Shown piece after piece: positions 1 to 64,000 of a stretch of DNA of 64,000 bases. The notes below the pieces were generated by a model, which did not search any database, was not told where the DNA came from, and saw nothing but the letters and a program-made list of their open reading frames with translations. Source of the DNA: Streptococcus porcinus (GTDB lineage Bacteria > Bacillota > Bacilli > Lactobacillales > Streptococcaceae); the NCBI RefSeq assembly GCF_900475415.1, contig NZ_LS483388.1, positions 1,598,001 to 1,662,000 of the forward strand. The letters run 5' to 3'. The number at the start of each line of letters is the position of its first letter. Positions within the stretch are counted from its first letter, which is position 1. Position numbers and translations under genes: made by a program.

Positions 1-869
1 ATTTTAGGTTTACCTGCTGGTTGCACTATGTGCAAGGAAAGAGCTCCATCTCCAGTAGCAATAACCAAGTTTTTCTTGGTTTTTTCAATAATTTGACCTG
101 GATGTCCTTGGCCTTCTACAAGTGATACATCATAAATTTTAAAACGCTGACCCTTGAGAAAGGTATGTGCCACAGGCCACGGATTCATACCACGTACTTG
201 ATTGAAAATTTGCCGAGCTGGTTGGCTAAGATCAATTTTTTCCTGCTCAGCAGTAATATTTGGTGAGAATGTTGCTTGACTGTGATCCTGCGGAATAGGT
301 TTTAGGGCCCCTGAAAGATATTGTGGCAAAGTTTTCAAAAGGAGGTCCCGACCAACAATAGCTAGTTTTTCAAAAAGTGTTCCAACGTTATCAGTATCTA
401 AAATTGGAGTACTTGCTTTTGCAACCATATCTCCTGCATCCATTTCTTTAACCATCTCCATAATGGTTACACCTGCTTCTTTTTCACCATTCATAATAGC
501 ATAGTGAATCGGCGCACCTCCACGGTATTTGGGTAAGAGAGATGCATGAACATTCAGAGCAAAATCAACTGCATTTAAAAGCTTACTAGGTAAGAATTGT
601 CCAAATGCCGCAGTAATAATCCCATCTGCACACAAAGCTATCATTTCTTCTAACTCTTGTGAACCAGATAATTTTTCAGGCTGAATAAGCGGTAAGTCAT
701 ATTTTAAAGCAAGTTCTTTAACAGGTGTCATTCTGATTTCTTTTTTACGTCCTACCGCACGGTCAGGTTGAGTTACAACAGCCAATATCTCATAAGAACC
801 TTCTGAAATAATACCCTCCAATACAGTTGCTGAAAATTGGGGAGTCCCCATAAATATTATTTTTGTCAT
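1..869 (-). CDS. fmt: Methionyl-tRNA formyltransferase (3' end outside window)
   Basis: Formylates the amino group of Met-tRNA(fMet) using 10-formyl-tetrahydrofolate, for translation initiation in the cytoplasm. The reverse strand reads from an ATG at 867-869 into [20 protein letters not shown], the typical Fmt N-terminus, followed by a [13 protein letters not shown] stretch also typical of the family. About 289 codons are present; the family is about 311 residues, so roughly the last 20 residues lie beyond base 1. It follows priA by 65 bases on the same strand, the usual gmk-rpoZ-priA-fmt order of streptococci. Identification is from recognised family sequence. Confidence 0.95.
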
Positions 870-934
870 TCTTTTCCTCACTTTGTCTTTCCCATCATTA
901 TATCATAATTGATAAGACACTTCTCAATACTGGT

Positions 935-3319
935 CTACATAAAGTTTTGCGGTTCATGATCAATAACGACTTTTAATTCACGTTGTTCTTTGTGTTGTGT
1001 CCAATCTAAAATATGGTTTAAAGTGTCTTCTAATTTTTCTTCAAAGCGATATTTGAGGATGATCTGATAGTGAAAGAGATTGTGCGTCCTCGCAATAGGC
1101 TTAGGTGTCGGCCCTAAAATTTTCACATTAGAAGTCAACCCTTCTCTTAACATCGTCATAACTTGATAAGCTTTCTTAATCACTTCTTGTTCATCTTGAT
1201 GAGACATAATAAGACCAACTGTAAAATAATAAGGCGGGTAGGCCATTTTTTGTCTCATTTTCATCTCATAGGCATAAAAGGCTTCATAATCTTGTGATTT
1301 AGCTAATTGAATAGCATAGTGATTAGGGTTATAAGTTTGGATGAGAACTTCACCTGTCTTTTCAGCACGACCAGCACGACCAGATACTTGTGTCAACAAT
1401 TGAAATGTTCTTTCTGAAGAGCGAAAATCGGGTAAATTAAGAGAAGTATCTGCGTTTAGCACACCAACAAGGGTCACATTTGGAAAATCAAGTCCCTTAG
1501 CAATCATTTGAGTTCCCAATAAGATATCCGCTTCTTGCCGACCAAAAGCTGAAAGGAGTTTTTCGTGACTTCCTTTTTTACGAGTAGTATCAACATCCAT
1601 TCTTAGTATTCGTGCTTCTGGTAAGACTTGTAATAACTCATCGTAGGCTTTTTGTGTTCCCGTTCCGTAGTAACGAATACTTGAACTCTGACAGTTTGGG
1701 CAGGTTTTAGGAATTGCTTTTTGAAAACCACAATAATGGCAGTTCATAGACTTAGTATCCATGTGTAAGGTCAGAGAAATATCACAGTTTGGACAAGTAT
1801 CTACATAACCACAGTCACGACACATGATAAAACTAGAATAACCACGACGATTTAACATGAGGACAACTTGTTCTTTTTTAGACAAACGATCTTTAATTTT
1901 ATCAATCAAGTAGGGAGTAAAATTACTCACATCTTGTTTGCCAATATAATCTCGAAAATCAACAATTTCCACTTGAGGGATTTGTGCATGGGGATTCGCC
2001 CTTTGAGTTAACTCTATGAAGTGATAGACACCCTTGGTCGCACGAGCTCGGCTCTCAATACTAGGTGTAGCAGAACCCAACACTAATACAGCGTGATGGG
2101 TTTGTGCACGTAACAAAGCAACATCACGAGCATGATAGCGCGGATTAGATTCCTGCTTATAAGAAGATTCATGTTCTTCATCAATAATAATAGCACCGAT
2201 ATTTTCTAGTGGAGCAAAAATAGCAGACCTTGCTCCTACAACTACTTTAGCCTGTCCATTTTTAATTTTTTGCCACTCATCAAACTTTTCACCATCAGAT
2301 AAACCCGAATGCATTATAGCTACTAACTTACCGAAACGTGAAATAAATCGGCTTGTCATTTGAGGAGTTAATGAAATTTCTGGAACCAAGACAATTGCCG
2401 TCTTTCCCAATTTTAAAACGTACTCAATCAGATGCAAGTAAACTTCTGTCTTTCCAGAGCCAGTTATCCCTTCTAATAAAAAAGGTTTATTATCCTGGCC
2501 AATAGCTGCAGCCATTTCTGTCACTGCGTGTGCTTGTTGACTATTAAGCATTAGAAATTGGCTACTCTCCACTGCTTCAAAATAAGCATCACTTCGATTG
2601 ATTTGGACCTCATAGACTTTTAGCAATTGATGCTCGACAAAATAGGTGACAATATCCCGAGAAAAGGAGTTTTGCAAAGTTTTAAGCCTACCATTTTCTG
2701 GATGCTCTATTAAAAAATTTTGTAGAGCTTGACGCTTTTTAGCTCTGTTAGAAATAACATGTCTTTGCAAAGCTTCTAAGTCAGTCTGATACCACTTTTC
2801 CTTCTTGATTTTCTTACGGTCCTGAGCTAAGTAGGTCAGTTTTATTTTTCCTAATTTTATCAGAGATAAACTCATTTTTTCCTGTTCCTGACTAAGTTGC
2901 GAAGCCAGCACCTTAGTCTTTCCAGCAAAAATAAAAGCTTTTTCTTTTTCTGAAATCTTCTCTGTCGGAACTAGTTCCTTATCATAATGGGAATTTAAGA
3001 GATTAGGAATCATGGCCTTTAAGAGACTAATCTTGTATGAAAAGACTGTCTCGCGCATAGCGTCAGCTAAAGCCAGCTGTTCTGAGTTCAAGACTGGCTC
3101 AGCATCTAGTAAGGAAACGATGCTTTTTAAATCCGTTTTTTCTTCTTTTGTAAATCCAACAACAAACCCTTGCACCAATCGACTCCCTCGGCCGAAGGGA
3201 ACATGAACCCTTGATCCAAGAGCTACTAACCCTTGTAATTCCTCTGGAATTCTATACGTAAATGGCTTATCCGTTTGCATTAAAGGGATATCAACAATAA
3301 TTTGAGCCAATTTTTGCAT
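935..3319 (-). CDS. priA: Primosomal protein N', replication restart helicase
   Basis: Superfamily 2 DNA helicase that recognises stalled forks and reloads the replisome. The 794 residues match family length. Visible are the N-terminal DNA-binding domain (about 1-110), Walker A GITGSGKTEVY near residue 285, the DEEH box in IIIDEEHESSYKQ, and the zinc-binding cysteines (CRDCGYVDTCPNC, then CHYCG and CPNC) near 505-545. The helicase C-terminal part carries QVSGRAGRAEKTG. It lies between rpoZ and fmt; a hairpin with a T-run separates it from rpoZ, so it may be expressed partly by read-through. Confidence 0.97.
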   Translation of the reverse strand: MQKLAQIIVDIPLMQTDKPFTYRIPEELQGLVALGSRVHVPFGRGSRLVQGFVVGFTKEEKTDLKSIVSLLDAEPVLNSEQLALADAMRETVFSYKISLLKAMIPNLLNSHYDKELVPTEKISEKEKAFIFAGKTKVLASQLSQEQEKMSLSLIKLGKIKLTYLAQDRKKIKKEKWYQTDLEALQRHVISNRAKKRQALQNFLIEHPENGRLKTLQNSFSRDIVTYFVEHQLLKVYEVQINRSDAYFEAVESSQFLMLNSQQAHAVTEMAAAIGQDNKPFLLEGITGSGKTEVYLHLIEYVLKLGKTAIVLVPEISLTPQMTSRFISRFGKLVAIMHSGLSDGEKFDEWQKIKNGQAKVVVGARSAIFAPLENIGAIIIDEEHESSYKQESNPRYHARDVALLRAQTHHAVLVLGSATPSIESRARATKGVYHFIELTQRANPHAQIPQVEIVDFRDYIGKQDVSNFTPYLIDKIKDRLSKKEQVVLMLNRRGYSSFIMCRDCGYVDTCPNCDISLTLHMDTKSMNCHYCGFQKAIPKTCPNCQSSSIRYYGTGTQKAYDELLQVLPEARILRMDVDTTRKKGSHEKLLSAFGRQEADILLGTQMIAKGLDFPNVTLVGVLNADTSLNLPDFRSSERTFQLLTQVSGRAGRAEKTGEVLIQTYNPNHYAIQLAKSQDYEAFYAYEMKMRQKMAYPPYYFTVGLIMSHQDEQEVIKKAYQVMTMLREGLTSNVKILGPTPKPIARTHNLFHYQIILKYRFEEKLEDTLNHILDWTQHKEQRELKVVIDHEPQNFM

Positions 3320-3361
3320 TCTAGCGCCTTTCCGTTATCCTAATACTATATAAAATATGAA

Positions 3362-3391
3362 AAAATCTAAGATTTTTAACCTTAGATTCTT
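3362..3391 (-). terminator. Hairpin terminator after rpoZ
   Basis: AATCTAAG (3364-3371) pairs with CTTAGATT (3381-3388); on the minus strand a T-run follows. It overlaps the rpoZ stop codon and would limit transcription into priA. Confidence 0.6.
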
Positions 3392-3699
3392 TCACCTTCT
3401 TCTTCTTTTTCTTTTGCAATTTGTTCTTTAATTTTACGTTCTTCTTCTTCTCTAGCAAGACGATCAGCCTCAATTTTAGCTCTTACGGCTGCTCGTTTCG
3501 CAGATGGATCTGGATGAATAACAACATTTCCAGATTCAATTTCTTCTAATGCCTGTAAAGTTGATTTGACTGATTTAAAAGATTGAGTAGCTTTTGCACC
3601 TGCTTCTAATTCATGTGCTCTTTTAGCTTGCAAAATAACAAGGGAATATTTTGAAGGTACTTTGTCTAGTAAAGTATCAATCGAAGGTTTTAACATCAT
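3382..3699 (-). CDS. rpoZ: RNA polymerase omega subunit
   Basis: Small RNA polymerase subunit that helps fold and hold beta-prime. The 105-residue protein begins [20 protein letters not shown], which is the conserved omega N-terminus, followed by the [12 protein letters not shown] helix. The C-terminus is a charged Glu/Lys/Arg-rich helix typical of streptococcal omega. It sits 23 bases downstream of gmk on the same strand, the conserved gmk-rpoZ pairing. The first two codons are both ATG; either may be the start. Confidence 0.95.
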
Positions 3700-3722
3700 G
3701 TTTATAATCTCTTTTCTATATC

Positions 3723-4373
<651 letters not shown>

Positions 4374-4440
4374 TTAATAGTTTAACAAAATAGCCTTCTT
4401 TTTTCAAGGCAATTATCATTATATATCCTTATAAAAAGCA

Positions 4441-4463
4441 AAAAAGAGGAAGATCCTCTTTTT
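4441..4463 (-). terminator. Terminator after rny
   Basis: Perfect 10-bp stem AAAAAGAGGA / TCCTCTTTTT with a 3-base loop, directly next to the rny stop codon. The A/T-run symmetry makes it a classical intrinsic terminator for rny. Confidence 0.85.
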
Positions 4464-4464
4464 A

Positions 4465-6072
4465 CTATTTAGCATAATCAATAGCTCGCATTTCACGAAT
4501 AACTGTAACCTTAATATTTCCTGGGTAGTCTAAGTTATTTTCAATCTTCTCACGAACTTTATGAGATAAAATTACCACTTCATCGTCTGAAACTTTTTCC
4601 GGTTGAACCATTATACGAATTTCACGACCAGCTTGTAAGGCAAAACTATTTTGAACACCTTCAAAGCTAGTAGCAATTTCTTCTAAATCTCGCAGGCGTT
4701 TAATGTAATTTTCCATTGACTCGTTACGAGCTCCTGGACGCGCTGAACTCAGTGCATCTGCGGCGGCAACAATGACTGCAATGACAGATTCCGGCTCAAC
4801 ATCACCATGGTGACTGGCAATAGTGTTGACAACAACTGGATGCTCTTTGTATTTCCGAGCAAATTCCATTCCAATCTCAACATGGCTGCCTTCCACCTCA
4901 CGGTCAATGGCTTTACCCATATCGTGTAAGAATCCTGCTCTACGCGCCAATGCAACATTTTCACCAAGTTCACCAGCCAAAATACCAGCTAGTTTACCAA
5001 CCTCTACCGAATGACGTAAAACATTTTGCCCATAAGAGGTTCTAAATTGTAAGCGTCCCATAATTTTAATTAAATCTGGGTGAAGGTTTGGAGCCCCAAT
5101 TTCATAAGCTGCTGCTTCACCGTACTCACGAATACGATTATCCATTTCAAGTCGATTTTTTTCAACTAGCTCTTCAATGCGAGCTGGATGAATACGGCCA
5201 TCAGAAATCAATGATTCCAGGGTCATCCTAGCAATTTCTCGACGGATTGGATCAAAACCAGAAAGGACAACAACTTCTGGAGTATCATCAATAATGACAT
5301 CAATACCAGTTAAACTTTCAAGCGTTCGAATATTCCGCCCCTCACGACCAATGATACGTCCCTTCATATTGTCATCAGGTAAATGAACGCTTGTAATTGT
5401 TTGTTCTGTTACGTACTCGCCTGCCATACGTTGCATGGCTTGGGCTAATAAATCTTTTGCTGTCTTATCTGTTTTATCTTTAATTTCACGCTCTGCTTCA
5501 CGAATCCGAGTTGCAATTTCATGAGACAAATTATTCTCTGTCTCCATCAAGATAACTTCACGTGCTTCTGCAATTGTCATAGCTCCAACACGTTGTAATT
5601 CAGCTTTTTTTTCTTCTTCTAATTTTTCAACTTCTGCTTGGCGCTCATCAATATGTTTAGATTTATCGGTCAGACTTTGTTCTTTACTATCAAGAACCTT
5701 TTCTTTACTTGATAAATTATCATCTTTTCGGTCAAGAGAAAAGGCACGCTCCGTAAGTCGTGTTTCTAGCTGTTTTAACTCTTGTCTTTCAGATTTAAAT
5801 TCTTGTTCAATTTCTTCACGATATTTTCTTGCCTCTTCTTTTGCTTCTAAAAGTAATTCTTTACGATTAGCCTTGCTTTCACGCTCTGCTGATTTTCGAA
5901 TATGATCGGCCTCGGCTTCAGCCTTACCTCTAATATTTACAGCATCTTGCTCAGCATTTAAAAGAGTCAAATCCGCATTTTCTTTCGCTGCTTTTAATTT
6001 CAATGAAATTAATGCGTAACCTATTATCAAACCAATGAGGGCACAAACAATTAATAAAACAATATTAATCAT
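4465..6072 (-). CDS. rny: Ribonuclease Y
   Basis: Membrane-anchored endoribonuclease that starts mRNA decay; in pyogenic streptococci it also affects virulence transcript stability (family knowledge). The 535 residues show, in order: an N-terminal membrane helix (about 3-22), a long charged coiled coil (about 25-200), a KH domain around [15 protein letters not shown], and an HD domain with [12 protein letters not shown] and [10 protein letters not shown] metal ligands. Length and order match the family. It is divergent from luxS, with 155 bases between the two starts. Confidence 0.97.
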
Positions 6073-6191
6073 CTTTATACCTCAATTTTTATTAGATTTC
6101 ATTTATAGAAAGCCATAATTAATTTTATCATAAAAAGTACTTTTATACAATTTAAATAAGTCTGAAAACTTTATAAAGATAAAAGATTTTG

Positions 6192-6200
6192 TGGTATTAT
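6192..6200 (+). promoter_or_regulatory. Extended -10 promoter of luxS
   Basis: TGGTATTAT fits the extended -10 pattern TGnTATnAT, 27 bases before the luxS ATG. No convincing -35 is seen 17 bases upstream. The ribosome site GAGGAG is at about 6216-6221. Confidence 0.5.
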
Positions 6201-6227
6201 AGTAATAAAAATACAGAGGAGATTTTT

Positions 6228-6710
6228 ATGGTAAAAGAAGTTATTGTCGAGAGTTTTGAACTAGATCACACTATTGTAAAAGCCCCTTACGTTCGTTTAA
6301 TTTCTGAAGAATATGGACCTAAAGGAGATATTATTACCAATTTTGACATTCGTCTCGTACAACCAAATCATAATTCAATTGAAACAGCTGGACTTCATAC
6401 CATTGAACACTTACTAGCTAAACTAATTCGCCAACGGATAGATGGTATGATTGATTGTTCACCATTTGGCTGTCGTACAGGTTTTCACTTGATTATGTGG
6501 GGACAACCAACCGCCAACGATATTGCTTTAGTGATTAAATCATCTTTAGAAGAAATTGCTCAAGGGATTACTTGGGAGGATGTCCCTGGTACCACAATTG
6601 AATCTTGTGGTAATTACAAAGACCACAGTTTATTCGCTGCTAAAGAATGGGCAAAGTTAATTTTAGCTCAAGGAATTTCTGACGATGCATTTGAGCGTCA
6701 CCTTGTTTAA
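6228..6710 (+). CDS. luxS: S-ribosylhomocysteine lyase (AI-2 synthesis)
   Basis: Cleaves S-ribosylhomocysteine to homocysteine and DPD, the precursor of autoinducer 2, within the activated methyl cycle. The chosen ATG at 6228 follows GAGGAG and gives 160 residues, the usual LuxS length; an upstream in-frame ATG at 6189 lies over the promoter and is rejected. The metal ligands appear as HTIEH (residues about 53-57), and the catalytic cysteine region as [12 protein letters not shown] (about 79-90). It is a single-gene unit closed by a strong terminator and divergent from rny. Confidence 0.97.
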
Positions 6711-6716
6711 CAGTAC

Positions 6717-6757
6717 AAAAACTAGAAGTTTCTCTACATAGAAACTTCTAGTTTTTT
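6717..6757 (+). terminator. luxS terminator
   Basis: A long stem (AAAAACTAGAAGTTTC with GAAACTTCTAGTTTTT) around an 8-base loop, followed by T-run, begins 7 bases after the luxS stop. It can work in both directions. Confidence 0.9.
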
Positions 6758-6769
6758 CGTGGCATAGCG

Positions 6770-7240
6770 GTTGCTAAGTTTATTGCCCTAGCCATTATTC
6801 TCAGCAATCATCTGGTATTCCTTTTCAAATTGCTTGACGGATAAAATCTTATGACTAGCTGCGTCAAAATAGTCGTTAGGATAGTCACTCTAGTACATAT
6901 GATAATCAGAAAAATTAGCACCTGCTACCGGACTATTTGAACCAATTTTCAGACTATTTTTAAGTTTTGAGTTAAGTAACCACTAAAAAATGGACATCAT
7001 TATCAATGCCCTATTTACCCCATCAACACTGAACTCCTTCCTTAGAAACTTACCATATGCCAACCAATTGTTTTTTTAAGTTTTCATAGTATCATAACTC
7101 TATGTCATAATGATTCCTTCGTCCTAAAGTATATATCAAATTATCTTTTAATTCTTCGAACTGATTCTCTATTTGGGACTAACTAATATCAGTCTGTTTT
7201 AAACAACAAATTTCAAGTTTGGCTTTATAATTTAATATCA
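6770..7240 (-). pseudogene. Decayed gene remnant, family unknown
   Basis: No intact gene lies between luxS and mapZ. Reverse-strand translation still looks protein-like in two different frames. One block (about 6776-6975) reads LLNSKLKNSLKIGSNSPVAG, then NFSDYHMY, a stop, SDYPNDYFDAASHKILSVKQ and FEKEYQMIAENNG before another stop. An upstream block (about 7010-7223) reads AKLEICCLKQTDIS, a stop, SQIENQFEELKDNLIYTLG and further, with several TAG or TGA stops. At least one frameshift and four or more nonsense codons separate the pieces. I do not recognise the family with certainty. The composition and residual reading frame support a dead gene rather than a regulatory spacer. Confidence 0.55.
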
Positions 7241-7242
7241 CA

Positions 7243-7289
7243 CAAAAAGCACCCCAATCATTAGATTTTTGTCTAATTTTTGAAGTGCA
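7243..7289 (-). terminator. mapZ terminator
   Basis: On the minus strand GCACTTC, AATTAGA, a short A-rich loop, TCTAAT and GGGGTGC form an interrupted stem followed by TTTTTGTG. It lies 40 bases downstream of the mapZ stop. Confidence 0.65.
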
Positions 7290-7328
7290 GTTCATAATAT
7301 AAGTTTTTCTGCCGAGGGTAAAAGCTTG

Positions 7329-8828
7329 TTAATAATCTAAAGCATCCGCATGGCCACTAGCATTACCAACAAAATAACCTGTCTTACAATTAATGGAAAA
7401 CAGGTATGTTCCATCCGATTTGAACATGTTATAGTAGCCGTTGCCATTAATGATGTTGACTGGTTCTATATAGTAATTATTACCAGAAAAATAACCACGC
7501 GCTTGAGAAGTAGCAATTATTTTTTCTAACACACCTGGATTAAAAGCCCAAGAAGGATTATTACTATCAGCTATCGCTGCATTATTATAAGGAACACGCG
7601 AACGATCCCTCTGAAGTCCAGGAATATTAGCTAGAGAGGCACTAGGATAGGTAACCGCTGGCCCTTGTGCTGACAGATTCGGTGCAGAGCCTCCGACTGC
7701 ATTAGCACCTGCTGGGACACTATTTTCAGTTCCAGCTGCTTGTCCTGAGTTATTACCCACGGAGGCTTTCGCTTCAGCTTCTTTAGCTGCTTTTTCTTTT
7801 TCAGCTGCGGCCTTATCCTCAACTTGCTTACGACCGTCAGCGATTGCTGACTGTAATAATTTATCTAAAGAGGCATTACCTGTTTTTAAAATATCGCCTT
7901 TGATGTCATCAAAATTAGCAGCTGTTTTAATGGTGGCAGAAACTTTTGCGCCATCTTTAATAGCTTCTGTTGAAAACTTGGCATTGACCGCTTGGATAGC
8001 ATCAATTTGTTTTTTCAGTAGATCAAATTTACCTTTTGCCTCTTCATAATAAGCAGTATCTTTTAGTTTTTCTAACTTCTTAGCTAAGTCATCAATTTTT
8101 GAAAATTGACTATTTTTAAGCTTGGTCATTTCGGCATCCATATAGAAAGCTTTCAGCTCATTGTTAAAGGCCTTGTTATCGGATTTGACTTTTTGAGCAA
8201 CTGTTTCTTTAGTACTAGATTGCTGACTGGTCGAATGTCCTGAAGTTTGGGATGATTTTTGTCCTTTAAATATATTGAGACCTAATACTAAGCCCGCAAC
8301 TACAAGAAGCAGAGCTAACAGAATTCCTATCAGTTTCTTTTTAGAAGCATTTTGTCGGCTGGTTTCATCGTTGAAATATTCAGGAACATCTCGTTCGCTT
8401 GATGCAACAATATTTTCAGTTGAACTAGGGACAATCAGAGGAGTTGGTTCAAAAGGGCTACTGTTATCCTCTTTTTCTGGAACTACAATTTCCTTTTGGG
8501 GAACTTCTTTTTGGGAATTTTCATTAGGCTCATCGAGGTCGATTAAACCTGATTGTGCTAATTCTTCTCTTTGCTTTTTAATGAAGTTATCTAAGGTTTC
8601 AGTATCTAAATCATCCAATTCTGATAGTTTTGTATCAAATTTTTGAGATGCAACTTCTTCGCGATGTTGTTTTATGTATTTGTCTAAAACACTGTCTTCG
8701 TCAGTGACACCAGCTTTTATTTCAGAATCTTTACGCACTGCTTCACCGACAGTCATATTTTTTGCTTGGTCAATATCTAAGGTTTGACCATCTTTTTCAA
8801 TATCCTTAGTATACTTTTCGTCTGCCAA
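7329..8828 (-). CDS. mapZ: Cell-division site positioning protein MapZ (LocZ)
   Basis: Streptococcal mid-cell marker that positions FtsZ: its cytoplasmic part contacts FtsZ and its outside part binds peptidoglycan (known for the family). The 499 residues show an acidic N-terminal cytoplasmic region (1-163) with a duplicated DKYIKQHREE / DNFIKKQREE motif, one membrane helix (about 165-187), a Ser/Thr/Lys-rich linker, an extracellular helical region, an Ala/Gly/Asn linker, and a C-terminal domain ending in NCKTGYFVGNASGHADALDY. It is adjacent to the RlmL-like gene, as in S. pneumoniae. The start is TTG (8826-8828) with a GAGGTAAG ribosome site; no nearby ATG fits. Confidence 0.9.
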   Translation of the reverse strand: MADEKYTKDIEKDGQTLDIDQAKNMTVGEAVRKDSEIKAGVTDEDSVLDKYIKQHREEVASQKFDTKLSELDDLDTETLDNFIKKQREELAQSGLIDLDEPNENSQKEVPQKEIVVPEKEDNSSPFEPTPLIVPSSTENIVASSERDVPEYFNDETSRQNASKKKLIGILLALLLVVAGLVLGLNIFKGQKSSQTSGHSTSQQSSTKETVAQKVKSDNKAFNNELKAFYMDAEMTKLKNSQFSKIDDLAKKLEKLKDTAYYEEAKGKFDLLKKQIDAIQAVNAKFSTEAIKDGAKVSATIKTAANFDDIKGDILKTGNASLDKLLQSAIADGRKQVEDKAAAEKEKAAKEAEAKASVGNNSGQAAGTENSVPAGANAVGGSAPNLSAQGPAVTYPSASLANIPGLQRDRSRVPYNNAAIADSNNPSWAFNPGVLEKIIATSQARGYFSGNNYYIEPVNIINGNGYYNMFKSDGTYLFSINCKTGYFVGNASGHADALDY

Positions 8829-8833
8829 TTTTC

Positions 8834-9994
8834 TTACCTCACGATTTGACTTCTTTTCACACGTTCACCAAAAAATTGATAAAGTTCAACTTTCATGGTG
8901 CCGTTATAAAGTTTTCTTTTTTTATCTGCTTGATGGCCATATTTCTTTTCAAAACCCTCATCACTTGTCAAAATAAATTTACTCCAAGTTTTCAGAGGTT
9001 GGAAGGTTTGACCCATTTCATTATACAAAATGTCTACAGCTTTGTCATCAAGCAACCGTTCACCATAAGGAGGGTTAGAAATAATAACTCCATTAATTTT
9101 ATCTGTTCTAAAATCTTGTAATCGCATTTGTTTAAAAATTATAACATCAGCTAAACCAGCTTCTTCCGCATTCTTTTTAGCAATTTCAATCATGCGACCA
9201 TCAATATCAAAACCAGAAATATCTAATTTAGCATCATAGTTAGCAGCAGCTTCTGCTTGATTACGTACTTCTTCCACAATAGCTTGATTTACCCAATTCC
9301 ACTCTTCAAAGGCAAAGGAACGGTTAAAGCCTGGGGCAATGTTCATGCCAATCAAAGCTGCTTCAATACAAAAAGTTCCAGACCCGCAAGTTGGATCAAC
9401 CAACGGCTTATCAGGATACCAGTTGCTGAGCTGTAATATCGCCGCAGCCATATTTTCTTTAATTGGTGCTCCGCCTTTACCTACACGGTAGCCTCGTTTG
9501 AAAAGGCTAGTCCCACTGGTATCGATCATTATAGTTGCTATGTCCTTTAGAATGGATACTTCTATTTTGAACTCAGATCCAATTTCTTGAAGTGGTACTC
9601 CCTCCGGACGGTGATAGTACTTTTGTAACTTCTTAACTATAGCTTTTTTAGTAATCGCTTGAACACTCGGCTCGTTATGCAATTTCGACTTGACACATTT
9701 TGCTTTTGCAATTGGAAACTTTGCCCCTAGTGGTAAATAATTTTCCCAATCAAGAGCGTTAACTCCTTGAAATAATTCTTCAAATGTTCTTGCAGAAAAT
9801 TGTCCCACAATAATTTTGATTCGATCAGCCGCTCGCAACCAAAGATTGGTTTTTGCAATTGCTTCTATATCTCCTTCAAAATAAACCTTGCCATTATCAA
9901 TTTGACAATCAAATCCTAAGGACTTGACTTCCTTTCCTACAACAGACTCAAAACCAGCTGCCACTGTTGCCACTAACTTAAAATGTTCTTTCAT
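8834..9994 (-). CDS. THUMP-domain rRNA (guanine-N2) methyltransferase, RlmL type
   Basis: Predicted S-adenosylmethionine-dependent methyltransferase acting on 23S rRNA guanine. Residues about 50-160 form a THUMP RNA-binding domain. The C-terminal Rossmann methyltransferase has LVDPTCGSGTFCIEAALIG (SAM motif I), SGFDIDGRMIEIAKKNAEEA, and the catalytic NPPY motif in VIISNPPYGERL. The 386 residues match the single-methyltransferase form found in Firmicutes, not the two-domain E. coli RlmKL. Its stop lies 5 bases before the mapZ start, so the two are probably co-transcribed. The exact modified position is inferred from family only. Confidence 0.88.
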   Translation of the reverse strand: MKEHFKLVATVAAGFESVVGKEVKSLGFDCQIDNGKVYFEGDIEAIAKTNLWLRAADRIKIIVGQFSARTFEELFQGVNALDWENYLPLGAKFPIAKAKCVKSKLHNEPSVQAITKKAIVKKLQKYYHRPEGVPLQEIGSEFKIEVSILKDIATIMIDTSGTSLFKRGYRVGKGGAPIKENMAAAILQLSNWYPDKPLVDPTCGSGTFCIEAALIGMNIAPGFNRSFAFEEWNWVNQAIVEEVRNQAEAAANYDAKLDISGFDIDGRMIEIAKKNAEEAGLADVIIFKQMRLQDFRTDKINGVIISNPPYGERLLDDKAVDILYNEMGQTFQPLKTWSKFILTSDEGFEKKYGHQADKKRKLYNGTMKVELYQFFGERVKRSQIVR

Positions 9995-10017
9995 ATCAAT
10001 CTTTCTCTTTAATTAAA

Positions 10018-10041
10018 TAAAAGCTAGCAAGTGCTAGCTTA
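10018..10041 (-). terminator. rnpB terminator
   Basis: On the minus strand AAGCTAGC and GCTAGCTT flank a 4-base loop and are followed by TTATTT, immediately after the 3' end of RNase P RNA. Confidence 0.8.
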
Positions 10042-10049
10042 ACCTATTA

Positions 10050-10424
10050 TGCAATTTTCTATAAGCCATGTTTTGTTCCAGAAATAACTAGGTATTACTT
10101 CTTTCGATAATCATCTGTCTACTGTAAACAGTCAGGATAGAAGGTTCGTTTCCCGTCTATCCCATGCCCCGACCAAAGTTTGGGTTGCTAGCTTGAGGGG
10201 TTTACCGCGTTCCATTTTCTACGTTTCCATAGAAACTGCGTCACTGTGGCACTTTCAGAAATACTCAGGCATATCATTCGACTTAGCCTTTTTTTCCGCC
10301 GTAATGTCAAAGACATTCCTAGGCTTATTTTTTCGCCTAGCACAAACACTACTGGCATCACAGCCAGTGCTAGCATGGACTTTCCTCATAACCTAAAAAG
10401 CTACGCGATTATCCAAAAATTGCA
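10050..10424 (-). ncRNA. rnpB: RNase P RNA (class B)
   Basis: Catalytic RNA of ribonuclease P, which matures tRNA 5' ends. On the minus strand the conserved GAGGAAAGTCCATGC block lies near the 5' end, then GGAACGCGGTAAACCCC in the middle and ACAGATGATTATCG and ACATGGCTTATAG near the 3' end. The terminal helix forms between TGCAATTTTTGGATAA (5') and TATAGAAAATTGCA (3'). About 375 nt, right for a Bacillus-type RNA. It sits directly downstream of gpsB as in pneumococcus. Short ORFs inside it are shadows. Ends are approximate by a few bases. Confidence 0.95.
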
Positions 10425-10434
10425 CATCTATTAT

Positions 10435-10758
10435 TTATTCACTAATTTGTTTACCAAAAACTTCTTTTTCTAAGCGACTAATCCTCTTTAAAATATCAAA
10501 ATTAGTTGCTGTTTGGGTTACACGCGTTGGTTGGCCCATTGCATGACGCTCCTCTGCGAATGCGGTCCCTCTATGAGCACTTTCTTTTTTTAGTCGCTCT
10601 ATTTCAGATTTTAACTTTTCAATTTCAGCTATATAAGTCTCGTAATCCTTAATCACATTATCTAAAAATTCATCAACTTCTTTTTTGTCAAAACCACGCA
10701 TACTAGTTTTGAATTCTTGTTCAAAAATATCCTTTGGACTATAAATAATACTTGTCAT
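10435..10758 (-). CDS. gpsB: Cell-cycle protein GpsB
   Basis: DivIVA-family adaptor at the septum that links penicillin-binding proteins and the StkP-type kinase to balance septal and peripheral wall growth. The 107 residues begin with the DivIVA domain: [20 protein letters not shown] then [14 protein letters not shown], followed by a coiled coil (about 35-65), a short linker with Gln/Pro/Thr, and the C-terminal helix [16 protein letters not shown] that forms the trimerisation segment. rnpB follows within 10 bases. Confidence 0.96.
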
Positions 10759-10876
10759 TCTCTTATCTCCGACCGGTAGTTCTATATTGATATCTCTTTT
10801 CCAATATCATAATTTATGATACAGAAAAAAAAGATAAAAAGCAAGCATTAAAAATAGGGGCAATATTAAGTTGTCC

Positions 10877-11395
10877 CTACTCTTCTTCTATTATTTCATT
10901 TAAACGATCAAATGTTAAAAAACGCAAACTATAATGTGAGTTTTTTTCTAATTGTGTTACAAAATACTTAAGATTTGTTTCATTTTCACTATCATAAAAA
11001 AGATAAGCTCCATCAGTATTATCTATCAGAAATTGATTGTATTGCTTGAATTGTACTGGGGATTGATAGTCTGGAAAGCAATATTTGATAAAATCGACCT
11101 CTTTAAAAAGCTTGAGCTTCTCTTGATTTTGTTCGTTCCAATGAGAACCATGTGTTTCAAAATCAAACAAGGTAGCTATTTTTATTGGGTAGCTTTTCTT
11201 CATAACCTTTAAAACTTCTAAGGCCCATACTTCAAAGCCTAGACTTCCTGTCAGAATAAACCAGTCTGCCCCATCTTCAATAAGGCGAATAAGGTCTTTT
11301 TTTAGGGCTTTTTTAATAATTCCAATTCGCTCATCTTTATCCCTGAATATTCCTAGTTCAAAACTCTTGTAACCAGTTACGAGAATCGCAGTCAT
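10877..11395 (-). CDS. YpsA-type SLOG-domain protein (DUF1273)
   Basis: Family of unknown molecular function with a SLOG nucleotide-binding-like fold; the B. subtilis member YpsA is linked to cell division. The likely start is the ATG at 11393-11395 ([17 protein letters not shown]) after GAAAGGAAAA, giving 172 residues; an in-frame ATG 54 bases upstream would overlap the divergent recU promoter and is less likely. Typical SLOG features are the initial [12 protein letters not shown] strand-loop and [17 protein letters not shown]. The place next to gpsB and recU-pbp1A is conserved in streptococci. Confidence 0.85.
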
Positions 11396-11419
11396 ATTGT
11401 GTTTTCCTTTCAAAAAATA

Positions 11420-11428
11420 TGTTATAAT
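11420..11428 (+). promoter_or_regulatory. Extended -10 promoter of recU-pbp1A
   Basis: TGTTATAAT is a perfect extended -10, 44 bases before the recU ATG. It lies inside the 77-bp gap shared with the divergent YpsA-type gene. A ribosome site TTAGGAG precedes the recU ATG. Confidence 0.7.
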
Positions 11429-11472
11429 AAAAATGCTTAAATTTTTCATTAAGTGAACACCTTAGGAGAACA

Positions 11473-12075
11473 ATGGTTAATTATCCTCATCAACTTAAAG
11501 GAAAACGAAGAGACCCTGTCCGATTAAAAACGAATAAATCAAAGGTTGACTTCGCTAATCGTGGAATGTCATTTGAGGCTGCTATTAATGCTACCAATGA
11601 CTTCTATCTTTCGCGCCATATTGCAGTCATCCATAAAAAACCGACACCTATTCAAATCGTAAAAGTCGACTATCCTCAAAGAAGTCGAGCTAAAATTGTT
11701 GAAGCTTATTTTCGTCAAGCCTCAACAACAGATTACTGTGGGGTTTATAAAGGTTACTACCTTGATTTCGAAGCTAAAGAAACACGTCAAAAAACTGCTA
11801 TGCCTATGAAAAACTTTCATTCGCATCAGATTGAGCACATGGCTTCCGTTTTAGAACAAAAGGGTATTTGTTTTGTCCTTTTACACTTTAGTACTTTGAA
11901 AGAGACCTATTATCTACCAGCGAGGTCATTGATTGATTTTTATCAAATTGATAAAGGTAGTAAATCAATGCCACTTGATTATATCAGAAAAAATGGTTAT
12001 GAGATAATAATAGGAGCTTTTCCACAAGTACCTTATTTAGATATTATAGAACAAAATTTTTTAGGCGGTGATTAG
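11473..12075 (+). CDS. recU: Holliday junction resolvase RecU
   Basis: Endonuclease that cuts Holliday junctions in recombination and chromosome segregation. The 200-residue protein carries the nuclease core in [18 protein letters not shown], with the D-E-x-K metal-binding pattern near residues 98-103, and an N-terminal stretch [19 protein letters not shown] typical of RecU. It overlaps the next gene pbp1A by 8 bases, the conserved recU-pbp1A operon of Gram-positives. Confidence 0.95.
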
Positions 12076-14287
12076 TATCAAAAATCCACAAATTCAAAAA
12101 ATTCTAAAGTATGCTCTTGCAGCTATTCTTAGTCTTATAATTTTTATAATCGTCATTGGCGGGCTACTTTTTGCTTTTTACATTTCAACTGCTCCAAAAC
12201 TTTCTGAAACAGCCCTAAAATCAACCAACTCTAGTCTTGTTTATGATGGTCATAATAAGCTCATCGCCGATCTAGGTTCTGAAAAAAGGGAAAATGTGAC
12301 CGCAGATAGCATTCCTCTTAACTTAGTAAATGCTATTACGTCAATTGAGGACAAACGATTCTTTAATCACCGTGGTGTTGACTTGTACCGTATTATTGGC
12401 GCAGCCTTCCATAATCTAACAAGTGCTAGCACACAAGGAGGATCAACACTAGATCAACAATTAATTAAACTAGCCTACTTCTCAACAGATGAGAAAGATC
12501 AGACCCTAAAACGTAAGGCTCAAGAAGTATGGCTGGCCTTACAGATGGAACGCAAATACACCAAGCAAGAAATCTTAACTTTTTATATTAATAAGGTCTA
12601 TATGGGTAACGGAAACTATGGCATGCTAACTGCTGCCAAAGCCTATTACGAAAAAGATTTAAAAGACTTATCTTTTGCGCAATTGGCCCTCCTAGCTGGA
12701 ATTCCACAAGCTCCTACACAATATGACCCATATCTCAACCCCGATGCAGCAACCCATCGTCGTAACATTGTACTCCAACAAATGCTTTCTGAGAAGAATC
12801 TATCTAAAGCTGAATATGACAAAGCTGTTGCTACACCTGTTACAGATGGCTTGAAACCATTGAAGAAAACTTCAAGTTACCCTAAATATATGGATAACTA
12901 CCTTAAAGAAGTCATTAGCCAAGTTAAATCAGAAACCAAAAAAGATATCTTTACCTCTGGACTAAAAGTTTATACTAATCTCCTGCCAGATGCTCAAAAA
13001 CGACTTTATGATATCTACAACTCACCTGATTATGTTAATTATCCTGACGATAAATTTCAAGTCGCATCAACTATTGTTGATGTAACTAACGGTCATGTTG
13101 TAGCACAACTAGGAGGCCGTAATCAAAATGAAAATGTTTCATTTGGTACAAACCAAGCTGTCCTAACTGATCGTGACTGGGGATCAACCATGAAGCCCAT
13201 CTCAGCGTATGCTCCTGCTATTGAGAGTGGAGCTTACAATTCAACTGCTCAATCAACCAACGACTCAGTCTATTATTGGCCTGGTACAAATACCCAGCTT
13301 TACGACTGGGATCGTAGATATAATGGTTGGATGACGATTCAAACTGCTATTATGCAATCTCGAAATGTTCCTGCTGTCAGAGCTCTAGAAGCAGCTGGTC
13401 TAACCTATGCCAAAAATTTCCTGACTAATCTTGGTATTGACTATCCAGAAATGAATTATTCAAATGCTATTTCAAGTAATAACAGCAGTTCTGATAGTCG
13501 CTACGGAGCAAGTAGTGAAAAAATGGCCGCTGCCTATGCTGCTTTTGCTAATGGTGGTGAATATTATAAACCACAATATGTTAATAAAATCGTGTTTAAT
13601 GATGGCACATCAAAGGTTATCGAAAATAAAGGTAAGCGGGCTATGAAGGAAACCACCGCTTACATGATGACCGACATGTTGAAAACCGTCTTGACCTACG
13701 GTACAGGTACTGATGCTCAAATTCCTGGAGTTATTCAAGCCGGAAAAACAGGAACCTCTAATTACACCGACGAAGAATTAGCAAAAATTTCTGCTGAATC
13801 CGGACTCTATCCTGAATATGTAGGAACAATGGCACCTGACGAAAACTTTGTCGGCTTTACCAACAAATACGCTATGGCAGTTTGGACAGGTTATCGTAGT
13901 CGTTTAACACCAATCTATGGCGATGCTCTATCAATAGCCTCTCGTGTTTACCGTAGTATGATGTCCTATCTAACAGATGGTTACAGTGAAGACTGGGTCA
14001 TGCCAAGTGGTTTATATCGCAGTGGTGGTATGCTTTATCTTTCTGGTGGAACTTATACCAGCGGGAATACCACTAGTTCTGTTTATAATAATATTTATAG
14101 TGGTTCTAGTTCATCAAGTAGTAGTACAAGTGACACTAGCAATAGCTCAAGCCAAGCTAGCGATAATAAAAGTTCAACAACAAATGATGAAAGCTCTAAC
14201 TCTTCTTCTACCTCTGCTTCTACTGAAACAGGAAACGGTAATGGCAATCGCAATGGAAACGGTAATAATCATTCTCCAAATAATTAA
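12068..14287 (+). CDS. pbp1A: Class A penicillin-binding protein 1A
   Basis: Bifunctional wall enzyme: glycosyltransferase plus DD-transpeptidase, anchored by one helix. The start is GTG at 12068, overlapping recU. In order: a membrane helix (about 12-38), GT51 domain with [12 protein letters not shown] and [16 protein letters not shown] (about 97-135), and a transpeptidase with STMK in [16 protein letters not shown] (near 370), SRN in [13 protein letters not shown] and KTGT in [12 protein letters not shown] (near 560). The final 70 residues are a Ser/Thr/Asn tail ending in Gly-Asn repeats, so the tail outside the enzyme is disordered. Total 739 residues. Confidence 0.95.
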
Positions 14288-14321
14288 TTATTATTAAAAG
14301 AGTTAACCATTTCAAACCACA

Positions 14322-14354
14322 GATCAGCTTCCATTATGAAGTTGGTCTTTTTTA
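14322..14354 (+). terminator. pbp1A terminator
   Basis: GATCAGCTTC pairs with GAAGTTGGTC (two G-U pairs), followed by six Ts, 35 bases after the pbp1A stop. Confidence 0.75.
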
Positions 14355-14488
14355 GATTCTTTATTTGATACCAAAAAAGCAAACAAATTACTATTTTTTA
14401 AAGTAAAAGCTATTATTGCAAATGTTTGTAATTCTTAATCATGTTTTTTAATCTGTTCATAGAGCTAAAAAATAGAAAGAGGCCTCTT

Positions 14489-14542
14489 ATGAAAAAAAGA
14501 AGAAAAAGACTATCAGTTATCATGCTTTTTGGGTACTTATAG
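14489..14542 (+). other. Tiny degenerate ORF in the pbp1A-pepC gap
   Basis: The 458-bp gap between pbp1A and pepC holds two terminators and one possible small gene. An ATG at 14489 preceded by AAAGAGG starts MKKRRKRLSVIMLFGYL, then stops (TAG 14540-14542). A one-base shift near the stop opens another 36 codons (GTYSFRAMSLKVLLLTNKTS onward) to a TAG near 14642, so it may be a frameshifted small secreted or membrane peptide. A basic, hydrophobic start looks like a signal sequence. I do not recognise it. It could also be chance. Confidence 0.25.
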
Positions 14543-14609
14543 TTTTAGAGCTATGTCTTTGAAAGTACTACTACTTACCAATAAAACTTCAGAAGTAACA
14601 TGGGTAATT

Positions 14610-14642
14610 AAAAAAGCAATAGTAACATATACTATTGCTCTT
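14610..14642 (-). terminator. pepC terminator
   Basis: Perfect 10-bp stem AGCAATAGTA / TACTATTGCT with a 5-base loop (14615-14639). On the minus strand it is followed by TTTTTTAATT. It lies about 100 bases after the pepC stop. Confidence 0.75.
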
Positions 14643-14745
14643 TAGATTCTCTAAAAGAATTTTAAGCCATATGAATTTATTAAGACTGATAAATACATTT
14701 AAGTCTATCTTCCTTCTAAGTAATTCTTAAGACCATAACCCTTTC

Positions 14746-16080
14746 TTAATTGGCAAGAGCTCCCATTGGGTCCCAAGGAGCTAATATTTCTGGCTCTGCT
14801 TGATAGGCTTTCAATTCCTCTTCGCTTAGTAGACTTTTTCTAACCACAATTTGATAGGTGTATTGATCCATCCAAGCATCAGAAGCTACAAAATAGCCCT
14901 TATCCCCTACATCTTCACCCCAAGAATTCTCTACCTTCCATTTAAGAGGTGTACCCTTAGCATCTAAGTCAACACCAGTCAAGACCATAGCATGAGTCAT
15001 AAGACTTTCACTGTAATCCAAACGCCCTGCCTTGTTTTGACTCAATGTGACATCCATACTAGCTTCGAAATCATAGGTATTTGTAGCTAAAATACCTTTT
15101 TTACGGTCAGACATCTGGCCAACATCTGAACCAAACCAGACAGTTTCACCCGCCTGCATTTGTTTGATAGCCAATTCTTTCAAACGATTTATGTCCACAT
15201 TAAGATAACGAACCTCTCGACTACCAACTACATTTCCAAGCATCTCTACTGTATATGATTTGCCAAAAGGTTTATCAGCTGTAGGAGCATTAATAACAGA
15301 AACATAATCAGACAAATTTAAGCCGATATATTTTTGATAAAATTCCAAAGGTGTGATATCTTTCTCAGAATGATATCCATTTTCTTTGTCACGATAGGCA
15401 AAATCGAAAGTTTTTGGGGGTAACCCTAAGTTCATAGCCAGAAAATTAAATATCTCCTGCAACAATACTTCTTTCTTAGTTTGAATTGCCTGAGCATCCA
15501 ATCCCGAATTGATGCATTCACGCAAAATCTGGGCATCCTGACGCAATAATTTATTGAGAATATCATTCAACTCCTTACTATTGCTAGACGAAACAGATTC
15601 CGGATAAACAGTCTTTGGTACCACACCATATTTTTCAAAAAGAGCAACAACCATGTCCCACTGTCCACCATCTTGTTGAGGAACATCTAAAAGGAACTTA
15701 ACCTTTCGACTAGATAATTCTTGGTCTGCTGTTGCAATCACTTGTTCCATAAACCAGTTTGCTTTTTCGTACTTATCCCAGAAAAAGGTATGAGCTTGTG
15801 ATAACTCAAAATTTTCTAACTTAAAATTACTTATTAATTGGTGACGAAAAGTGTTTAAAGCAGCAAACATCCAGCAACGGCCAGAAGCTTTTTGGTTTGA
15901 AACAAGATCTTTAGTTAAGTCAATTGAAAAAACAAAATCATTGTCAACTTCACTTTGTCGAGTCTTAAGTGATTTTAAAAGTCCATTGTTAGTGATGGCG
16001 TTTTCAATTGCTCTATATTTAGGATTATTGAGATAGTTTTTATAAACTTCCTCTGTAAATGAATCAGAAATTCTTGACAT
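14746..16080 (-). CDS. pepC: Aminopeptidase C (bleomycin hydrolase family)
   Basis: Cytoplasmic C1-family cysteine aminopeptidase that trims peptides for nutrition. The ATG at 16078-16080 has GGAGG 5 bases upstream, giving 444 residues, the family norm; a 4-codon-longer start has no good site. The catalytic cysteine is in NQKASGRCWMFAALNTFRHQ near residue 70; the histidine is in ESLMTHAMVLTGVDLD and the asparagine in WKVENSWGEDVGDKGYF near the C-terminus. It is transcribed alone: terminators flank it. Confidence 0.96.
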   Translation of the reverse strand: MSRISDSFTEEVYKNYLNNPKYRAIENAITNNGLLKSLKTRQSEVDNDFVFSIDLTKDLVSNQKASGRCWMFAALNTFRHQLISNFKLENFELSQAHTFFWDKYEKANWFMEQVIATADQELSSRKVKFLLDVPQQDGGQWDMVVALFEKYGVVPKTVYPESVSSSNSKELNDILNKLLRQDAQILRECINSGLDAQAIQTKKEVLLQEIFNFLAMNLGLPPKTFDFAYRDKENGYHSEKDITPLEFYQKYIGLNLSDYVSVINAPTADKPFGKSYTVEMLGNVVGSREVRYLNVDINRLKELAIKQMQAGETVWFGSDVGQMSDRKKGILATNTYDFEASMDVTLSQNKAGRLDYSESLMTHAMVLTGVDLDAKGTPLKWKVENSWGEDVGDKGYFVASDAWMDQYTYQIVVRKSLLSEEELKAYQAEPEILAPWDPMGALAN

Positions 16081-16137
16081 AACATCCTCCATTTTTTTAT
16101 TATCTTCTATTATAGACTTATTTTTCTTTTCTTCAAC

Positions 16138-16165
16138 AAAAAAGTTAGGCTAACCTAACTTTTTT
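16138..16165 (-). terminator. nadE-pncB terminator
   Basis: AAAAAAGTTAGG / CCTAACTTTTTT perfect inverted repeat, 4-base loop, downstream of nadE. It also lies before pepC and can insulate both. Confidence 0.9.
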
Positions 16166-16213
16166 GTTTTTATTAACTTACACGATGGATCAAACCTAAG
16201 GAACAGAAGGTCA

Positions 16214-17038
16214 TTATTTCCAAAAGTCATCAAAGATAGTAATTGGGAGATGTCGTTTGTGAAGGCCTTTATACCACCAAGTTTCAATTTTCTCCTTCGC
16301 TTGATCTGATACTTCTTTACCTTCTAAATAATCATCAATATCCTTATAAGTTACACCCAAAGCCACTTCATCTGCAATTCCCGGTTTATTTTCTTCTAGG
16401 TCAGCTGTTGGAATCTTTTCATAGAGACTAGCACTTGCTCCTAGTTCTTTTAACAAGGCCTTTCCTTGTCTTTTATTAAGCCTGAATAGTGGTAAAATAT
16501 CTGCCCCACCATCACCAAATTTTGTAAAAAATCCCGTAATATTTTCAGCAGCATGGTCGGTACCAATAACTGCTCCATTCAGTTGACCTGCCACTGCATA
16601 TTGGCTAACCATGCGCTGACGAGCTTTGATATTCCCTTTATTAAAGTCTGAAATTTCTATACCTGTAGCTTCCAAAGCTGAAACTTGACCGTCCACAGCT
16701 TGTTTAATATTTATGGTCAAGGTTTTATCTGGTCTGATAAAAGCCAAAGCCTTTTGAGCATCAGCTTCGTCAGCTTGAACACCATATGGAAGTCTGATAG
16801 CAATGAATTGATAGTCCTTTCGTCCAGTTTCCATTCGTAATTCCTCAATTGCCATCTGCGCCAAACGACCAGCTAAAGTAGAATCTTGTCCCCCAGAGAT
16901 GCCCAACACCAATGTTTTTAAAAAGCTATGCTTAGTAAGATAGGCTTTTAGAAAATCAATTGAACGACGAATTTCTTCTTTGGCATCAATATGTGGTTTC
17001 ACGCCCAATTCATTGATAATATCATTTTGCAAGGTCAT
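16214..17038 (-). CDS. nadE: NH3-dependent NAD+ synthetase
   Basis: Converts nicotinate adenine dinucleotide to NAD+ using ATP and ammonia, last step of NAD synthesis. The 274 residues match the ammonia-dependent class (no glutaminase domain). The ATP pyrophosphatase P-loop is [19 protein letters not shown] at about 43-61; a second family block is [20 protein letters not shown]. The gene overlaps pncB by 17 bases, so the two form a Preiss-Handler salvage unit. Confidence 0.97.
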
Positions 17039-18494
17039 GAGATTCTCCTTCCATCAAGGTCTCTTGTCTAATCTTTGAGATAACAGTCATCTTGTTTTCC
17101 CATACATCTTTAGCTAAATCAACTGGGTAATCTTGTGGATTCAAAACACGTTTATACTCATCCCATAATTTATCAAATTCTTGACGTGCATAAGCCTGAA
17201 TTGTTTGGAGGTCTGGTAAATCATAAACACGTTTACCTTGGTCAAAAATATCAACTAACAAAGGAACTGCCTCGAAATTTTTGACTGTCTTCTTAATATA
17301 AGTATAGGTAGGGTGGAACATTTCAATGTGATCTAACTTATTAACATCAACATCTGTGAAGGTAATATAGTCTCCTTCAGATTTACCTTTATCTAAACTA
17401 GTTATCCGCCATACTTGTTTTTTACCCGGAGTTGATACTTTTTCTGCATTATTAGATAATTTAATAGTGTCTTTCATTTGACCAGCATCATTCTCAATCG
17501 AAACCATCTTATAAACCGCACCCAAGGCTGGCTGATCATATGCCGTAATCAATTTAGTACCGACACCCCAAACATCAATTTTTGCCTTCTGCATTTTTAA
17601 ATTTAGAATAGTATTTTCATCCAAGTCATTTGATGCATAGATCTTTGCATCTGGGAATCCTGCTTCATCTAGTTGCTGACGGACCTTTTTTGACAGATAA
17701 GCCAAGTCCCCCGAATCTAAACGAACACCAAGAAAATTTATAGAATCTCCCAATTCTTTAGCTACTCTAATTGCATTTGGGACACCTATCTTAAGAGTAT
17801 CATAGGTATCAACGAGAAATACACAGTCTTTATGCGTCTTTGCGTAAGCTTTAAAAGCATCATAATCATTACCATAAGCTTGTACTAAAGCATGCGCATG
17901 TGTTCCAGAAACGGGGATACCAAATACTTTTCCTGCTCTGACATTACTAGTCGCATTGGCTCCGCCTATAACAGCTGCACGAGTTCCCCAAAAGGCAGCA
18001 TCTAACTCTTGAGCACGACGAGTTCCAAATTCTAACAATGGCTCATCTTCAATAACAGAACGAATACGAGCTGCTTTGGTAGCAATAAGAGTTTGAAAAT
18101 TTATAATATTTAATAAAGCCGTTTCCACGAGCTGACACTGACCTAGAGGTCCTTCTACCTGAACGATGGGTTCATTGGCAAAAACCAAATTACCTTCTTT
18201 AGCAGAACGGACAGTTAGTTCTAATTTCAGGTTCTTTAAATAATCAAGAAACTCTCCATTATACCCCAACTCAGAAAGGTATGCTAAATCGCTCTTTGAA
18301 AAGGCTAAACTTTCAAGATACTCAACTAGCCTTTGTAAACCTGCAAAAATTGCATAACCATTCTCAAAAGGGTTCTTTCGGAAATAAACTTCAAAAACGG
18401 CTTTTTTATTGTGAATGCCTTGATCAAAATAAACTTGCATCATATTGATTTGATATAAATCCGTATGTAATATTAAACTATCATCTTTATACAT
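17022..18494 (-). CDS. pncB: Nicotinate phosphoribosyltransferase
   Basis: Couples nicotinate and PRPP to nicotinate mononucleotide, the entry step of niacin salvage. The 490-residue protein starts [20 protein letters not shown], the conserved substrate-binding start, and has the catalytic histidine region in [17 protein letters not shown] near residues 190-205. The PRPP site shows [20 protein letters not shown]. nadE follows with an overlap. Together with the absence of other NAD genes here, this suggests dependence on imported niacin, an inference. Confidence 0.96.
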
Positions 18495-18523
18495 GTCGTT
18501 GTCCTTTTTAAATTGTTGTTAAT

Positions 18524-18532
18524 ATTATAACA
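18524..18532 (-). promoter_or_regulatory. Extended -10 promoter of pncB-nadE
   Basis: Minus-strand TGTTATAAT, 29 bases before the pncB ATG. The ribosome site AAAAAGGA precedes the start. The -35 region is not clear. Confidence 0.6.
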
Positions 18533-18570
18533 CACTTTTGATTTTGTCTATTTATCCAGAAACTGGAAGA

Positions 18571-18596
18571 AAAAAGAGACAGCAAATGCTGTCTCT
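18571..18596 (-). terminator. Terminator after the amino-acid permease
   Basis: AGAGACAGCA pairs with TGCTGTCTCT; on the minus strand followed by TTTTTTC. It lies between the permease stop and the pncB promoter. Confidence 0.9.
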
Positions 18597-18631
18597 TAGA
18601 GAACGTCACACTTTAAATGTAAACCGTTAGC

Positions 18632-20014
18632 TTATTTTGTTTTGAATTTTAAATTACAGTAGAACCCAAAGAAAATAATCCAGATGCTTGCTCCCACTGC
18701 CCCGATGAAAGTTGATTCTTGAAGGAACAAGGAAACAAATACACAAGCAAAGAAAGCTAAGGTAATTGGTGTAGCCACTTTATACATTGGCATTAAGAAA
18801 CCATCTGGCATAAAATCTGAAGACTGACGATATTTCCAGTGAGCTATCATTGTCAAAGCATAAATAGCAATGTAAACACCAGATGACGAAGCAGCAATCA
18901 AGGCAAAGGCGTCAGATATTCCTGGTAACACACTAATAATTGCAGAGACACCAACGACTGCTGCAGAACCAATGATTGCACGACTAGGGACACCCTGCCT
19001 TGAAAGACGGTTAAATTTTAATGCATCGGTAAATGGATTAGCATTTTCACAAGCCAACTGATATAAATGACGACCTGATGAGTACAATACTGAATTCAAT
19101 GCAGATGCAGATGATGTTAGAACCACAAAATTAATTAATGCAGCTGCCCACTTAATACCTACAAGCTGAAATACCATAACAAAAGGTGACTTGTCGACTG
19201 GTAAATCTTTCCAAGGTAGGATAGCCATGATTGAGATTAAGGAACCCACATAAAAAATAATAATTCTTACTGGGATTTCTTGAATAGCTTTTGGCAAGAC
19301 TTTTCGAGGGTTCTCTGTTTCAGAAGTCGTAACACCAACAAATTCAATAGCTTGATAAGCAAAGAAAACCATTTGGAATCCCATAAAGAATTTCAATGTC
19401 CCACGTGGAAAGAAAGAAAAATGATTAGTAATATTGGTAAAACTGGCTTGACCATGTGGTGTTTGGAAACCAGTAGCAATCATAAAACCAGCCGTTGCAA
19501 TCAAGGCAATAATAGCTACAATTTTAATCATCGCAAACCAAAATTCTGTCTCACCAAAGATTTTAACAGCAATCAAATTAACTGAGGCCAAAACAGCTAA
19601 AGCCACTAATTGGATTAACCAAGAATGCCAATTTGGAAACCAATATTGAACATAAGAACCTAAGGCGGTAATATCAGCCATCCCAATAAAGATTAACGAA
19701 AGCCAATATGAAAGTCCTGAAAAATAACCCCAACCGGGCCCAATATATTTAGTGATAAAATTAATAAAGGTATGTTGATCAGGATCATAATAGAGCATCT
19801 CTCCGATTGCCCTCATCATCATAAACATGAATGCACCCGTTATCAAGTAAACGAGAACAATTGAGGGTCCTGTTAATGAAATAGCACGACCTGATCCCAT
19901 AAATAAACCAGTACCAATTGTCCCAGCAATTGCAATCAATTGAACGTGGCGATTTTGTAATCCCCTGACCATTCCATTTTTAACTTCTTTGTCTTCTTTT
20001 GACAGTTGTGACAT
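18632..20014 (-). CDS. APC-family amino-acid permease, CycA-like
   Basis: Proton-coupled amino-acid importer of the AAT family. About 12 membrane helices are readable over 460 residues. The first helix has the family signature IAIAGTIGTGLFMGSGRAIS; later blocks include QAIEFVGVTTSETENPRKVL and PSRAIIGSAAVVGV. Best guess for substrate is D-Ala, D-Ser or Gly as for CycA, but this cannot be settled by reading. The ATG at 20012-20014 lies 6 bases after GGAG and is preferred over two upstream in-frame Mets. It stands alone between terminators. Confidence 0.85.
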   Translation of the reverse strand: MSQLSKEDKEVKNGMVRGLQNRHVQLIAIAGTIGTGLFMGSGRAISLTGPSIVLVYLITGAFMFMMMRAIGEMLYYDPDQHTFINFITKYIGPGWGYFSGLSYWLSLIFIGMADITALGSYVQYWFPNWHSWLIQLVALAVLASVNLIAVKIFGETEFWFAMIKIVAIIALIATAGFMIATGFQTPHGQASFTNITNHFSFFPRGTLKFFMGFQMVFFAYQAIEFVGVTTSETENPRKVLPKAIQEIPVRIIIFYVGSLISIMAILPWKDLPVDKSPFVMVFQLVGIKWAAALINFVVLTSSASALNSVLYSSGRHLYQLACENANPFTDALKFNRLSRQGVPSRAIIGSAAVVGVSAIISVLPGISDAFALIAASSSGVYIAIYALTMIAHWKYRQSSDFMPDGFLMPMYKVATPITLAFFACVFVSLFLQESTFIGAVGASIWIIFFGFYCNLKFKTK

Positions 20015-20097
20015 CATACACTCCATTCTTTAAAAAATATAATTATTATACCCTATTTTCAGAATATTTACAACATTGTCCATCTATAACTAAAGAA

Positions 20098-20125
20098 AAG
20101 AACTGGTCTTCTTTGACCAGTTCTT
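20098..20125 (-). terminator. trxB terminator
   Basis: AAGAACTGGTC / GACCAGTTCTT stem with a 6-base loop, minus-strand T-rich tail, just after the trxB stop. Confidence 0.85.
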
Positions 20126-20132
20126 CTTGAGA

Positions 20133-21047
20133 TTATTTCAAACTTTCTAAATAATGATAAACACCTTGCCCTGCTATTGCTCCCTCGCCTACAGCAGTAG
20201 TTATCTGGCGGAGGTCCTTTTGTCGCACATCACCGATTGCAAAAATACCAGATAGGCTTGTCCTCATATGATCATCCGTCACTACCCAACCTTCCTGATC
20301 ACAAATCCCAAGATCTTCGACCATACTTGTCACAGGTAGCATTCCTACATAAATGAAAACCCCTCCAAAAGCATGATCACTTATTTCATTTGTTTTTAGA
20401 TTCTTTATTAAAACATTTGAAACCTTAATATTATCACCCTGAATCTCCTCAACAACAGAATCCCAAATGAATGAAATTTTTTCATTAGCAAACGCACGTT
20501 CTTGAAGAATCTTTTGTGCTCTTAGTTGATCACGTCGATGAACAATGGTCACACTCTTAGCAAATTGAGTTAAATAAATAGCTTCCTCAACAGCAGAATC
20601 CCCTCCACCAACAACTAATAAGTCTTGATTTCGGAAAAAAGCTCCATCACAAACTGCACAATAAGATACTCCTCGACTGGTAAAGGCTTCTTCTCCCTTA
20701 ACATTTAAGAGACGATACTTAGCTCCAGTTGCTAAAATAACAGATTTAGCATCAAACTGATTGTCCTCGGTACTGACACGTTTGAAATCACCCATGTCTT
20801 CTACCTTCTGAACAATACCGTAAATGTGTTCAACATCAAATTTTTCTAATGGTTCAAACATTTTCATGGATAATTCTGGTCCAGAAATATTGTCGTAGCC
20901 AGGATAGTTTTCAATTTCAGATGTATTATTCATTTGACCGCCCGGAGCACCCTGTTCAATAATTCCAACCTTCAGGTTACTTCTGGCTGCATATAAAGCT
21001 GCTGTCATACCAGCAGGGCCTGATCCAATAATGAGTGTATCGTACAT
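20133..21047 (-). CDS. trxB: Thioredoxin reductase
   Basis: FAD enzyme that passes electrons from NADPH to thioredoxin. The 304 residues are typical. The FAD site is IIGSGPAGMTAALYAARSN near the start; the redox pair is CAVC in GVSYCAVCDGAFF near residue 133; the NADPH site is VVGGGDSAVEEAIYL; a C-terminal FAD block is GIFAIGDVRQKDLRQI. It follows the DUF4059 gene, 61 bases away, a usual streptococcal arrangement. Confidence 0.95.
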   Translation of the reverse strand: MYDTLIIGSGPAGMTAALYAARSNLKVGIIEQGAPGGQMNNTSEIENYPGYDNISGPELSMKMFEPLEKFDVEHIYGIVQKVEDMGDFKRVSTEDNQFDAKSVILATGAKYRLLNVKGEEAFTSRGVSYCAVCDGAFFRNQDLLVVGGGDSAVEEAIYLTQFAKSVTIVHRRDQLRAQKILQERAFANEKISFIWDSVVEEIQGDNIKVSNVLIKNLKTNEISDHAFGGVFIYVGMLPVTSMVEDLGICDQEGWVVTDDHMRTSLSGIFAIGDVRQKDLRQITTAVGEGAIAGQGVYHYLESLK

Positions 21048-21108
21048 CTTTCTCTCCTTTGTTTATTCCTAGTAACATATTAACAAGCAGTCTCTATTTT
21101 GGCAATTA

Positions 21109-21345
21109 TTACGATTTTAAGACCAGTAAGATACTCATAACTGCAAATGACAAAATGGGTACTAAGAGTATTGCTATCATTAAGATATCATAAAGAAAAG
21201 CCTGTCTCTCAACAGCAGTTTTATCTTTTCTAGATCGGGCACGTAACAAAATCCATAGCAAACAAATCACTAATACTAGGACCAAGGCAATCACCAAACC
21301 TTGCAAATAAAGACTAAACAATTCTAATAACATCATATTATCCAT
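21109..21345 (-). CDS. Small membrane protein (DUF4059)
   Basis: A 78-residue protein with two hydrophobic helices (about 12-34 and 52-75) joined by a basic loop, LLRARSRKDKTAVERQAFLY. I recognise the family as DUF4059, known in streptococci upstream of trxB; no function is known. The position between an amino-acid ABC transporter and trxB suggests, but does not show, a redox or uptake link. No strong ribosome site precedes the first Met, so the true start may be one of the later Mets at residues 4-5. Confidence 0.75.
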   Translation of the reverse strand: MDNMMLLELFSLYLQGLVIALVLVLVICLLWILLRARSRKDKTAVERQAFLYDILMIAILLVPILSFAVMSILLVLKS

Positions 21346-21434
21346 TTCATATCTATCAATTTTTCTAATGTATCAGTTACACAAGAAAAGCCCAGATTAT
21401 TCCTGGACCTTTCTATTATAACAAAAGTCTAAAT

Positions 21435-22178
21435 TTAAATATAGGATTTGGAGAATTTGTTGAAAAATTCTTTTGTTCTAGCTTCTTTAGGATGCTTGAA
21501 TAATTCTTTGGGATTTCCAGATTCTAAAATCTTACCGTTATCTAAAAAGAGAACCTTGTCTGCTACTTGTGATACAAAATCCATATCATGGCTGACTAGC
21601 ACCATGGTTTGTCCCGACCTAGCTGCCTGAACAATTGACTTTTCAACCTCTCCTACCAACTCTGGATCTAGGGCTGAAGTAGGCTCATCCAATAATAATA
21701 CATCAGGCTTCATGGCTAGTGCTCGTGCTATGGCAACCCGTTGCTTTTGACCACCTGATAAATGTCTTGGATAATGATTCTCACGATCAGCTAAGCCTAC
21801 TTTTCTCAGTTCTTCCTTAGCTATAGCTGTCGCTTCTTTATCTGAGAGTTTTTTGACAACGATAAGACCTTCCTTGACATTTTCTAAAGCTGTGCGGCGC
21901 TCAAAAAGATTAAATTGTTGGAAAACCATGGCTAATTTTCGTCGAAGAATAAGCACTTCCTCTTTGGTGATAGTTTCAAAATTAACCTTAAAACCATCAA
22001 TCTGAATCATTCCCTTATCTGGTTTTTCTAAATAATTCATACTCCGTAAAAAAGTTGATTTCCCAGCTCCAGATGCTCCTACAAGGGCAATAACTTGTCC
22101 CTTCTCAATGTCCAAGTTTAAATCATCTAAAACTTTTTGGCCAGAAAAATATTTACTTAAATGACTTATTTTTATCAT
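21435..22178 (-). CDS. Polar amino-acid ABC transporter, ATP-binding protein
   Basis: ATPase of an importer of the polar amino-acid (PAAT) class. The 247 residues have Walker A GASGAGKST (about 33-41), Q-loop FQQFNLFERRTALENV, signature HLSGGQKQRVAIARALAM and Walker B VLLLDEPTSALDPE, then the H-loop VLVSHDMDF. It overlaps the permease by one base (TAATG). Cystine (TcyC type) is one plausible substrate; glutamine or other amino acids cannot be excluded. Confidence 0.9.
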   Translation of the reverse strand: MIKISHLSKYFSGQKVLDDLNLDIEKGQVIALVGASGAGKSTFLRSMNYLEKPDKGMIQIDGFKVNFETITKEEVLILRRKLAMVFQQFNLFERRTALENVKEGLIVVKKLSDKEATAIAKEELRKVGLADRENHYPRHLSGGQKQRVAIARALAMKPDVLLLDEPTSALDPELVGEVEKSIVQAARSGQTMVLVSHDMDFVSQVADKVLFLDNGKILESGNPKELFKHPKEARTKEFFNKFSKSYI

Positions 22179-22981
22179 TAGCGTAAGTCCCCCATTTCTT
22201 TCTCTGACACTCTAATTGGTTCTGTAATCGTCATTGATTTCTCAATCAAATTACCTAGCTGTTCAATAAGAAAACTGATAAACCAGTAAACTAAAGCAAC
22301 CGAAATATATCTTTCAAAGTAGCGGTAATCTGCACCACCCAGAATTTGAGCTTGGGCAAACATTTCAACAATACCAGCATTGAAAGCTAAAGAAGTACCT
22401 TTAGTCAATCCTATCAAACCATTTATTAATGTTGGTGTCGCTACAACTGCCGCATTTGGAATAATGACGCGTTTATAAACCTGCACTGGAGTCATACCTA
22501 AGCTTCTTGCAGCCTCAATTTCACCATTGTCTACAGATTGAATCGCAGCACGAATCGTTTCACTAGCGTAGGCTGCCTCATTAAAGGCAAATGCTGTAAT
22601 GGCAAATATAGAGGCAGGAATAGCATTAATATTCCAATGCAAGCCATACCTTACATTAAGGAATTTTAAAAAGAGCGGAATCCCATAATAGGTTAGCATC
22701 AATTGAACCAAAATAGGTGTTCCTCTTAAGAAACTAACAAATATAGCTTGGATAGGATATAAAACTTTTGTTCGATTAATTTTAACCAAGGCAAAAAGTA
22801 AGGCTAATAAAAGTCCAAATATTGCCCCAGCTACTGTCAATCCTATCGTCAAAGGTAAACGTTCAATAATATCTGGCAAAGCATCAAAAACAGCTCGCCA
22901 ACTAAAAAGTTTTCCTTCTGGAATATGTTTGATTAATTGGTCAAACCAAGACCAACTACTTGCTACGATGACTACCATCAT
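22178..22981 (-). CDS. Polar amino-acid ABC transporter, permease
   Basis: Membrane channel of the importer. The 267 residues have about five helices and the HisM-type block FNEAAYASETIRAAIQSVDN near residue 150, plus EAARSLGMTPVQVYKRVIIP, the EAA loop that contacts the ATPase. A GGGGAA ribosome site precedes the two start Mets. Its gene is separated from the binding-protein gene by 129 bases that include a terminator hairpin. Confidence 0.9.
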   Translation of the reverse strand: MMVVIVASSWSWFDQLIKHIPEGKLFSWRAVFDALPDIIERLPLTIGLTVAGAIFGLLLALLFALVKINRTKVLYPIQAIFVSFLRGTPILVQLMLTYYGIPLFLKFLNVRYGLHWNINAIPASIFAITAFAFNEAAYASETIRAAIQSVDNGEIEAARSLGMTPVQVYKRVIIPNAAVVATPTLINGLIGLTKGTSLAFNAGIVEMFAQAQILGGADYRYFERYISVALVYWFISFLIEQLGNLIEKSMTITEPIRVSEKEMGDLR

Positions 22982-23064
22982 TTCCCCTTTTTCCTATCGA
23001 TATCTTCTAAGTTTAGCACGCTAGGCAAGCACTGTAAAATAGAAAGTCTTAATTATGGCAATAG

Positions 23065-23095
23065 AAAAAGTCTATCACTCTTGTAATAGACTTTT
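23065..23095 (-). terminator. Hairpin between binding-protein and permease genes
   Basis: AAAAGTCTAT / ATAGACTTTT with a 10-base loop; on the minus strand followed by TTCTATT. It would end most transcripts after the binding-protein gene, letting that product exceed the membrane parts. Confidence 0.75.
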
Positions 23096-23110
23096 GATTA
23101 TTATTAAATA

Positions 23111-23944
23111 TTACTTTAATGAAGAAACAAAGTCACCTTCAAAGAATTTTTGACTCAATTGCTTCAATTGTCCCGATTTTTTTAGTTTTCCTAATCCTTT
23201 ATTGACATAGCTCTGCAATTCTTTTCCCTTAGCATCATCAGAAAAAATAAAATATTCTAAACCGTCTTTTTCATCTCCAACTTTTTCTGTCAGTTTAGTG
23301 ATTTTGAGGTCATATCCTTGTTCCTTAATAGCTGTTTTTAAAGAAATAGCATCATAGAATAAGAAATCTAGCTGACCATTTTCAAGCATCTGGAGTCTTT
23401 GTGTAAATGGTGTAGATCCTGAGGCATAAGTGATTTCAATTGGTTTTTTCTTAGGATGCTTTTTGTTCCATTTTTCTAAAACCTGCATATAGTTAGCCCC
23501 CGACATTCCTTGTGTTTTCTTACCAGATAAGTCTGCCAGTTGTTTATAACCTTTATTACCTTTAGTTGCCAAAGCGTAGTTGGATTTGGAAATAGCTTTT
23601 GAAAAGAGATACTTTTGTGCTCTTTCTGCACTGTAACCATAATCATTTGCTGCAATCTGGTAGCGACCTGCATCAATTCCTGATAAAATCGAAGGAAAAG
23701 CAACCGTCTCAAATTTTAATTCATACTGCTTAGAATTCTTAAAAATAGCTTTTAAGACTTGAATATCGTAACCTGTCAAGGTTTTCCCATCTTTATAAGT
23801 AAAAGGCTTGGTAGCAGCATCTGTCGCAACGGTAATGACCTCTTTATCTTTTGCCGAAACCTCAGTCGCTATCCCTAAAGTCATAAAAACTAGACTAGCA
23901 AAAAGCAATAAGCTTATAAATGAAATGTTTTTCTTTGCCATCAT
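23111..23944 (-). CDS. Amino-acid ABC transporter substrate-binding protein
   Basis: Extracellular solute-binding protein, family 3 type. The ATG at 23942-23944 follows GGGGAG by 5 bases, giving 277 residues; a longer frame start is not supported. Residues 1-35 form a signal peptide ending EVSA. The mature domain begins VITVATDAATKPFTYKDGKT, the ligand-binding start, and includes DISGIDAGRYQIAANDYGYS-like blocks (LSGIDAGRYQIAANDYGYS). No lipobox cysteine is visible at the cleavage site, which is unusual for a Gram-positive binding protein. A -10 TATAAT is at 23960-23965. Substrate is uncertain. Confidence 0.88.
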   Translation of the reverse strand: MMAKKNISFISLLLFASLVFMTLGIATEVSAKDKEVITVATDAATKPFTYKDGKTLTGYDIQVLKAIFKNSKQYELKFETVAFPSILSGIDAGRYQIAANDYGYSAERAQKYLFSKAISKSNYALATKGNKGYKQLADLSGKKTQGMSGANYMQVLEKWNKKHPKKKPIEITYASGSTPFTQRLQMLENGQLDFLFYDAISLKTAIKEQGYDLKITKLTEKVGDEKDGLEYFIFSDDAKGKELQSYVNKGLGKLKKSGQLKQLSQKFFEGDFVSSLK

Positions 23945-24040
23945 TTTATCTCCCCATTTATTATACACTTAGTCTAACAAAAGTCTTTCTTTTTGAAAAA
24001 TAGTAATATCCTATCAAGACATTAGGAATTTTATATAACA

Positions 24041-24071
24041 AAAAAATACCAGTGCAAACCTGGTATTTTTT
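24041..24071 (-). terminator. Helicase gene terminator
   Basis: AAAAAATACCAG / CTGGTATTTTTT perfect stem, 7-base loop, immediately after the helicase stop codon. Confidence 0.9.
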
Positions 24072-24073
24072 AA

Positions 24074-25417
24074 TTAAAAACTTTGTTTCTTAGCTTTACG
24101 CTCTGCGCGACCACGTGCTTTACCCTCAGCTCGGCGTTCTTTACGACGTTTTTCGTCCACAACCCATTGGATTTTTTTCTTATAGCCAGGTTTAACTTTT
24201 TTCTTCTTCTTTTTAACAAGGCCAATCATTTCCGTATCTAATTTTTGATAGGATTTTTCACGATTATAACGACGATCGCGATCATATGTATCTCTAAATT
24301 CGCCATTTTTTAGCATTTTAGGGATAAAACTGATACCCATTTTTTCTAATTCTCGAATATCTGAATCATCACTTGGTTGATATAGGGTAATTGCTGTGCC
24401 CGAAAGGCCATTACGTCCAGTCCGACCCACACGATGTACAAAGAAAGATAAGTCTTGTGGGATAGCATCATTAATAACATGACTAACACCTTCAATATCA
24501 ATACCACGCGCAGCTAAATCAGTCGCAACAATGTATTCAAAATCTAATTTTTTAACTTGATTCATAATACGTTTACGTTCTCGTGGGGGAACACCACCAT
24601 GAATCTTTGCAACTTTTAATCCATTAGCAACTAAAAAGCTGTGCAGATCGTCTGCTCTTTCTTTTGTGTTAACAAAAATCATTGCTAGATATGGTTGTAT
24701 ATTTTTTAAAATTTCTAAAATGTGACCATTTTTATCCCGACCTTTAGTTGAGACTAACCAATTATCAATGTTATCAGCGATAACAGTTTCTGTCTTGATT
24801 TGTTCAATTAGGGGATTTCTCAAATATTTTTTTAAGAATGGTTGTAATTTTTGTGGAATAGTTGCCGAAAAAACTAAGATTTGAACTTCTTTAGATAAAG
24901 ATGATGCAATCTTATCAACGGTATCCAAAAACCCCATATCCATGGTCATATCTGCTTCATCAACTACAAAGGTACTTGCTTTATGAATAGCTAAATCACC
25001 AGATTTAACTAAATCATAAATACGGCCTGGTGTTCCAACAACAATGTGAGGTTGCGACCCTTTTAACTTTTCAATTTGACGTAACTTGTCTGTTCCACCA
25101 ACATAGTTAACTAGTCGGATTTCTTTTTGGCTATGATTAGCAATCTGTTTTGCAGCTTCAAATATCTGAGTAGCTAATTCTCGACTTGGAGCTGTGATGA
25201 GAACTTGAACATCTCTACTATTTTCATCTAACTTTTCAAAAATTGGCAACAAGAATGTGTGAGTTTTGCCCGACCCTGTTTTCGATTCACCAACTAAATC
25301 TCTGCCAGAATTGACAATCGGTATGAGTTTTTTTTGCACTTCAGTAGGCTCTTTGAAGTTAATTTCCTCAAGTGCTTTCTGAATGTAATGTTTAAAATTA
25401 TAATCTTTAAATGACAT
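24074..25417 (-). CDS. DEAD-box RNA helicase (CshB-like)
   Basis: ATP-dependent RNA helicase for ribosome assembly or mRNA turnover, often cold-induced. The 447 residues show motif Q near PTEVQKKLIP, motif I GESKTGSGKTHTF (about 40-52), PSRELA, DEAD in FVVDEADMTMDMG, SAT in VFSATIPQKLQ, and HRVGRTGRNG. The last 70 residues are very Lys/Arg rich and probably bind RNA. It closely resembles streptococcal CshB; the symbol is left open because two similar helicases occur in these genomes. Confidence 0.9.
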   Translation of the reverse strand: MSFKDYNFKHYIQKALEEINFKEPTEVQKKLIPIVNSGRDLVGESKTGSGKTHTFLLPIFEKLDENSRDVQVLITAPSRELATQIFEAAKQIANHSQKEIRLVNYVGGTDKLRQIEKLKGSQPHIVVGTPGRIYDLVKSGDLAIHKASTFVVDEADMTMDMGFLDTVDKIASSLSKEVQILVFSATIPQKLQPFLKKYLRNPLIEQIKTETVIADNIDNWLVSTKGRDKNGHILEILKNIQPYLAMIFVNTKERADDLHSFLVANGLKVAKIHGGVPPRERKRIMNQVKKLDFEYIVATDLAARGIDIEGVSHVINDAIPQDLSFFVHRVGRTGRNGLSGTAITLYQPSDDSDIRELEKMGISFIPKMLKNGEFRDTYDRDRRYNREKSYQKLDTEMIGLVKKKKKKVKPGYKKKIQWVVDEKRRKERRAEGKARGRAERKAKKQSF

Positions 25418-25469
25418 AGTTACCCCTTTTTCCCCTCATATTATAACATGATTATTCTAGACAAGCAAA

Positions 25470-25490
25470 ATGCAGTGCAAGGCACTGCAT
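25470..25490 (-). terminator. Terminator after the mraY operon
   Basis: ATGCAGTGC / GCACTGCAT stem with a 3-base loop; on the minus strand followed by TTTGCTTG. It closes the rsmH-ftsL-pbp2X-mraY operon 8 bases after mraY. Confidence 0.8.
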
Positions 25491-25498
25491 CATGACTT

Positions 25499-26506
25499 TT
25501 ATAGATATAGAATTATTAGGACAAGGAGACTAGCTAAAAGGCCAATAAGCCATAAGAAAGCGTCTACTTTCCATTCAGACCAGCGCTCTCCTTTTCCTGT
25601 TAAGCCACCTAATTCAAGATGGTGATGGAAAGGTGTCATTCTAAAGATTCGACGACCTTCACCATATTTTTTTTTCGTGTATTTAAAATAGGACACTTGC
25701 AATATGACAGAACTTGTTTCAAAAACATAGACAATTCCAATAATAAGTAAAGTCCATTCTTGGCGTAAAGCAATTGAAATTGTTGCCAACATCGCACCTA
25801 GAGCAAGACTTCCAACATCACCCATGAAAACCTTGGCAGGCTTATGATTATAGATAAAGAAGCCAAACAAGGCACCAATCATGATAACAATTAATAGAAG
25901 CACATCAAATTGTTCTTGAACAAAAGCAATAATCCCATAAGTCGCTAAACTTATAACTACGGAAATTGAAGCCAGGCCATCGATTCCGTCAGTTAAATTG
26001 ACAGCATTGGAGAAACCAACAATCCAAAATAAAACAAAAAGCAAGTAAACAAACCCTAAATGGATATGATATCCTAAAACATTGATTGAATCAATACCAC
26101 TTGGTGCTACATGGAGAAAGTAAAAGATTAAACCACCAATGATTTGAAGTGCCATTTTTTGTTTAGCAGTTAATCCCTCATTAATTTGCTTAAAAATTTT
26201 CAAAAAATCATCAAGAAAGCCTATGAAACCATAGATTAAAATAACAGCTAAAATGCCTGAAATCAAACCTAGATGCATCCACTCTTTAAAAAGACTGAAG
26301 CTAAAAACTAGAGACAATAGACTTGCTACTAGAAGAAACACTGTCCCCCCCATAGTAGGGGTACCCGCTTTAGCTAAATGTTGTTTAACATCTTCATGCA
26401 TTTGTTGCCCACCAATTTTTTTCTTTTGATAGAATTTTATAAAAAATGGCATGGTGAGAGCAGTTAATATCAATGATATTATTCCTGCTGTAATTGTTAA
26501 AAACAT
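25499..26506 (-). CDS. mraY: Phospho-MurNAc-pentapeptide translocase
   Basis: Membrane enzyme that transfers phospho-MurNAc-pentapeptide to undecaprenyl phosphate, making lipid I. The 335 residues have about ten helices. The catalytic aspartates are seen in [17 protein letters not shown] (about 112-128) and [10 protein letters not shown] (near 172-181), and [20 protein letters not shown] precedes the HHH loop [14 protein letters not shown]. Its start lies one base after the pbp2X stop, the standard streptococcal order. Confidence 0.96.
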
Positions 26507-26507
26507 G

Positions 26508-28760
26508 TTAATCTCCTAGTTTAATATCAATTTTCTTAATTTTCTTGAGTGATTTTCCTACATCAACACTTTGACTAACCACTCGTCCTTTTTTCGAACC
26601 TTTATATTGTACCTCAATACCTGTCCATTTTGCAAATTTTTCAACATTTTGTTTTGTCCAACCATACATATCAGGTAGTGTCTCAAAATTATTGGTCAAA
26701 AGCAAAATTTGCTGATTATTGGTCAAATTGGTTTCTTTAGCCTTAGACATTTTAACAATCTTATCACCATTTCCAAGAACAATTGGTTGAACTAGATTAC
26801 GGCGAAGTTCATCTGAAGTGTTACCAGGCTTTTCACCGATAAAGTTAGGTAGCTTATAAGCAGTTGTTTTACTATCTGATTCAGGACTTGGTTTTACTAG
26901 AGTATCTTTCATTAAATAGGCTTCTTCAAGCACTGGATTAATGACGTCTGCCCAGAACATACCACTCCAATGTTCAGGTTGTTGGATGGTTACATACATA
27001 ATAAAATCCGGATTATCAGAGGGCACCATGGCTACCACTGAGAAAACATAGTTTGTTTTGCCGCCCTCGATATAACCACTTCCATCATCTTTTGCAATCT
27101 GAGCAGTTCCTGATTTAACAGCAACCGACATATTACCAACTTTTACAATCGGTCCTGTTGACGCAGAATAAAGTGTTCCAAAAACAGGATCTGTACCAAC
27201 GTTCACCATATAGTCTCTCGTTTCACTAGCAGCTTTTTTAGAAACAGGCTTACCGACAACTTCTTTCTCGGCAGTTCTATATGTCTCAGTATTTGGATCA
27301 TAGATCTGATTAATGAATTGTGGCTCCAACATGGCACCATTATTTGCAATGGCTGAAAATGCTCGTAGCATTTGAATTTGTGTAACACTGATACCTTGTC
27401 CAAAGGCACTCATCGCTTGTGTAACGATATTATCAGATGGGAAAATACCGGCTTCTTCATCACCAATTCCAAATCGCGTTGGAAAACCAAATTTAAATTT
27501 AGTTAAATAATCAAGCCAGGTTTTATTTCCCATTTTCTGTTCTAGTTTTGTCATACCAACGTTACTAGAATACGCAAAACCTTGTGCGTAGGTCATGTAT
27601 TGACCAGTTGAGATTCCTTCGTTAATAGACCAGTCTTGAATGGTGGCATCTGCAATTTTTAGTCCGTTAGCATTACTATAAACATCGTTAGGCTTAAACA
27701 CCCCCTCGTCAATAGCAGCAGCTAGAGTCATCACTTTCATGGTTGATCCTGGTTCAAAGTTATTTTGATAAAGGGCACTCTTCCAGTTGTATTTTTTATT
27801 GTTTAAGCCTTCAAGAGTATCTGCATTGTAAGATGGTCTTTGAGAAGTAGCAAGAATCTCACCCGTTTTAGCATTCACTAAGGTTGCACTTGCCAAAACT
27901 CCTTTTGTTTCATTTTGGAAAACATCCATCTTTGTTTCAAGAAATGTTTGGATAGGTTCAGACAACGTCGTATAAACGTCTTTTCCGTCTATTGCTTTTT
28001 TAACAGTCTTGCCAGTACCTAAAAGAGTGTTCCCATTTTTATCTTTCTCATAGATAATAGTACCATCTTTACCCGATAAAATTTTATTTAGAGATGCTTC
28101 AAGTCCTGTTTTGCCGACTAAACTCTTGCTGCCGTCTTTATTTTCAGTTAAAGCAGCCAAGCCAATTAACTCCGATGCAAAAGTTCCATTTGGATACATG
28201 CGACCAGGGCTTGTTGAAAATGCTACGCCTTTAACGCCAGCTTTTTCCATTGCTTTTCGGATTGTTGTCATCTTGCTAAATGAAATTCCAGACCCCGATG
28301 TCCCAAACGACACTTGAAATAGTCCTTTTTGTTTCAGTTGACTGATAACACTTTTTTTCTTCATGCCTAATTCTTTGTGTAAAATATCAGCAACTGTGTC
28401 AAATTGAGAAGGCTGAACATAAAGCTTTTCCCCAGTAGCCGATACAAATGATTTATCGAGGACAGCGTAAATGCTATAAGTTGTTGAATCGACAGCGATA
28501 GCAACACCATTCCGATCATAAATCGTCCCTCGCTTGGCCTGAACAGTCACTGTTTCTTGGTATACTTGTTTAGCTCCTTGGCTTAAATTAACACCAAATT
28601 TATGGTCCGTCCCGATAATAATAACAAAATTAATGATAAAGACGAAAAATAAAAAAATACTCAGAATCATCATGTTTTGACCGACATGTTCTCGATTTTT
28701 AACTGGTGATTTCCGCCCTCGAATGACATAATCTAAAAAGAATTCTTGAAATTTTTTCAT
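26508..28760 (-). CDS. pbpX: Penicillin-binding protein 2X
   Basis: Class B transpeptidase for septal wall synthesis and the main beta-lactam target in streptococci. The 750 residues show an N-terminal membrane helix (about 28-50), a dimerisation domain, the transpeptidase with STMK in [14 protein letters not shown] near residue 340, SSN in [12 protein letters not shown] and KSGT in [11 protein letters not shown] near 550, and two C-terminal PASTA modules (from about 630), the second starting [18 protein letters not shown]. It sits between ftsL and mraY. I saw no obvious change in the three catalytic boxes. Confidence 0.96.
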
Positions 28761-28763
28761 AGA

Positions 28764-29087
28764 TTACTCAACTTTCTTAATATTATCGTTGCGATTGGAG
28801 AGACCAGCTTTTTTAGCAATATCAACAATACGATCACGGCGTGATAGTTCATTAACTTCTTGCTTAGCATTATTAAGGTCAGTTCGTTTATCACTAATTT
28901 GGCTGTTTAAACTAGAAATATCTTGCTGTAATTGTAGTCTGCGACTCTGAAGATAAATAATGCTGACAGCCATTGTAATAGCGGTGATAATCATGGCACT
29001 ATAAAAAGCTTTCTCTATTCTGGAGAAAGTTCTTATCTGTCTTTGTAAGGCAGTCGTAACTGCTTGTCTTCTTTTTTCATTGTTCAT
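28764..29087 (-). CDS. ftsL: Cell-division protein FtsL
   Basis: Bitopic divisome protein that works with FtsB-DivIB. The chosen start ATG at 29085-29087 (MNNEKRRQAVTTALQRQIRT) gives 107 residues, normal for streptococcal FtsL; the open frame extends 56 codons further upstream but that is inside rsmH and has no family likeness. One membrane helix (about 28-50) is followed by a coiled coil (LQLQQDISSLNSQISDKRTD). It starts 4 bases after the rsmH stop and ends 3 bases before pbp2X, so translation is coupled. Confidence 0.92.
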   Translation of the reverse strand: MNNEKRRQAVTTALQRQIRTFSRIEKAFYSAMIITAITMAVSIIYLQSRRLQLQQDISSLNSQISDKRTDLNNAKQEVNELSRRDRIVDIAKKAGLSNRNDNIKKVE

Positions 29088-29091
29088 ACGT

Positions 29092-30042
29092 TTACATCCG
29101 AATTTTTCTGGCCACGCGTAATTTAGCTGAATGAGCACGATTGTTTTCAGCCAGCTCTTCTTTACTAGGTAAAATTGGTTTTCGTGAGACAAGTTCAAAT
29201 TTAGGTTGCATTTCCTCAGGAATAAACGGAATTCCTTTTGGAACATCAACAACACTTGCCTCTTTAAATAATTGCTTGGTTAGACGATCTTCCAAAGAAT
29301 GGAAAGTAATCACTGAAATATGCCCCTCTACCGCTAACAAATCCATAGCTTGTTGTAGAGATTCTTCTGCAGCTCCTAATTCATCATTAACTTCAATTCG
29401 AATCGCTTGGAAAATTTGCTTTGCAGGGTGACCTTTTTTCTTTAATTCTTTGGCCGGCTTTGCTGATTTGATTAATTCTGCTAGCTCTGTCGTTGTTTCA
29501 ATAGGTTTTATAGCCCGAGCTTGCTCAATTTTACGAGCGATCTGTTTTGAGAATCGATCTTCACCATACCTAAAAAAGATACGAACAAGATCATTAAAAC
29601 TATAATCATTGACCACATGATAGGCTGTTAATGAAGCATCTGAATCCATCCGCATATCTAGAGGCGCATCTTGACGATAAGAAAAACCTCGTTCTCTTTC
29701 ATCAAGTTGAGGACTTGAAACGCCGAGATCATAAAGAATACCATCAATAGAATCCACTCCATGAGCCTGCATTTGAGACTTTAAATGGCGAAAGTTATCC
29801 TTGATAAAGGTTACCATCCCTTTTTCGATAAAAGGTGCTAAAAAAATCTGGGCATTATCAATTGCTTTTTGATCTTGGTCAAAACAATACAGATGCCCAT
29901 GTTCATTTAGTTGTGATAAAAGGTATGCAGAATGCCCTGCGCCACCTAGTGTAGCATCAACATAAATGCCATCTGGTTTTACTCGGAGCATATCAACTGT
30001 TTCGTGGAGAAGAACGGTAATATGATGAAATTCTTTTGTCAT
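29092..30042 (-). CDS. rsmH: 16S rRNA m4C1402 methyltransferase
   Basis: Methylates N4 of C1402 in 16S rRNA with SAM; formerly MraW, first gene of the division cluster. The 316 residues begin [20 protein letters not shown] and continue [16 protein letters not shown] (SAM site, 26-41). Later blocks are [20 protein letters not shown] and [18 protein letters not shown]. Length fits the family. It heads the rsmH-ftsL-pbp2X-mraY operon. Confidence 0.97.
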
Positions 30043-30080
30043 ACCTTCAATTTTAACACATTTTGAACATTAAGAAAACA

Positions 30081-30120
30081 AAAAGGAAGACATCCGGCTA
30101 CTACCTAGACCGGAACTTCC
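30081..30120 (-). terminator. proBA terminator
   Basis: Nested stem GGAAG/CTTCC plus CCGG/CCGG around a 12-base loop; on the minus strand followed by TTTTTGTTTTC, just after the proA stop. Confidence 0.7.
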
Positions 30121-30123
30121 TCC

Positions 30124-31374
30124 TTAATCGCGAATTTGTCCATTACCATTAATATAAAACTTGCTGCTTGTTAAAGCTTCTAACCCCATTGGTCCCCTTG
30201 CATGGATTTTCTGAGTTGAAATACCAATTTCTGCGCCTAAGCCAAATACAAAACCATCCGTGAAACGCGTTGACGCATTGACATACACTGCTGCTGCATC
30301 AACCTGTTCTTGAAACCTTTCAGCTGCTGCTATATTTTGTGTAATAATGGCTTCAGAATGATGACTACTATAAGTATTAATCCAGGAGATCGCCTGATCA
30401 AGTGAGGACACAATTTTTACTGACATGATATAGTCCAAGTATTCCATTCCATAATCTTCCTGACTAGCTAAGGTAGCCTCTTTAAAGAAATTAATAGCTA
30501 GTGAATCTGTTCGAAAAGCGACTGGATGCACTGCAGAAATAGCTTTTTCAAGTTGGGGAATAAAACGCTCCGCGACTGCTTCATGAATAACCAAACTTTC
30601 AGCAGCATTACAAACACTTGGTCGTTGCGTTTTGGCATTAATCACAATGCGGGTCGCCATATCAAGGTCGGCTGTTTCATCGATATAAATATGAACATTT
30701 CCTATGCCAGTCTCGATAACTGGCACCTTAGCTTTTTCCTTAACAGTCTGAATGAGTCTAGCGCCGCCTCGAGGAATCAAGACATCTATATAATCAGTAG
30801 CACCCATTAACTCTTCTGCTAAGGTATGTGAAGGGTCTTCAAGTAATTGAATAGCATCCTCCGCCATTTTGGAACTTTTCAGGCTTGATCTAACAACTTT
30901 GACTAAAGCTTTGTTGGTATTTAAAGCATCTCTACCCCCTCTAAGAATGATAGCATTATTCGTTTTGAAGGCTAGACTAAAAGCATCGATGGTAACATTG
31001 GGGCGACTTTCAAAAATCATTGCAATAACGCCTAACGGAACCCTCTTTTGGACAATTTTTAATCCGTCTAAATTAGTATAGCCTTTAATAACTTGACCAA
31101 TAGGATCTTCCAAATCTGCTACTTTTTTTACGCCTTCAACAATTGCTTTGATACGTTCTTTAGTTAGTAATAAACGATCTAACATTATGTCTGAAATATC
31201 ATGGTCTTTTGCTTGATCCATATCTTTTTGATTTTCCTGCAGAATAAAATCACTATTACTAAGTAGATCATTAGCTAATTGCAATAAAAAATTATTTTTC
31301 TCAAGTGTTGATAAGCTGAGTAGGTCAAAACTTGCTTTCTTGGCTTGACAACCAAGTCGATTAATTAAGTCCAT
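30124..31374 (-). CDS. proA: Gamma-glutamyl phosphate reductase
   Basis: Second step of proline synthesis: NADPH reduction of gamma-glutamyl phosphate to the semialdehyde. The 416 residues match the family. The NADP site region [20 protein letters not shown] is near 117-136; the catalytic cysteine is in [17 protein letters not shown] near residue 255; [13 protein letters not shown] is the conserved end. It overlaps proB by 14 bases, so the two are co-translated. Confidence 0.96.
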
Positions 31375-32254
31375 TTTCTTTCCTCTCTTCTTTTATGAAC
31401 CAGGTACCAATCTCTTTACCATCAAGTAAGCGTAATATATCTCGCGGATTTTTTCCATTCATCAAAACCATTTGGCTATTATTTTCGAAAATCATTTGAG
31501 CAGATTGAACCTTGCTTAACATGCCACCAGTTCCAAATTTACTGCCTGCTCCACCTGCTGATAGAATAATTTCCTCAGTAATTTCAGTAACCAAATGACG
31601 AAGTTTAGCATCTTCATAGAGTGTCGGATTTTTATCAAATAAACCATCAATATCTGATAACATAATCAATAAGTCTGCTTTCGTTATCTTAGCTACTACA
31701 GCTGAGAGCCTGTCATTATCTCCAAACTTAGTGGCATGGTCCATTTCATCAACACTGACTGCATCATTTTCATTAACAATGGGTAGGATACCAAGTTTTA
31801 AAAGACTTTCAAATGCATTAGTGACGTTCAAAAGGCTCTCTGGAAAAATAACAACATCGCGTGTCAATAGAATTTGAGAAACATTTTTTTGATAATGAGA
31901 AAAAATTTGAGAGTAAAGACTCATCATAGCTACTTGTCCTACACTTGAGACTGCTTGTTGTTTAGCTAGTTCACTAGGACGCTTTGCCATCTTTAGCATA
32001 TCAAGACCAAAGCCCATAGCTCCTGAAGATACCAAGATCACTTCTTTTCCTTTATTCATAAGACTAGCAATAACAAAGGCCATAGCTCCTGAAGATACCA
32101 AGATCACTTCTTTTCCTTTATTCATAAGACTAGCAATAACAAAGGCCAATTGATCAATCTTCTCAAGGTTAATCTTCCCATCCATCTGTACAAGTGAACT
32201 AGTTCCGATTTTGATAACAATACGTTTAACAGTTTTGAAATTTCTTTTCATCAT
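31361..32254 (-). CDS. proB: Glutamate 5-kinase with an internal 22-residue duplication
   Basis: First step of proline synthesis, phosphorylating glutamate with ATP. Start ATG at 32252-32254 ([20 protein letters not shown]) gives 297 residues, 22 more than the usual ~275 because residues 37-58 ([16 protein letters not shown] then VSSGAM) are repeated as 59-80. The repeated block contains the SSGAM loop that binds glutamate. The remaining kinase domain is intact: [33 protein letters not shown] and [18 protein letters not shown]. Because the repeat is in frame the protein is full length, but the fold is probably disturbed. The ATG lies 6 bases after an extended -10, suggesting a leaderless mRNA. 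A second ATG follows directly. Confidence 0.9.
32014..32145. repeat. Perfect 66-bp tandem duplication in proB
   Basis: Copy 1 is 32014-32079 and copy 2 is 32080-32145, identical at every base, and the match runs on for three more bases (CCA) at the junction. The unit is 22 codons, so the reading frame is kept. The identity implies a recent event. Confidence 0.97.
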
Positions 32255-32260
32255 GAGAAA

Positions 32261-32269
32261 ATTATAGCA
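32261..32269 (-). promoter_or_regulatory. Extended -10 promoter of proBA
   Basis: Minus-strand TGCTATAAT, followed by 6 bases and the proB ATG. The predicted transcription start therefore falls on the ATG. No -35 match is seen where the preceding terminator hairpin lies. Confidence 0.65.
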
Positions 32270-32293
32270 TAAAAACAGCCCAGTAGGGCTGTT
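32270..32293 (-). terminator. Terminator of the ABC exporter operon
   Basis: AACAGCCC / GGGCTGTT with a 4-base loop (32274-32293); on the minus strand a T5 tract follows and runs straight into the proB -10 box. Confidence 0.88.
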
Positions 32294-32313
32294 CATTAAT
32301 TATATGGTAGATT

Positions 32314-33954
32314 TTAAGAAGCAAGGAGTGACTCTATTCTATCCCATAAACGTTTTTTAAGAATAAATTGGCCAATCACTAATAAAACGATCAATACAAA
32401 GAACACAAGACTATTTATTAATAAAGCTTCCTTTGTCATCAAAGACAAGAAAACAACCAAGACAACTAAGCCTAAACCTACTATTAGGGAGCCAAATATT
32501 AAGGAAGCTGTCAACCACTGACTACCACCTCTCGTAAAGAGTTGCGTCAAGTTTTGCCAGTCCAAGGTAAGATATTTGATATCCCTCATATACATATATT
32601 GTCCTTGGATAAAGGAAACCAAAATGAGTCCCAAAACCATTGTTAAGATGATCAGGTAGTGTAAACCTAATAATGCACCAATAACAATATATAAAATGAC
32701 TGGGACGCTAATTTGTAATAACAGTAGGAAATAAAATTTTTCCCTTACAAAAGCTTTAAGAGGGATTGGTAGACTCTTTATATAAGTAAAATTATCTCTT
32801 TCTAAGGATAGACCGACACCAATAAATGTGCTTGAAGTGGTCGCCATTGCTGCGATAATTCCCCCTACCAAAAAGGAAACACCAAAATATTCGTATCCTA
32901 AAAAGTCTGCTAAACTATTTTTCATGTTCATAATTGGTGCCATAAAACTGATAACAAAAATTAAAGGCATCAAATAAGTTTGAATCAATAAGTTAGAGTC
33001 CTGCAAAGTTGATAAATGATGTTTAATCATTAAACTTTTTAGGGATTTTGCTTGAGAAACTGCTTTCGTTTTTCCTTTTTTGTCGACTTTGATTTGTTTT
33101 CTACGCTCACCAGTATAGAGTGCCTCTTGATAATACTTAGGCATGATTCCTGTCACAATACCATAAGCCATTAAAAGGAGAAGGGCGAGTGGCAACCAGA
33201 AATGAATGAGTGCATTCATTCCAAAAGGTTGCACCATTACATCATAAAATCCTCTAAAATAAGGAACAAGCGCCCGATCAACAAGATGTGCTCCTTGCAT
33301 CATTTTACTATTATTAGTAGCGTTTAAGAAAAATATCAGACCAATTGCTCCAATACTAGAGAGAAATAAAAGGAGAGTTGAAATTAACTTGCGTCTTGGG
33401 GATCTGACAATTATCTTTCCAATCCATGCATTAAGATAAATAGCAATCACATTAGAACTAAAAAAGGTAACCAGAAACATAATGATAGCCATTGGAATGG
33501 CCATAATAAGGCCTTTCATTTGCCAATAAGCAATGACATAAAGGGATAGTAAGGGCATCAAGAAGAGTGAACCCATACCTACTGATGAAAAAATCTTCGC
33601 TAGATAAAGTTCACTCGCTTTAATAGGAAGATGGACATATAATTTAACGTCATTACTTTCATAAAAAATAGTGTAAAGTGCTGTAAATGCCGTTATGGTT
33701 GACATTACAAAAAATAAAGCGATATAAAAAGAGAAATATCCGGGATATCGACTAAAATCCACTCCTACAAACATGAATACATATATAAATAGAAACAATA
33801 TAGACATCATGATTTGATTTCTTAGCATGGACTTATAGGCGCTAAAATTAGCCTTAGGTTTTTTGGCCTGCTTTTTCTTTAAAGCCGTTAAGGCTTGGGG
33901 ATTGGAGTAAAGAATATTGATTTTCACCAATTCCCAAACTGTTGTCCAATTCAT
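32314..33954 (-). CDS. ABC exporter, membrane subunit
   Basis: A 546-residue membrane protein with about 12-14 hydrophobic helices, coupled to the ATPase gene next door (starts directly after its stop). It resembles the putative ABC exporter family of Gram-positives (long ABC-2-like permeases, distantly like EcsB). A basic loop (QIKVDKKGKTKAVSQAKSLK) splits the helices into two halves. Substrate is unknown; lipid, peptide or protease-related roles have been suggested for relatives, but nothing in the sequence decides it. Confidence 0.75.
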   Translation of the reverse strand: MNWTTVWELVKINILYSNPQALTALKKKQAKKPKANFSAYKSMLRNQIMMSILFLFIYVFMFVGVDFSRYPGYFSFYIALFFVMSTITAFTALYTIFYESNDVKLYVHLPIKASELYLAKIFSSVGMGSLFLMPLLSLYVIAYWQMKGLIMAIPMAIIMFLVTFFSSNVIAIYLNAWIGKIIVRSPRRKLISTLLLFLSSIGAIGLIFFLNATNNSKMMQGAHLVDRALVPYFRGFYDVMVQPFGMNALIHFWLPLALLLLMAYGIVTGIMPKYYQEALYTGERRKQIKVDKKGKTKAVSQAKSLKSLMIKHHLSTLQDSNLLIQTYLMPLIFVISFMAPIMNMKNSLADFLGYEYFGVSFLVGGIIAAMATTSSTFIGVGLSLERDNFTYIKSLPIPLKAFVREKFYFLLLLQISVPVILYIVIGALLGLHYLIILTMVLGLILVSFIQGQYMYMRDIKYLTLDWQNLTQLFTRGGSQWLTASLIFGSLIVGLGLVVLVVFLSLMTKEALLINSLVFFVLIVLLVIGQFILKKRLWDRIESLLAS

Positions 33955-34692
33955 TTAAATCACCTCTTCCTTTGAGTGTCGTCCTGCTAACTCTAAGTAG
34001 ATTGTTTCCAAATCTTTTTCGGGGTAATTTTCTTTTAGCTGATCAATAGTTCCTACAAAAATTAATTTTCCTTGTTTCAAAATGCCAATGCGATCGCATA
34101 ATTGCTCTGCTACAGAAAGAACATGGGTAGAGAACAAGACAATGTTACCTGAATCAGCATGGTCTCGCATCATTTTTTTCAGATCAAAGGAAGCTTGAGG
34201 ATCCAAACCAGTCAGGGGTTCATCTAGAATCCAAATAGCTGGATTTGAAATCAAAGCTCCAATAACAATTGCTTTTTGGCGCATTCCGTGCGAAAAACTA
34301 CCAACAGTGTTATCCAATTCATCTTGCATATCAAAAAGATGGCTGAGTTCTTTTATCCGGTTATTATAGTCCTCATCACTAACATCGTAGATTTTCGCCA
34401 AGAAATGCCAATATTCTCTAGCTGTTAAATTTAAAAATAAATCCGGTGAGTCTGGAACATAACCGATTTTTTTCTTGATAAGATCTCGATTGGTAGCTAT
34501 CTCTTGACCATCAACCAAGAGTTCTCCATAACTTGCCTCAATAATGGAAGTTAAAATACTAATAGTCGTTGTTTTTCCAGCTCCATTATGGCCAATAAGT
34601 CCAAATATTTCGCCATCTTCAACAGTTAAGTTTAAATCACTTAATGCCTCTTTTTCTCCGTATAGTTTAGAAATATGTTTAAATTCAATCAT
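33955..34692 (-). CDS. ABC exporter, ATP-binding subunit
   Basis: The 245-residue ATPase has Walker A GHNGAGKTT (near residue 34-42), signature variant FSHGMRQKAIVIGALI, Walker B IWILDEPLTGLDPQA and H-loop LFSTHVLSVAEQLC. It resembles EcsA-type and CcmA-type exporters. It precedes its permease in one operon. An immunity-like gene sits 24 bases upstream on the same strand, so the three may be expressed together; that would make self-protection or peptide handling a possible role, but this is inference. Confidence 0.88.
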   Translation of the reverse strand: MIEFKHISKLYGEKEALSDLNLTVEDGEIFGLIGHNGAGKTTTISILTSIIEASYGELLVDGQEIATNRDLIKKKIGYVPDSPDLFLNLTAREYWHFLAKIYDVSDEDYNNRIKELSHLFDMQDELDNTVGSFSHGMRQKAIVIGALISNPAIWILDEPLTGLDPQASFDLKKMMRDHADSGNIVLFSTHVLSVAEQLCDRIGILKQGKLIFVGTIDQLKENYPEKDLETIYLELAGRHSKEEVI

Positions 34693-34716
34693 AATAACTC
34701 CTTGTTAGTGTCATAA

Positions 34717-34968
34717 TTACATTTCAATAAAATTTTTTAAAGCATCCTTAAGTATATATAAAGATCGGGGCAAATGCTTATTATCTTGAATAAAATAAGT
34801 ATCCATCTGATTATTTAATTCTCTAGCTATTAATATAGGATTCTGATTTTTAATTAATTGATTTGATGCCGTTAAAAGATACTGTGCCAATTCACTATTT
34901 TCTCTATTTTCAGGATAATCATAAGCCCTCTTTATTTGATCATACAATTCTTGACAACGTTTTTCCAT
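34717..34968 (-). CDS. Enterocin A-type bacteriocin immunity-like protein
   Basis: An 83-residue, helix-rich cytoplasmic protein. The layout (ELYDQIKRAYDYPENRENSE, then LLTASNQLIKNQNPILIARE, LNNQ) matches what I know of the EntA_Immun family, small proteins that protect producers from class IIa bacteriocins. No bacteriocin structural gene with a double-glycine leader is visible nearby, so it is an orphan immunity gene. The ribosome site is GGGGATGGG. It lies directly upstream of the ABC exporter genes. Family assignment is by eye only. Confidence 0.65.
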   Translation of the reverse strand: MEKRCQELYDQIKRAYDYPENRENSELAQYLLTASNQLIKNQNPILIARELNNQMDTYFIQDNKHLPRSLYILKDALKNFIEM

Positions 34969-35098
34969 CCCATCCCCTTTTGTACTTTTTAATTAATACA
35001 ATATATGTCTTATCATATAGAAATAGTCACTCTTTGTCAAGATAAATCACCTTTTACCTTTTATCATTGCCTTCTGTTAAAAAACGAATAAAATCGAA

Positions 35099-35129
35099 AT
35101 AACGAGTTGTTATCCTAACAACTCGTTAT
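35099..35129 (-). terminator. tkt terminator
   Basis: ATAACGAGTTGTT / AACAACTCGTTAT, 13-bp perfect stem with a 5-base loop just after the tkt stop; the following T-tract is broken (ATTTCGATTTTATT). Confidence 0.75.
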
Positions 35130-35135
35130 CCTTCT

Positions 35136-37121
35136 TTATAATGACTTGTAAAGACTTACAGCATTTTCAGTTGTAAAGCCATATTCTTCAAAAATTCGGT
35201 TACCTGGTGCTGATGCTCCCCAAGTATCAATTGTTAAGGTCTTACCACTTAAGCCAACATATTTTGCCCAACCAAAGCTTGATGCAGCCTCAATTGCAAG
35301 TCGTTTCGTTACTGTCGCTGGTAAAATACTTTCCTTATATTCAGCATCTTGCTCATCAAAGATATTCTGTGATGGCATTGAAACCACACGCACTTGAATT
35401 CCTTCTTCTGCTAGCGCAGCTTGTGTATCCATAGCTAGTTTCACTTCAGAACCTGTGGCAATGATAATACCGTCAAGCTCACCTTTGGCATCGGAAAGGA
35501 TATATGCACCTTTGTTAATCCCATCTTCAGCAAGGTCTGCTGTCCCTTCAAGAACTGGTAAGTTTTGACGCGTAAGCACTAACATAGTCGGTCTGTCAGT
35601 TTCAGCCAAAGCACGTTTCCATGCGGCGTTGGTTTCATTACCATCAGCTGGACGGATAACATTTAAGTTTGGCATTGACCGAACACTTGCCAATTGTTCA
35701 ATTGGCTCGTGTGTTGGACCATCTTCACCGACAGCAATAGAGTCATGTGTCATCACATACATAGTTGGTAAATTTTGAAGAGCTGCCATTCGAACGGCTG
35801 GTAGGAGGTAATTTGAGAAGACAAAGAAAGTACCGCCATAAACACGTGTACCACCATGAAGAGCGATACCATTCATAGCTGCCGCCATAGCAAATTCACG
35901 TACCCCAAACCAGATATTTCGACCTTCATATTGATCAGGTTGGAAGTCTTTTTCAACTTTAACCATGGTATTATTTGAAGCTGAAAGGTCTGCTGAACCT
36001 CCCCAGAAGGAAGCAACTTGTTCTGAGATTTGTTGGATAGCTTCTTGACTTGATACTCGACTTGCTTTAGAAGTACCCATTTCATGAGCTTTTAAGTCAA
36101 CTGAGATAGCTTCATTAGCAAAGGCCTCTAAGTAATCTTTAGCTAATTCTGGATACTCTGCTTGATACTTAGCAAAAAGGTCATTCCAAGCAGTCTCAGC
36201 TTTTTCTCCACGTTCCTGAAGTTCTTCTTCGAAGCGTAGACGAACCTCATCTGGAACTTCAAAATCTTCAGCTGTCCATTGATAAGCTTTTTTAGCAAAG
36301 GCAATGCCTTCTGCTCCCAATGGAGCACCGTGTACTGCGGAAGTTCCTTGTTTTTCAGCACCAAAACCAATAATTGTTTTAACTTCAATAATAGTTGGTT
36401 TATCAGTTTCAGCTTTAGCTTCTTCAATTGCTTTAGCAATTGCTTCTAAATCGTTGCCATCTTTAACAAGAATATGTTGCCAACCGTAAGCTTCAAAACG
36501 TCCTTTGACAGATTCTGTGAAAGCCATTGATGTTGGGCCATCTAAAGAAATATCATTTGAATCGTAGAAGAGAATTAATTTGCCAAGTTTTAAGTGGCCT
36601 GCTAAGCTTGCCGCTTCTTGACTGACACCTTCCATCAAATCTCCATCCCCATTTAAGGCATAGGTATAATGATCAACAATGTTAAAACCAGGTTTATTAT
36701 ATTTTGCTGCAAGATGAGCTTCTGCCATAGCCATCCCAACCGCATTGGCAATTCCTTGGCCAAGTGGCCCAGTTGTTGCTTCTACACCATCTGTATGGTT
36801 AACTTCTGGATGTCCTGGGGTTTTAGATCCCCATTGACGGAAGTTTTTAAGATCTTCATTAGTCACATTATAACCTGCTAAATGTAGCAAGCTATAAAGC
36901 ATTGCGGAACCATGTCCAGCAGATAAGATAAATCTGTCACGGTTTGTCCAGTTACGACCCGTTTTAGGATTGATATTCATGACTTTATTCCATAAAACAT
37001 AAGCCATTGGAGCGGCTCCCATTGGAAGACCTGGATGTCCTGAGTTTGCCGCTTGAATTGCATCCATTGAAAGTGTACGGACAGTATTTACTGCCAACTG
37101 GTCAACTGCATCAAATGTCAT
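35136..37121 (-). CDS. tkt: Transketolase
   Basis: Thiamine-diphosphate enzyme of the non-oxidative pentose phosphate pathway. The 661 residues match the family. Visible are the early [18 protein letters not shown], the ThDP/metal motif [18 protein letters not shown] (about 154-171), and the C-terminal half with [16 protein letters not shown] poor cre-like box and an extended -10 lie upstream. A transaldolase gene is its neighbour, so the pair supplies the rearrangement part of the pathway. Confidence 0.97.
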
Positions 37122-37155
37122 AAGTTAAAAACCTTTCTGTGTATCACTACTAAAT

Positions 37156-37185
37156 GTAAAACGTTTTCCATTCTCTATTGTATCA
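37156..37185 (-). promoter_or_regulatory. tkt promoter with cre-like box
   Basis: Minus strand: extended -10 TGATACAAT (-10 at 37177-37182), then a palindromic AAAACGTTTT core (37156-37169 as a 14-mer) just downstream of the expected transcription start. The 14-mer matches 11 of 14 positions of a streptococcal cre consensus. CcpA control is therefore possible but weakly supported. Confidence 0.4.
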
Positions 37186-37243
37186 TATTTCACGACTAAA
37201 TTTTAGTGAAATCCTTAATTCCTAAAAAAGAGTCCATAAAGAA

Positions 37244-37269
37244 ACCTAGTAGCTCATGTGTTACTAGGT
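37244..37269 (-). terminator. Hairpin after the transaldolase gene
   Basis: ACCTAGTA / TACTAGGT, 8-bp stem with a 10-base loop, 12 bases after the stop. The minus-strand tail is only moderately T-rich (TTCTTTATGG), so termination may be partial. Confidence 0.5.
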
Positions 37270-37280
37270 CTCCTAAATTT

Positions 37281-37925
37281 CTATTTTTTAAAGGAAGCCC
37301 AATCTTTCATAAATTGATCAATCCCATTATCTGTCAGTGGATGCTTAACCATTTTTCCAAAGACTGCGTCAGGAATAGTTGCAATGTCTGAACCCAGCTT
37401 AGCAACAGCCTCCACATGAGCAGAATTCCGGATGCTAGCAGAAATAATTTCAGTCTTATAACCAAAGACATCGATAATTTCTCTTAAATCTTCAATTAAT
37501 TGATACGGGTCTGAGCCAATATCTTCCAAGCGACCAATGAATGGACTGATATAAGTTGCCCCAGCTTTCATAGCCATTAAACCTTGTGAGACAGTAAAGA
37601 CTAGTGTTACATTAGTCTTGATGCCTTCTTTTGAAAGAATGTTAGTAGCTTTTAGGCCTTCCATAGTCATTGGAATCTTGATGACGATATTTTGATGCCA
37701 TTTAGCAATCTCACGCGCCTCCTTGACCATCTCATCGGTGCTTAATCCTGTAACTTCAGCTGATACTGGGCCATCAACAATGTCACAAATTTCTTTAATG
37801 ACAGTTTCAAAATCACGACCCTCTTTTGAAATGATGGTTGGGTTTGTTGTTACTCCGTCTACAAGCCCAAGCTCATTGATTGCTTTAATCGCTTCAACAT
37901 TTGCAGTATCTAAGAAAAATTTCAT
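37281..37925 (-). CDS. Transaldolase, fructose-6-phosphate aldolase-like (TalC type)
   Basis: Small class I aldolase-fold enzyme, 214 residues, one of the short transaldolases of Gram-positives. It starts [20 protein letters not shown], with the active-site aspartate in DTAN, and the Schiff-base lysine in [14 protein letters not shown] near residue 83. [19 protein letters not shown] and [15 protein letters not shown] are family blocks. It lies upstream of tkt on the same strand. Whether it acts as a true transaldolase or as an aldolase is not decided by the sequence. Confidence 0.85.
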
Positions 37926-38048
37926 CTTTTTGCCTCCAATATTTATTAAAATTTACTTTGAATCCGATATAACTATTATAAAAAGCTCAACAAAGATTAT
38001 AAAGACCAACTATTACACAAGCTAGTGTTCAAAATTAGACCTCCTCTT

Positions 38049-39521
38049 TCAGTTTCGATAATTTTCTTGCTCATAACTATTTTTATCTTTTAACTTCTGC
38101 TCTAAAAACAGCTGTAAGTTATTCAACTCAACAGGGGATACATAAGATTTTAAATGAAAATGCGGATAGTTCGGTTGACTATGGTAGTTCCCGTAAGAAA
38201 GGACACAATCATAGCGATGTCGGGGGTTATAAGTTTCAAAATGATAATTTTTGTTATTGTCCAAGTATTTTCCAATACTTAACTCCACGATAGCTTTTTT
38301 TACAGATTGTGAACCAAAATCTAAACCAATAACTAATGGTTTATGTTGCCTATCAATTGAAAAAATCAATAATTCTAACAAGTCTATCCTTAATCTTGTC
38401 AAGAAATCCGAATTTAATAATTTTTTATTGCCAATTAATACAAAGAGATGGCTTAGAACAAGTTCCATTTTATCCTTCTCATCGCTTGGAAGCAACTGGT
38501 ATAGAGCATCCATAGACTGAACCTTGCCCAAGATAGCCCCCTTAAAGAAAAAGGCTTTAGAATAATAAAGGCTTAGGCCATAAATAATCTCTTCTTTTGC
38601 TTTATTCGAAATAATATTCGCTTTTCGCAAAAGCCATAATGCTTCCGAAATTTTATCTGCGATTGGCCCTCCAAAACCAAGGATAAACTCCATTGAATGG
38701 ATGGGTAAAATAGGATTAGAATGTAAAAAGATAAATAAGCTTTTTGATTCAAAACGATCAAATTCAATGGCATATCTACTAAGATAATGAAGCATGAGAC
38801 GGTCAAGTCGCTTATAAAAAATATTATTGTCTATATAGTCAATTTTAAAATGACTTGGAAAGCCCTTCTCTTTCTGAAAATGGAATCGTTTCTGAGAAAT
38901 CGTCAACCATAGAGATAGTTGCTTTAACTGTTCTCTCGCAATTTCTGAACCAATAAATCTTTCAATTAATTGATTTAAATGATCAAAATCAAGATCCTTG
39001 GTCATCTCGTCTTGCTCTTTCTCAGTGAGTGTTAACTGAAATAGCTCATAATAAAAATACCGCCATTGGAGCTCACTCCCTGTTTGTTTCCCCTGATAGA
39101 TTGAAATATCAAACTCTTCAATACAAGCATTGATATGTGCTAGGTAGCGATTGAAGGTGGGTTCACTTATTAGGAATTTTTGTGCTAAAAAGGTTGCATT
39201 AAAATCCTCGTTAGTAAAAAAGTATCTTAATAGTTTATAAGGTATCGAATCTTTCAACAATACCCTCATAACTTGTTGCCAAGTGAATTGATTGTCATCA
39301 ATGATTATCACCGCATCATTTTCAAAGCTAATGTAAGCGGATAGTTGCTCTATTCTAAATAAATTGTTTATATTCTCTAAATATTTTAATAAGGTAACCT
39401 TTGATAACTTGCTTATTTCCAACAACTCTCTTTGAGTTACCCTCTCTGAACTTTTATAGAGATGGGATAAAATCTGATACTGAGCTTTCCTTTCCTTATC
39501 CATAAGCTGCTCTATTTTCAT
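38049..39521 (-). CDS. Mga/RofA-like transcriptional regulator
   Basis: A 490-residue regulator. Residues about 10-70 form an Mga-type helix-turn-helix (RVTQRELLEISKLSKVTLLK), a second winged helix is around residues 85-135 (NEDFNATFLAQKFLISEPTF), and the long middle part is PRD-like and all-helical. The C-terminus resembles an EIIB-like domain. This is the layout of virulence regulators of pyogenic streptococci (Mga, RofA/Nra class). It shares a 4-base ATGA overlap with the flavoprotein gene upstream, so it may regulate or respond to that enzyme or to the glp genes beside it. Targets are unknown. Confidence 0.75.
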   Translation of the reverse strand: MKIEQLMDKERKAQYQILSHLYKSSERVTQRELLEISKLSKVTLLKYLENINNLFRIEQLSAYISFENDAVIIIDDNQFTWQQVMRVLLKDSIPYKLLRYFFTNEDFNATFLAQKFLISEPTFNRYLAHINACIEEFDISIYQGKQTGSELQWRYFYYELFQLTLTEKEQDEMTKDLDFDHLNQLIERFIGSEIAREQLKQLSLWLTISQKRFHFQKEKGFPSHFKIDYIDNNIFYKRLDRLMLHYLSRYAIEFDRFESKSLFIFLHSNPILPIHSMEFILGFGGPIADKISEALWLLRKANIISNKAKEEIIYGLSLYYSKAFFFKGAILGKVQSMDALYQLLPSDEKDKMELVLSHLFVLIGNKKLLNSDFLTRLRIDLLELLIFSIDRQHKPLVIGLDFGSQSVKKAIVELSIGKYLDNNKNYHFETYNPRHRYDCVLSYGNYHSQPNYPHFHLKSYVSPVELNNLQLFLEQKLKDKNSYEQENYRN

Positions 39522-40852
39522 AGGGAAATCCTCTTTTCAAAGAGGTTTACGGCAGCTTCATGTAAATGATAAACCAACTCCCCCTCCCCTTTTAAAAAAA
39601 TAAAATCATGAAAAGCGAGATCAGAATCTTTTTGCTTTAAAATGATTGCTTGGGAAACATAATTAGTCAATAGTAAATTATTACACTCTGATATTATTTG
39701 ACAGCCAACAAGTTGACCATTTCCCCTCTTTGCAATCAATTTAATCCAAATCAGAGAACCATCTTTACTTAATTTTGCTTTGTGGCAATAACTAATCAAC
39801 TGATGATATAAGGAACCTTCCTCTTCAGTTAAACCAGCACTTGATTGGTAGTAGTCAAAATTAAAACTGCCTGATAACTTGGTCATTTCAAGCTTAGATA
39901 AGCCGATACCTGCCAGATGGTATGCTAGATATTGTCCAGTCCTTATGGCATGACTAATTAAAGGACTATAATAAGGAAAGTTAATTACGGACTGCTTCAA
40001 TGCGATTAAATCACCAATAGCATAAATATTAGGATCTGAAGTTTTCATAACAGAATCAACCTTAATTGTTCTATCCAAATGACAGTCAACGATATTTTCT
40101 AAAAGTGAACTATTAGGCCTGAAATTGACAGCTAACATCACTATATCTCCTTTATAAGATTGACCACAATCCGTAAGAACTGATAGACTTTCATCTTGAT
40201 TTTCTATAATTTCTGTTACACGAGTATTAGTCACTAAGGAAATTCCTTTTTGATTAATTTTCGTACGGATAGGAGCAATCATATCATTGTCAAACTGGTG
40301 AAAATTTATATCATTTGCAGCCTCAACAAGAGTAACCTTCTTTCCTTTTTGAGCTAAACTATAAGCAAAATCTAGTCCAATTACACCTGCTCCGACAACT
40401 ACAATCTCTTGACTTTCTTCAATTTTTGAAAGTGCTTCTTGACTATCAAAATATGATTTTGTTGTTATAACACCATCTCTATCACTTCCTTTAATAAAGT
40501 TTGATCTTGCCTCAGAACCCATTGCACAAACTAATAATTGATAGGGTTCAAAAATAATGTCTTGGTCATCAATTTTTAATAAAAGCTCCTTCTTTTTTGG
40601 ATCAATCTTGACAACTTCAGCATGTAATCGAACAATGTTTTTTGATTTGGAAGATGGTAATCCCTGCCACATAGCTTGAGATAAATGATTGATATTTCCT
40701 CGAAGATGTTCATTCAACCCATTAGGAATATAATCAGGTGATTGATCTTTGTCAATCAGGATTATCTGAGTATTTGGTAGTAACTGTGCTAATTTTTCGG
40801 CACAAGCCAACCCTGAAAAGGAAGCCCCGATAATATGTATTTTCTTAGTCAT
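39518..40852 (-). CDS. NADH oxidase-like flavoprotein lacking the redox cysteine
   Basis: FAD/NAD-dependent oxidoreductase of the Nox/CoA-disulfide reductase type, 444 residues. FAD site HIIGASFSGLACAEKLAQ at the start, NAD site IVVVGAGVIGLDFAYSLAQK near residue 155, and a second FAD block PNIYAIGDLIALKQSVI near 275. Where Nox enzymes have the sulfenic-acid Cys (SFLSCG-like) this protein reads DYIPNGLNEHLRGN, so Asn replaces Cys. It cannot use the standard four-electron chemistry. It lies directly upstream of an Mga-like regulator (4-base overlap) and near glpKOF. The ATG follows an extended -10 by six bases. Confidence 0.78.
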   Translation of the reverse strand: MTKKIHIIGASFSGLACAEKLAQLLPNTQIILIDKDQSPDYIPNGLNEHLRGNINHLSQAMWQGLPSSKSKNIVRLHAEVVKIDPKKKELLLKIDDQDIIFEPYQLLVCAMGSEARSNFIKGSDRDGVITTKSYFDSQEALSKIEESQEIVVVGAGVIGLDFAYSLAQKGKKVTLVEAANDINFHQFDNDMIAPIRTKINQKGISLVTNTRVTEIIENQDESLSVLTDCGQSYKGDIVMLAVNFRPNSSLLENIVDCHLDRTIKVDSVMKTSDPNIYAIGDLIALKQSVINFPYYSPLISHAIRTGQYLAYHLAGIGLSKLEMTKLSGSFNFDYYQSSAGLTEEEGSLYHQLISYCHKAKLSKDGSLIWIKLIAKRGNGQLVGCQIISECNNLLLTNYVSQAIILKQKDSDLAFHDFIFLKGEGELVYHLHEAAVNLFEKRISL

Positions 40853-40858
40853 AATCTC

Positions 40859-40867
40859 ATTATATCA
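40859..40867 (-). promoter_or_regulatory. Extended -10 promoter of the flavoprotein-regulator operon
   Basis: Minus-strand TGATATAAT, then six bases and the ATG. There is no AGGAGG-like site between them. The transcript would start at or beside the ATG. Confidence 0.6.
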
Positions 40868-40898
40868 ATTCTATTGTTTAATTCCACTTCAAGCAGTA

Positions 40899-40926
40899 AA
40901 AAGCCCAATCTCCTGATTGAGCTTTC
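40899..40926 (-). terminator. glpKOF terminator
   Basis: AAGCCCAATC pairs with GATTGAGCTT (one G-U) around a 4-base loop; on the minus strand followed by TTTTACTG. It follows glpF by 6 bases. Confidence 0.85.
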
Positions 40927-40931
40927 TTCTA

Positions 40932-41633
40932 TTATTTCATTATTTGAAACAATAAGACAGCTAAACTAGCTCCCACAATTGGGCCTATAATTGGAATCCA
41001 AGAGTATGACCAATCAGATTCTCCTTTATGTTTTATAGGTAAGATGGCGTGGATAATTCGTGGACCCAAATCCCGCGCTGGGTTAATCGCATACCCTGTG
41101 GTCCCGCCTAGCGACAAACCAATACCAATAATTAAAGTTCCAACACATAAGGTTCCTAATCCCACTGGCATATTATATAAACCAAAAGACAAAATTCCTA
41201 ACATTAAAACAAAAGTTCCAAAAATTTCACTCAAGAGATTAGAAAGTGTGTCTTTGATAGCAGGACCAGTTGCAAATGTTCCCAAGATATCTGCTGGATT
41301 TTCTGCAACCTGGTAGTGGGGTCTGTATTGCAAAAACACAAGGATTGAACCTAGCATAGCTCCTAACATCTGCGCTACAATATACATCCCCGCGGTCCCC
41401 CAAGTAATGGTTTTATTGAGTGCAAAAGCAATACTGACTGCGGGATTTAAGTGGGCGGGTGCCAACTTGCCAGAAATAAACGCCGAAACTGCGACAGCGA
41501 TTCCCCATCCCATAGCAATAACAATCCAACCTGAATTGTTATTTTTTGTTTTAGGAAGAACTACTCCAGCGACTACACCATTTCCTAATAAAATCAATAA
41601 GGTTGTTCCTAAAAATTCCCCAAATACATCCAT
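40932..41633 (-). CDS. glpF: Glycerol uptake facilitator
   Basis: Aquaglyceroporin that lets glycerol diffuse through the membrane. The 233 residues have six helices and the two half-helix signatures: NPA in PAHLNPAVSIAFALN (near residue 64) and NPA in GYAINPARDLGPRI (near 188). The arginine after the second NPA is the selectivity-filter residue of glycerol channels. It ends the glpK-glpO-glpF operon, with only 2 bases from glpO. Confidence 0.95.
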   Translation of the reverse strand: MDVFGEFLGTTLLILLGNGVVAGVVLPKTKNNNSGWIVIAMGWGIAVAVSAFISGKLAPAHLNPAVSIAFALNKTITWGTAGMYIVAQMLGAMLGSILVFLQYRPHYQVAENPADILGTFATGPAIKDTLSNLLSEIFGTFVLMLGILSFGLYNMPVGLGTLCVGTLIIGIGLSLGGTTGYAINPARDLGPRIIHAILPIKHKGESDWSYSWIPIIGPIVGASLAVLLFQIMK

Positions 41634-41635
41634 TA

Positions 41636-43474
41636 TTAATGACTCCTATCTCTTTTCAATTTGTCCAGATCATTATCTTTAATAGCTTGTCTCAACTCTT
41701 TCTCATAATTTTGTTTTTGTTCTTCATCCCACTTGAGATGTTTAGCCATCTCTAGTAAAACTGGTTCGATTAACTCTTCTAGATGGTCCCTGTTAAAAAG
41801 CATGTGATTTGTTCTTCTCAAGAAATAGTCAGTTGGTTTCAAGGTCATCTCGTAATCCATGGCATAATGAAGCGATAATGTCTCTGCTAAAGTCAAGTCT
41901 TTGGCAGCTTTAACTTTACGAGTTAATGCAAAAACTTTTGGAGCATTTGAACCATATAAGTTTGCTAAATACCTTGCATCTTCCATTGATAGTCCACTTA
42001 GGGTACCTAATTGAGCATAGGTTTCTAGTTCTGATTCCACTTTAGCAGGATTGATTTCTCCACCTGAAACAGGATAAGTTTTAGAATTAATTAATTTAAA
42101 GTGTTTCCCAAACTCAGTTGCCAAAACTTCAATAATTGCATTCATTGCTCCCTCTGCCATCTTCCGGTAATCAGTAATTTTTCCCCCAGCAAGCGTGAAT
42201 AAGCCATTTTCATCACGATCCAAGCTTGATCCACGAGAAACCGCCGATGGATTCAATTCTTTTTCAGAGGTGCTTGATTCAACAGAACCAATCGCTTTTT
42301 CTAAAGTGTTACGATCAACTTTTTGCTCCATATAGTCTTGGAAGGTAGCGACAAGGTGGTTGAAGCTGTCCTCAGTAAGCTTACCACTATTTCCTCCGTT
42401 ATAGTCTGATGCGCTATTTCCTGATAATAAAGGACGTAAACCAGCCCAAGAGCTTTCAATATCCATGATACTTATATGAGCATCAGGGAATCGTCTGTTG
42501 ATAATATCTAATAAATAGTCAACATCTTCTTGTGTAACCGTAGGATGTTCAAGGTCTCCTGTGTAATCTGTATCCGTTGTTCCAAAATAAGTTTTTTCTT
42601 CACGTGGCAAAACAAATACCATCCGTCCATCATTTAAACCAGTATCAACATAAATTGGTTGATCAACATTTAGCTTACGACGATCAACTACAAGGTGAAC
42701 ACCTTTTGTAGGTCGCATTTGTTTTATTTCTTGACCCGTATTTGAAAAATTACGAACAGTATCACTCCAAGGACCCGTAGTATTAATGATGACTTTAGCC
42801 TTGATTCGAATTTCTTCATTGGTCAGCAAATCTCTAGCAACTACGCCTGTAATTTTACCAGAATCATCAAAAATGAAATCCTCAGCCTTTACGTGACTTG
42901 CAATCAGTGCCCCATCTCGATTAGCTCTTTTGATATTTTCTATTACCAAGCGAGAATCATTATTTCTAAAATCTAGATAGACCCCTCCGCCTAGAAGATT
43001 TTCTTTTTGAAGGTTGGGTTGCCTTTCCAAAACCTGTTCTTTTGTTAATACTTTATTAGCTACAGCAGTATTTGTTACACCAGCCAACAAATCGTACAAG
43101 TCCATGGCAACTTTCAATCTAAACATATTAAATGTACTACCTGGCTCATCATAAACTGGTAAGAGCATTGGATCTGGCTTAGGAATGTGCGGTGCAATCT
43201 GTTGTACAACAGCACGCTCTGTAACTGTATCGGCAACAACTTCTACATCAAATTGTTTCAAATAGCGTAGACCGCCATGAACTAATTTAGTAGAGCGACT
43301 AGAGGTTCCTTGAGCAAAATCTTGCATCTCAATTAGGCCTATATCCAAGCCACTAGCGGCAGCTTGTAGAGCAACACCAGCACCAGTAATTCCTCCTCCA
43401 ATCACAAGCAAATCCAAATAACGTTCTTGCATTTTTTGGATAGCTAATCGTCTTGTTTCATTTGAAAATTCCAT
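41636..43474 (-). CDS. glpO: Alpha-glycerophosphate oxidase
   Basis: FAD enzyme that oxidises glycerol 3-phosphate to dihydroxyacetone phosphate with O2, giving hydrogen peroxide, a streptococcal trait. The 612 residues are longer than the E. coli GlpD and match GlpO. The FAD site is LLVIGGGITGAGVALQAAAS (near 21-40); the GlpD/GlpO blocks SRSTKLVHGGLRYLKQFD and FVLPREEKTYFGTTDTDYTG follow. It lies between glpK and glpF. Confidence 0.95.
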   Translation of the reverse strand: MEFSNETRRLAIQKMQERYLDLLVIGGGITGAGVALQAAASGLDIGLIEMQDFAQGTSSRSTKLVHGGLRYLKQFDVEVVADTVTERAVVQQIAPHIPKPDPMLLPVYDEPGSTFNMFRLKVAMDLYDLLAGVTNTAVANKVLTKEQVLERQPNLQKENLLGGGVYLDFRNNDSRLVIENIKRANRDGALIASHVKAEDFIFDDSGKITGVVARDLLTNEEIRIKAKVIINTTGPWSDTVRNFSNTGQEIKQMRPTKGVHLVVDRRKLNVDQPIYVDTGLNDGRMVFVLPREEKTYFGTTDTDYTGDLEHPTVTQEDVDYLLDIINRRFPDAHISIMDIESSWAGLRPLLSGNSASDYNGGNSGKLTEDSFNHLVATFQDYMEQKVDRNTLEKAIGSVESSTSEKELNPSAVSRGSSLDRDENGLFTLAGGKITDYRKMAEGAMNAIIEVLATEFGKHFKLINSKTYPVSGGEINPAKVESELETYAQLGTLSGLSMEDARYLANLYGSNAPKVFALTRKVKAAKDLTLAETLSLHYAMDYEMTLKPTDYFLRRTNHMLFNRDHLEELIEPVLLEMAKHLKWDEEQKQNYEKELRQAIKDNDLDKLKRDRSH

Positions 43475-43488
43475 TATTTCCTCCTCTA

Positions 43489-45054
<1,566 letters not shown>

Positions 45055-45114
45055 TTATTTTAAATTGTATTATCATAAATTTTAATTACTCAGGAAATTT
45101 ATGATAAAAAATAA

Positions 45115-45140
45115 AAAAGTTAGAGGAACCTCTAACTTTT
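45115..45140 (-). terminator. Terminator after the DUF896 gene
   Basis: AAAAGTTAGAGG / CCTCTAACTTTT, 12-bp perfect stem with a 2-base gap; its start overlaps the DUF896 stop codon. Confidence 0.85.
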
Positions 45141-45396
45141 ATGATTCTGGATCATCAAGCGAACGGCCATGTAAACCTTTCTCTCGTTGAATTTGTCTCA
45201 ACTTTTCTGGTGTCACATCATTTCCCTCTTCATCAACCACTTTAATGCCCTCAATGTGGTGACGGACTGAGCGACGATAGCCTTCGATATACTCTTGTCG
45301 TAATTCAGCTTGTTCGACTTTTTCTGGTCCAGTTAAACCAACTGTTTTCTTTTTTCTTGCCAATTCATTTATTCGTTCAATTTTTTTAGGATCCAT
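45139..45396 (-). CDS. DUF896 (YnzC-type) protein
   Basis: An 85-residue, charged, helix-rich cytoplasmic protein of the DUF896/YnzC family. It starts [20 protein letters not shown], the conserved helix, with [20 protein letters not shown] following and a [21 protein letters not shown]-terminus. The exact role is unknown; B. subtilis YnzC is linked to the SOS-region gene neighbourhood. It lies 35 bases downstream of glyS, so it is probably in the glyQS operon. Confidence 0.85.
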
Positions 45397-45431
45397 AACT
45401 GACCTCTCTTTTCCTCCACTTTAAAAACTTA

Positions 45432-47471
45432 TTATTTAGTATTTAGAAGATTAAATTGTGCAACAGTCCCTGCTTTCTGCATCAATTCAGTTAATAGTGC
45501 GAGACGATTATTTCTAACCATAATATCTTCGGCCATAACCATTGTATGAGCAAAGAAAACAGCAATTTTATCGGTCAAGGCAAAAAGTTGCTCTAATTTA
45601 TGAGTGGCATTACCCTCCAATTGCAAGTCCGATATCGCTTGATAAAGTTGTTTTTCTTCTTGGTTCTCAAATAAACTTGGATTAACATTTACTTTTGCAT
45701 CAACCTTAGATGCAAGGTTAAAGACCCGAGATAGATTTTCGACAGCCATTTTATATTGATCCGTTTTAGAAGCTTCTAGAAGTGCTTGAGCTGTTGCTAA
45801 CATTTCTGGCACTTGATAATTAGTACTTGCCAAAACTGCCTCTCTAATGTCTTTAGGAATTCCATTGCCCATCATCTTTTCAATACGAGCAGCAATAAAG
45901 GCCATAACTTCTTCTTGATGACTATAGGACAGACTTGCAAATGACAATTGATAGCAGTTAGCAATTAATTGATCCATCGGGATAGCCCAACCAAAAGCTT
46001 CTAGTATTCGAACAATACCTTGAGTAGCACGACGTAGAGCGTATGGATCATTTGAACCACTCGGAATAAGGCCGACTGAAAAGAAGGACAACAAAGTATC
46101 AAGTTTATCAGCTAATGCTAATATGGCACCGACTTTTGTTTCTGGTAAAACTCCATCTGCTGAGCTAGGTAAATAATGTTCTCTTATGGCTGTAGCAACC
46201 AATGAATCTTCACCAGCCAAGAGGGCGTATTTTTCTCCCATTAACCCTTGTAATTCATCAAATTCACCAACCATACCCGTTAGTAAGTCAAACTTATAAA
46301 TTTGACTAGCTCGTTCAACAGCTTTTGTTTCCTCTACACTTAAATTTGCTTTTTCAGCTAAATATTTAGCAATGACGCCTGTTCTTTCCATATGTTGAGC
46401 TAATGAACCAATTTTTTCATGGAAAGTGACATGTTCTAATTTAGCAACAAGGTCTTCAATTTTTAACTTTTGATCCTCGCGCCAGAAAAATTCACCATCT
46501 TCTAAGCGTGCAATCAAGACCTTCTCATTGCCTTTAATGACATTCTCTATATACTGGTCATTCCCATTACGAACAGAGATAAAGTTAGGCAATAACTTGC
46601 CTGATTGGTCACGAACAACAAAATAGCGCTGATGATTTTTCATTGAAGTTACCAATACTTCTTCTGGAACGCTGAGATATTTTGCATCAAAAGAACCAAG
46701 GAAAGCCGTTGGGTACTCAACTAAGTTGAGTACCTCATTTAGAAGGTCATCATCAATATCAACGTAGATATGATGCTCTTTTTCCAGCCCTTTTATTTGA
46801 TCAAGAATCATTTGTTGACGTTCAAGAGGATCTGCAATAACAGACTGGCTTCTTAAATCTGCTTCGTAAGATAAGGCATTTTGGATAGCAATTTCTTTTC
46901 CTAAGAAACGATGACCTCGTGAATAACGAGCTGAACTAATGTCAAGAAAAGGCATTTCAAGTAATTGGTCATCTAATAAGACAGTTAAGGTATGAACTGG
47001 ACGGATATACTCAAAACTGTTACTTGCCCAATGCATCGATACTGGGAAAGTAAGACTTGCTAGGAGATCAGGAATTCCCATAAGAACTTCTTGAGTACTT
47101 TTACCTTTCTCATTTTTAGTCACATATACGTATTCTTCTCCTTTTATTTCGCGGAATTCAATATCGTCAGTGGTTAACCCTTTTCCGCGCACAAAGCCTT
47201 GTGCTGCTTTAGAAAAATTCCCTTGATCATCTAGAGCAATTTTTTTAGAAGGCCCTTTAAAATCTTCTACAAGATCTTCTTGCTTGTCTGCCAACCCAAG
47301 CACTCGAACTGCTAATCGACGTGGAGTTGAAAAGGTTTGTATCCTCTCATAGGACAAACGATTACTTTCCAAAAAGGCAGCCATTTTTTGTCCTAATTGT
47401 TTTTCACTAGCCGTTACAACGTATGCCGGTAACTCCTCAAGTCCTAATTCAACTAATAAATTTCTTGTCAT
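45432..47471 (-). CDS. glyS: Glycyl-tRNA synthetase beta subunit
   Basis: Large subunit of the tetrameric bacterial glycyl-tRNA synthetase, binding tRNA and charging it with the alpha subunit. The chosen ATG at 47469-47471 overlaps the glyQ TAA by one base (TAATG) and gives 679 residues, the family length; a longer in-frame version would run back into glyQ. Features are [20 protein letters not shown], an HD-like domain with [20 protein letters not shown], and the anticodon-binding C-terminus. It forms the glyQS operon with glyQ. Confidence 0.95.
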
Positions 47472-48388
47472 TATTCTGCCTCCTCTTTTAGTAATTCTGC
47501 GCGACATGCATCGTTAAGGAGTGGGTAACCCAGTTTACGACGTTCCGCAACAAATGTTTTAGCGACCACACGTGCTAAGTTTCTGATACGCGCGATGTAG
47601 CCTGCCCGCTCAGTCACTGAAACTGCTCCTCTGGCATCAAGGAGATTAAATGTATGAGAACATTTTAGAACATAATCATAAGCTGGATGAACTAAACCTT
47701 CCTCTAGTGCACGTGCAGCTTCTTTTTCAAACTTTTCAAAATTCTCAAGCAACATATCTTGATCTGAAATTTCAAATGAATATTTGGAATGTTCATACTC
47801 TGGCTGCAAGAAAATCTCACCGTATTTGACTCCTGGTGCCCATTCGATATCATAGACAGAATCAACTTCCTGTATATAGGAAGCAAGTCGTTCTAAGCCA
47901 TAGGTAACTTCAGAGGTAACCGGGCTAGTCGCAAGACCACCGACTTGTTGAAAATAGGTAAATTGGGTGATTTCCATTCCGTCTAACCATACTTCCCAAC
48001 CAAGTCCTGCTGATCCAGTTGAGGGATTTTCCCAGTTATCTTCAACAAAACGAATATCATGTTCTAATGGATTAATCCCTAACTTTTCAAGTGACTCCAA
48101 ATAAAGTTCTTGAATATTAGCTGGTGATGGTTTCATCACAACTTGGAATTGGTGATGTTGATAAAGACGGTTCGGATTTTCACCATAACGACCGTCAGCT
48201 GGTCGACGAGACGGCTCCACATAGGCAGCATTCCAAGGCTCAGGACCAATTGCCCTTAAAAATGTATAGGGACTCATGGTGCCAGCACCTTTTTCATTGT
48301 CATAAGCCTGCATTAACATACAACCTTTGTCATTCCAGTATTGTTGTAAAGTTAAAATTATTTCCTGAAAAGTAAGTTTTCTAGTCAT
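47471..48388 (-). CDS. glyQ: Glycyl-tRNA synthetase alpha subunit
   Basis: Class II catalytic subunit. The 305 residues show [20 protein letters not shown] at the start, the motif 2-like [20 protein letters not shown], and [22 protein letters not shown]. Length matches. It is preceded by a T-box leader and by a second, internal promoter. It co-translates with glyS through a one-base overlap. Confidence 0.96.
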
Positions 48389-48514
48389 TTGATTCCTCCA
48401 TTATTAAAAATTGTGTCTTGTAAATTGCAAACCATATCCCTAAAGGCATAACTCTAAGACGGGTAAGTAGTCACTACAAATAAGTAAGAGTCTCGGCCTC
48501 TTCTAAATAGAAGC

Positions 48515-48523
48515 ATTGTAGCA
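48515..48523 (-). promoter_or_regulatory. Possible internal promoter between the T-box and glyQ
   Basis: Minus-strand TGCTACAAT is an extended -10, about 125 bases before the glyQ ATG and downstream of the T-box terminator. Transcripts from here would bypass T-box control. No convincing -35 is seen. Confidence 0.4.
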
Positions 48524-48548
48524 CATAGACTGTGTATGAATTGTGAAT

Positions 48549-48767
48549 ACAAAAAGAACCACATTCAAACACCCTTATGTCAAAGACATAGGGGCGTCGA
48601 AACGCGGTTCCACCCTAATTTATTACTCCATTATTAATGCCGATGAAGACCTTGTCCTTAGATAGACATCGGTCTTTGAAAGTGCCAACTTACTAACAAT
48701 CTTGCCTAGCTTTCACTGCCCTAGAACTCGCTTCATTTCATGCTATTAAGCCCTCTTCCATAGCCCA
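48549..48767 (-). promoter_or_regulatory. T-box leader of glyQS
   Basis: Riboswitch that binds uncharged tRNA to read through a terminator. On the minus strand the T-box core AGGGTGGAACCGCG is at 48603-48616. It is followed by a terminator made from GCCCCTATGTC..GACATAAGGG and GTGGTTCTTTTTG near 48549-48597, and the competing antiterminator uses the GAACC side. A promoter TTGACC (48798-48803)-N18-TATGGT (48774-48779) is just upstream. Specifier codon not assigned with certainty; glycine is taken from the gene. Confidence 0.92.
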
Positions 48768-48827
48768 TATTTTACCATATCTCTAAGGCTTTGTCTAGGT
48801 CAACAGTTATAAACTGAAGCTAATTCT

Positions 48828-49355
48828 CTATCTTTCTACCTTACCATTAGGAATAATAACCTCTCTTATGAGGCGGTTTTCTTCATGGATTCTGACACTA
48901 AGTGAGACAAGATAGAATGGGAACAGGATAGCCGCCGTAATCTTAGCATGACAAAGCAGCGCTACCCCAATTAGTTCAGGACAAATATTGAGATAATAGT
49001 TAGGATGCTTTACATAACGAAAAAGCCAATGATCAACGTATTGATGGTCTTGAGTAATCATCAATTTGACCGTCCAAATACCTTCAAGTAGTTGAGTTAC
49101 CTTATAAAGAACAACTAATGAGAAAACCATGAGGGAGAGACCAAGCAAACTCCAGCCATCAAATTCAGTCTTTCGCAAATAAGCTTCTAAGGTAGCAAAA
49201 GCGTAAACCATAATATGAAGGAGAGTTAAGAACTGAGAATTTAACTTACCAAACTCTCTGCCTCCATTTGCTCGGATTGTTTTTTCATTAGCAATAGATA
49301 GCTTTAAGAAAACTAGGCGTATGATAAACATAGCCAACATAAATATTAAAATCAT
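48828..49355 (-). CDS. Isoprenylcysteine carboxyl methyltransferase family membrane protein
   Basis: A 175-residue protein with four to five membrane helices. It carries the ICMT-family core RYVKHPNYYLNICPELIG and the acidic end HEENRLIREVII, which in relatives bind SAM and a small hydrophobic substrate. Bacterial members are not protein prenylation enzymes; their substrates are mostly unknown. Transcribed alone; no ICMT partner gene nearby. Function is inferred from family only. Confidence 0.75.
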   Translation of the reverse strand: MILIFMLAMFIIRLVFLKLSIANEKTIRANGGREFGKLNSQFLTLLHIMVYAFATLEAYLRKTEFDGWSLLGLSLMVFSLVVLYKVTQLLEGIWTVKLMITQDHQYVDHWLFRYVKHPNYYLNICPELIGVALLCHAKITAAILFPFYLVSLSVRIHEENRLIREVIIPNGKVER

Positions 49356-49427
49356 TTTTAACCTCTTTATTTATTTGTAATTTAAATATAACAAGATTAT
49401 ATATAAATGATAAAAACTTGTCAATAC

Positions 49428-49458
49428 AAAAAGCTCAGTTATAAACCAAGCTTTTCAA
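49428..49458 (-). terminator. Aldo/keto reductase gene terminator
   Basis: AAAAGCTTGGT..ACTGAGCTTTTT stem with G-U pairs, followed by T-rich tail on the minus strand, directly after the stop. Confidence 0.65.
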
Positions 49459-49462
49459 TAAA

Positions 49463-50302
49463 TTAGTAATCTTTGGTGTCTGGATTAGGTACTGGTGTTA
49501 ACCCTTTAATATTTTTAATCTTTTCAGCATCTTCTGCACTTAAATTAATATCAAAGAAATCTAAATTTGCTTTGATTCGATCTTCATGTACAGATTTTGG
49601 TAATGGTAAAAAGCCATTATAAACCGACCAAGCAAGTGCAATTTGAGCCACAGACCTATTATATTTAGTGGCTAATTCTAGCATGGTCCCATTTTCAAAG
49701 ATATCCCCTTGGCCTAGGGGGCTCCAAGCTTCAATCACAATATTATGTTTTTTACAATAGTCTACCACTTCCTCTTGATAGCAGCCAGGGGCTAAACGAA
49801 TCTGATTAACTGCTGGTTTGATATTCGCAGTTTTTGCCAAAGCCTCTAAATGGTGAACCATAAAATTGCTAACACCAATTGTTTTAATTAATCCTTCCTC
49901 AACTGCCTCTTCCATGTAACGCCACGCTTGTGCATTAGCCTCTTCCCAGCAATCACGCAAAGCCTTAGGATTCGGCCAATGAATCAAATAAAGATCCACA
50001 TAATCTAGTCCTAAGCGTTTTAATGATGCAGATAAAGCTTTCTTTGCTCCATCATAACTATGGGCATCATTCCATAATTTAGTCGTTACAAATAACTCTT
50101 CTCTTGCAAGACCTGAGTCTTTAATCGCACGCCCAACACTCTCTTCATTTTTGTAGATAGCAGCCGTGTCAATATGACGGTAACCTGCTCTAATAGCTGC
50201 TAAAGTTGATTGATAAGCTTCTTCTCCATCAGCTGCTTTAAAAGTACCAAAACCAACTGCTGGAATTACTAATCCATTGTTCATTGTTAAGTCTTTATAC
50301 AT
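49463..50302 (-). CDS. Aldo/keto reductase
   Basis: NADPH-dependent reductase of the 2,5-diketo-gluconate reductase-like subgroup. Catalytic residues: Asp-Tyr in RHIDTAAIYKNEESVG (Tyr near 55), Lys in FVTTKLWNDAHS and His in YLIHWPNPKAL. The cofactor end has LPLPKSVHEDRIKANLDFFD. The ATG at 50300-50302 sits 8 bases after GGAG; a start 2 codons earlier (50308) is nearer and cannot be excluded. About 279 residues. Substrate not deducible. Confidence 0.88.
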   Translation of the reverse strand: MYKDLTMNNGLVIPAVGFGTFKAADGEEAYQSTLAAIRAGYRHIDTAAIYKNEESVGRAIKDSGLAREELFVTTKLWNDAHSYDGAKKALSASLKRLGLDYVDLYLIHWPNPKALRDCWEEANAQAWRYMEEAVEEGLIKTIGVSNFMVHHLEALAKTANIKPAVNQIRLAPGCYQEEVVDYCKKHNIVIEAWSPLGQGDIFENGTMLELATKYNRSVAQIALAWSVYNGFLPLPKSVHEDRIKANLDFFDINLSAEDAEKIKNIKGLTPVPNPDTKDY

Positions 50303-50337
50303 CTTCATATCTCCTTCTTATAAGGTATTACGCTAAT

Positions 50338-51159
50338 CTAAGGTTTAGGTCTTAATAATTTGTCAGCAACATATTGAATAACCTCAGGATTATTTGGTAA
50401 ATCAGAATGTGTCGCATCATCACCAGTTACGGTGACCTGAGTATAATGTTTTGCAACTTTTTGAAAGATAAACTTACCCGCTTCAACACTTTCGTAGGGT
50501 ACAATTTTATCACCTTCAAAAGTATTTGTACCTGCCAAATTATAGACCAGTAAATTTGAAGTAATCAAATTTCGTTCATTGATCAAATCTTTCAACATTT
50601 GTGTTTTGTTAGAAAAGTTACTTTCTTCAAAATTATAAGGCGTTCCAATAGTTAAGAGTTTTTCCATCTGAAACTGTTCTGATGAATAATATTTTTCAAG
50701 AAAAATTGTCCAGTTCAAGCCACCATTTGAATGCCCAACTGCATTAAAGCGTTGAAATTTATATCTCAATTGCAAATTATGCATAGCTGTATCTAACCAC
50801 TTAGCCTGTTGTTTGATATTGTCATAGCCATCAAGATTATTTTCAAAGCCAACGACTATAAAAGGATGCTCATCATTACTACTGATACCTCCGGAATAAG
50901 TTAGTTTATTGTTTTTTGAAACTTCAACTTTTAAGATACTGTGCTTACGATGCATTTTGTTTAGCTCTGAAATCATATCGTCAAAGCGGTTATTTGTTGC
51001 ACCAGACCCTGGAACAAAAACAGTCGGGACCATGCGAGAGCGATAGATAGCCTTCTGTTGACTAGTTGTTTTATTAATATAGGATTTGCCCAACATGATC
51101 AAAACAAGATATAGACCAATTGTAGCCAAAATAACTAAAATATATCTTTTCTTAATCAT
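50338..51159 (-). CDS. Alpha/beta hydrolase of the DUF915 family
   Basis: Membrane-anchored or secreted serine-hydrolase-like protein, 273 residues. The ATG at 51157-51159 (MIKKRYILVILATIGLYLVL) follows GGAGG and starts a signal/anchor helix; a longer frame start is within the upstream gene and rejected. The core has VFVPGSGATNNRFDDMISEL and the nucleophile elbow FNAVGHSNGGLNWTIFLEKY (Ser in GHSNG). It overlaps the PTS IIC gene by 8 bases, so the two form an operon. Substrate unknown. Confidence 0.82.
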   Translation of the reverse strand: MIKKRYILVILATIGLYLVLIMLGKSYINKTTSQQKAIYRSRMVPTVFVPGSGATNNRFDDMISELNKMHRKHSILKVEVSKNNKLTYSGGISSNDEHPFIVVGFENNLDGYDNIKQQAKWLDTAMHNLQLRYKFQRFNAVGHSNGGLNWTIFLEKYYSSEQFQMEKLLTIGTPYNFEESNFSNKTQMLKDLINERNLITSNLLVYNLAGTNTFEGDKIVPYESVEAGKFIFQKVAKHYTQVTVTGDDATHSDLPNNPEVIQYVADKLLRPKP

Positions 51160-52360
51160 ATAAGGCCTCCTTCTGGAATGCCCTCTTAACAAATGGAAGA
51201 TAAATCAGTATAGATACAATAATAATAAAAGCAACAATAATGAAATACCTCCAATCGCCATTACTTGCTAAAAAAGCAAATATAAGACTTGGGGTGCCTT
51301 CAGGCACAATAAATACAGCAGGATGTACCCACTTCAAAGTTAATACAATAGCTCCTATCACTTCTGATAAAATGGTAACAGTCACCATTGGTAATAATAT
51401 TAGTGGCTCCAAAATGATAGGCAAACCCACTAAAAAGGCCAACGGTTGGTCAAAAAGAACTGGCAGGAAGCATAATATACTTAAATGAAAATGGTAGGGC
51501 TTGTCCAGTTTCTTACTTTCAATGAGAACAGCTAACAACAAGGGAAGAACCATTCCCAGTCCTCCAAACATAGCAAAGCTATCACGCAAAGTATATAGAG
51601 AAAATAAATGTGGAATATTATCAAGGTGACCCGACAAAGCTGCATTAACGTTCTCACTTGTCAAAATCAAATCATTCGCAGGCGTCTGTAAGATATAAGG
51701 TACTAGTAGACCTACCCCTTGCATGATAACAGCAATACTAGACCAAAAGACTACTGATAGCACGTGACTTGGTCCAGCTCCTAGCAAGGAGAGACTAGCC
51801 ATTTGTAAAAGAAGATCCGGGCTAGAGCTCATATGTCTAGCTAAATATTTACTCAAACTATAAGTTGAAAATATTGAGATGACAAAAATAACAACCCTTT
51901 GATTGAGGGAAAGCATCTTTAGTTTCCTAGCAATAAAAGCTAAAACGAAAGCTATCAGTCCTAATAACAGCCAGAAAGGAATCTGAGCATAGTAATTGTT
52001 AAAATTATTACTAGCTGTATAAAGAATCCAAGTCATCAGAAATAATATCCAGGGTAACTTTGAAGTGTCACTCCCTTCCTCAGGTATTAAGGACAAAACC
52101 ATATTTGAAAGAAAATAAGCAACCATAATAATCATAAGTATCTTAGATAATTCAGTTGTTTGATCAGATATCCATATCAACCATTTTTCTGAATAAACTG
52201 AGGCGTTACTTGTTTCAGCAATAAATGAATAAGGGGATAGACAAAGAGACTGAATTAACTCAACCCAGGAATAGACTAGAGCAAAAGGAACAAGCTTCCT
52301 CAAATTTTCTCTTACAGTAGACATAAATAACTTAACTGTAAATTGAATCAGAACATCCAC
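51152..52360 (-). CDS. PTS EIIC-type membrane protein, orphan
   Basis: A 402-residue membrane protein with about ten helices, of the lactose/cellobiose-type EIIC fold. A typical end is PAVFIVPEGTPSLIFAFLAS. No EIIA or EIIB gene is adjacent; instead a DUF915 hydrolase follows. It may borrow general EIIA/B proteins, or have lost transport and act as a sugar sensor, but nothing here proves it. The ribosome site is AAAGGGGGTGG directly before the ATG. Confidence 0.75.
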   Translation of the reverse strand: MDVLIQFTVKLFMSTVRENLRKLVPFALVYSWVELIQSLCLSPYSFIAETSNASVYSEKWLIWISDQTTELSKILMIIMVAYFLSNMVLSLIPEEGSDTSKLPWILFLMTWILYTASNNFNNYYAQIPFWLLLGLIAFVLAFIARKLKMLSLNQRVVIFVISIFSTYSLSKYLARHMSSSPDLLLQMASLSLLGAGPSHVLSVVFWSSIAVIMQGVGLLVPYILQTPANDLILTSENVNAALSGHLDNIPHLFSLYTLRDSFAMFGGLGMVLPLLLAVLIESKKLDKPYHFHLSILCFLPVLFDQPLAFLVGLPIILEPLILLPMVTVTILSEVIGAIVLTLKWVHPAVFIVPEGTPSLIFAFLASNGDWRYFIIVAFIIIVSILIYLPFVKRAFQKEALYD

Positions 52361-52444
52361 CCCCTTTCTATTTAGATAGCTATTTGCTATGTGACTATTT
52401 TTCTTATTTCTATTTTATCACAATCAGATATAATGACAGACAAA

Positions 52445-52475
52445 AAAGATTAAGAGTTTTGACATCTTAATCTTT
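52445..52475 (-). terminator. nagA terminator
   Basis: AAAGATTAAGA / TCTTAATCTTT perfect stem with a 9-base loop; the minus-strand T-run (TTTTTTG) follows. It lies 8 bases after the nagA stop. Confidence 0.9.
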
Positions 52476-52482
52476 GGTGTTT

Positions 52483-53634
52483 TTAGGCTTGGAAAGCTTT
52501 CTTACCATCTAGATAAGTAGCGTAGAGCTCAAGTCTCTCATCAAGCACGATAAAATCAGCAGCATACCCTTCTTTGATTTGACCACAAAGATGATCTATC
52601 CCTACCGATGTGGCAGCAACTAAGGTGGCCATTCGAATAGCTTCTTCCGGACTAGCAATCCCCCAAGACACAACATTTTTAATTGCATCTATAAGCTTCA
52701 AAATAGATCCTGCTAAATTTCCACTTGATTTTAATCTTGCCGTACCATTTTCGACAATAACAGGAAACTCACCCAGCATATAATCACCATCGGGAGAGCC
52801 ACCAGCTCGCATACAATCTGTAATCATAGCTACATGGTCATGGCCTTTTTGTTTCATCAAAATTTCACATGCTACAGGAGAAACATGATGACCATCACAA
52901 ATTAACTCTGCATAAGTATTTGGAATATTGTAGACAGCTCCGACCATACCAGGTTCTCGATGTGTCAGTCCACGCATGCCATTGTAAGCGTGCACCCACA
53001 CACTTGCTCCTGCATCAACGATTTCTTTGGCTTCTTTGTAAGTTCCGTTAGAATGCCCAAGAGCCACTGTCACATCCTTTTTGGTGACAGTTGAAACAAA
53101 GTCTGCCACCCCCGTACGTTCTGGTGCCAAGGCAATTTTCTTGATAAGTCCATTTGCTGCTTTTTGCCAAGCTTCAAATTCATCTAAACTAGGATTCTTC
53201 ATATAAGTAGGATTTTGTGCTCCCTTATATTCTTCTGTAAAGTAGGGACCTTCAAAATATATCCCTTGAATTTTAGCACCTTTAACCTTACCAGCAACGG
53301 TAGCGATTGTAGCGGAGACTTTTTCTAAATGCTCAAAAGTTGAGGTTAAAGTCGTCGGTAAAAATGAGGTCACTCCTGTAGATAAAAGCCCTTCACTCAT
53401 TCTATGAAGTCCTTCTGCTGAATTATCCATGACGTCAGCTCCCGCAAAACCATGGATGTGAGTATCAACTAAGCCGGGTGCAATTTGGTAGCCACTGTAA
53501 TCAATAATGTCAGCATCAGCTGGGACTGAACTTACCCATTTGCCAAATTTACCGTCATTTAATGCTAAGTACCCACTTTCTTTTACATGATCTGGGTAAT
53601 AAAAGCAATCTGCTTTGATATAGCGTGTCATCAT
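52483..53634 (-). CDS. nagA: N-acetylglucosamine-6-phosphate deacetylase
   Basis: Removes acetate from GlcNAc-6-P, feeding amino-sugar carbon to glycolysis and wall synthesis. The 383 residues match the family. The metal site HxH appears in GLVDTHIHGFAGADVMDN near 58-60; further ligands are in YFEGPYF, the histidine in VALGHSNGTYKEAKE, HHVSP and TDCMRAGGSPDGDY. Transcribed alone. The start is one of two consecutive ATGs after GGGAGG. Confidence 0.95.
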   Translation of the reverse strand: MMTRYIKADCFYYPDHVKESGYLALNDGKFGKWVSSVPADADIIDYSGYQIAPGLVDTHIHGFAGADVMDNSAEGLHRMSEGLLSTGVTSFLPTTLTSTFEHLEKVSATIATVAGKVKGAKIQGIYFEGPYFTEEYKGAQNPTYMKNPSLDEFEAWQKAANGLIKKIALAPERTGVADFVSTVTKKDVTVALGHSNGTYKEAKEIVDAGASVWVHAYNGMRGLTHREPGMVGAVYNIPNTYAELICDGHHVSPVACEILMKQKGHDHVAMITDCMRAGGSPDGDYMLGEFPVIVENGTARLKSSGNLAGSILKLIDAIKNVVSWGIASPEEAIRMATLVAATSVGIDHLCGQIKEGYAADFIVLDERLELYATYLDGKKAFQA

Positions 53635-53795
53635 TTTCCTCCCTTTGTCTACCTTTTATTATACGACTAATCTTTTTATTTGTAAATGGTATATACCAGT
53701 CGTTTTCATTTTTAATGCTAAGAAATCTTTAATTTTCCCCCCATAAAGTGTATAATGGTTTCTGAAGCATTTTAAATGAGATAAAAGGAGAATAA

Positions 53796-54473
53796 ATGAA
53801 ACAAGCAAAAACTGAGAGGCTTTTTCTGATTTTAAGTCTTTTAACCTTAATTATCGGAGGAACAATTTATGTCGCTTTCGCTCATAATTACAATGGTAAG
53901 CCTCTAGATAGCCATAATCAAGGAGCTGGAAAGATTGTCAAAAAAACCAATTATTTAAGCAAAGCCATTGAAGCAGTTAACTTAGCTGAATCCAACCCCT
54001 CTTTAGCAAGGGTTAAAACTGCTCAGAAGCTCGTCAATAAACTTAAAAAATCAGAAACTAAATCAGGTCTCCAAGAAAAATTAGACCGCTTAATAGAATT
54101 AGTTTCTAGTGAAGAAGCCACCAAAGCAGTGGAAGAAGCTGAAAAAAATCCAACACTTGAAACCGTTGAAACTGCTCAAGCTGCTATTAACCAAGTGGAT
54201 AGTAAAGCAAAGAAAGCAGAATTACAAAATCGACTGGATGCTGTCACTACTGCTAATCAAATAAGAAGTAATAGCGAGTCAACCGTTACCCCTGGAGTTA
54301 ATCCAAATAATCAGGAAACCAATTCGGCTTACCTTGGTCAAACTCCAGCTGAAAGCTATGTTCCTCAAGCTCCCCTAGGTGATCAAGCAACACCTCCCCA
54401 AGCAAATACTTCTCCAAATACAAATTCCGGTGCAGCAACTGATAACACTAGTTCTGGTACTTCATTAAATTAA
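53796..54473 (+). CDS. Surface-exposed repeat protein with membrane anchor, function unknown
   Basis: A 225-residue protein with a basic start and one hydrophobic helix (about 8-30), probably an uncleaved signal/anchor. Outside are two copies of a 42-residue helical repeat: the first has NPSLARVKTAQKLVNKLKKS, the second NPTLETVETAQAAINQVDSK, each ending in a LQxxLD-type helix. The last 75 residues are rich in Pro, Asn, Thr, Gln and Ser, without an LPxTG or sorting signal. AAAAGGAG precedes the ATG. I do not recognise a named family; wall association is inferred. Confidence 0.7.
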   Translation: MKQAKTERLFLILSLLTLIIGGTIYVAFAHNYNGKPLDSHNQGAGKIVKKTNYLSKAIEAVNLAESNPSLARVKTAQKLVNKLKKSETKSGLQEKLDRLIELVSSEEATKAVEEAEKNPTLETVETAQAAINQVDSKAKKAELQNRLDAVTTANQIRSNSESTVTPGVNPNNQETNSAYLGQTPAESYVPQAPLGDQATPPQANTSPNTNSGAATDNTSSGTSLN

Positions 54474-54476
54474 GTC

Positions 54477-54512
54477 AAAAAGAATTATTTCCATGAGGAA
54501 ATAATTCTTTTT
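54477..54512. terminator. Bidirectional terminator
   Basis: AAAAAGAATTATTTCC / GGAAATAATTCTTTTT, 16-bp stem with a 4-base loop, between convergent genes (plus-strand surface protein, minus-strand DegV). Confidence 0.92.
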
Positions 54513-54520
54513 AGTAGTTT

Positions 54521-55369
54521 TTATGCTTTTTCAAACCCTAATAAGATCCCCTCTTCTTCTGCGTAAAAACTGCAGAGACCAGAGGTCGGGTAAGTAGTAA
54601 TTGATACACTTGGATAAAGTGATTGAAGTTTCTCTGTAAGTTGTTGGCAAATTTTGGCATTATTACGTTGCGCAATAATGATTTTACCACCTTTATAGCC
54701 AGCTTTTTGCAGTTCTTCAACTAAAGCATTAACAGCTTTCTTTTGGCCTCTTGCTTTTTGCAGTAATTCAAGTTTCCCATCACTGCTTGCGCAGCCAACC
54801 ATTCGAATATTAAGAAGACCTACAACAGCCCCAACAAGCTTATTCAATCGACCATTTTTGACTAAATTATCAACTTTCGCTAAAACAAATAACAAGCCTG
54901 TTTGATTAGTGTAAGTTTCTATAGCTTCTACAACTCCTTCAAATGTTAGCCCTTGATTGATGAGTCGTTCTAATTCTAAAACCATTAAATCCATTTCGCC
55001 ACCAGCTGATAATGAATCTATAACATGAATGTTAACGTCAGGATTTTCCTCCAAAAGCATTTCCTTGGCTAAACGAGCACTGTTATGACTGCCAGATAGG
55101 GTCCCCGTGATTGTAATTGCAATAACGTTTTCTGCTCCATGGTAGGCTTGTAAAAAGGCATCTGGACTTGGGCATGACGATGTCGTTGCTTGCGCAGATT
55201 GGTTCATAGCAGCCATCATGCCGTCAATATCTAACTCACTGTTATCTATAAAAACTTCCTTACCTACACAAAGTGTCAAAGGCACTCGTTCAAAAGCAAT
55301 AGTTTCGGGATTTGTTTCCAACTCTATTAAATCACATCCCGAATCTACCACAATTTTCCACTTCTTCAT
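54521..55369 (-). CDS. DegV family fatty-acid-binding protein
   Basis: EDD-fold protein of the DegV/FakB type that holds a fatty acid for phosphorylation by a kinase such as FakA (family knowledge). The 282 residues start at the ATG at 55367-55369 after AAGGAG; a 5-codon-longer start is rejected. The strand-loop start is WKIVVDSGCDLIELE, and TSSCPSPDAFLQAYHG and ITITGTLSGSHNSARLAKEM are the typical DegV blocks. It is divergent from a TetR regulator, so regulator and lipid carrier may be linked. Bound lipid not predictable. Confidence 0.88.
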   Translation of the reverse strand: MKKWKIVVDSGCDLIELETNPETIAFERVPLTLCVGKEVFIDNSELDIDGMMAAMNQSAQATTSSCPSPDAFLQAYHGAENVIAITITGTLSGSHNSARLAKEMLLEENPDVNIHVIDSLSAGGEMDLMVLELERLINQGLTFEGVVEAIETYTNQTGLLFVLAKVDNLVKNGRLNKLVGAVVGLLNIRMVGCASSDGKLELLQKARGQKKAVNALVEELQKAGYKGGKIIIAQRNNAKICQQLTEKLQSLYPSVSITTYPTSGLCSFYAEEEGILLGFEKA

Positions 55370-55503
55370 TTGTCTCTCCTTCATTCTTTATTGATTGTTG
55401 TTTATATTGACAAATATTATTAATTCCCATAAAATTATATCATCAAAAGCTTTTGTGAAGCTATAAAAATGACGTCGGACGTAACATTTGGAAGGGATTT
55501 GTG

Positions 55504-56064
55504 ATGACTGATAAATTGATTTCGAAAAAGTCACTTCAAAATTTAGCACAATTTAACAAGGAAAATCAAAATCTTTCTCGAGAATCAATGGAGATTGCTC
55601 TTTTAGATCTCTTAGAGAAAAAACAACTAGCTCATATCTCTATCTCTGAACTTGTTACTAAAGCGGGTGTCTCTCGAAATGCCTTTTATCGCAATTATAA
55701 ATCAAAAGAAGAAATCTTGTTGTATCGCTTAAATGCCGTTATTCGAAGAATTTTCCAAGGTTTAAAGCTATTTGATCTTAATACTCAAGCTAACCAAGCT
55801 TGGTATTATCTCTTTACTGAAGCCAAAAAGGAAGAAAAGTTACTTCGGCTCATGTTTAAAAACCAATTACAAACTTTGATTACACAAATTGTTACAAAAC
55901 GCTTAAAAGCCTATCAGCGTTGGAAATTGCATAAACAATCCCATTACACCAGACTCTTTTGGAGTAATGCCATTGTATCGGTTTTAGTTGACTGGATAAA
56001 AGATGGAATGACTACTCCAGCAGAAGAAATGGCTAGTATTGGTTTACCGTTGCTACCATATTAA
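55504..56064 (+). CDS. TetR-type regulator
   Basis: A 186-residue repressor-like protein. The N-terminal helix-turn-helix reads LVTKAGVSRNAFYRNYKSKE (residues about 50-70). The C-terminal ligand-binding part is all-helical and rather variable. The start chosen is ATG at 55504 (7 bases after GAAGGG); GTG at 55501 is possible. It is divergent from the DegV gene. Targets and ligand are unknown. Confidence 0.85.
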   Translation: MTDKLISKKSLQNLAQFNKENQNLSRESMEIALLDLLEKKQLAHISISELVTKAGVSRNAFYRNYKSKEEILLYRLNAVIRRIFQGLKLFDLNTQANQAWYYLFTEAKKEEKLLRLMFKNQLQTLITQIVTKRLKAYQRWKLHKQSHYTRLFWSNAIVSVLVDWIKDGMTTPAEEMASIGLPLLPY

Positions 56065-56139
56065 AAACTCTTGATGACTCATTTACGCTAGTAGATTTGA
56101 ACAGCTACTAAGTTTCTGAGCACCATCAAGAGTTTTTTA
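56063..56139. terminator. Bidirectional terminator (long-loop)
   Basis: AAAAACTCTTGATG near 56062 and CATCAAGAGTTTTTT near 56125-56139 form the outer stem of a large hairpin between two convergent genes. Confidence 0.75.
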
Positions 56140-56142
56140 CTA

Positions 56143-56955
56143 TTATGGTAAAGCAAGTGTACGAATGGCGTGTGCGACTCCTGCCTGATCACAAGACAAG
56201 GTTACTCGATCCGCCAAAACTTTTATGGCTTCGCTTGCATTACCCATAGCAACTCCTAACCCTGCATAAGCTAGCATCTCACTATCGTTGGGAGCATCAC
56301 CAATAGCCATTATTTCTTCGGGCTTGATTTTCAAGTCTTCTGCTAATTCTTGTAAAGCACGAGCTTTAGTGACGCCTTTTGGCATAGCCTCAAGCAGATA
56401 GTTTTGACTTCTAACCAAACTGAAATGTTCACTTAACTCTGGGCGACATACTTCTTCAAAACGATCAATAGCAGCTTCTTCACCCATATACATTCCTTCT
56501 AAAATAAGCTCTGGTTTCCCCTTAAGGTCAGCCATTGTTATTGGTTTGACTTGTGTGAAAACTAAATCGCCATCGGCCTGAACAAGGTCAGGTACAAAAT
56601 CATTCAAGACGTAGTAGTCATTTTCAGCTGTCAAGGTTAGATAGACACCAGGATGACTTTCTACTTTTTGAAATAGCTCTTCTATTTCATCTATGGTCAA
56701 GCTATGGGCATGTAGCATACGCCAATCCTTACTAGCGTGCAAACTACAGCCATTATTTAAGATAAGAAATTCGTTCTCGGTGAGATTAAGTTCCTCAAAA
56801 TAAGGTTGTGTACCTCTACGGGGTCGGCCAGTACAAAGAACAATTTTAATTCCTGCCTCTGTTGCTTCTTTTATGGCTTTAATATTTTCATCTGGAATCT
56901 TTTTCTGACTATTTAACAAGGTACCATCTAAATCAATAGCAATTAATTTTATCAT
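56143..56955 (-). CDS. Cof-type HAD phosphatase
   Basis: Cytoplasmic phosphatase of the haloacid dehalogenase superfamily, cap type C2B. The 270 residues begin with motif I IAIDLDGTLLNSQKK (Asp nucleophile at about 8), motif II CTGRPRRGTQ, a lysine in MPKGVTKARAL and motif III GDAPNDSEMLAYAG. Substrates of this family (sugar phosphates, flavin or vitamin phosphates) are broad; none is assignable. It lies upstream of lacD, with a terminator between. Confidence 0.88.
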   Translation of the reverse strand: MIKLIAIDLDGTLLNSQKKIPDENIKAIKEATEAGIKIVLCTGRPRRGTQPYFEELNLTENEFLILNNGCSLHASKDWRMLHAHSLTIDEIEELFQKVESHPGVYLTLTAENDYYVLNDFVPDLVQADGDLVFTQVKPITMADLKGKPELILEGMYMGEEAAIDRFEEVCRPELSEHFSLVRSQNYLLEAMPKGVTKARALQELAEDLKIKPEEIMAIGDAPNDSEMLAYAGLGVAMGNASEAIKVLADRVTLSCDQAGVAHAIRTLALP

Positions 56956-57040
56956 TTTCTAACTTATCCTTTCACTCCATATTCTTATTATTAGTGTAGC
57001 ATTTTTTTTAATAAAGGTGAATTTGAAGCCTTTACCTAAT

Positions 57041-57072
57041 AAAAAGCACTCCTCACCGGAGAAGTGCTTTTT
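57041..57072 (-). terminator. lac operon terminator
   Basis: AAAAAGCACT / AGTGCTTTTT flank a short inner stem (CTCACCGGAG); strong hairpin just after lacD. Confidence 0.9.
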
Positions 57073-57085
57073 AGGAAATATCTTC

Positions 57086-58063
57086 TTATACTTTATTTGT
57101 CCAAGGACTGGCTGTCTTAGCTAAAACGTCATTAAGAGATTCAATATTCTTTACCCCTTCTTGTCTTAGCCATTGACGAGCTGCAGCCTCTCCTTCTTTG
57201 ATATAGACTGAAACAACATCGGCCCATGTAGCACGACCACAAAGAACACCGTTAAACGTCGCTCCTGACTGGGCCGCAAATATTAAGGTTTCTTGGAATA
57301 GCTGAGCTGATACTCCTGCACTAAGGTAGATGTACGGTAAGTGACTGGCTGCTTCTTGTTCTTTAAAAGCTAGAGCTGCGTCTGCTTTACTATAAAGAAT
57401 GGGACCTTCTGTAAAGCCTTCAACATAGGCCATATTAAGTGGAACTTCCACTTTCAAAACATCAATCCCAAACCGTTTAGCCGAAAAAACTCTCATGGCT
57501 TCATTAACTTTATGGGCTTTTACTTTGGCGAAAGCAATACTGCTATTATCACTAATCTTTTCATCATAGGTCAAAATCTCTAAAAAGAAGGGAAGATCTT
57601 CTGCTTGACACTCTGAACCGATGCGTTCAATGTAAGCTTTCTTTTGGTGGTTAACAGCCTCATTGCCATCAACGTCATAATAGAGGAGAAACTTAATCGC
57701 ATCTGCACCAGCTGCTTTAAGACCTTTCACTGACCAGTCTTCTAGACAGTCTGGTAAGCGACTACTTGTCTTGGCATCGTAGCCTGTTTTTTCGTAAGCC
57801 AGTAACAAACCTGCTTTTTGGTCTTTGACTTCAATAGCTGGTAACCCATATTCTGGGTCTAAGAGAATTGAGGAAGCATAGGGAGTTAATTCTTCAGATA
57901 CCAGCCGCTTTAAGCTTACTATTTGCTCAGTTGTTGGCTCTTCTTTTTGATGGCTTGCCATCATCCTTTTTAGAGCACCGCGTTGATCAAAAGCCAATGC
58001 AGAAATAATTCCGTCACGGCTTACTTTTTCTAAGTAGGCTTTTTTATTTGATATAACTGTCAT
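57086..58063 (-). CDS. lacD: Tagatose-1,6-bisphosphate aldolase
   Basis: Splits tagatose-1,6-bisphosphate into two trioses, the last step of the tagatose-6-phosphate path. The 325 residues of the LacD family start with [20 protein letters not shown]. The class I Schiff-base lysine region is [20 protein letters not shown]. In S. pyogenes the Lac.1 copy of LacD also regulates SpeB (known from that species); here a full tagatose operon lies upstream, so a metabolic role is likely. It overlaps lacC by about 20 bases and has GAGGTAAAAA before its ATG. Confidence 0.93.
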
Positions 58064-59000
58064 TTTTTACCTCTTCTACTATGATTTGATTAAAAACACT
58101 AGAATAATTTCTCATATCAACATGTCCTGTTAAGGCTTGTTGAGCATTTAGCATACCCAGTGCATTTGCTTTTTTTAATAAGGTTATTTCATCATCTTCT
58201 TCTGATAAAGCCCAGGCTATTCCCGCTACAGTAGCATCTCCAGACCCCACTGGATTAACGACTGAAATGCTAGGTATAGTGACTCGATAAAATCGGTCAT
58301 GATGTTTTGCAAATGCTCCCTGTTCCCCAAGTGATACAATAACCCATTCTATCCCATCAAAAAGTTGGTCTTTAAGAATTGTCTTCAAGCTGTCAGTTCT
58401 TACTGCTATTTTTTTCTTTAGAAGCAAGCCCAATTCTTCAATATTAGGTTTAATGACAGTGGGTTTTTCTCTTGATGTTAAGACAGCCTCTAATGGGGCT
58501 CCAGAACAATCCAAAACAACTTTTTTTTGAAAAGTATTTGCCATCGAAATAATCCGATGATAAAACATCGTATCCAATCCTTGTGGCAAAGAACCTGAAA
58601 TGGTCATCACTTTACACTGAGGACAAATAATCTGCATATGATAGATAAAACCATCTGCCTCATCAAGATCTATATAGGGACCACTTTCAAGAATCTCTGT
58701 TTGTAAACCGTCGTGTAAGATAGCAATGCAGTTACGGGTGTCATTCTTAATATGAAAAAATTGACTGGGTATATTTTGCTTCTCAAGTTGATCTAAAAGA
58801 TATTGCCCTTGCCGTCCGCCAATAAAGCCTGTTGCAATAACATCTTGTCCTATTTCTGATAAGACACGACTAACATTTAATCCTTTACCGCCAGCCGTTT
58901 TTAGAGCAATACTAGCACGATTAACCCTATCTAACTTAAAAGAAGTTTCTAACGGATAAGAGATGTCTATGGAAGGATTTAAAGTTACAGTTAAAATCAT
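58044..59000 (-). CDS. lacC: Tagatose-6-phosphate kinase
   Basis: PfkB-family kinase, ATP-dependent, giving tagatose-1,6-bisphosphate. The 318 residues start [20 protein letters not shown], and the substrate and ATP blocks are [20 protein letters not shown] near 36-55 and [20 protein letters not shown] near 247-266, where the aspartate in GSGDA is the catalytic base. The second of two adjacent ATGs (59000) is better spaced from AGGAGG than the first. It sits 8 bases after lacB. Confidence 0.95.
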
Positions 59001-59008
59001 CATGCCTC

Positions 59009-59524
59009 CTAGTCGTGATACTCACCACGATCCCACTGTTCTAAAAATTCTGTAAAGAACTCTGGATCTTCTTGGTTAGTAGCTGGATGTTCTAGATTAG
59101 CAATTTTAGCAATTAGTTTTTTATTATTCTCTGTTTCTTTATATTCTGCATTGATGAAGGCATCAATAATATCACACATCAATAACTCTCCAGTAATTTT
59201 ACCACCAAACCCGATGATATTAGCATTTAACTCTTCTTTTGCATAAAGAGCCGTCGTCATGTCACGAACTAATGCAGATCGAACGCCAGCAACCTTATTA
59301 GCAGCATTGTTGATACCAACACCAGTCCCGCAAATACAAACACCTAAGTCTGCTTGTCCTTGAACCACTGCCTCACCGACCTTTTTGCCGAAAATCGGAT
59401 AATGCGTTCTCGTATGGTCATAAGTTCCAAAATCTATAACATCGTAACCTTTTTGTTTCAAGAAATCTACTACCGCCATCTTCTCATTTGTAACAATATG
59501 GTCAGAGCCAATTGCGATTTTCAT
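59009..59524 (-). CDS. lacB: Galactose-6-phosphate isomerase subunit LacB
   Basis: Forms with LacA the isomerase that turns galactose-6-phosphate into tagatose-6-phosphate. RpiB-fold subunit of 171 residues. It carries the active-site cysteine in [17 protein letters not shown] near 65-80 and [20 protein letters not shown] at the start. Its length is full, unlike truncated copies reported in some Lac.1 loci. Confidence 0.94.
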
Positions 59525-59540
59525 CTTTTAATTCTCCTTT

Positions 59541-59966
59541 TTAGACCATTTTATTTAGCATGTCAACACGAATTTGGTGACGCCCACCATCGTATTGAGC
59601 TGATACAAAAGCTTTGACAATATTTTCTGCCAGTTTTTGACCAACAATTTCAGATCCGATGGTTATTACTCGAGCGTTATTGTGTTGACGAGTCATATAA
59701 GCAGATCTTTCATCGGATACTTCTGCAGCCACCATTCCTTTAAGTTTAGTGGCCACCATGAAAGGACCTGCTCCATAAGCATCAATCATGATGCCTAGAT
59801 TTTCCTCTGATTCTTGCACAGCTTTAACAAGAGCTAGTGTATTATCAACAAAGTCTTTATCTAAGTCTGAAATATCTTTAGTCTGATAACCTTCCTTGAT
59901 TAAGAAAGCTTTGATTTGGTTTTTCAAGTCATATCCTTGTGCATCTGCACCTATTATAATAGTCAT
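59541..59966 (-). CDS. lacA: Galactose-6-phosphate isomerase subunit LacA
   Basis: Second subunit of the LacAB isomerase, 141 residues, RpiB fold. It begins [20 protein letters not shown] and lacks the cysteine loop ([19 protein letters not shown]), as is normal for LacA, while keeping [20 protein letters not shown]. It lies 16 bases before lacB and after the PTS IIC gene; an intercistronic hairpin lies between IIC and lacA. Confidence 0.94.
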
Positions 59967-60041
59967 TTCTTCTCCTTATTACTAAAAAATGTGCAAACTC
60001 TATGGGTTTACTTTACAAGCTTTATTAAACTTTAAAGACTA

Positions 60042-60066
60042 ACACCAATAGCTTTCCTACTGGTGT
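60042..60066 (-). other. Intercistronic hairpin between IIC and lacA
   Basis: ACACCAATAG pairs with CTACTGGTGT, 9-10 bp with a G-U pair and a 5-base loop; no good T-run follows on the minus strand. It may set RNA stability or partial termination between the PTS and enzyme parts of the operon. Confidence 0.45.
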
Positions 60067-60086
60067 CACGTCTTTATAGTTACTCT

Positions 60087-61535
60087 CTAATCTTGAGCCA
60101 GCTTGTAGGCTTCATTACGTTTTTTCATTTCTTTTGCATACCAAACAAAGAGTCCAAGGTAAATCCCTAAAAAGACTACTAACGTCATGAGAGCAGCGAT
60201 TTGCCCGGTGGTGGCACGACCAATAACATAGCCAAAGATTTTCTCCATGGGGCCTTCAAGCGTAGAATGAGTGATTAGTGACTCTGCCGGTGCCCCCTTA
60301 GGAAAGGCTCCTACTTTTTTAGCCAATTCCGTAGCAAATGGGGCAATCATTGTTCCAGAGAGTAAGAATAAAGGCAATAAAAGTGATCCAAATAAAATCA
60401 TCCGAATTAGTCTACCACGAGTAACAACGAGTAGGGCTGGTGTCATCCCCATAGCTATAATCCCCGCAAGTGGCAGAATACCATTTCCAACTTTTGACAG
60501 CAATAAAGCCTCAACCAACATAATAGGTGCTAAAATATTGGCACACGCCCAAATTTCTGCACGCCCTGCAATAAATGGCCAATCTAGACCGATATTGAAG
60601 CGTCGTCCTCCCATTTTTGCATTGGCAAAGTTGGTAATTCCTTGAGAAAGTGGCTCTACTGCTGCAATAAACCATGAACCGATGAGAGAGAATAATTCTA
60701 AACAAGCACCTGCTGTGAAACCAAGTTCAAACCAATGTTTAATTGATAAAATTTTAAAATGAGGATCTCCCATAATTCCAATCACAAATCCAAGAATCAT
60801 TCCAATAAAAAATTTAGAACCCCAAAATCCAATTTTCTTGTTTAATTTAGCAGCATCAAAGTCATATTTATCTAATCCCGGAAAGACCTTATCAAAAATT
60901 TTGTCCAATACCATGATAATCGGGTTCATCATGTAATTCATATGGGTAGATGTCATTGGCGAGTTAGGCCCCGTTGCTAATAAATCATCAAATGTAGGCT
61001 TCATTAAATCAGAATTAATAATTTTCAATACACCAACTAAGATGACTGCGAGGGTCGCTATGAAAAGTGATAATATAACCGGGAGATGGTTCTTTGCAGC
61101 ATACCACATTATTAATAAACCAGTGATAGAGAGATGCCAGATATCAAAGATATCTACATCTAGAGTGTCTGTTTTATTCATAATTATCATAACAATATTG
61201 ACTATTAACATGACTAGGAGAAAATAAAGCGTGTATGGTGATCCCCACGTTATTGTTGCTAATGGAGCCCAGCCAACATCAATTATATTTAAACTGATAC
61301 CTGTGTTCTTCACAAAAGCCTGTAAAGATTCAGAGAAAGCTCCTGTTAAAATACCAATAATCGCCCCAATACCTGTTAAAGCAATAGCTAATTTAATCCC
61401 GCCTTCCAAAGCCTTAGTAAATTTTACACCAAAAGCCATCGCAAGTCCTGTCATGACAGCTAACATGACAACTCCAGACCCCATCTTAATTAATGGAGTA
61501 AGCATATGGTTAATTACTTCTAAAAATGATTGCAT
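60087..61535 (-). CDS. PTS galactitol-type EIIC
   Basis: Membrane sugar channel of the galactitol (GAT) family, 482 residues, about ten to eleven helices. Family blocks include ALEGGIKLAIALTGIGAIIG and FNIGLDWPFIAGRAEIWACA, the conserved substrate region. With the IIB and IIA genes directly upstream and lacABCD downstream, it most likely brings in galactose (as galactose-6-phosphate) or a related sugar; the exact sugar is inferred. Confidence 0.9.
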   Translation of the reverse strand: MQSFLEVINHMLTPLIKMGSGVVMLAVMTGLAMAFGVKFTKALEGGIKLAIALTGIGAIIGILTGAFSESLQAFVKNTGISLNIIDVGWAPLATITWGSPYTLYFLLVMLIVNIVMIIMNKTDTLDVDIFDIWHLSITGLLIMWYAAKNHLPVILSLFIATLAVILVGVLKIINSDLMKPTFDDLLATGPNSPMTSTHMNYMMNPIIMVLDKIFDKVFPGLDKYDFDAAKLNKKIGFWGSKFFIGMILGFVIGIMGDPHFKILSIKHWFELGFTAGACLELFSLIGSWFIAAVEPLSQGITNFANAKMGGRRFNIGLDWPFIAGRAEIWACANILAPIMLVEALLLSKVGNGILPLAGIIAMGMTPALLVVTRGRLIRMILFGSLLLPLFLLSGTMIAPFATELAKKVGAFPKGAPAESLITHSTLEGPMEKIFGYVIGRATTGQIAALMTLVVFLGIYLGLFVWYAKEMKKRNEAYKLAQD

Positions 61536-61551
61536 ATCATCTTCCCCTTAC

Positions 61552-61857
61552 CTAGTTTAATCCATGGTCTTTTATGACCCGCTCTAATTCTGCAAAGACC
61601 GGCTCACTCATGACGGGAATCCGATAGAGAATGGGACCGGCTTCAACAGTTGGTATCGGCATATCAAAGCCTAGGTCTGTTTTGGCAATCGGTGTAAAAA
61701 TATCATATTTTGAAACCATTTCTTCAGTGATATCTTTGATCATTACAGCATCACAATGGACACTATAACCTCTTTCTAGCATTTGTCTTTCAATAGCCTC
61801 TTTAATTTGATGGCTAGAGTTAACTCCCGCACCACATGCAGCTAAAACTTTAATCAT
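61552..61857 (-). CDS. PTS galactitol-type EIIB
   Basis: Cytoplasmic phosphocarrier, 101 residues. The phosphorylated cysteine is in IKVLAACGAGVNSSHQIKEA (Cys8), in the CxxGxxxS-like P-loop of GatB-type EIIB proteins. It overlaps IIA by 8 bases and IIC starts 17 bases later. It passes phosphate from EIIA to the sugar bound to EIIC. Confidence 0.93.
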   Translation of the reverse strand: MIKVLAACGAGVNSSHQIKEAIERQMLERGYSVHCDAVMIKDITEEMVSKYDIFTPIAKTDLGFDMPIPTVEAGPILYRIPVMSEPVFAELERVIKDHGLN

Positions 61858-62323
61858 TTGTAAGCACTCCTTCTTTTAATAAATAGTTTTTGATGACTTT
61901 AGAATCATTTCCGCATTGTTCTAATTTCTCCATATTCCCCTTCTCAATAAAGAAACTAATTAAATGTGACAAAATTTTAGTTTGCCCGTCATTCTTTGAA
62001 TTGATAATAAAGAAGAAGTGACGAACCAAGCAGTCCTCACTGGGGTCAATCATGTGTTTAAAAACAAGAGGGTTCTCGTTTCTAACATAAACCACCTTAT
62101 TCGTTAAGCAATACTTTGTCTCGGTATGAGGTATAGCAGCGTAATGGATGTTACTACCATCTTTAAAATCAATTTTCAAACCAGTCGGAAACTCTTTTTC
62201 TCTATTTTTTAATGCTTCTTTGTAATCTTCCGTGACATAGTGTAATTTGTGGAGATGAGAAGCTACCTCGTCAAATAATTGATCTTGAGAGGTCACACTC
62301 ATAAGTACAATGTCTGTAGACAT
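61850..62323 (-). CDS. PTS fructose/galactitol-type EIIA
   Basis: Phosphocarrier of the fructose/mannitol-type EIIA (PTS_EIIA_2) fold, 157 residues. The active histidine is in HYAAIPHTETKYCLTNKVVY (PHTE). It starts MSTDIVLMSVTSQDQLFDEV after AGGTGG. First gene of the IIA-IIB-IIC-lacABCD operon; LacR, divergent, is its neighbour. Confidence 0.92.
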   Translation of the reverse strand: MSTDIVLMSVTSQDQLFDEVASHLHKLHYVTEDYKEALKNREKEFPTGLKIDFKDGSNIHYAAIPHTETKYCLTNKVVYVRNENPLVFKHMIDPSEDCLVRHFFFIINSKNDGQTKILSHLISFFIEKGNMEKLEQCGNDSKVIKNYLLKEGVLTND

Positions 62324-62372
62324 CTAATACCACCTTTCTAAAAATTTTTTTAGGATTTCGATACTATTTTTA

Positions 62373-62421
62373 AGTAACCGTTTACATCGTTCATTATAGT
62401 ATATTAATAAACAAAATTCAA
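62373..62421 (-). promoter_or_regulatory. lac operon promoter with cre box
   Basis: Minus strand: -35 TTGAAT (62416-62421), 17-base spacer, -10 TATAAT (62393-62398). A cre-like TGTAAACGGTTACT (62373-62386) starts at the expected transcription start, matching the loose consensus TGnAAnCGnTnnCA on the plus strand except for one edge base. CcpA repression is likely. Confidence 0.75.
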
Positions 62422-62464
62422 CACTTTTTTGTTTATTTTTGTGTTGATTTGTGTTTGTTTTTGC
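62421..62464. promoter_or_regulatory. Probable LacR operator region
   Basis: Between the two divergent promoters lies a plus-strand T-rich run of TGTTT/TGTGTT units (TTTTGTTTATTTTTGTGTTG, then ATTTGTGTTTGTTTTTG), spaced about 10-12 bases. The units resemble the TGTTT boxes bound by DeoR-type LacR. It adjoins the -35 of the PTS operon and ends just before the -35 of lacR. Confidence 0.55.
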
Positions 62465-62470
62465 TAATTA

Positions 62471-62499
62471 TTGTAAAAAGAAAACCTTTATGCTATGAT
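62471..62499 (+). promoter_or_regulatory. lacR promoter
   Basis: TTGTAA (62471-62476), 17-base spacer and TATGAT (62494-62499) with a TG extension (TGC at 62491-62493). Confidence 0.7.
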
Positions 62500-62533
62500 T
62501 AGAAAAGGAAATACAGAAAAAAAGGAGACCAGT

Positions 62534-63295
62534 GTGTTAAAAAAAGAAAGACTCCTAAAAATTATGGATATGGTAAACACTAAGGGAATTATCACAGTCA
62601 ATGAAATCATCGAAACTTTAAAAATTTCTGATATGACTGCTCGTCGTGACTTAGATGAATTAGAAAATTCTGGAAAATTAGTCCGTATCCACGGGGGAGC
62701 ACAAAGCATTGCTTATCCAACAAAAGTCGAAAAGTCTAATACCGAAAAATTATCAGTGCAAACAAAAGAAAAAAAAGAAATTGCTAACACTGCTAGCAAT
62801 TTGGTTAAGGATGGTGAAACGATTTTTATCGGCCCAGGTACAACACTTGAATTCTTCGCTGAGCGATTAGTTCAAAAACAACTTCGCATTGTCACTAATA
62901 GCCTTCCCGTTTTTACTATTCTAAAAAATAGCCCCAAGATTGATTTAATTCTTATCGGAGGTGAATACAGAGAAATTACAGGTGCTTTTGTCGGTTCACT
63001 AACCAATCAGAGCATTTCTTCTCTCAAGTTTTCTAAATGTTTTATCAGTTGTAATGGTATTTATGGCAAGGATATTGCAACTTATAACGAAGCTGAAGGT
63101 GAAATTCAAAAATTAGCACTGGATAATTCCTTTAAAAAGTTTGTTTTAGTTGATAGCCAAAAATTTAATACTTACGATTTCTCCGTTTTCTACCAATTAG
63201 ATCAGATCAATCAAGTTATAACAGATTCTACTATTTCTAAGGAAATTGTAGAAGACTACCAAACATTTACAGACATTATCATTGCACAAAAATAA
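62534..63295 (+). CDS. lacR: Lactose/tagatose operon repressor (DeoR family)
   Basis: Repressor of the tagatose operon; relatives are released by tagatose-6-phosphate. The start GTG at 62534 has AAAGGAG 6 bases upstream and gives 253 residues, family length; an upstream ATG at 62495 lies in the -10 box and is rejected. The DeoR helix-turn-helix is in IIETLKISDMTARRDLDELE (about 25-45), followed by LVRIHGGAQ. The sugar-phosphate region has IFIGPGTTLEFFAERL. Divergent from the PTS/lac operon it presumably controls. Confidence 0.93.
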   Translation: MLKKERLLKIMDMVNTKGIITVNEIIETLKISDMTARRDLDELENSGKLVRIHGGAQSIAYPTKVEKSNTEKLSVQTKEKKEIANTASNLVKDGETIFIGPGTTLEFFAERLVQKQLRIVTNSLPVFTILKNSPKIDLILIGGEYREITGAFVGSLTNQSISSLKFSKCFISCNGIYGKDIATYNEAEGEIQKLALDNSFKKFVLVDSQKFNTYDFSVFYQLDQINQVITDSTISKEIVEDYQTFTDIIIAQK

Positions 63296-63321
63296 GGACT
63301 TCGAAATTTGAAGTCCTTTTC
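63295..63321 (+). terminator. lacR terminator
   Basis: GGACTTC / GAAGTCC with a 7-base loop and a TTTT tail directly after the lacR stop. Confidence 0.85.
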
Positions 63322-63343
63322 TAGTCTCTAAATGAATAATCAT

Positions 63344-63544
63344 CTAGGCCTTTTCAATTGTAAATTTACTTCCTTTTAAAGCGCGCTTAAGTGATAAAGT
63401 AAAAGGATTTCCTGTAATAACTGCCTTTCCTTCTGCTAGACTAATGTCAACGTGCTGAACCCCTCGTACTGATTCTAGTTTTTCAGTTACAGTTTTCACA
63501 CAACCCTCACATTTCATACCACTTATCTTATACGTCTTTTCCAT
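63344..63544 (-). CDS. copZ: Copper chaperone CopZ
   Basis: Small Cu(I)-binding ferredoxin-like chaperone that hands copper to CopA and to the CopY repressor. The 66 residues contain the metal motif GMKCEGCVKTVTEKL (CxxC at 12-15) and the typical SVRGVQHVDISLAEGKAVI. Its start lies 18 bases after the end of copA on the same strand, so the two are co-transcribed. Confidence 0.93.
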   Translation of the reverse strand: MEKTYKISGMKCEGCVKTVTEKLESVRGVQHVDISLAEGKAVITGNPFTLSLKRALKGSKFTIEKA

Positions 63545-63562
63545 AATTTTCTCCCTTTTAGT

Positions 63563-64000
63563 TTATAATTTGATTGTTTTTAATCGCAGAGCATTTAGAA
63601 CAACAGAAATTGAACTTAAGCTCATGGCCATAGCAGCAAGCATGGGGTTAAGTAACGGTCCCCCAAATAAATGGAGAACTCCCATAGCAATTGGTATCAT
63701 CAAAATATTATAAATGAAAGCCCAAAATAAATTTTCTTTAACCACTCGAATTGTTTGACGACTCAATGATATAGCTTTAAGCAAGTCTGTTAGTTGCGTA
63801 TGCATCAAAATAATATCTGCTGATTCAATGGCAATATCCGTCCCAGAGCCAATAGCAATCCCTAAATCAGCTACTGCTAATGCTGGGGCGTCATTTATAC
63901 CGTCCCCGACCATAGCTACTAGCTCCTTATTAGCTTGTAACGATTGAATAATAGCGGCTTTTTGAGTAGGTAAAACCTCGCTATAGACCTCTTCAATCCC
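63563..64000 (-). CDS. copA: Copper-exporting P1B-type ATPase (5' part outside window)
   Basis: C-terminal part of CopA, which pumps Cu(I) out using ATP. The reading frame is open from the right edge; about 145 residues are present. The P-domain hinge VAMVGDGINDAPALAVADLG and the last two membrane helices (with NLFWAFIYNILMIPIAMGVL and the MxxSS-type SMSSISVVLNALRLK) are visible. The phosphorylation site DKTGT and the CPC helix lie off the edge. An internal Met would give a false shorter gene. copZ follows. Confidence 0.93.
   Translation of the reverse strand, partial: GIEEVYSEVLPTQKAAIIQSLQANKELVAMVGDGINDAPALAVADLGIAIGSGTDIAIESADIILMHTQLTDLLKAISLSRQTIRVVKENLFWAFIYNILMIPIAMGVLHLFGGPLLNPMLAAMAMSLSSISVVLNALRLKTIKL

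What the first reader, a model, noticed from the sequence alone, without database searches (positions are those of the whole stretch)
32014..32145. Perfect 66-bp in-frame tandem duplication through the glutamate-binding loop of proB
Two identical 66-base units (plus 3 more matching bases) duplicate ProB residues 37-58, including the SSGAM loop that contacts glutamate in the amino-acid kinase fold. The frame is preserved, so it is not an ordinary knockout. Perfect identity means it is recent. It probably lowers or abolishes glutamate kinase activity (proline auxotrophy), or it changes feedback inhibition; because exact tandem repeats recombine easily, it could also be a reversible on/off switch.
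Basis: partly seen in the sequence, partly recalled or inferred. Interest (0 to 1): 0.75.

Follow-up and report, generated by a model that had tools for sequence, protein, structure and literature searches.

The report
Recent in-frame duplication inside proB
One streptococcal genome carries an exact 66-base tandem copy inside its only gene for the first step of proline synthesis; it looks like a recent one-off mutation that probably cripples the enzyme, and nothing found shows it to be a switch.

Summary
Window 32014-32148 (minus strand) holds two identical 66-bp units inside proB: 69 nt of exact match at period 66. It is the only exact tandem repeat at offsets 12-500 in the window and far beyond chance. 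The frame is kept: [22 protein letters not shown] (residues 36-57) occurs twice in a 296-aa ProB.

The allele appears private. Its junction occurs in 1 of 284 genomes of the genus, the window's own; the two nearest relatives have one copy. In the nearest one TGGnnTTTG lies at both borders, 66 bp apart, so replication slippage explains the event.

Apart from the insert proB looks healthy: dN/dS 0.055 against the nearest relative, no deviation at 73 conserved positions. So the change is young. It adds 22 residues at the invariant SSGA motif, where no ProB that I aligned has an insertion. Loss or strong loss of glutamate kinase activity is likeliest (inference; structure prediction could not be run). 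proB is single and no ornithine aminotransferase was found, so proline auxotrophy would follow. No evidence for a switch or altered feedback. Ordinary; low interest.

The parts
31361..32251 (-). proB, glutamate 5-kinase (296 aa), the only proB match in the genome
32081..32146 (-). unit copy 1, cut at codons (ProB residues 36-57, 5' copy in the gene)
32015..32080 (-). unit copy 2, cut at codons (ProB residues 58-79, 3' copy in the gene)
32074..32082 (-). junction between the copies, TGGCCTTTG on the coding strand; the outer borders read TGGCCTTTG (32140-32148) and TGGGCTTTG (32008-32016)
30124..31374 (-). proA, glutamate-5-semialdehyde dehydrogenase, intact (416 aa); its start overlaps the proB end by 14 nt

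Best explanation
A recent, private tandem duplication of 66 bp arose in proB by slipped mispairing between two near-identical 9-nt borders 66 bp apart (TGGCCTTTG and TGGGCTTTG in this lineage). It repeats the end of a helix, the next strand and the SSGA loop, and so puts 22 extra residues at the glutamate site of ProB. Shown: the duplication, its frame, its absence from the relatives examined, the border match. Inferred: the slippage itself, that the protein folds badly or loses most of its glutamate kinase activity, and that the cell then depends on proline or proline-containing peptides from outside. It would be tolerated because a host-associated streptococcus, or a strain kept on rich medium, gets proline from its surroundings.
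For: Exact run and border matches. The nearest relative (G163, unnamed) has one copy, with TGGCATTTG and TGGGCTTTG exactly 66 bp apart at the same borders. Both window copies carry CTT and GTG where G163 and G173 both have CTC and GTT, so the duplication followed those changes on the window's branch, barring conversion between copies. dN/dS of proB, window vs G163, 0.055 over 274 aligned codons with the 22 insert codons left out; five neighbouring genes 0.027-0.129. The window ProB agrees with the majority at 73 of 73 columns conserved at 90% or more in 44 relatives. In 108 of 109 other fetched ProB loci there is one ORF with one SSGAx motif; the 109th, L044, is itself split and has one motif in a fragment (about 94 distinct contigs; one search kept the best 80 of 201 candidates). 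One proB, one proC, no match to the ornithine aminotransferase or PutP models in the genome. proB is dispensable in the genus: 34 of 284 genomes have no match over the family's cut-off (incomplete genomes and split genes included).
Against: No test of activity. A full set of conserved residues is present and the family score is still well over its cut-off (289 vs 186), so a looped-out copy might leave some activity. The rest of proB, and proA, show no decay. An assembly error is not excluded. The border match is imperfect (8 of 9 in the window, 7 of 9 in G163), and G173 has the TGGnnTTTG form at one border only.
Confidence: 0.68

Rival explanations
1. The duplicated enzyme still works well enough: one copy takes the native place and the other bulges out, perhaps with changed kinetics or proline feedback.
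For: Frame kept, conserved positions kept, purifying selection in the branch as a whole, family score over cut-off (289 vs 186).
Against: None of the 44 other ProBs aligned has an insertion here, and 108 of 109 fetched loci keep a single SSGAx motif in one ORF; the repeat carries a hydrophobic strand and lies at an invariant motif.
Confidence: 0.17
2. Assembly or sequencing artefact: the genome really has one copy.
For: No reads available; only one assembly carries it.
Against: Single-contig genome, 100% complete by the tool's figures; an artefact rarely makes an exact in-frame duplication with slippage-type borders (inference).
Confidence: 0.08
3. A reversible switch: gain and loss of the unit turns proline synthesis off and on, as tandem duplications are reported to do for pneumococcal capsule genes.
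For: Exact tandem repeats can contract; precedent in pneumococcal capsule genes (passages and reference titles in PMC4022640).
Against: No second state seen; junction in 1 of 284 genomes; the borders are not conserved even in the second relative; no clear benefit of varying proline synthesis. Sister strains and reads could not be examined.
Confidence: 0.07

Closest known systems
Spontaneous sequence duplications in pneumococcal capsule genes (type 3 locus, cap8E, tts; Waite et al. 2001 and 2003, seen only as reference titles and a short description in PMC4022640)
   Same: Short tandem duplication inside an ORF of a streptococcus, likely inactivating
   Different: Here a gene of primary metabolism, in frame, seen in a single genome, with no reversion or second state shown
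Glutamate 5-kinase ProB of the short type (TIGR01027, PF00696; solved relatives 4Q1T, 2AKO, 2J5T)
   Same: Whole amino-acid kinase domain; all 73 strongly conserved positions kept
   Different: 22 extra residues at the SSGA motif, seen in none of the other ProBs aligned

Membership tests
Glutamate 5-kinase (ProB) | Score over the curated cut-off of TIGR01027 | tested here: met
   289 bits vs cut-off 186
Glutamate 5-kinase (ProB) | Conserved residues kept | tested here: met
   73 of 73 columns conserved at 90% or more in 44 relatives
Glutamate 5-kinase (ProB) | Uninterrupted helix-strand-SSGA loop-helix segment | tested here: not met
   22 columns (44-65 of A1) occupied by the window protein alone
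Glutamate 5-kinase (ProB) | Glutamate kinase activity | not testable with these tools
Phase-variable tandem duplication | Exact tandem repeat inside an ORF | tested here: met
   69-nt exact run at period 66
Phase-variable tandem duplication | Recurs at the same place in relatives | tested here: not met
   junction pattern in 1 of 284 genomes, the window's own; the pattern fixes the peptide across the junction, so a diverged repeat would be missed; in the 109 fetched loci none has two SSGAx motifs
Phase-variable tandem duplication | Copy number varies within the strain or species, with on and off phenotypes | not testable with these tools
   no second strain of this species and no reads were available

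The most novel reading that the evidence does not exclude
The 66-bp unit is gained and lost at measurable rates and makes proline synthesis a reversible, heritable on/off trait in this species: a tandem-duplication switch in primary metabolism.
Probability: 0.05. Interest if true: 0.5.

Novelty: new member of a known kind. Interest (0 to 1): 0.17.

Why it matters
It is a clean example of how one slippage event may remove a biosynthetic step while leaving gene, frame and neighbours intact, so that annotation and metabolic models would call the strain able to make proline when it may not be. It matters mainly as a caution for this strain.

Tried and rejected
Fixed feature of the genus: rejected. 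Chance repeat: rejected. Old duplication: not favoured, but identity alone gives only a weak bound (95% upper age 0.78 of the split with proB's dS of 0.255, 0.70 with 0.285, no bound with 0.13-0.17 as in neighbouring genes). Other decay in proB: not seen. A second proB that would cover for it: no second match. Other proline routes: only ornithine aminotransferase and the PutP transporter were searched, without a match; ornithine cyclodeaminase and peptide uptake were not searched. An inverted repeat pair (31966-31980 and 32188-32202) flanks the duplication; of its two 10-nt core arms each of the two relatives has only one exactly, so no claim is built on it. The longer, PUA-type ProBs of other streptococci (37-41% identity) were covered by the junction pattern only, not by alignment. 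Paper searches for a proB duplication, such an auxotrophy, or S. porcinus proline metabolism showed nothing direct in the listings; some searches were on tandem duplications and phase variation, on glutamate kinase structure. Papers: passages only of PMC4022640, PMC1618759, PMC8472793, PMC13198045; passages and section 6 of PMC8963878; all others as search listings. The role of Ser50 of E. coli glutamate kinase as a glutamate contact is recalled, not read.

Full report
Observation. The minus strand of 31361-32251 encodes a 296-aa ProB (TIGR01027 289 bits; PF00696). Inside it lie two identical 66-bp units: positions 32014-32082 match 32080-32148 exactly, a run of 69 nt at offset 66. It is the only array that Tandem Repeats Finder reports in the 64 kb window; the next longest exact run at offsets 12-500 is 14 nt, and 20 Markov resamples reached 12-15 nt. 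66 is a multiple of three and the frame stays open; [22 protein letters not shown] is present twice, as residues 36-57 (32081-32146) and 58-79 (32015-32080). The finding is confirmed.

Distribution. The junction, written as a degenerate pattern for the peptide across it, occurs in 1 of 284 genomes of the genus, the window's own. In 108 of the 109 there is one ORF with one SSGAx motif, 40-48 residues from the first glycine motif; the other, L044 (Streptococcus uberis CAIM 1894), is split into at least two pieces. In the alignment of the window protein with 44 of the 80 named relatives, 22 columns are occupied by the window protein alone. The closest relatives are G163 (unnamed, 97% over residues 58-296) and G173 (96%), whose contig length equals that of S. 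pseudoporcinus LQ 940-04. The window's species is therefore close to S. pseudoporcinus, perhaps S. porcinus (a recalled guess, not tested).

Origin and age. On the coding strand TGGCCTTTG (first border), TGGCCTTTG (junction) and TGGGCTTTG (last border) are spaced by 66; in the one-copy G163 TGGCATTTG and TGGGCTTTG lie exactly 66 bp apart at the same places, while G173 shows the TGGnnTTTG form at the last border only. This is what slipped mispairing between short near-identical borders would leave behind. Within the unit both window copies have CTT and GTG where G163 and G173 both have CTC and GTT, so the duplication came after those changes on the window's branch, unless conversion has made the copies alike. 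Identity alone is a weak clock: 15 synonymous sites, about 2-4 expected differences if the duplication were as old as the split. dN/dS of proB against G163 is 0.055 over 274 codons (insert codons left out), inside the range of five neighbours, 0.027-0.129, and the window ProB departs from none of 73 columns conserved at 90% or more. The gene was under purifying selection for most of the branch, and may still be.

Effect. Glutamate kinases share the amino-acid kinase sandwich fold (section 6 of PMC8963878). The duplicated stretch covers, by analogy, the end of a helix, the next strand and the SSGA loop. V, the second S, G and A of VSSGA are invariant in 45 sequences, and that Ser aligns without gaps to position 50 of the chain 2J5T, E. 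coli ProB (PMC13198045 passage), which I recall as a glutamate contact. Wherever the protein places its native copy, 22 residues with a hydrophobic strand must be accommodated either inside the first helix or right behind the glutamate loop. The genome has one proB match, an intact proA, one proC, and no match to the ornithine aminotransferase model or the PutP symporter model, so loss of ProB would mean dependence on outside proline, presumably through peptides or other transporters, which I did not search. The genus tolerates lack of proB: 250 of 284 genomes have a match over the cut-off and 34 do not, though 283 have some match at E 0.001 or better, mostly to be expected from other amino-acid kinases.

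Switch or feedback change. Nothing here supports either. Contraction of an exact tandem repeat is always possible, and in pneumococci sequence duplications in capsule genes are reported to control phase variation (reference titles and passages in PMC4022640). But no second state, no recurrence and no conserved borders were found, and no reads or sister strains were available.

Background. In 300 kb sampled from the same genome (15 stretches of 20 kb of 2.03 Mb) exact head-to-tail repeats of 12 bp or more occur in one repeat-rich surface-type protein (L120), as a 12-bp pair (L123) and as a 19-bp duplication at the end of a gene that I take for mutY by eye (L127). L118 and L122 hold spaced, not head-to-tail, repeats (up to 68 nt exact at offset 214; genes not examined). 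So slippage-type duplications occur elsewhere in this genome, but apart from the surface protein no head-to-tail repeat as long as the one in proB was seen in the sample.

Verdict. A genuine feature of the sequence: most likely a recent, private mutation of a well-known kind; of interest for the strain, ordinary for biology.

Noticed in passing
window 32249-32293 (minus strand): A TGCTATAAT extended -10-like box (32269-32261) ends six bases before the first proB ATG (32254), right behind a terminator-like hairpin (32274-32293), with no evident ribosome-binding site: proB may have a leaderless or nearly leaderless transcript. Read by eye; the scan reports the hairpin (on the + strand) but not this box.
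   Followed up: no
L044 (Streptococcus uberis CAIM 1894), 2501-3291: proB is split into at least two pieces in this assembly: another sign that the gene can be lost, or a sequencing error.
   Followed up: no
L127 9896-9940 (window's own genome): 19-bp tandem duplication starting just before the stop codon of a gene that looks like mutY; the first copy keeps the stop.
   Followed up: partly
L120 2317-5562 (window's own genome): Surface-type protein with collagen-like and PGKPEV repeats, including a 297-bp unit repeated exactly over 315 nt.
   Followed up: no
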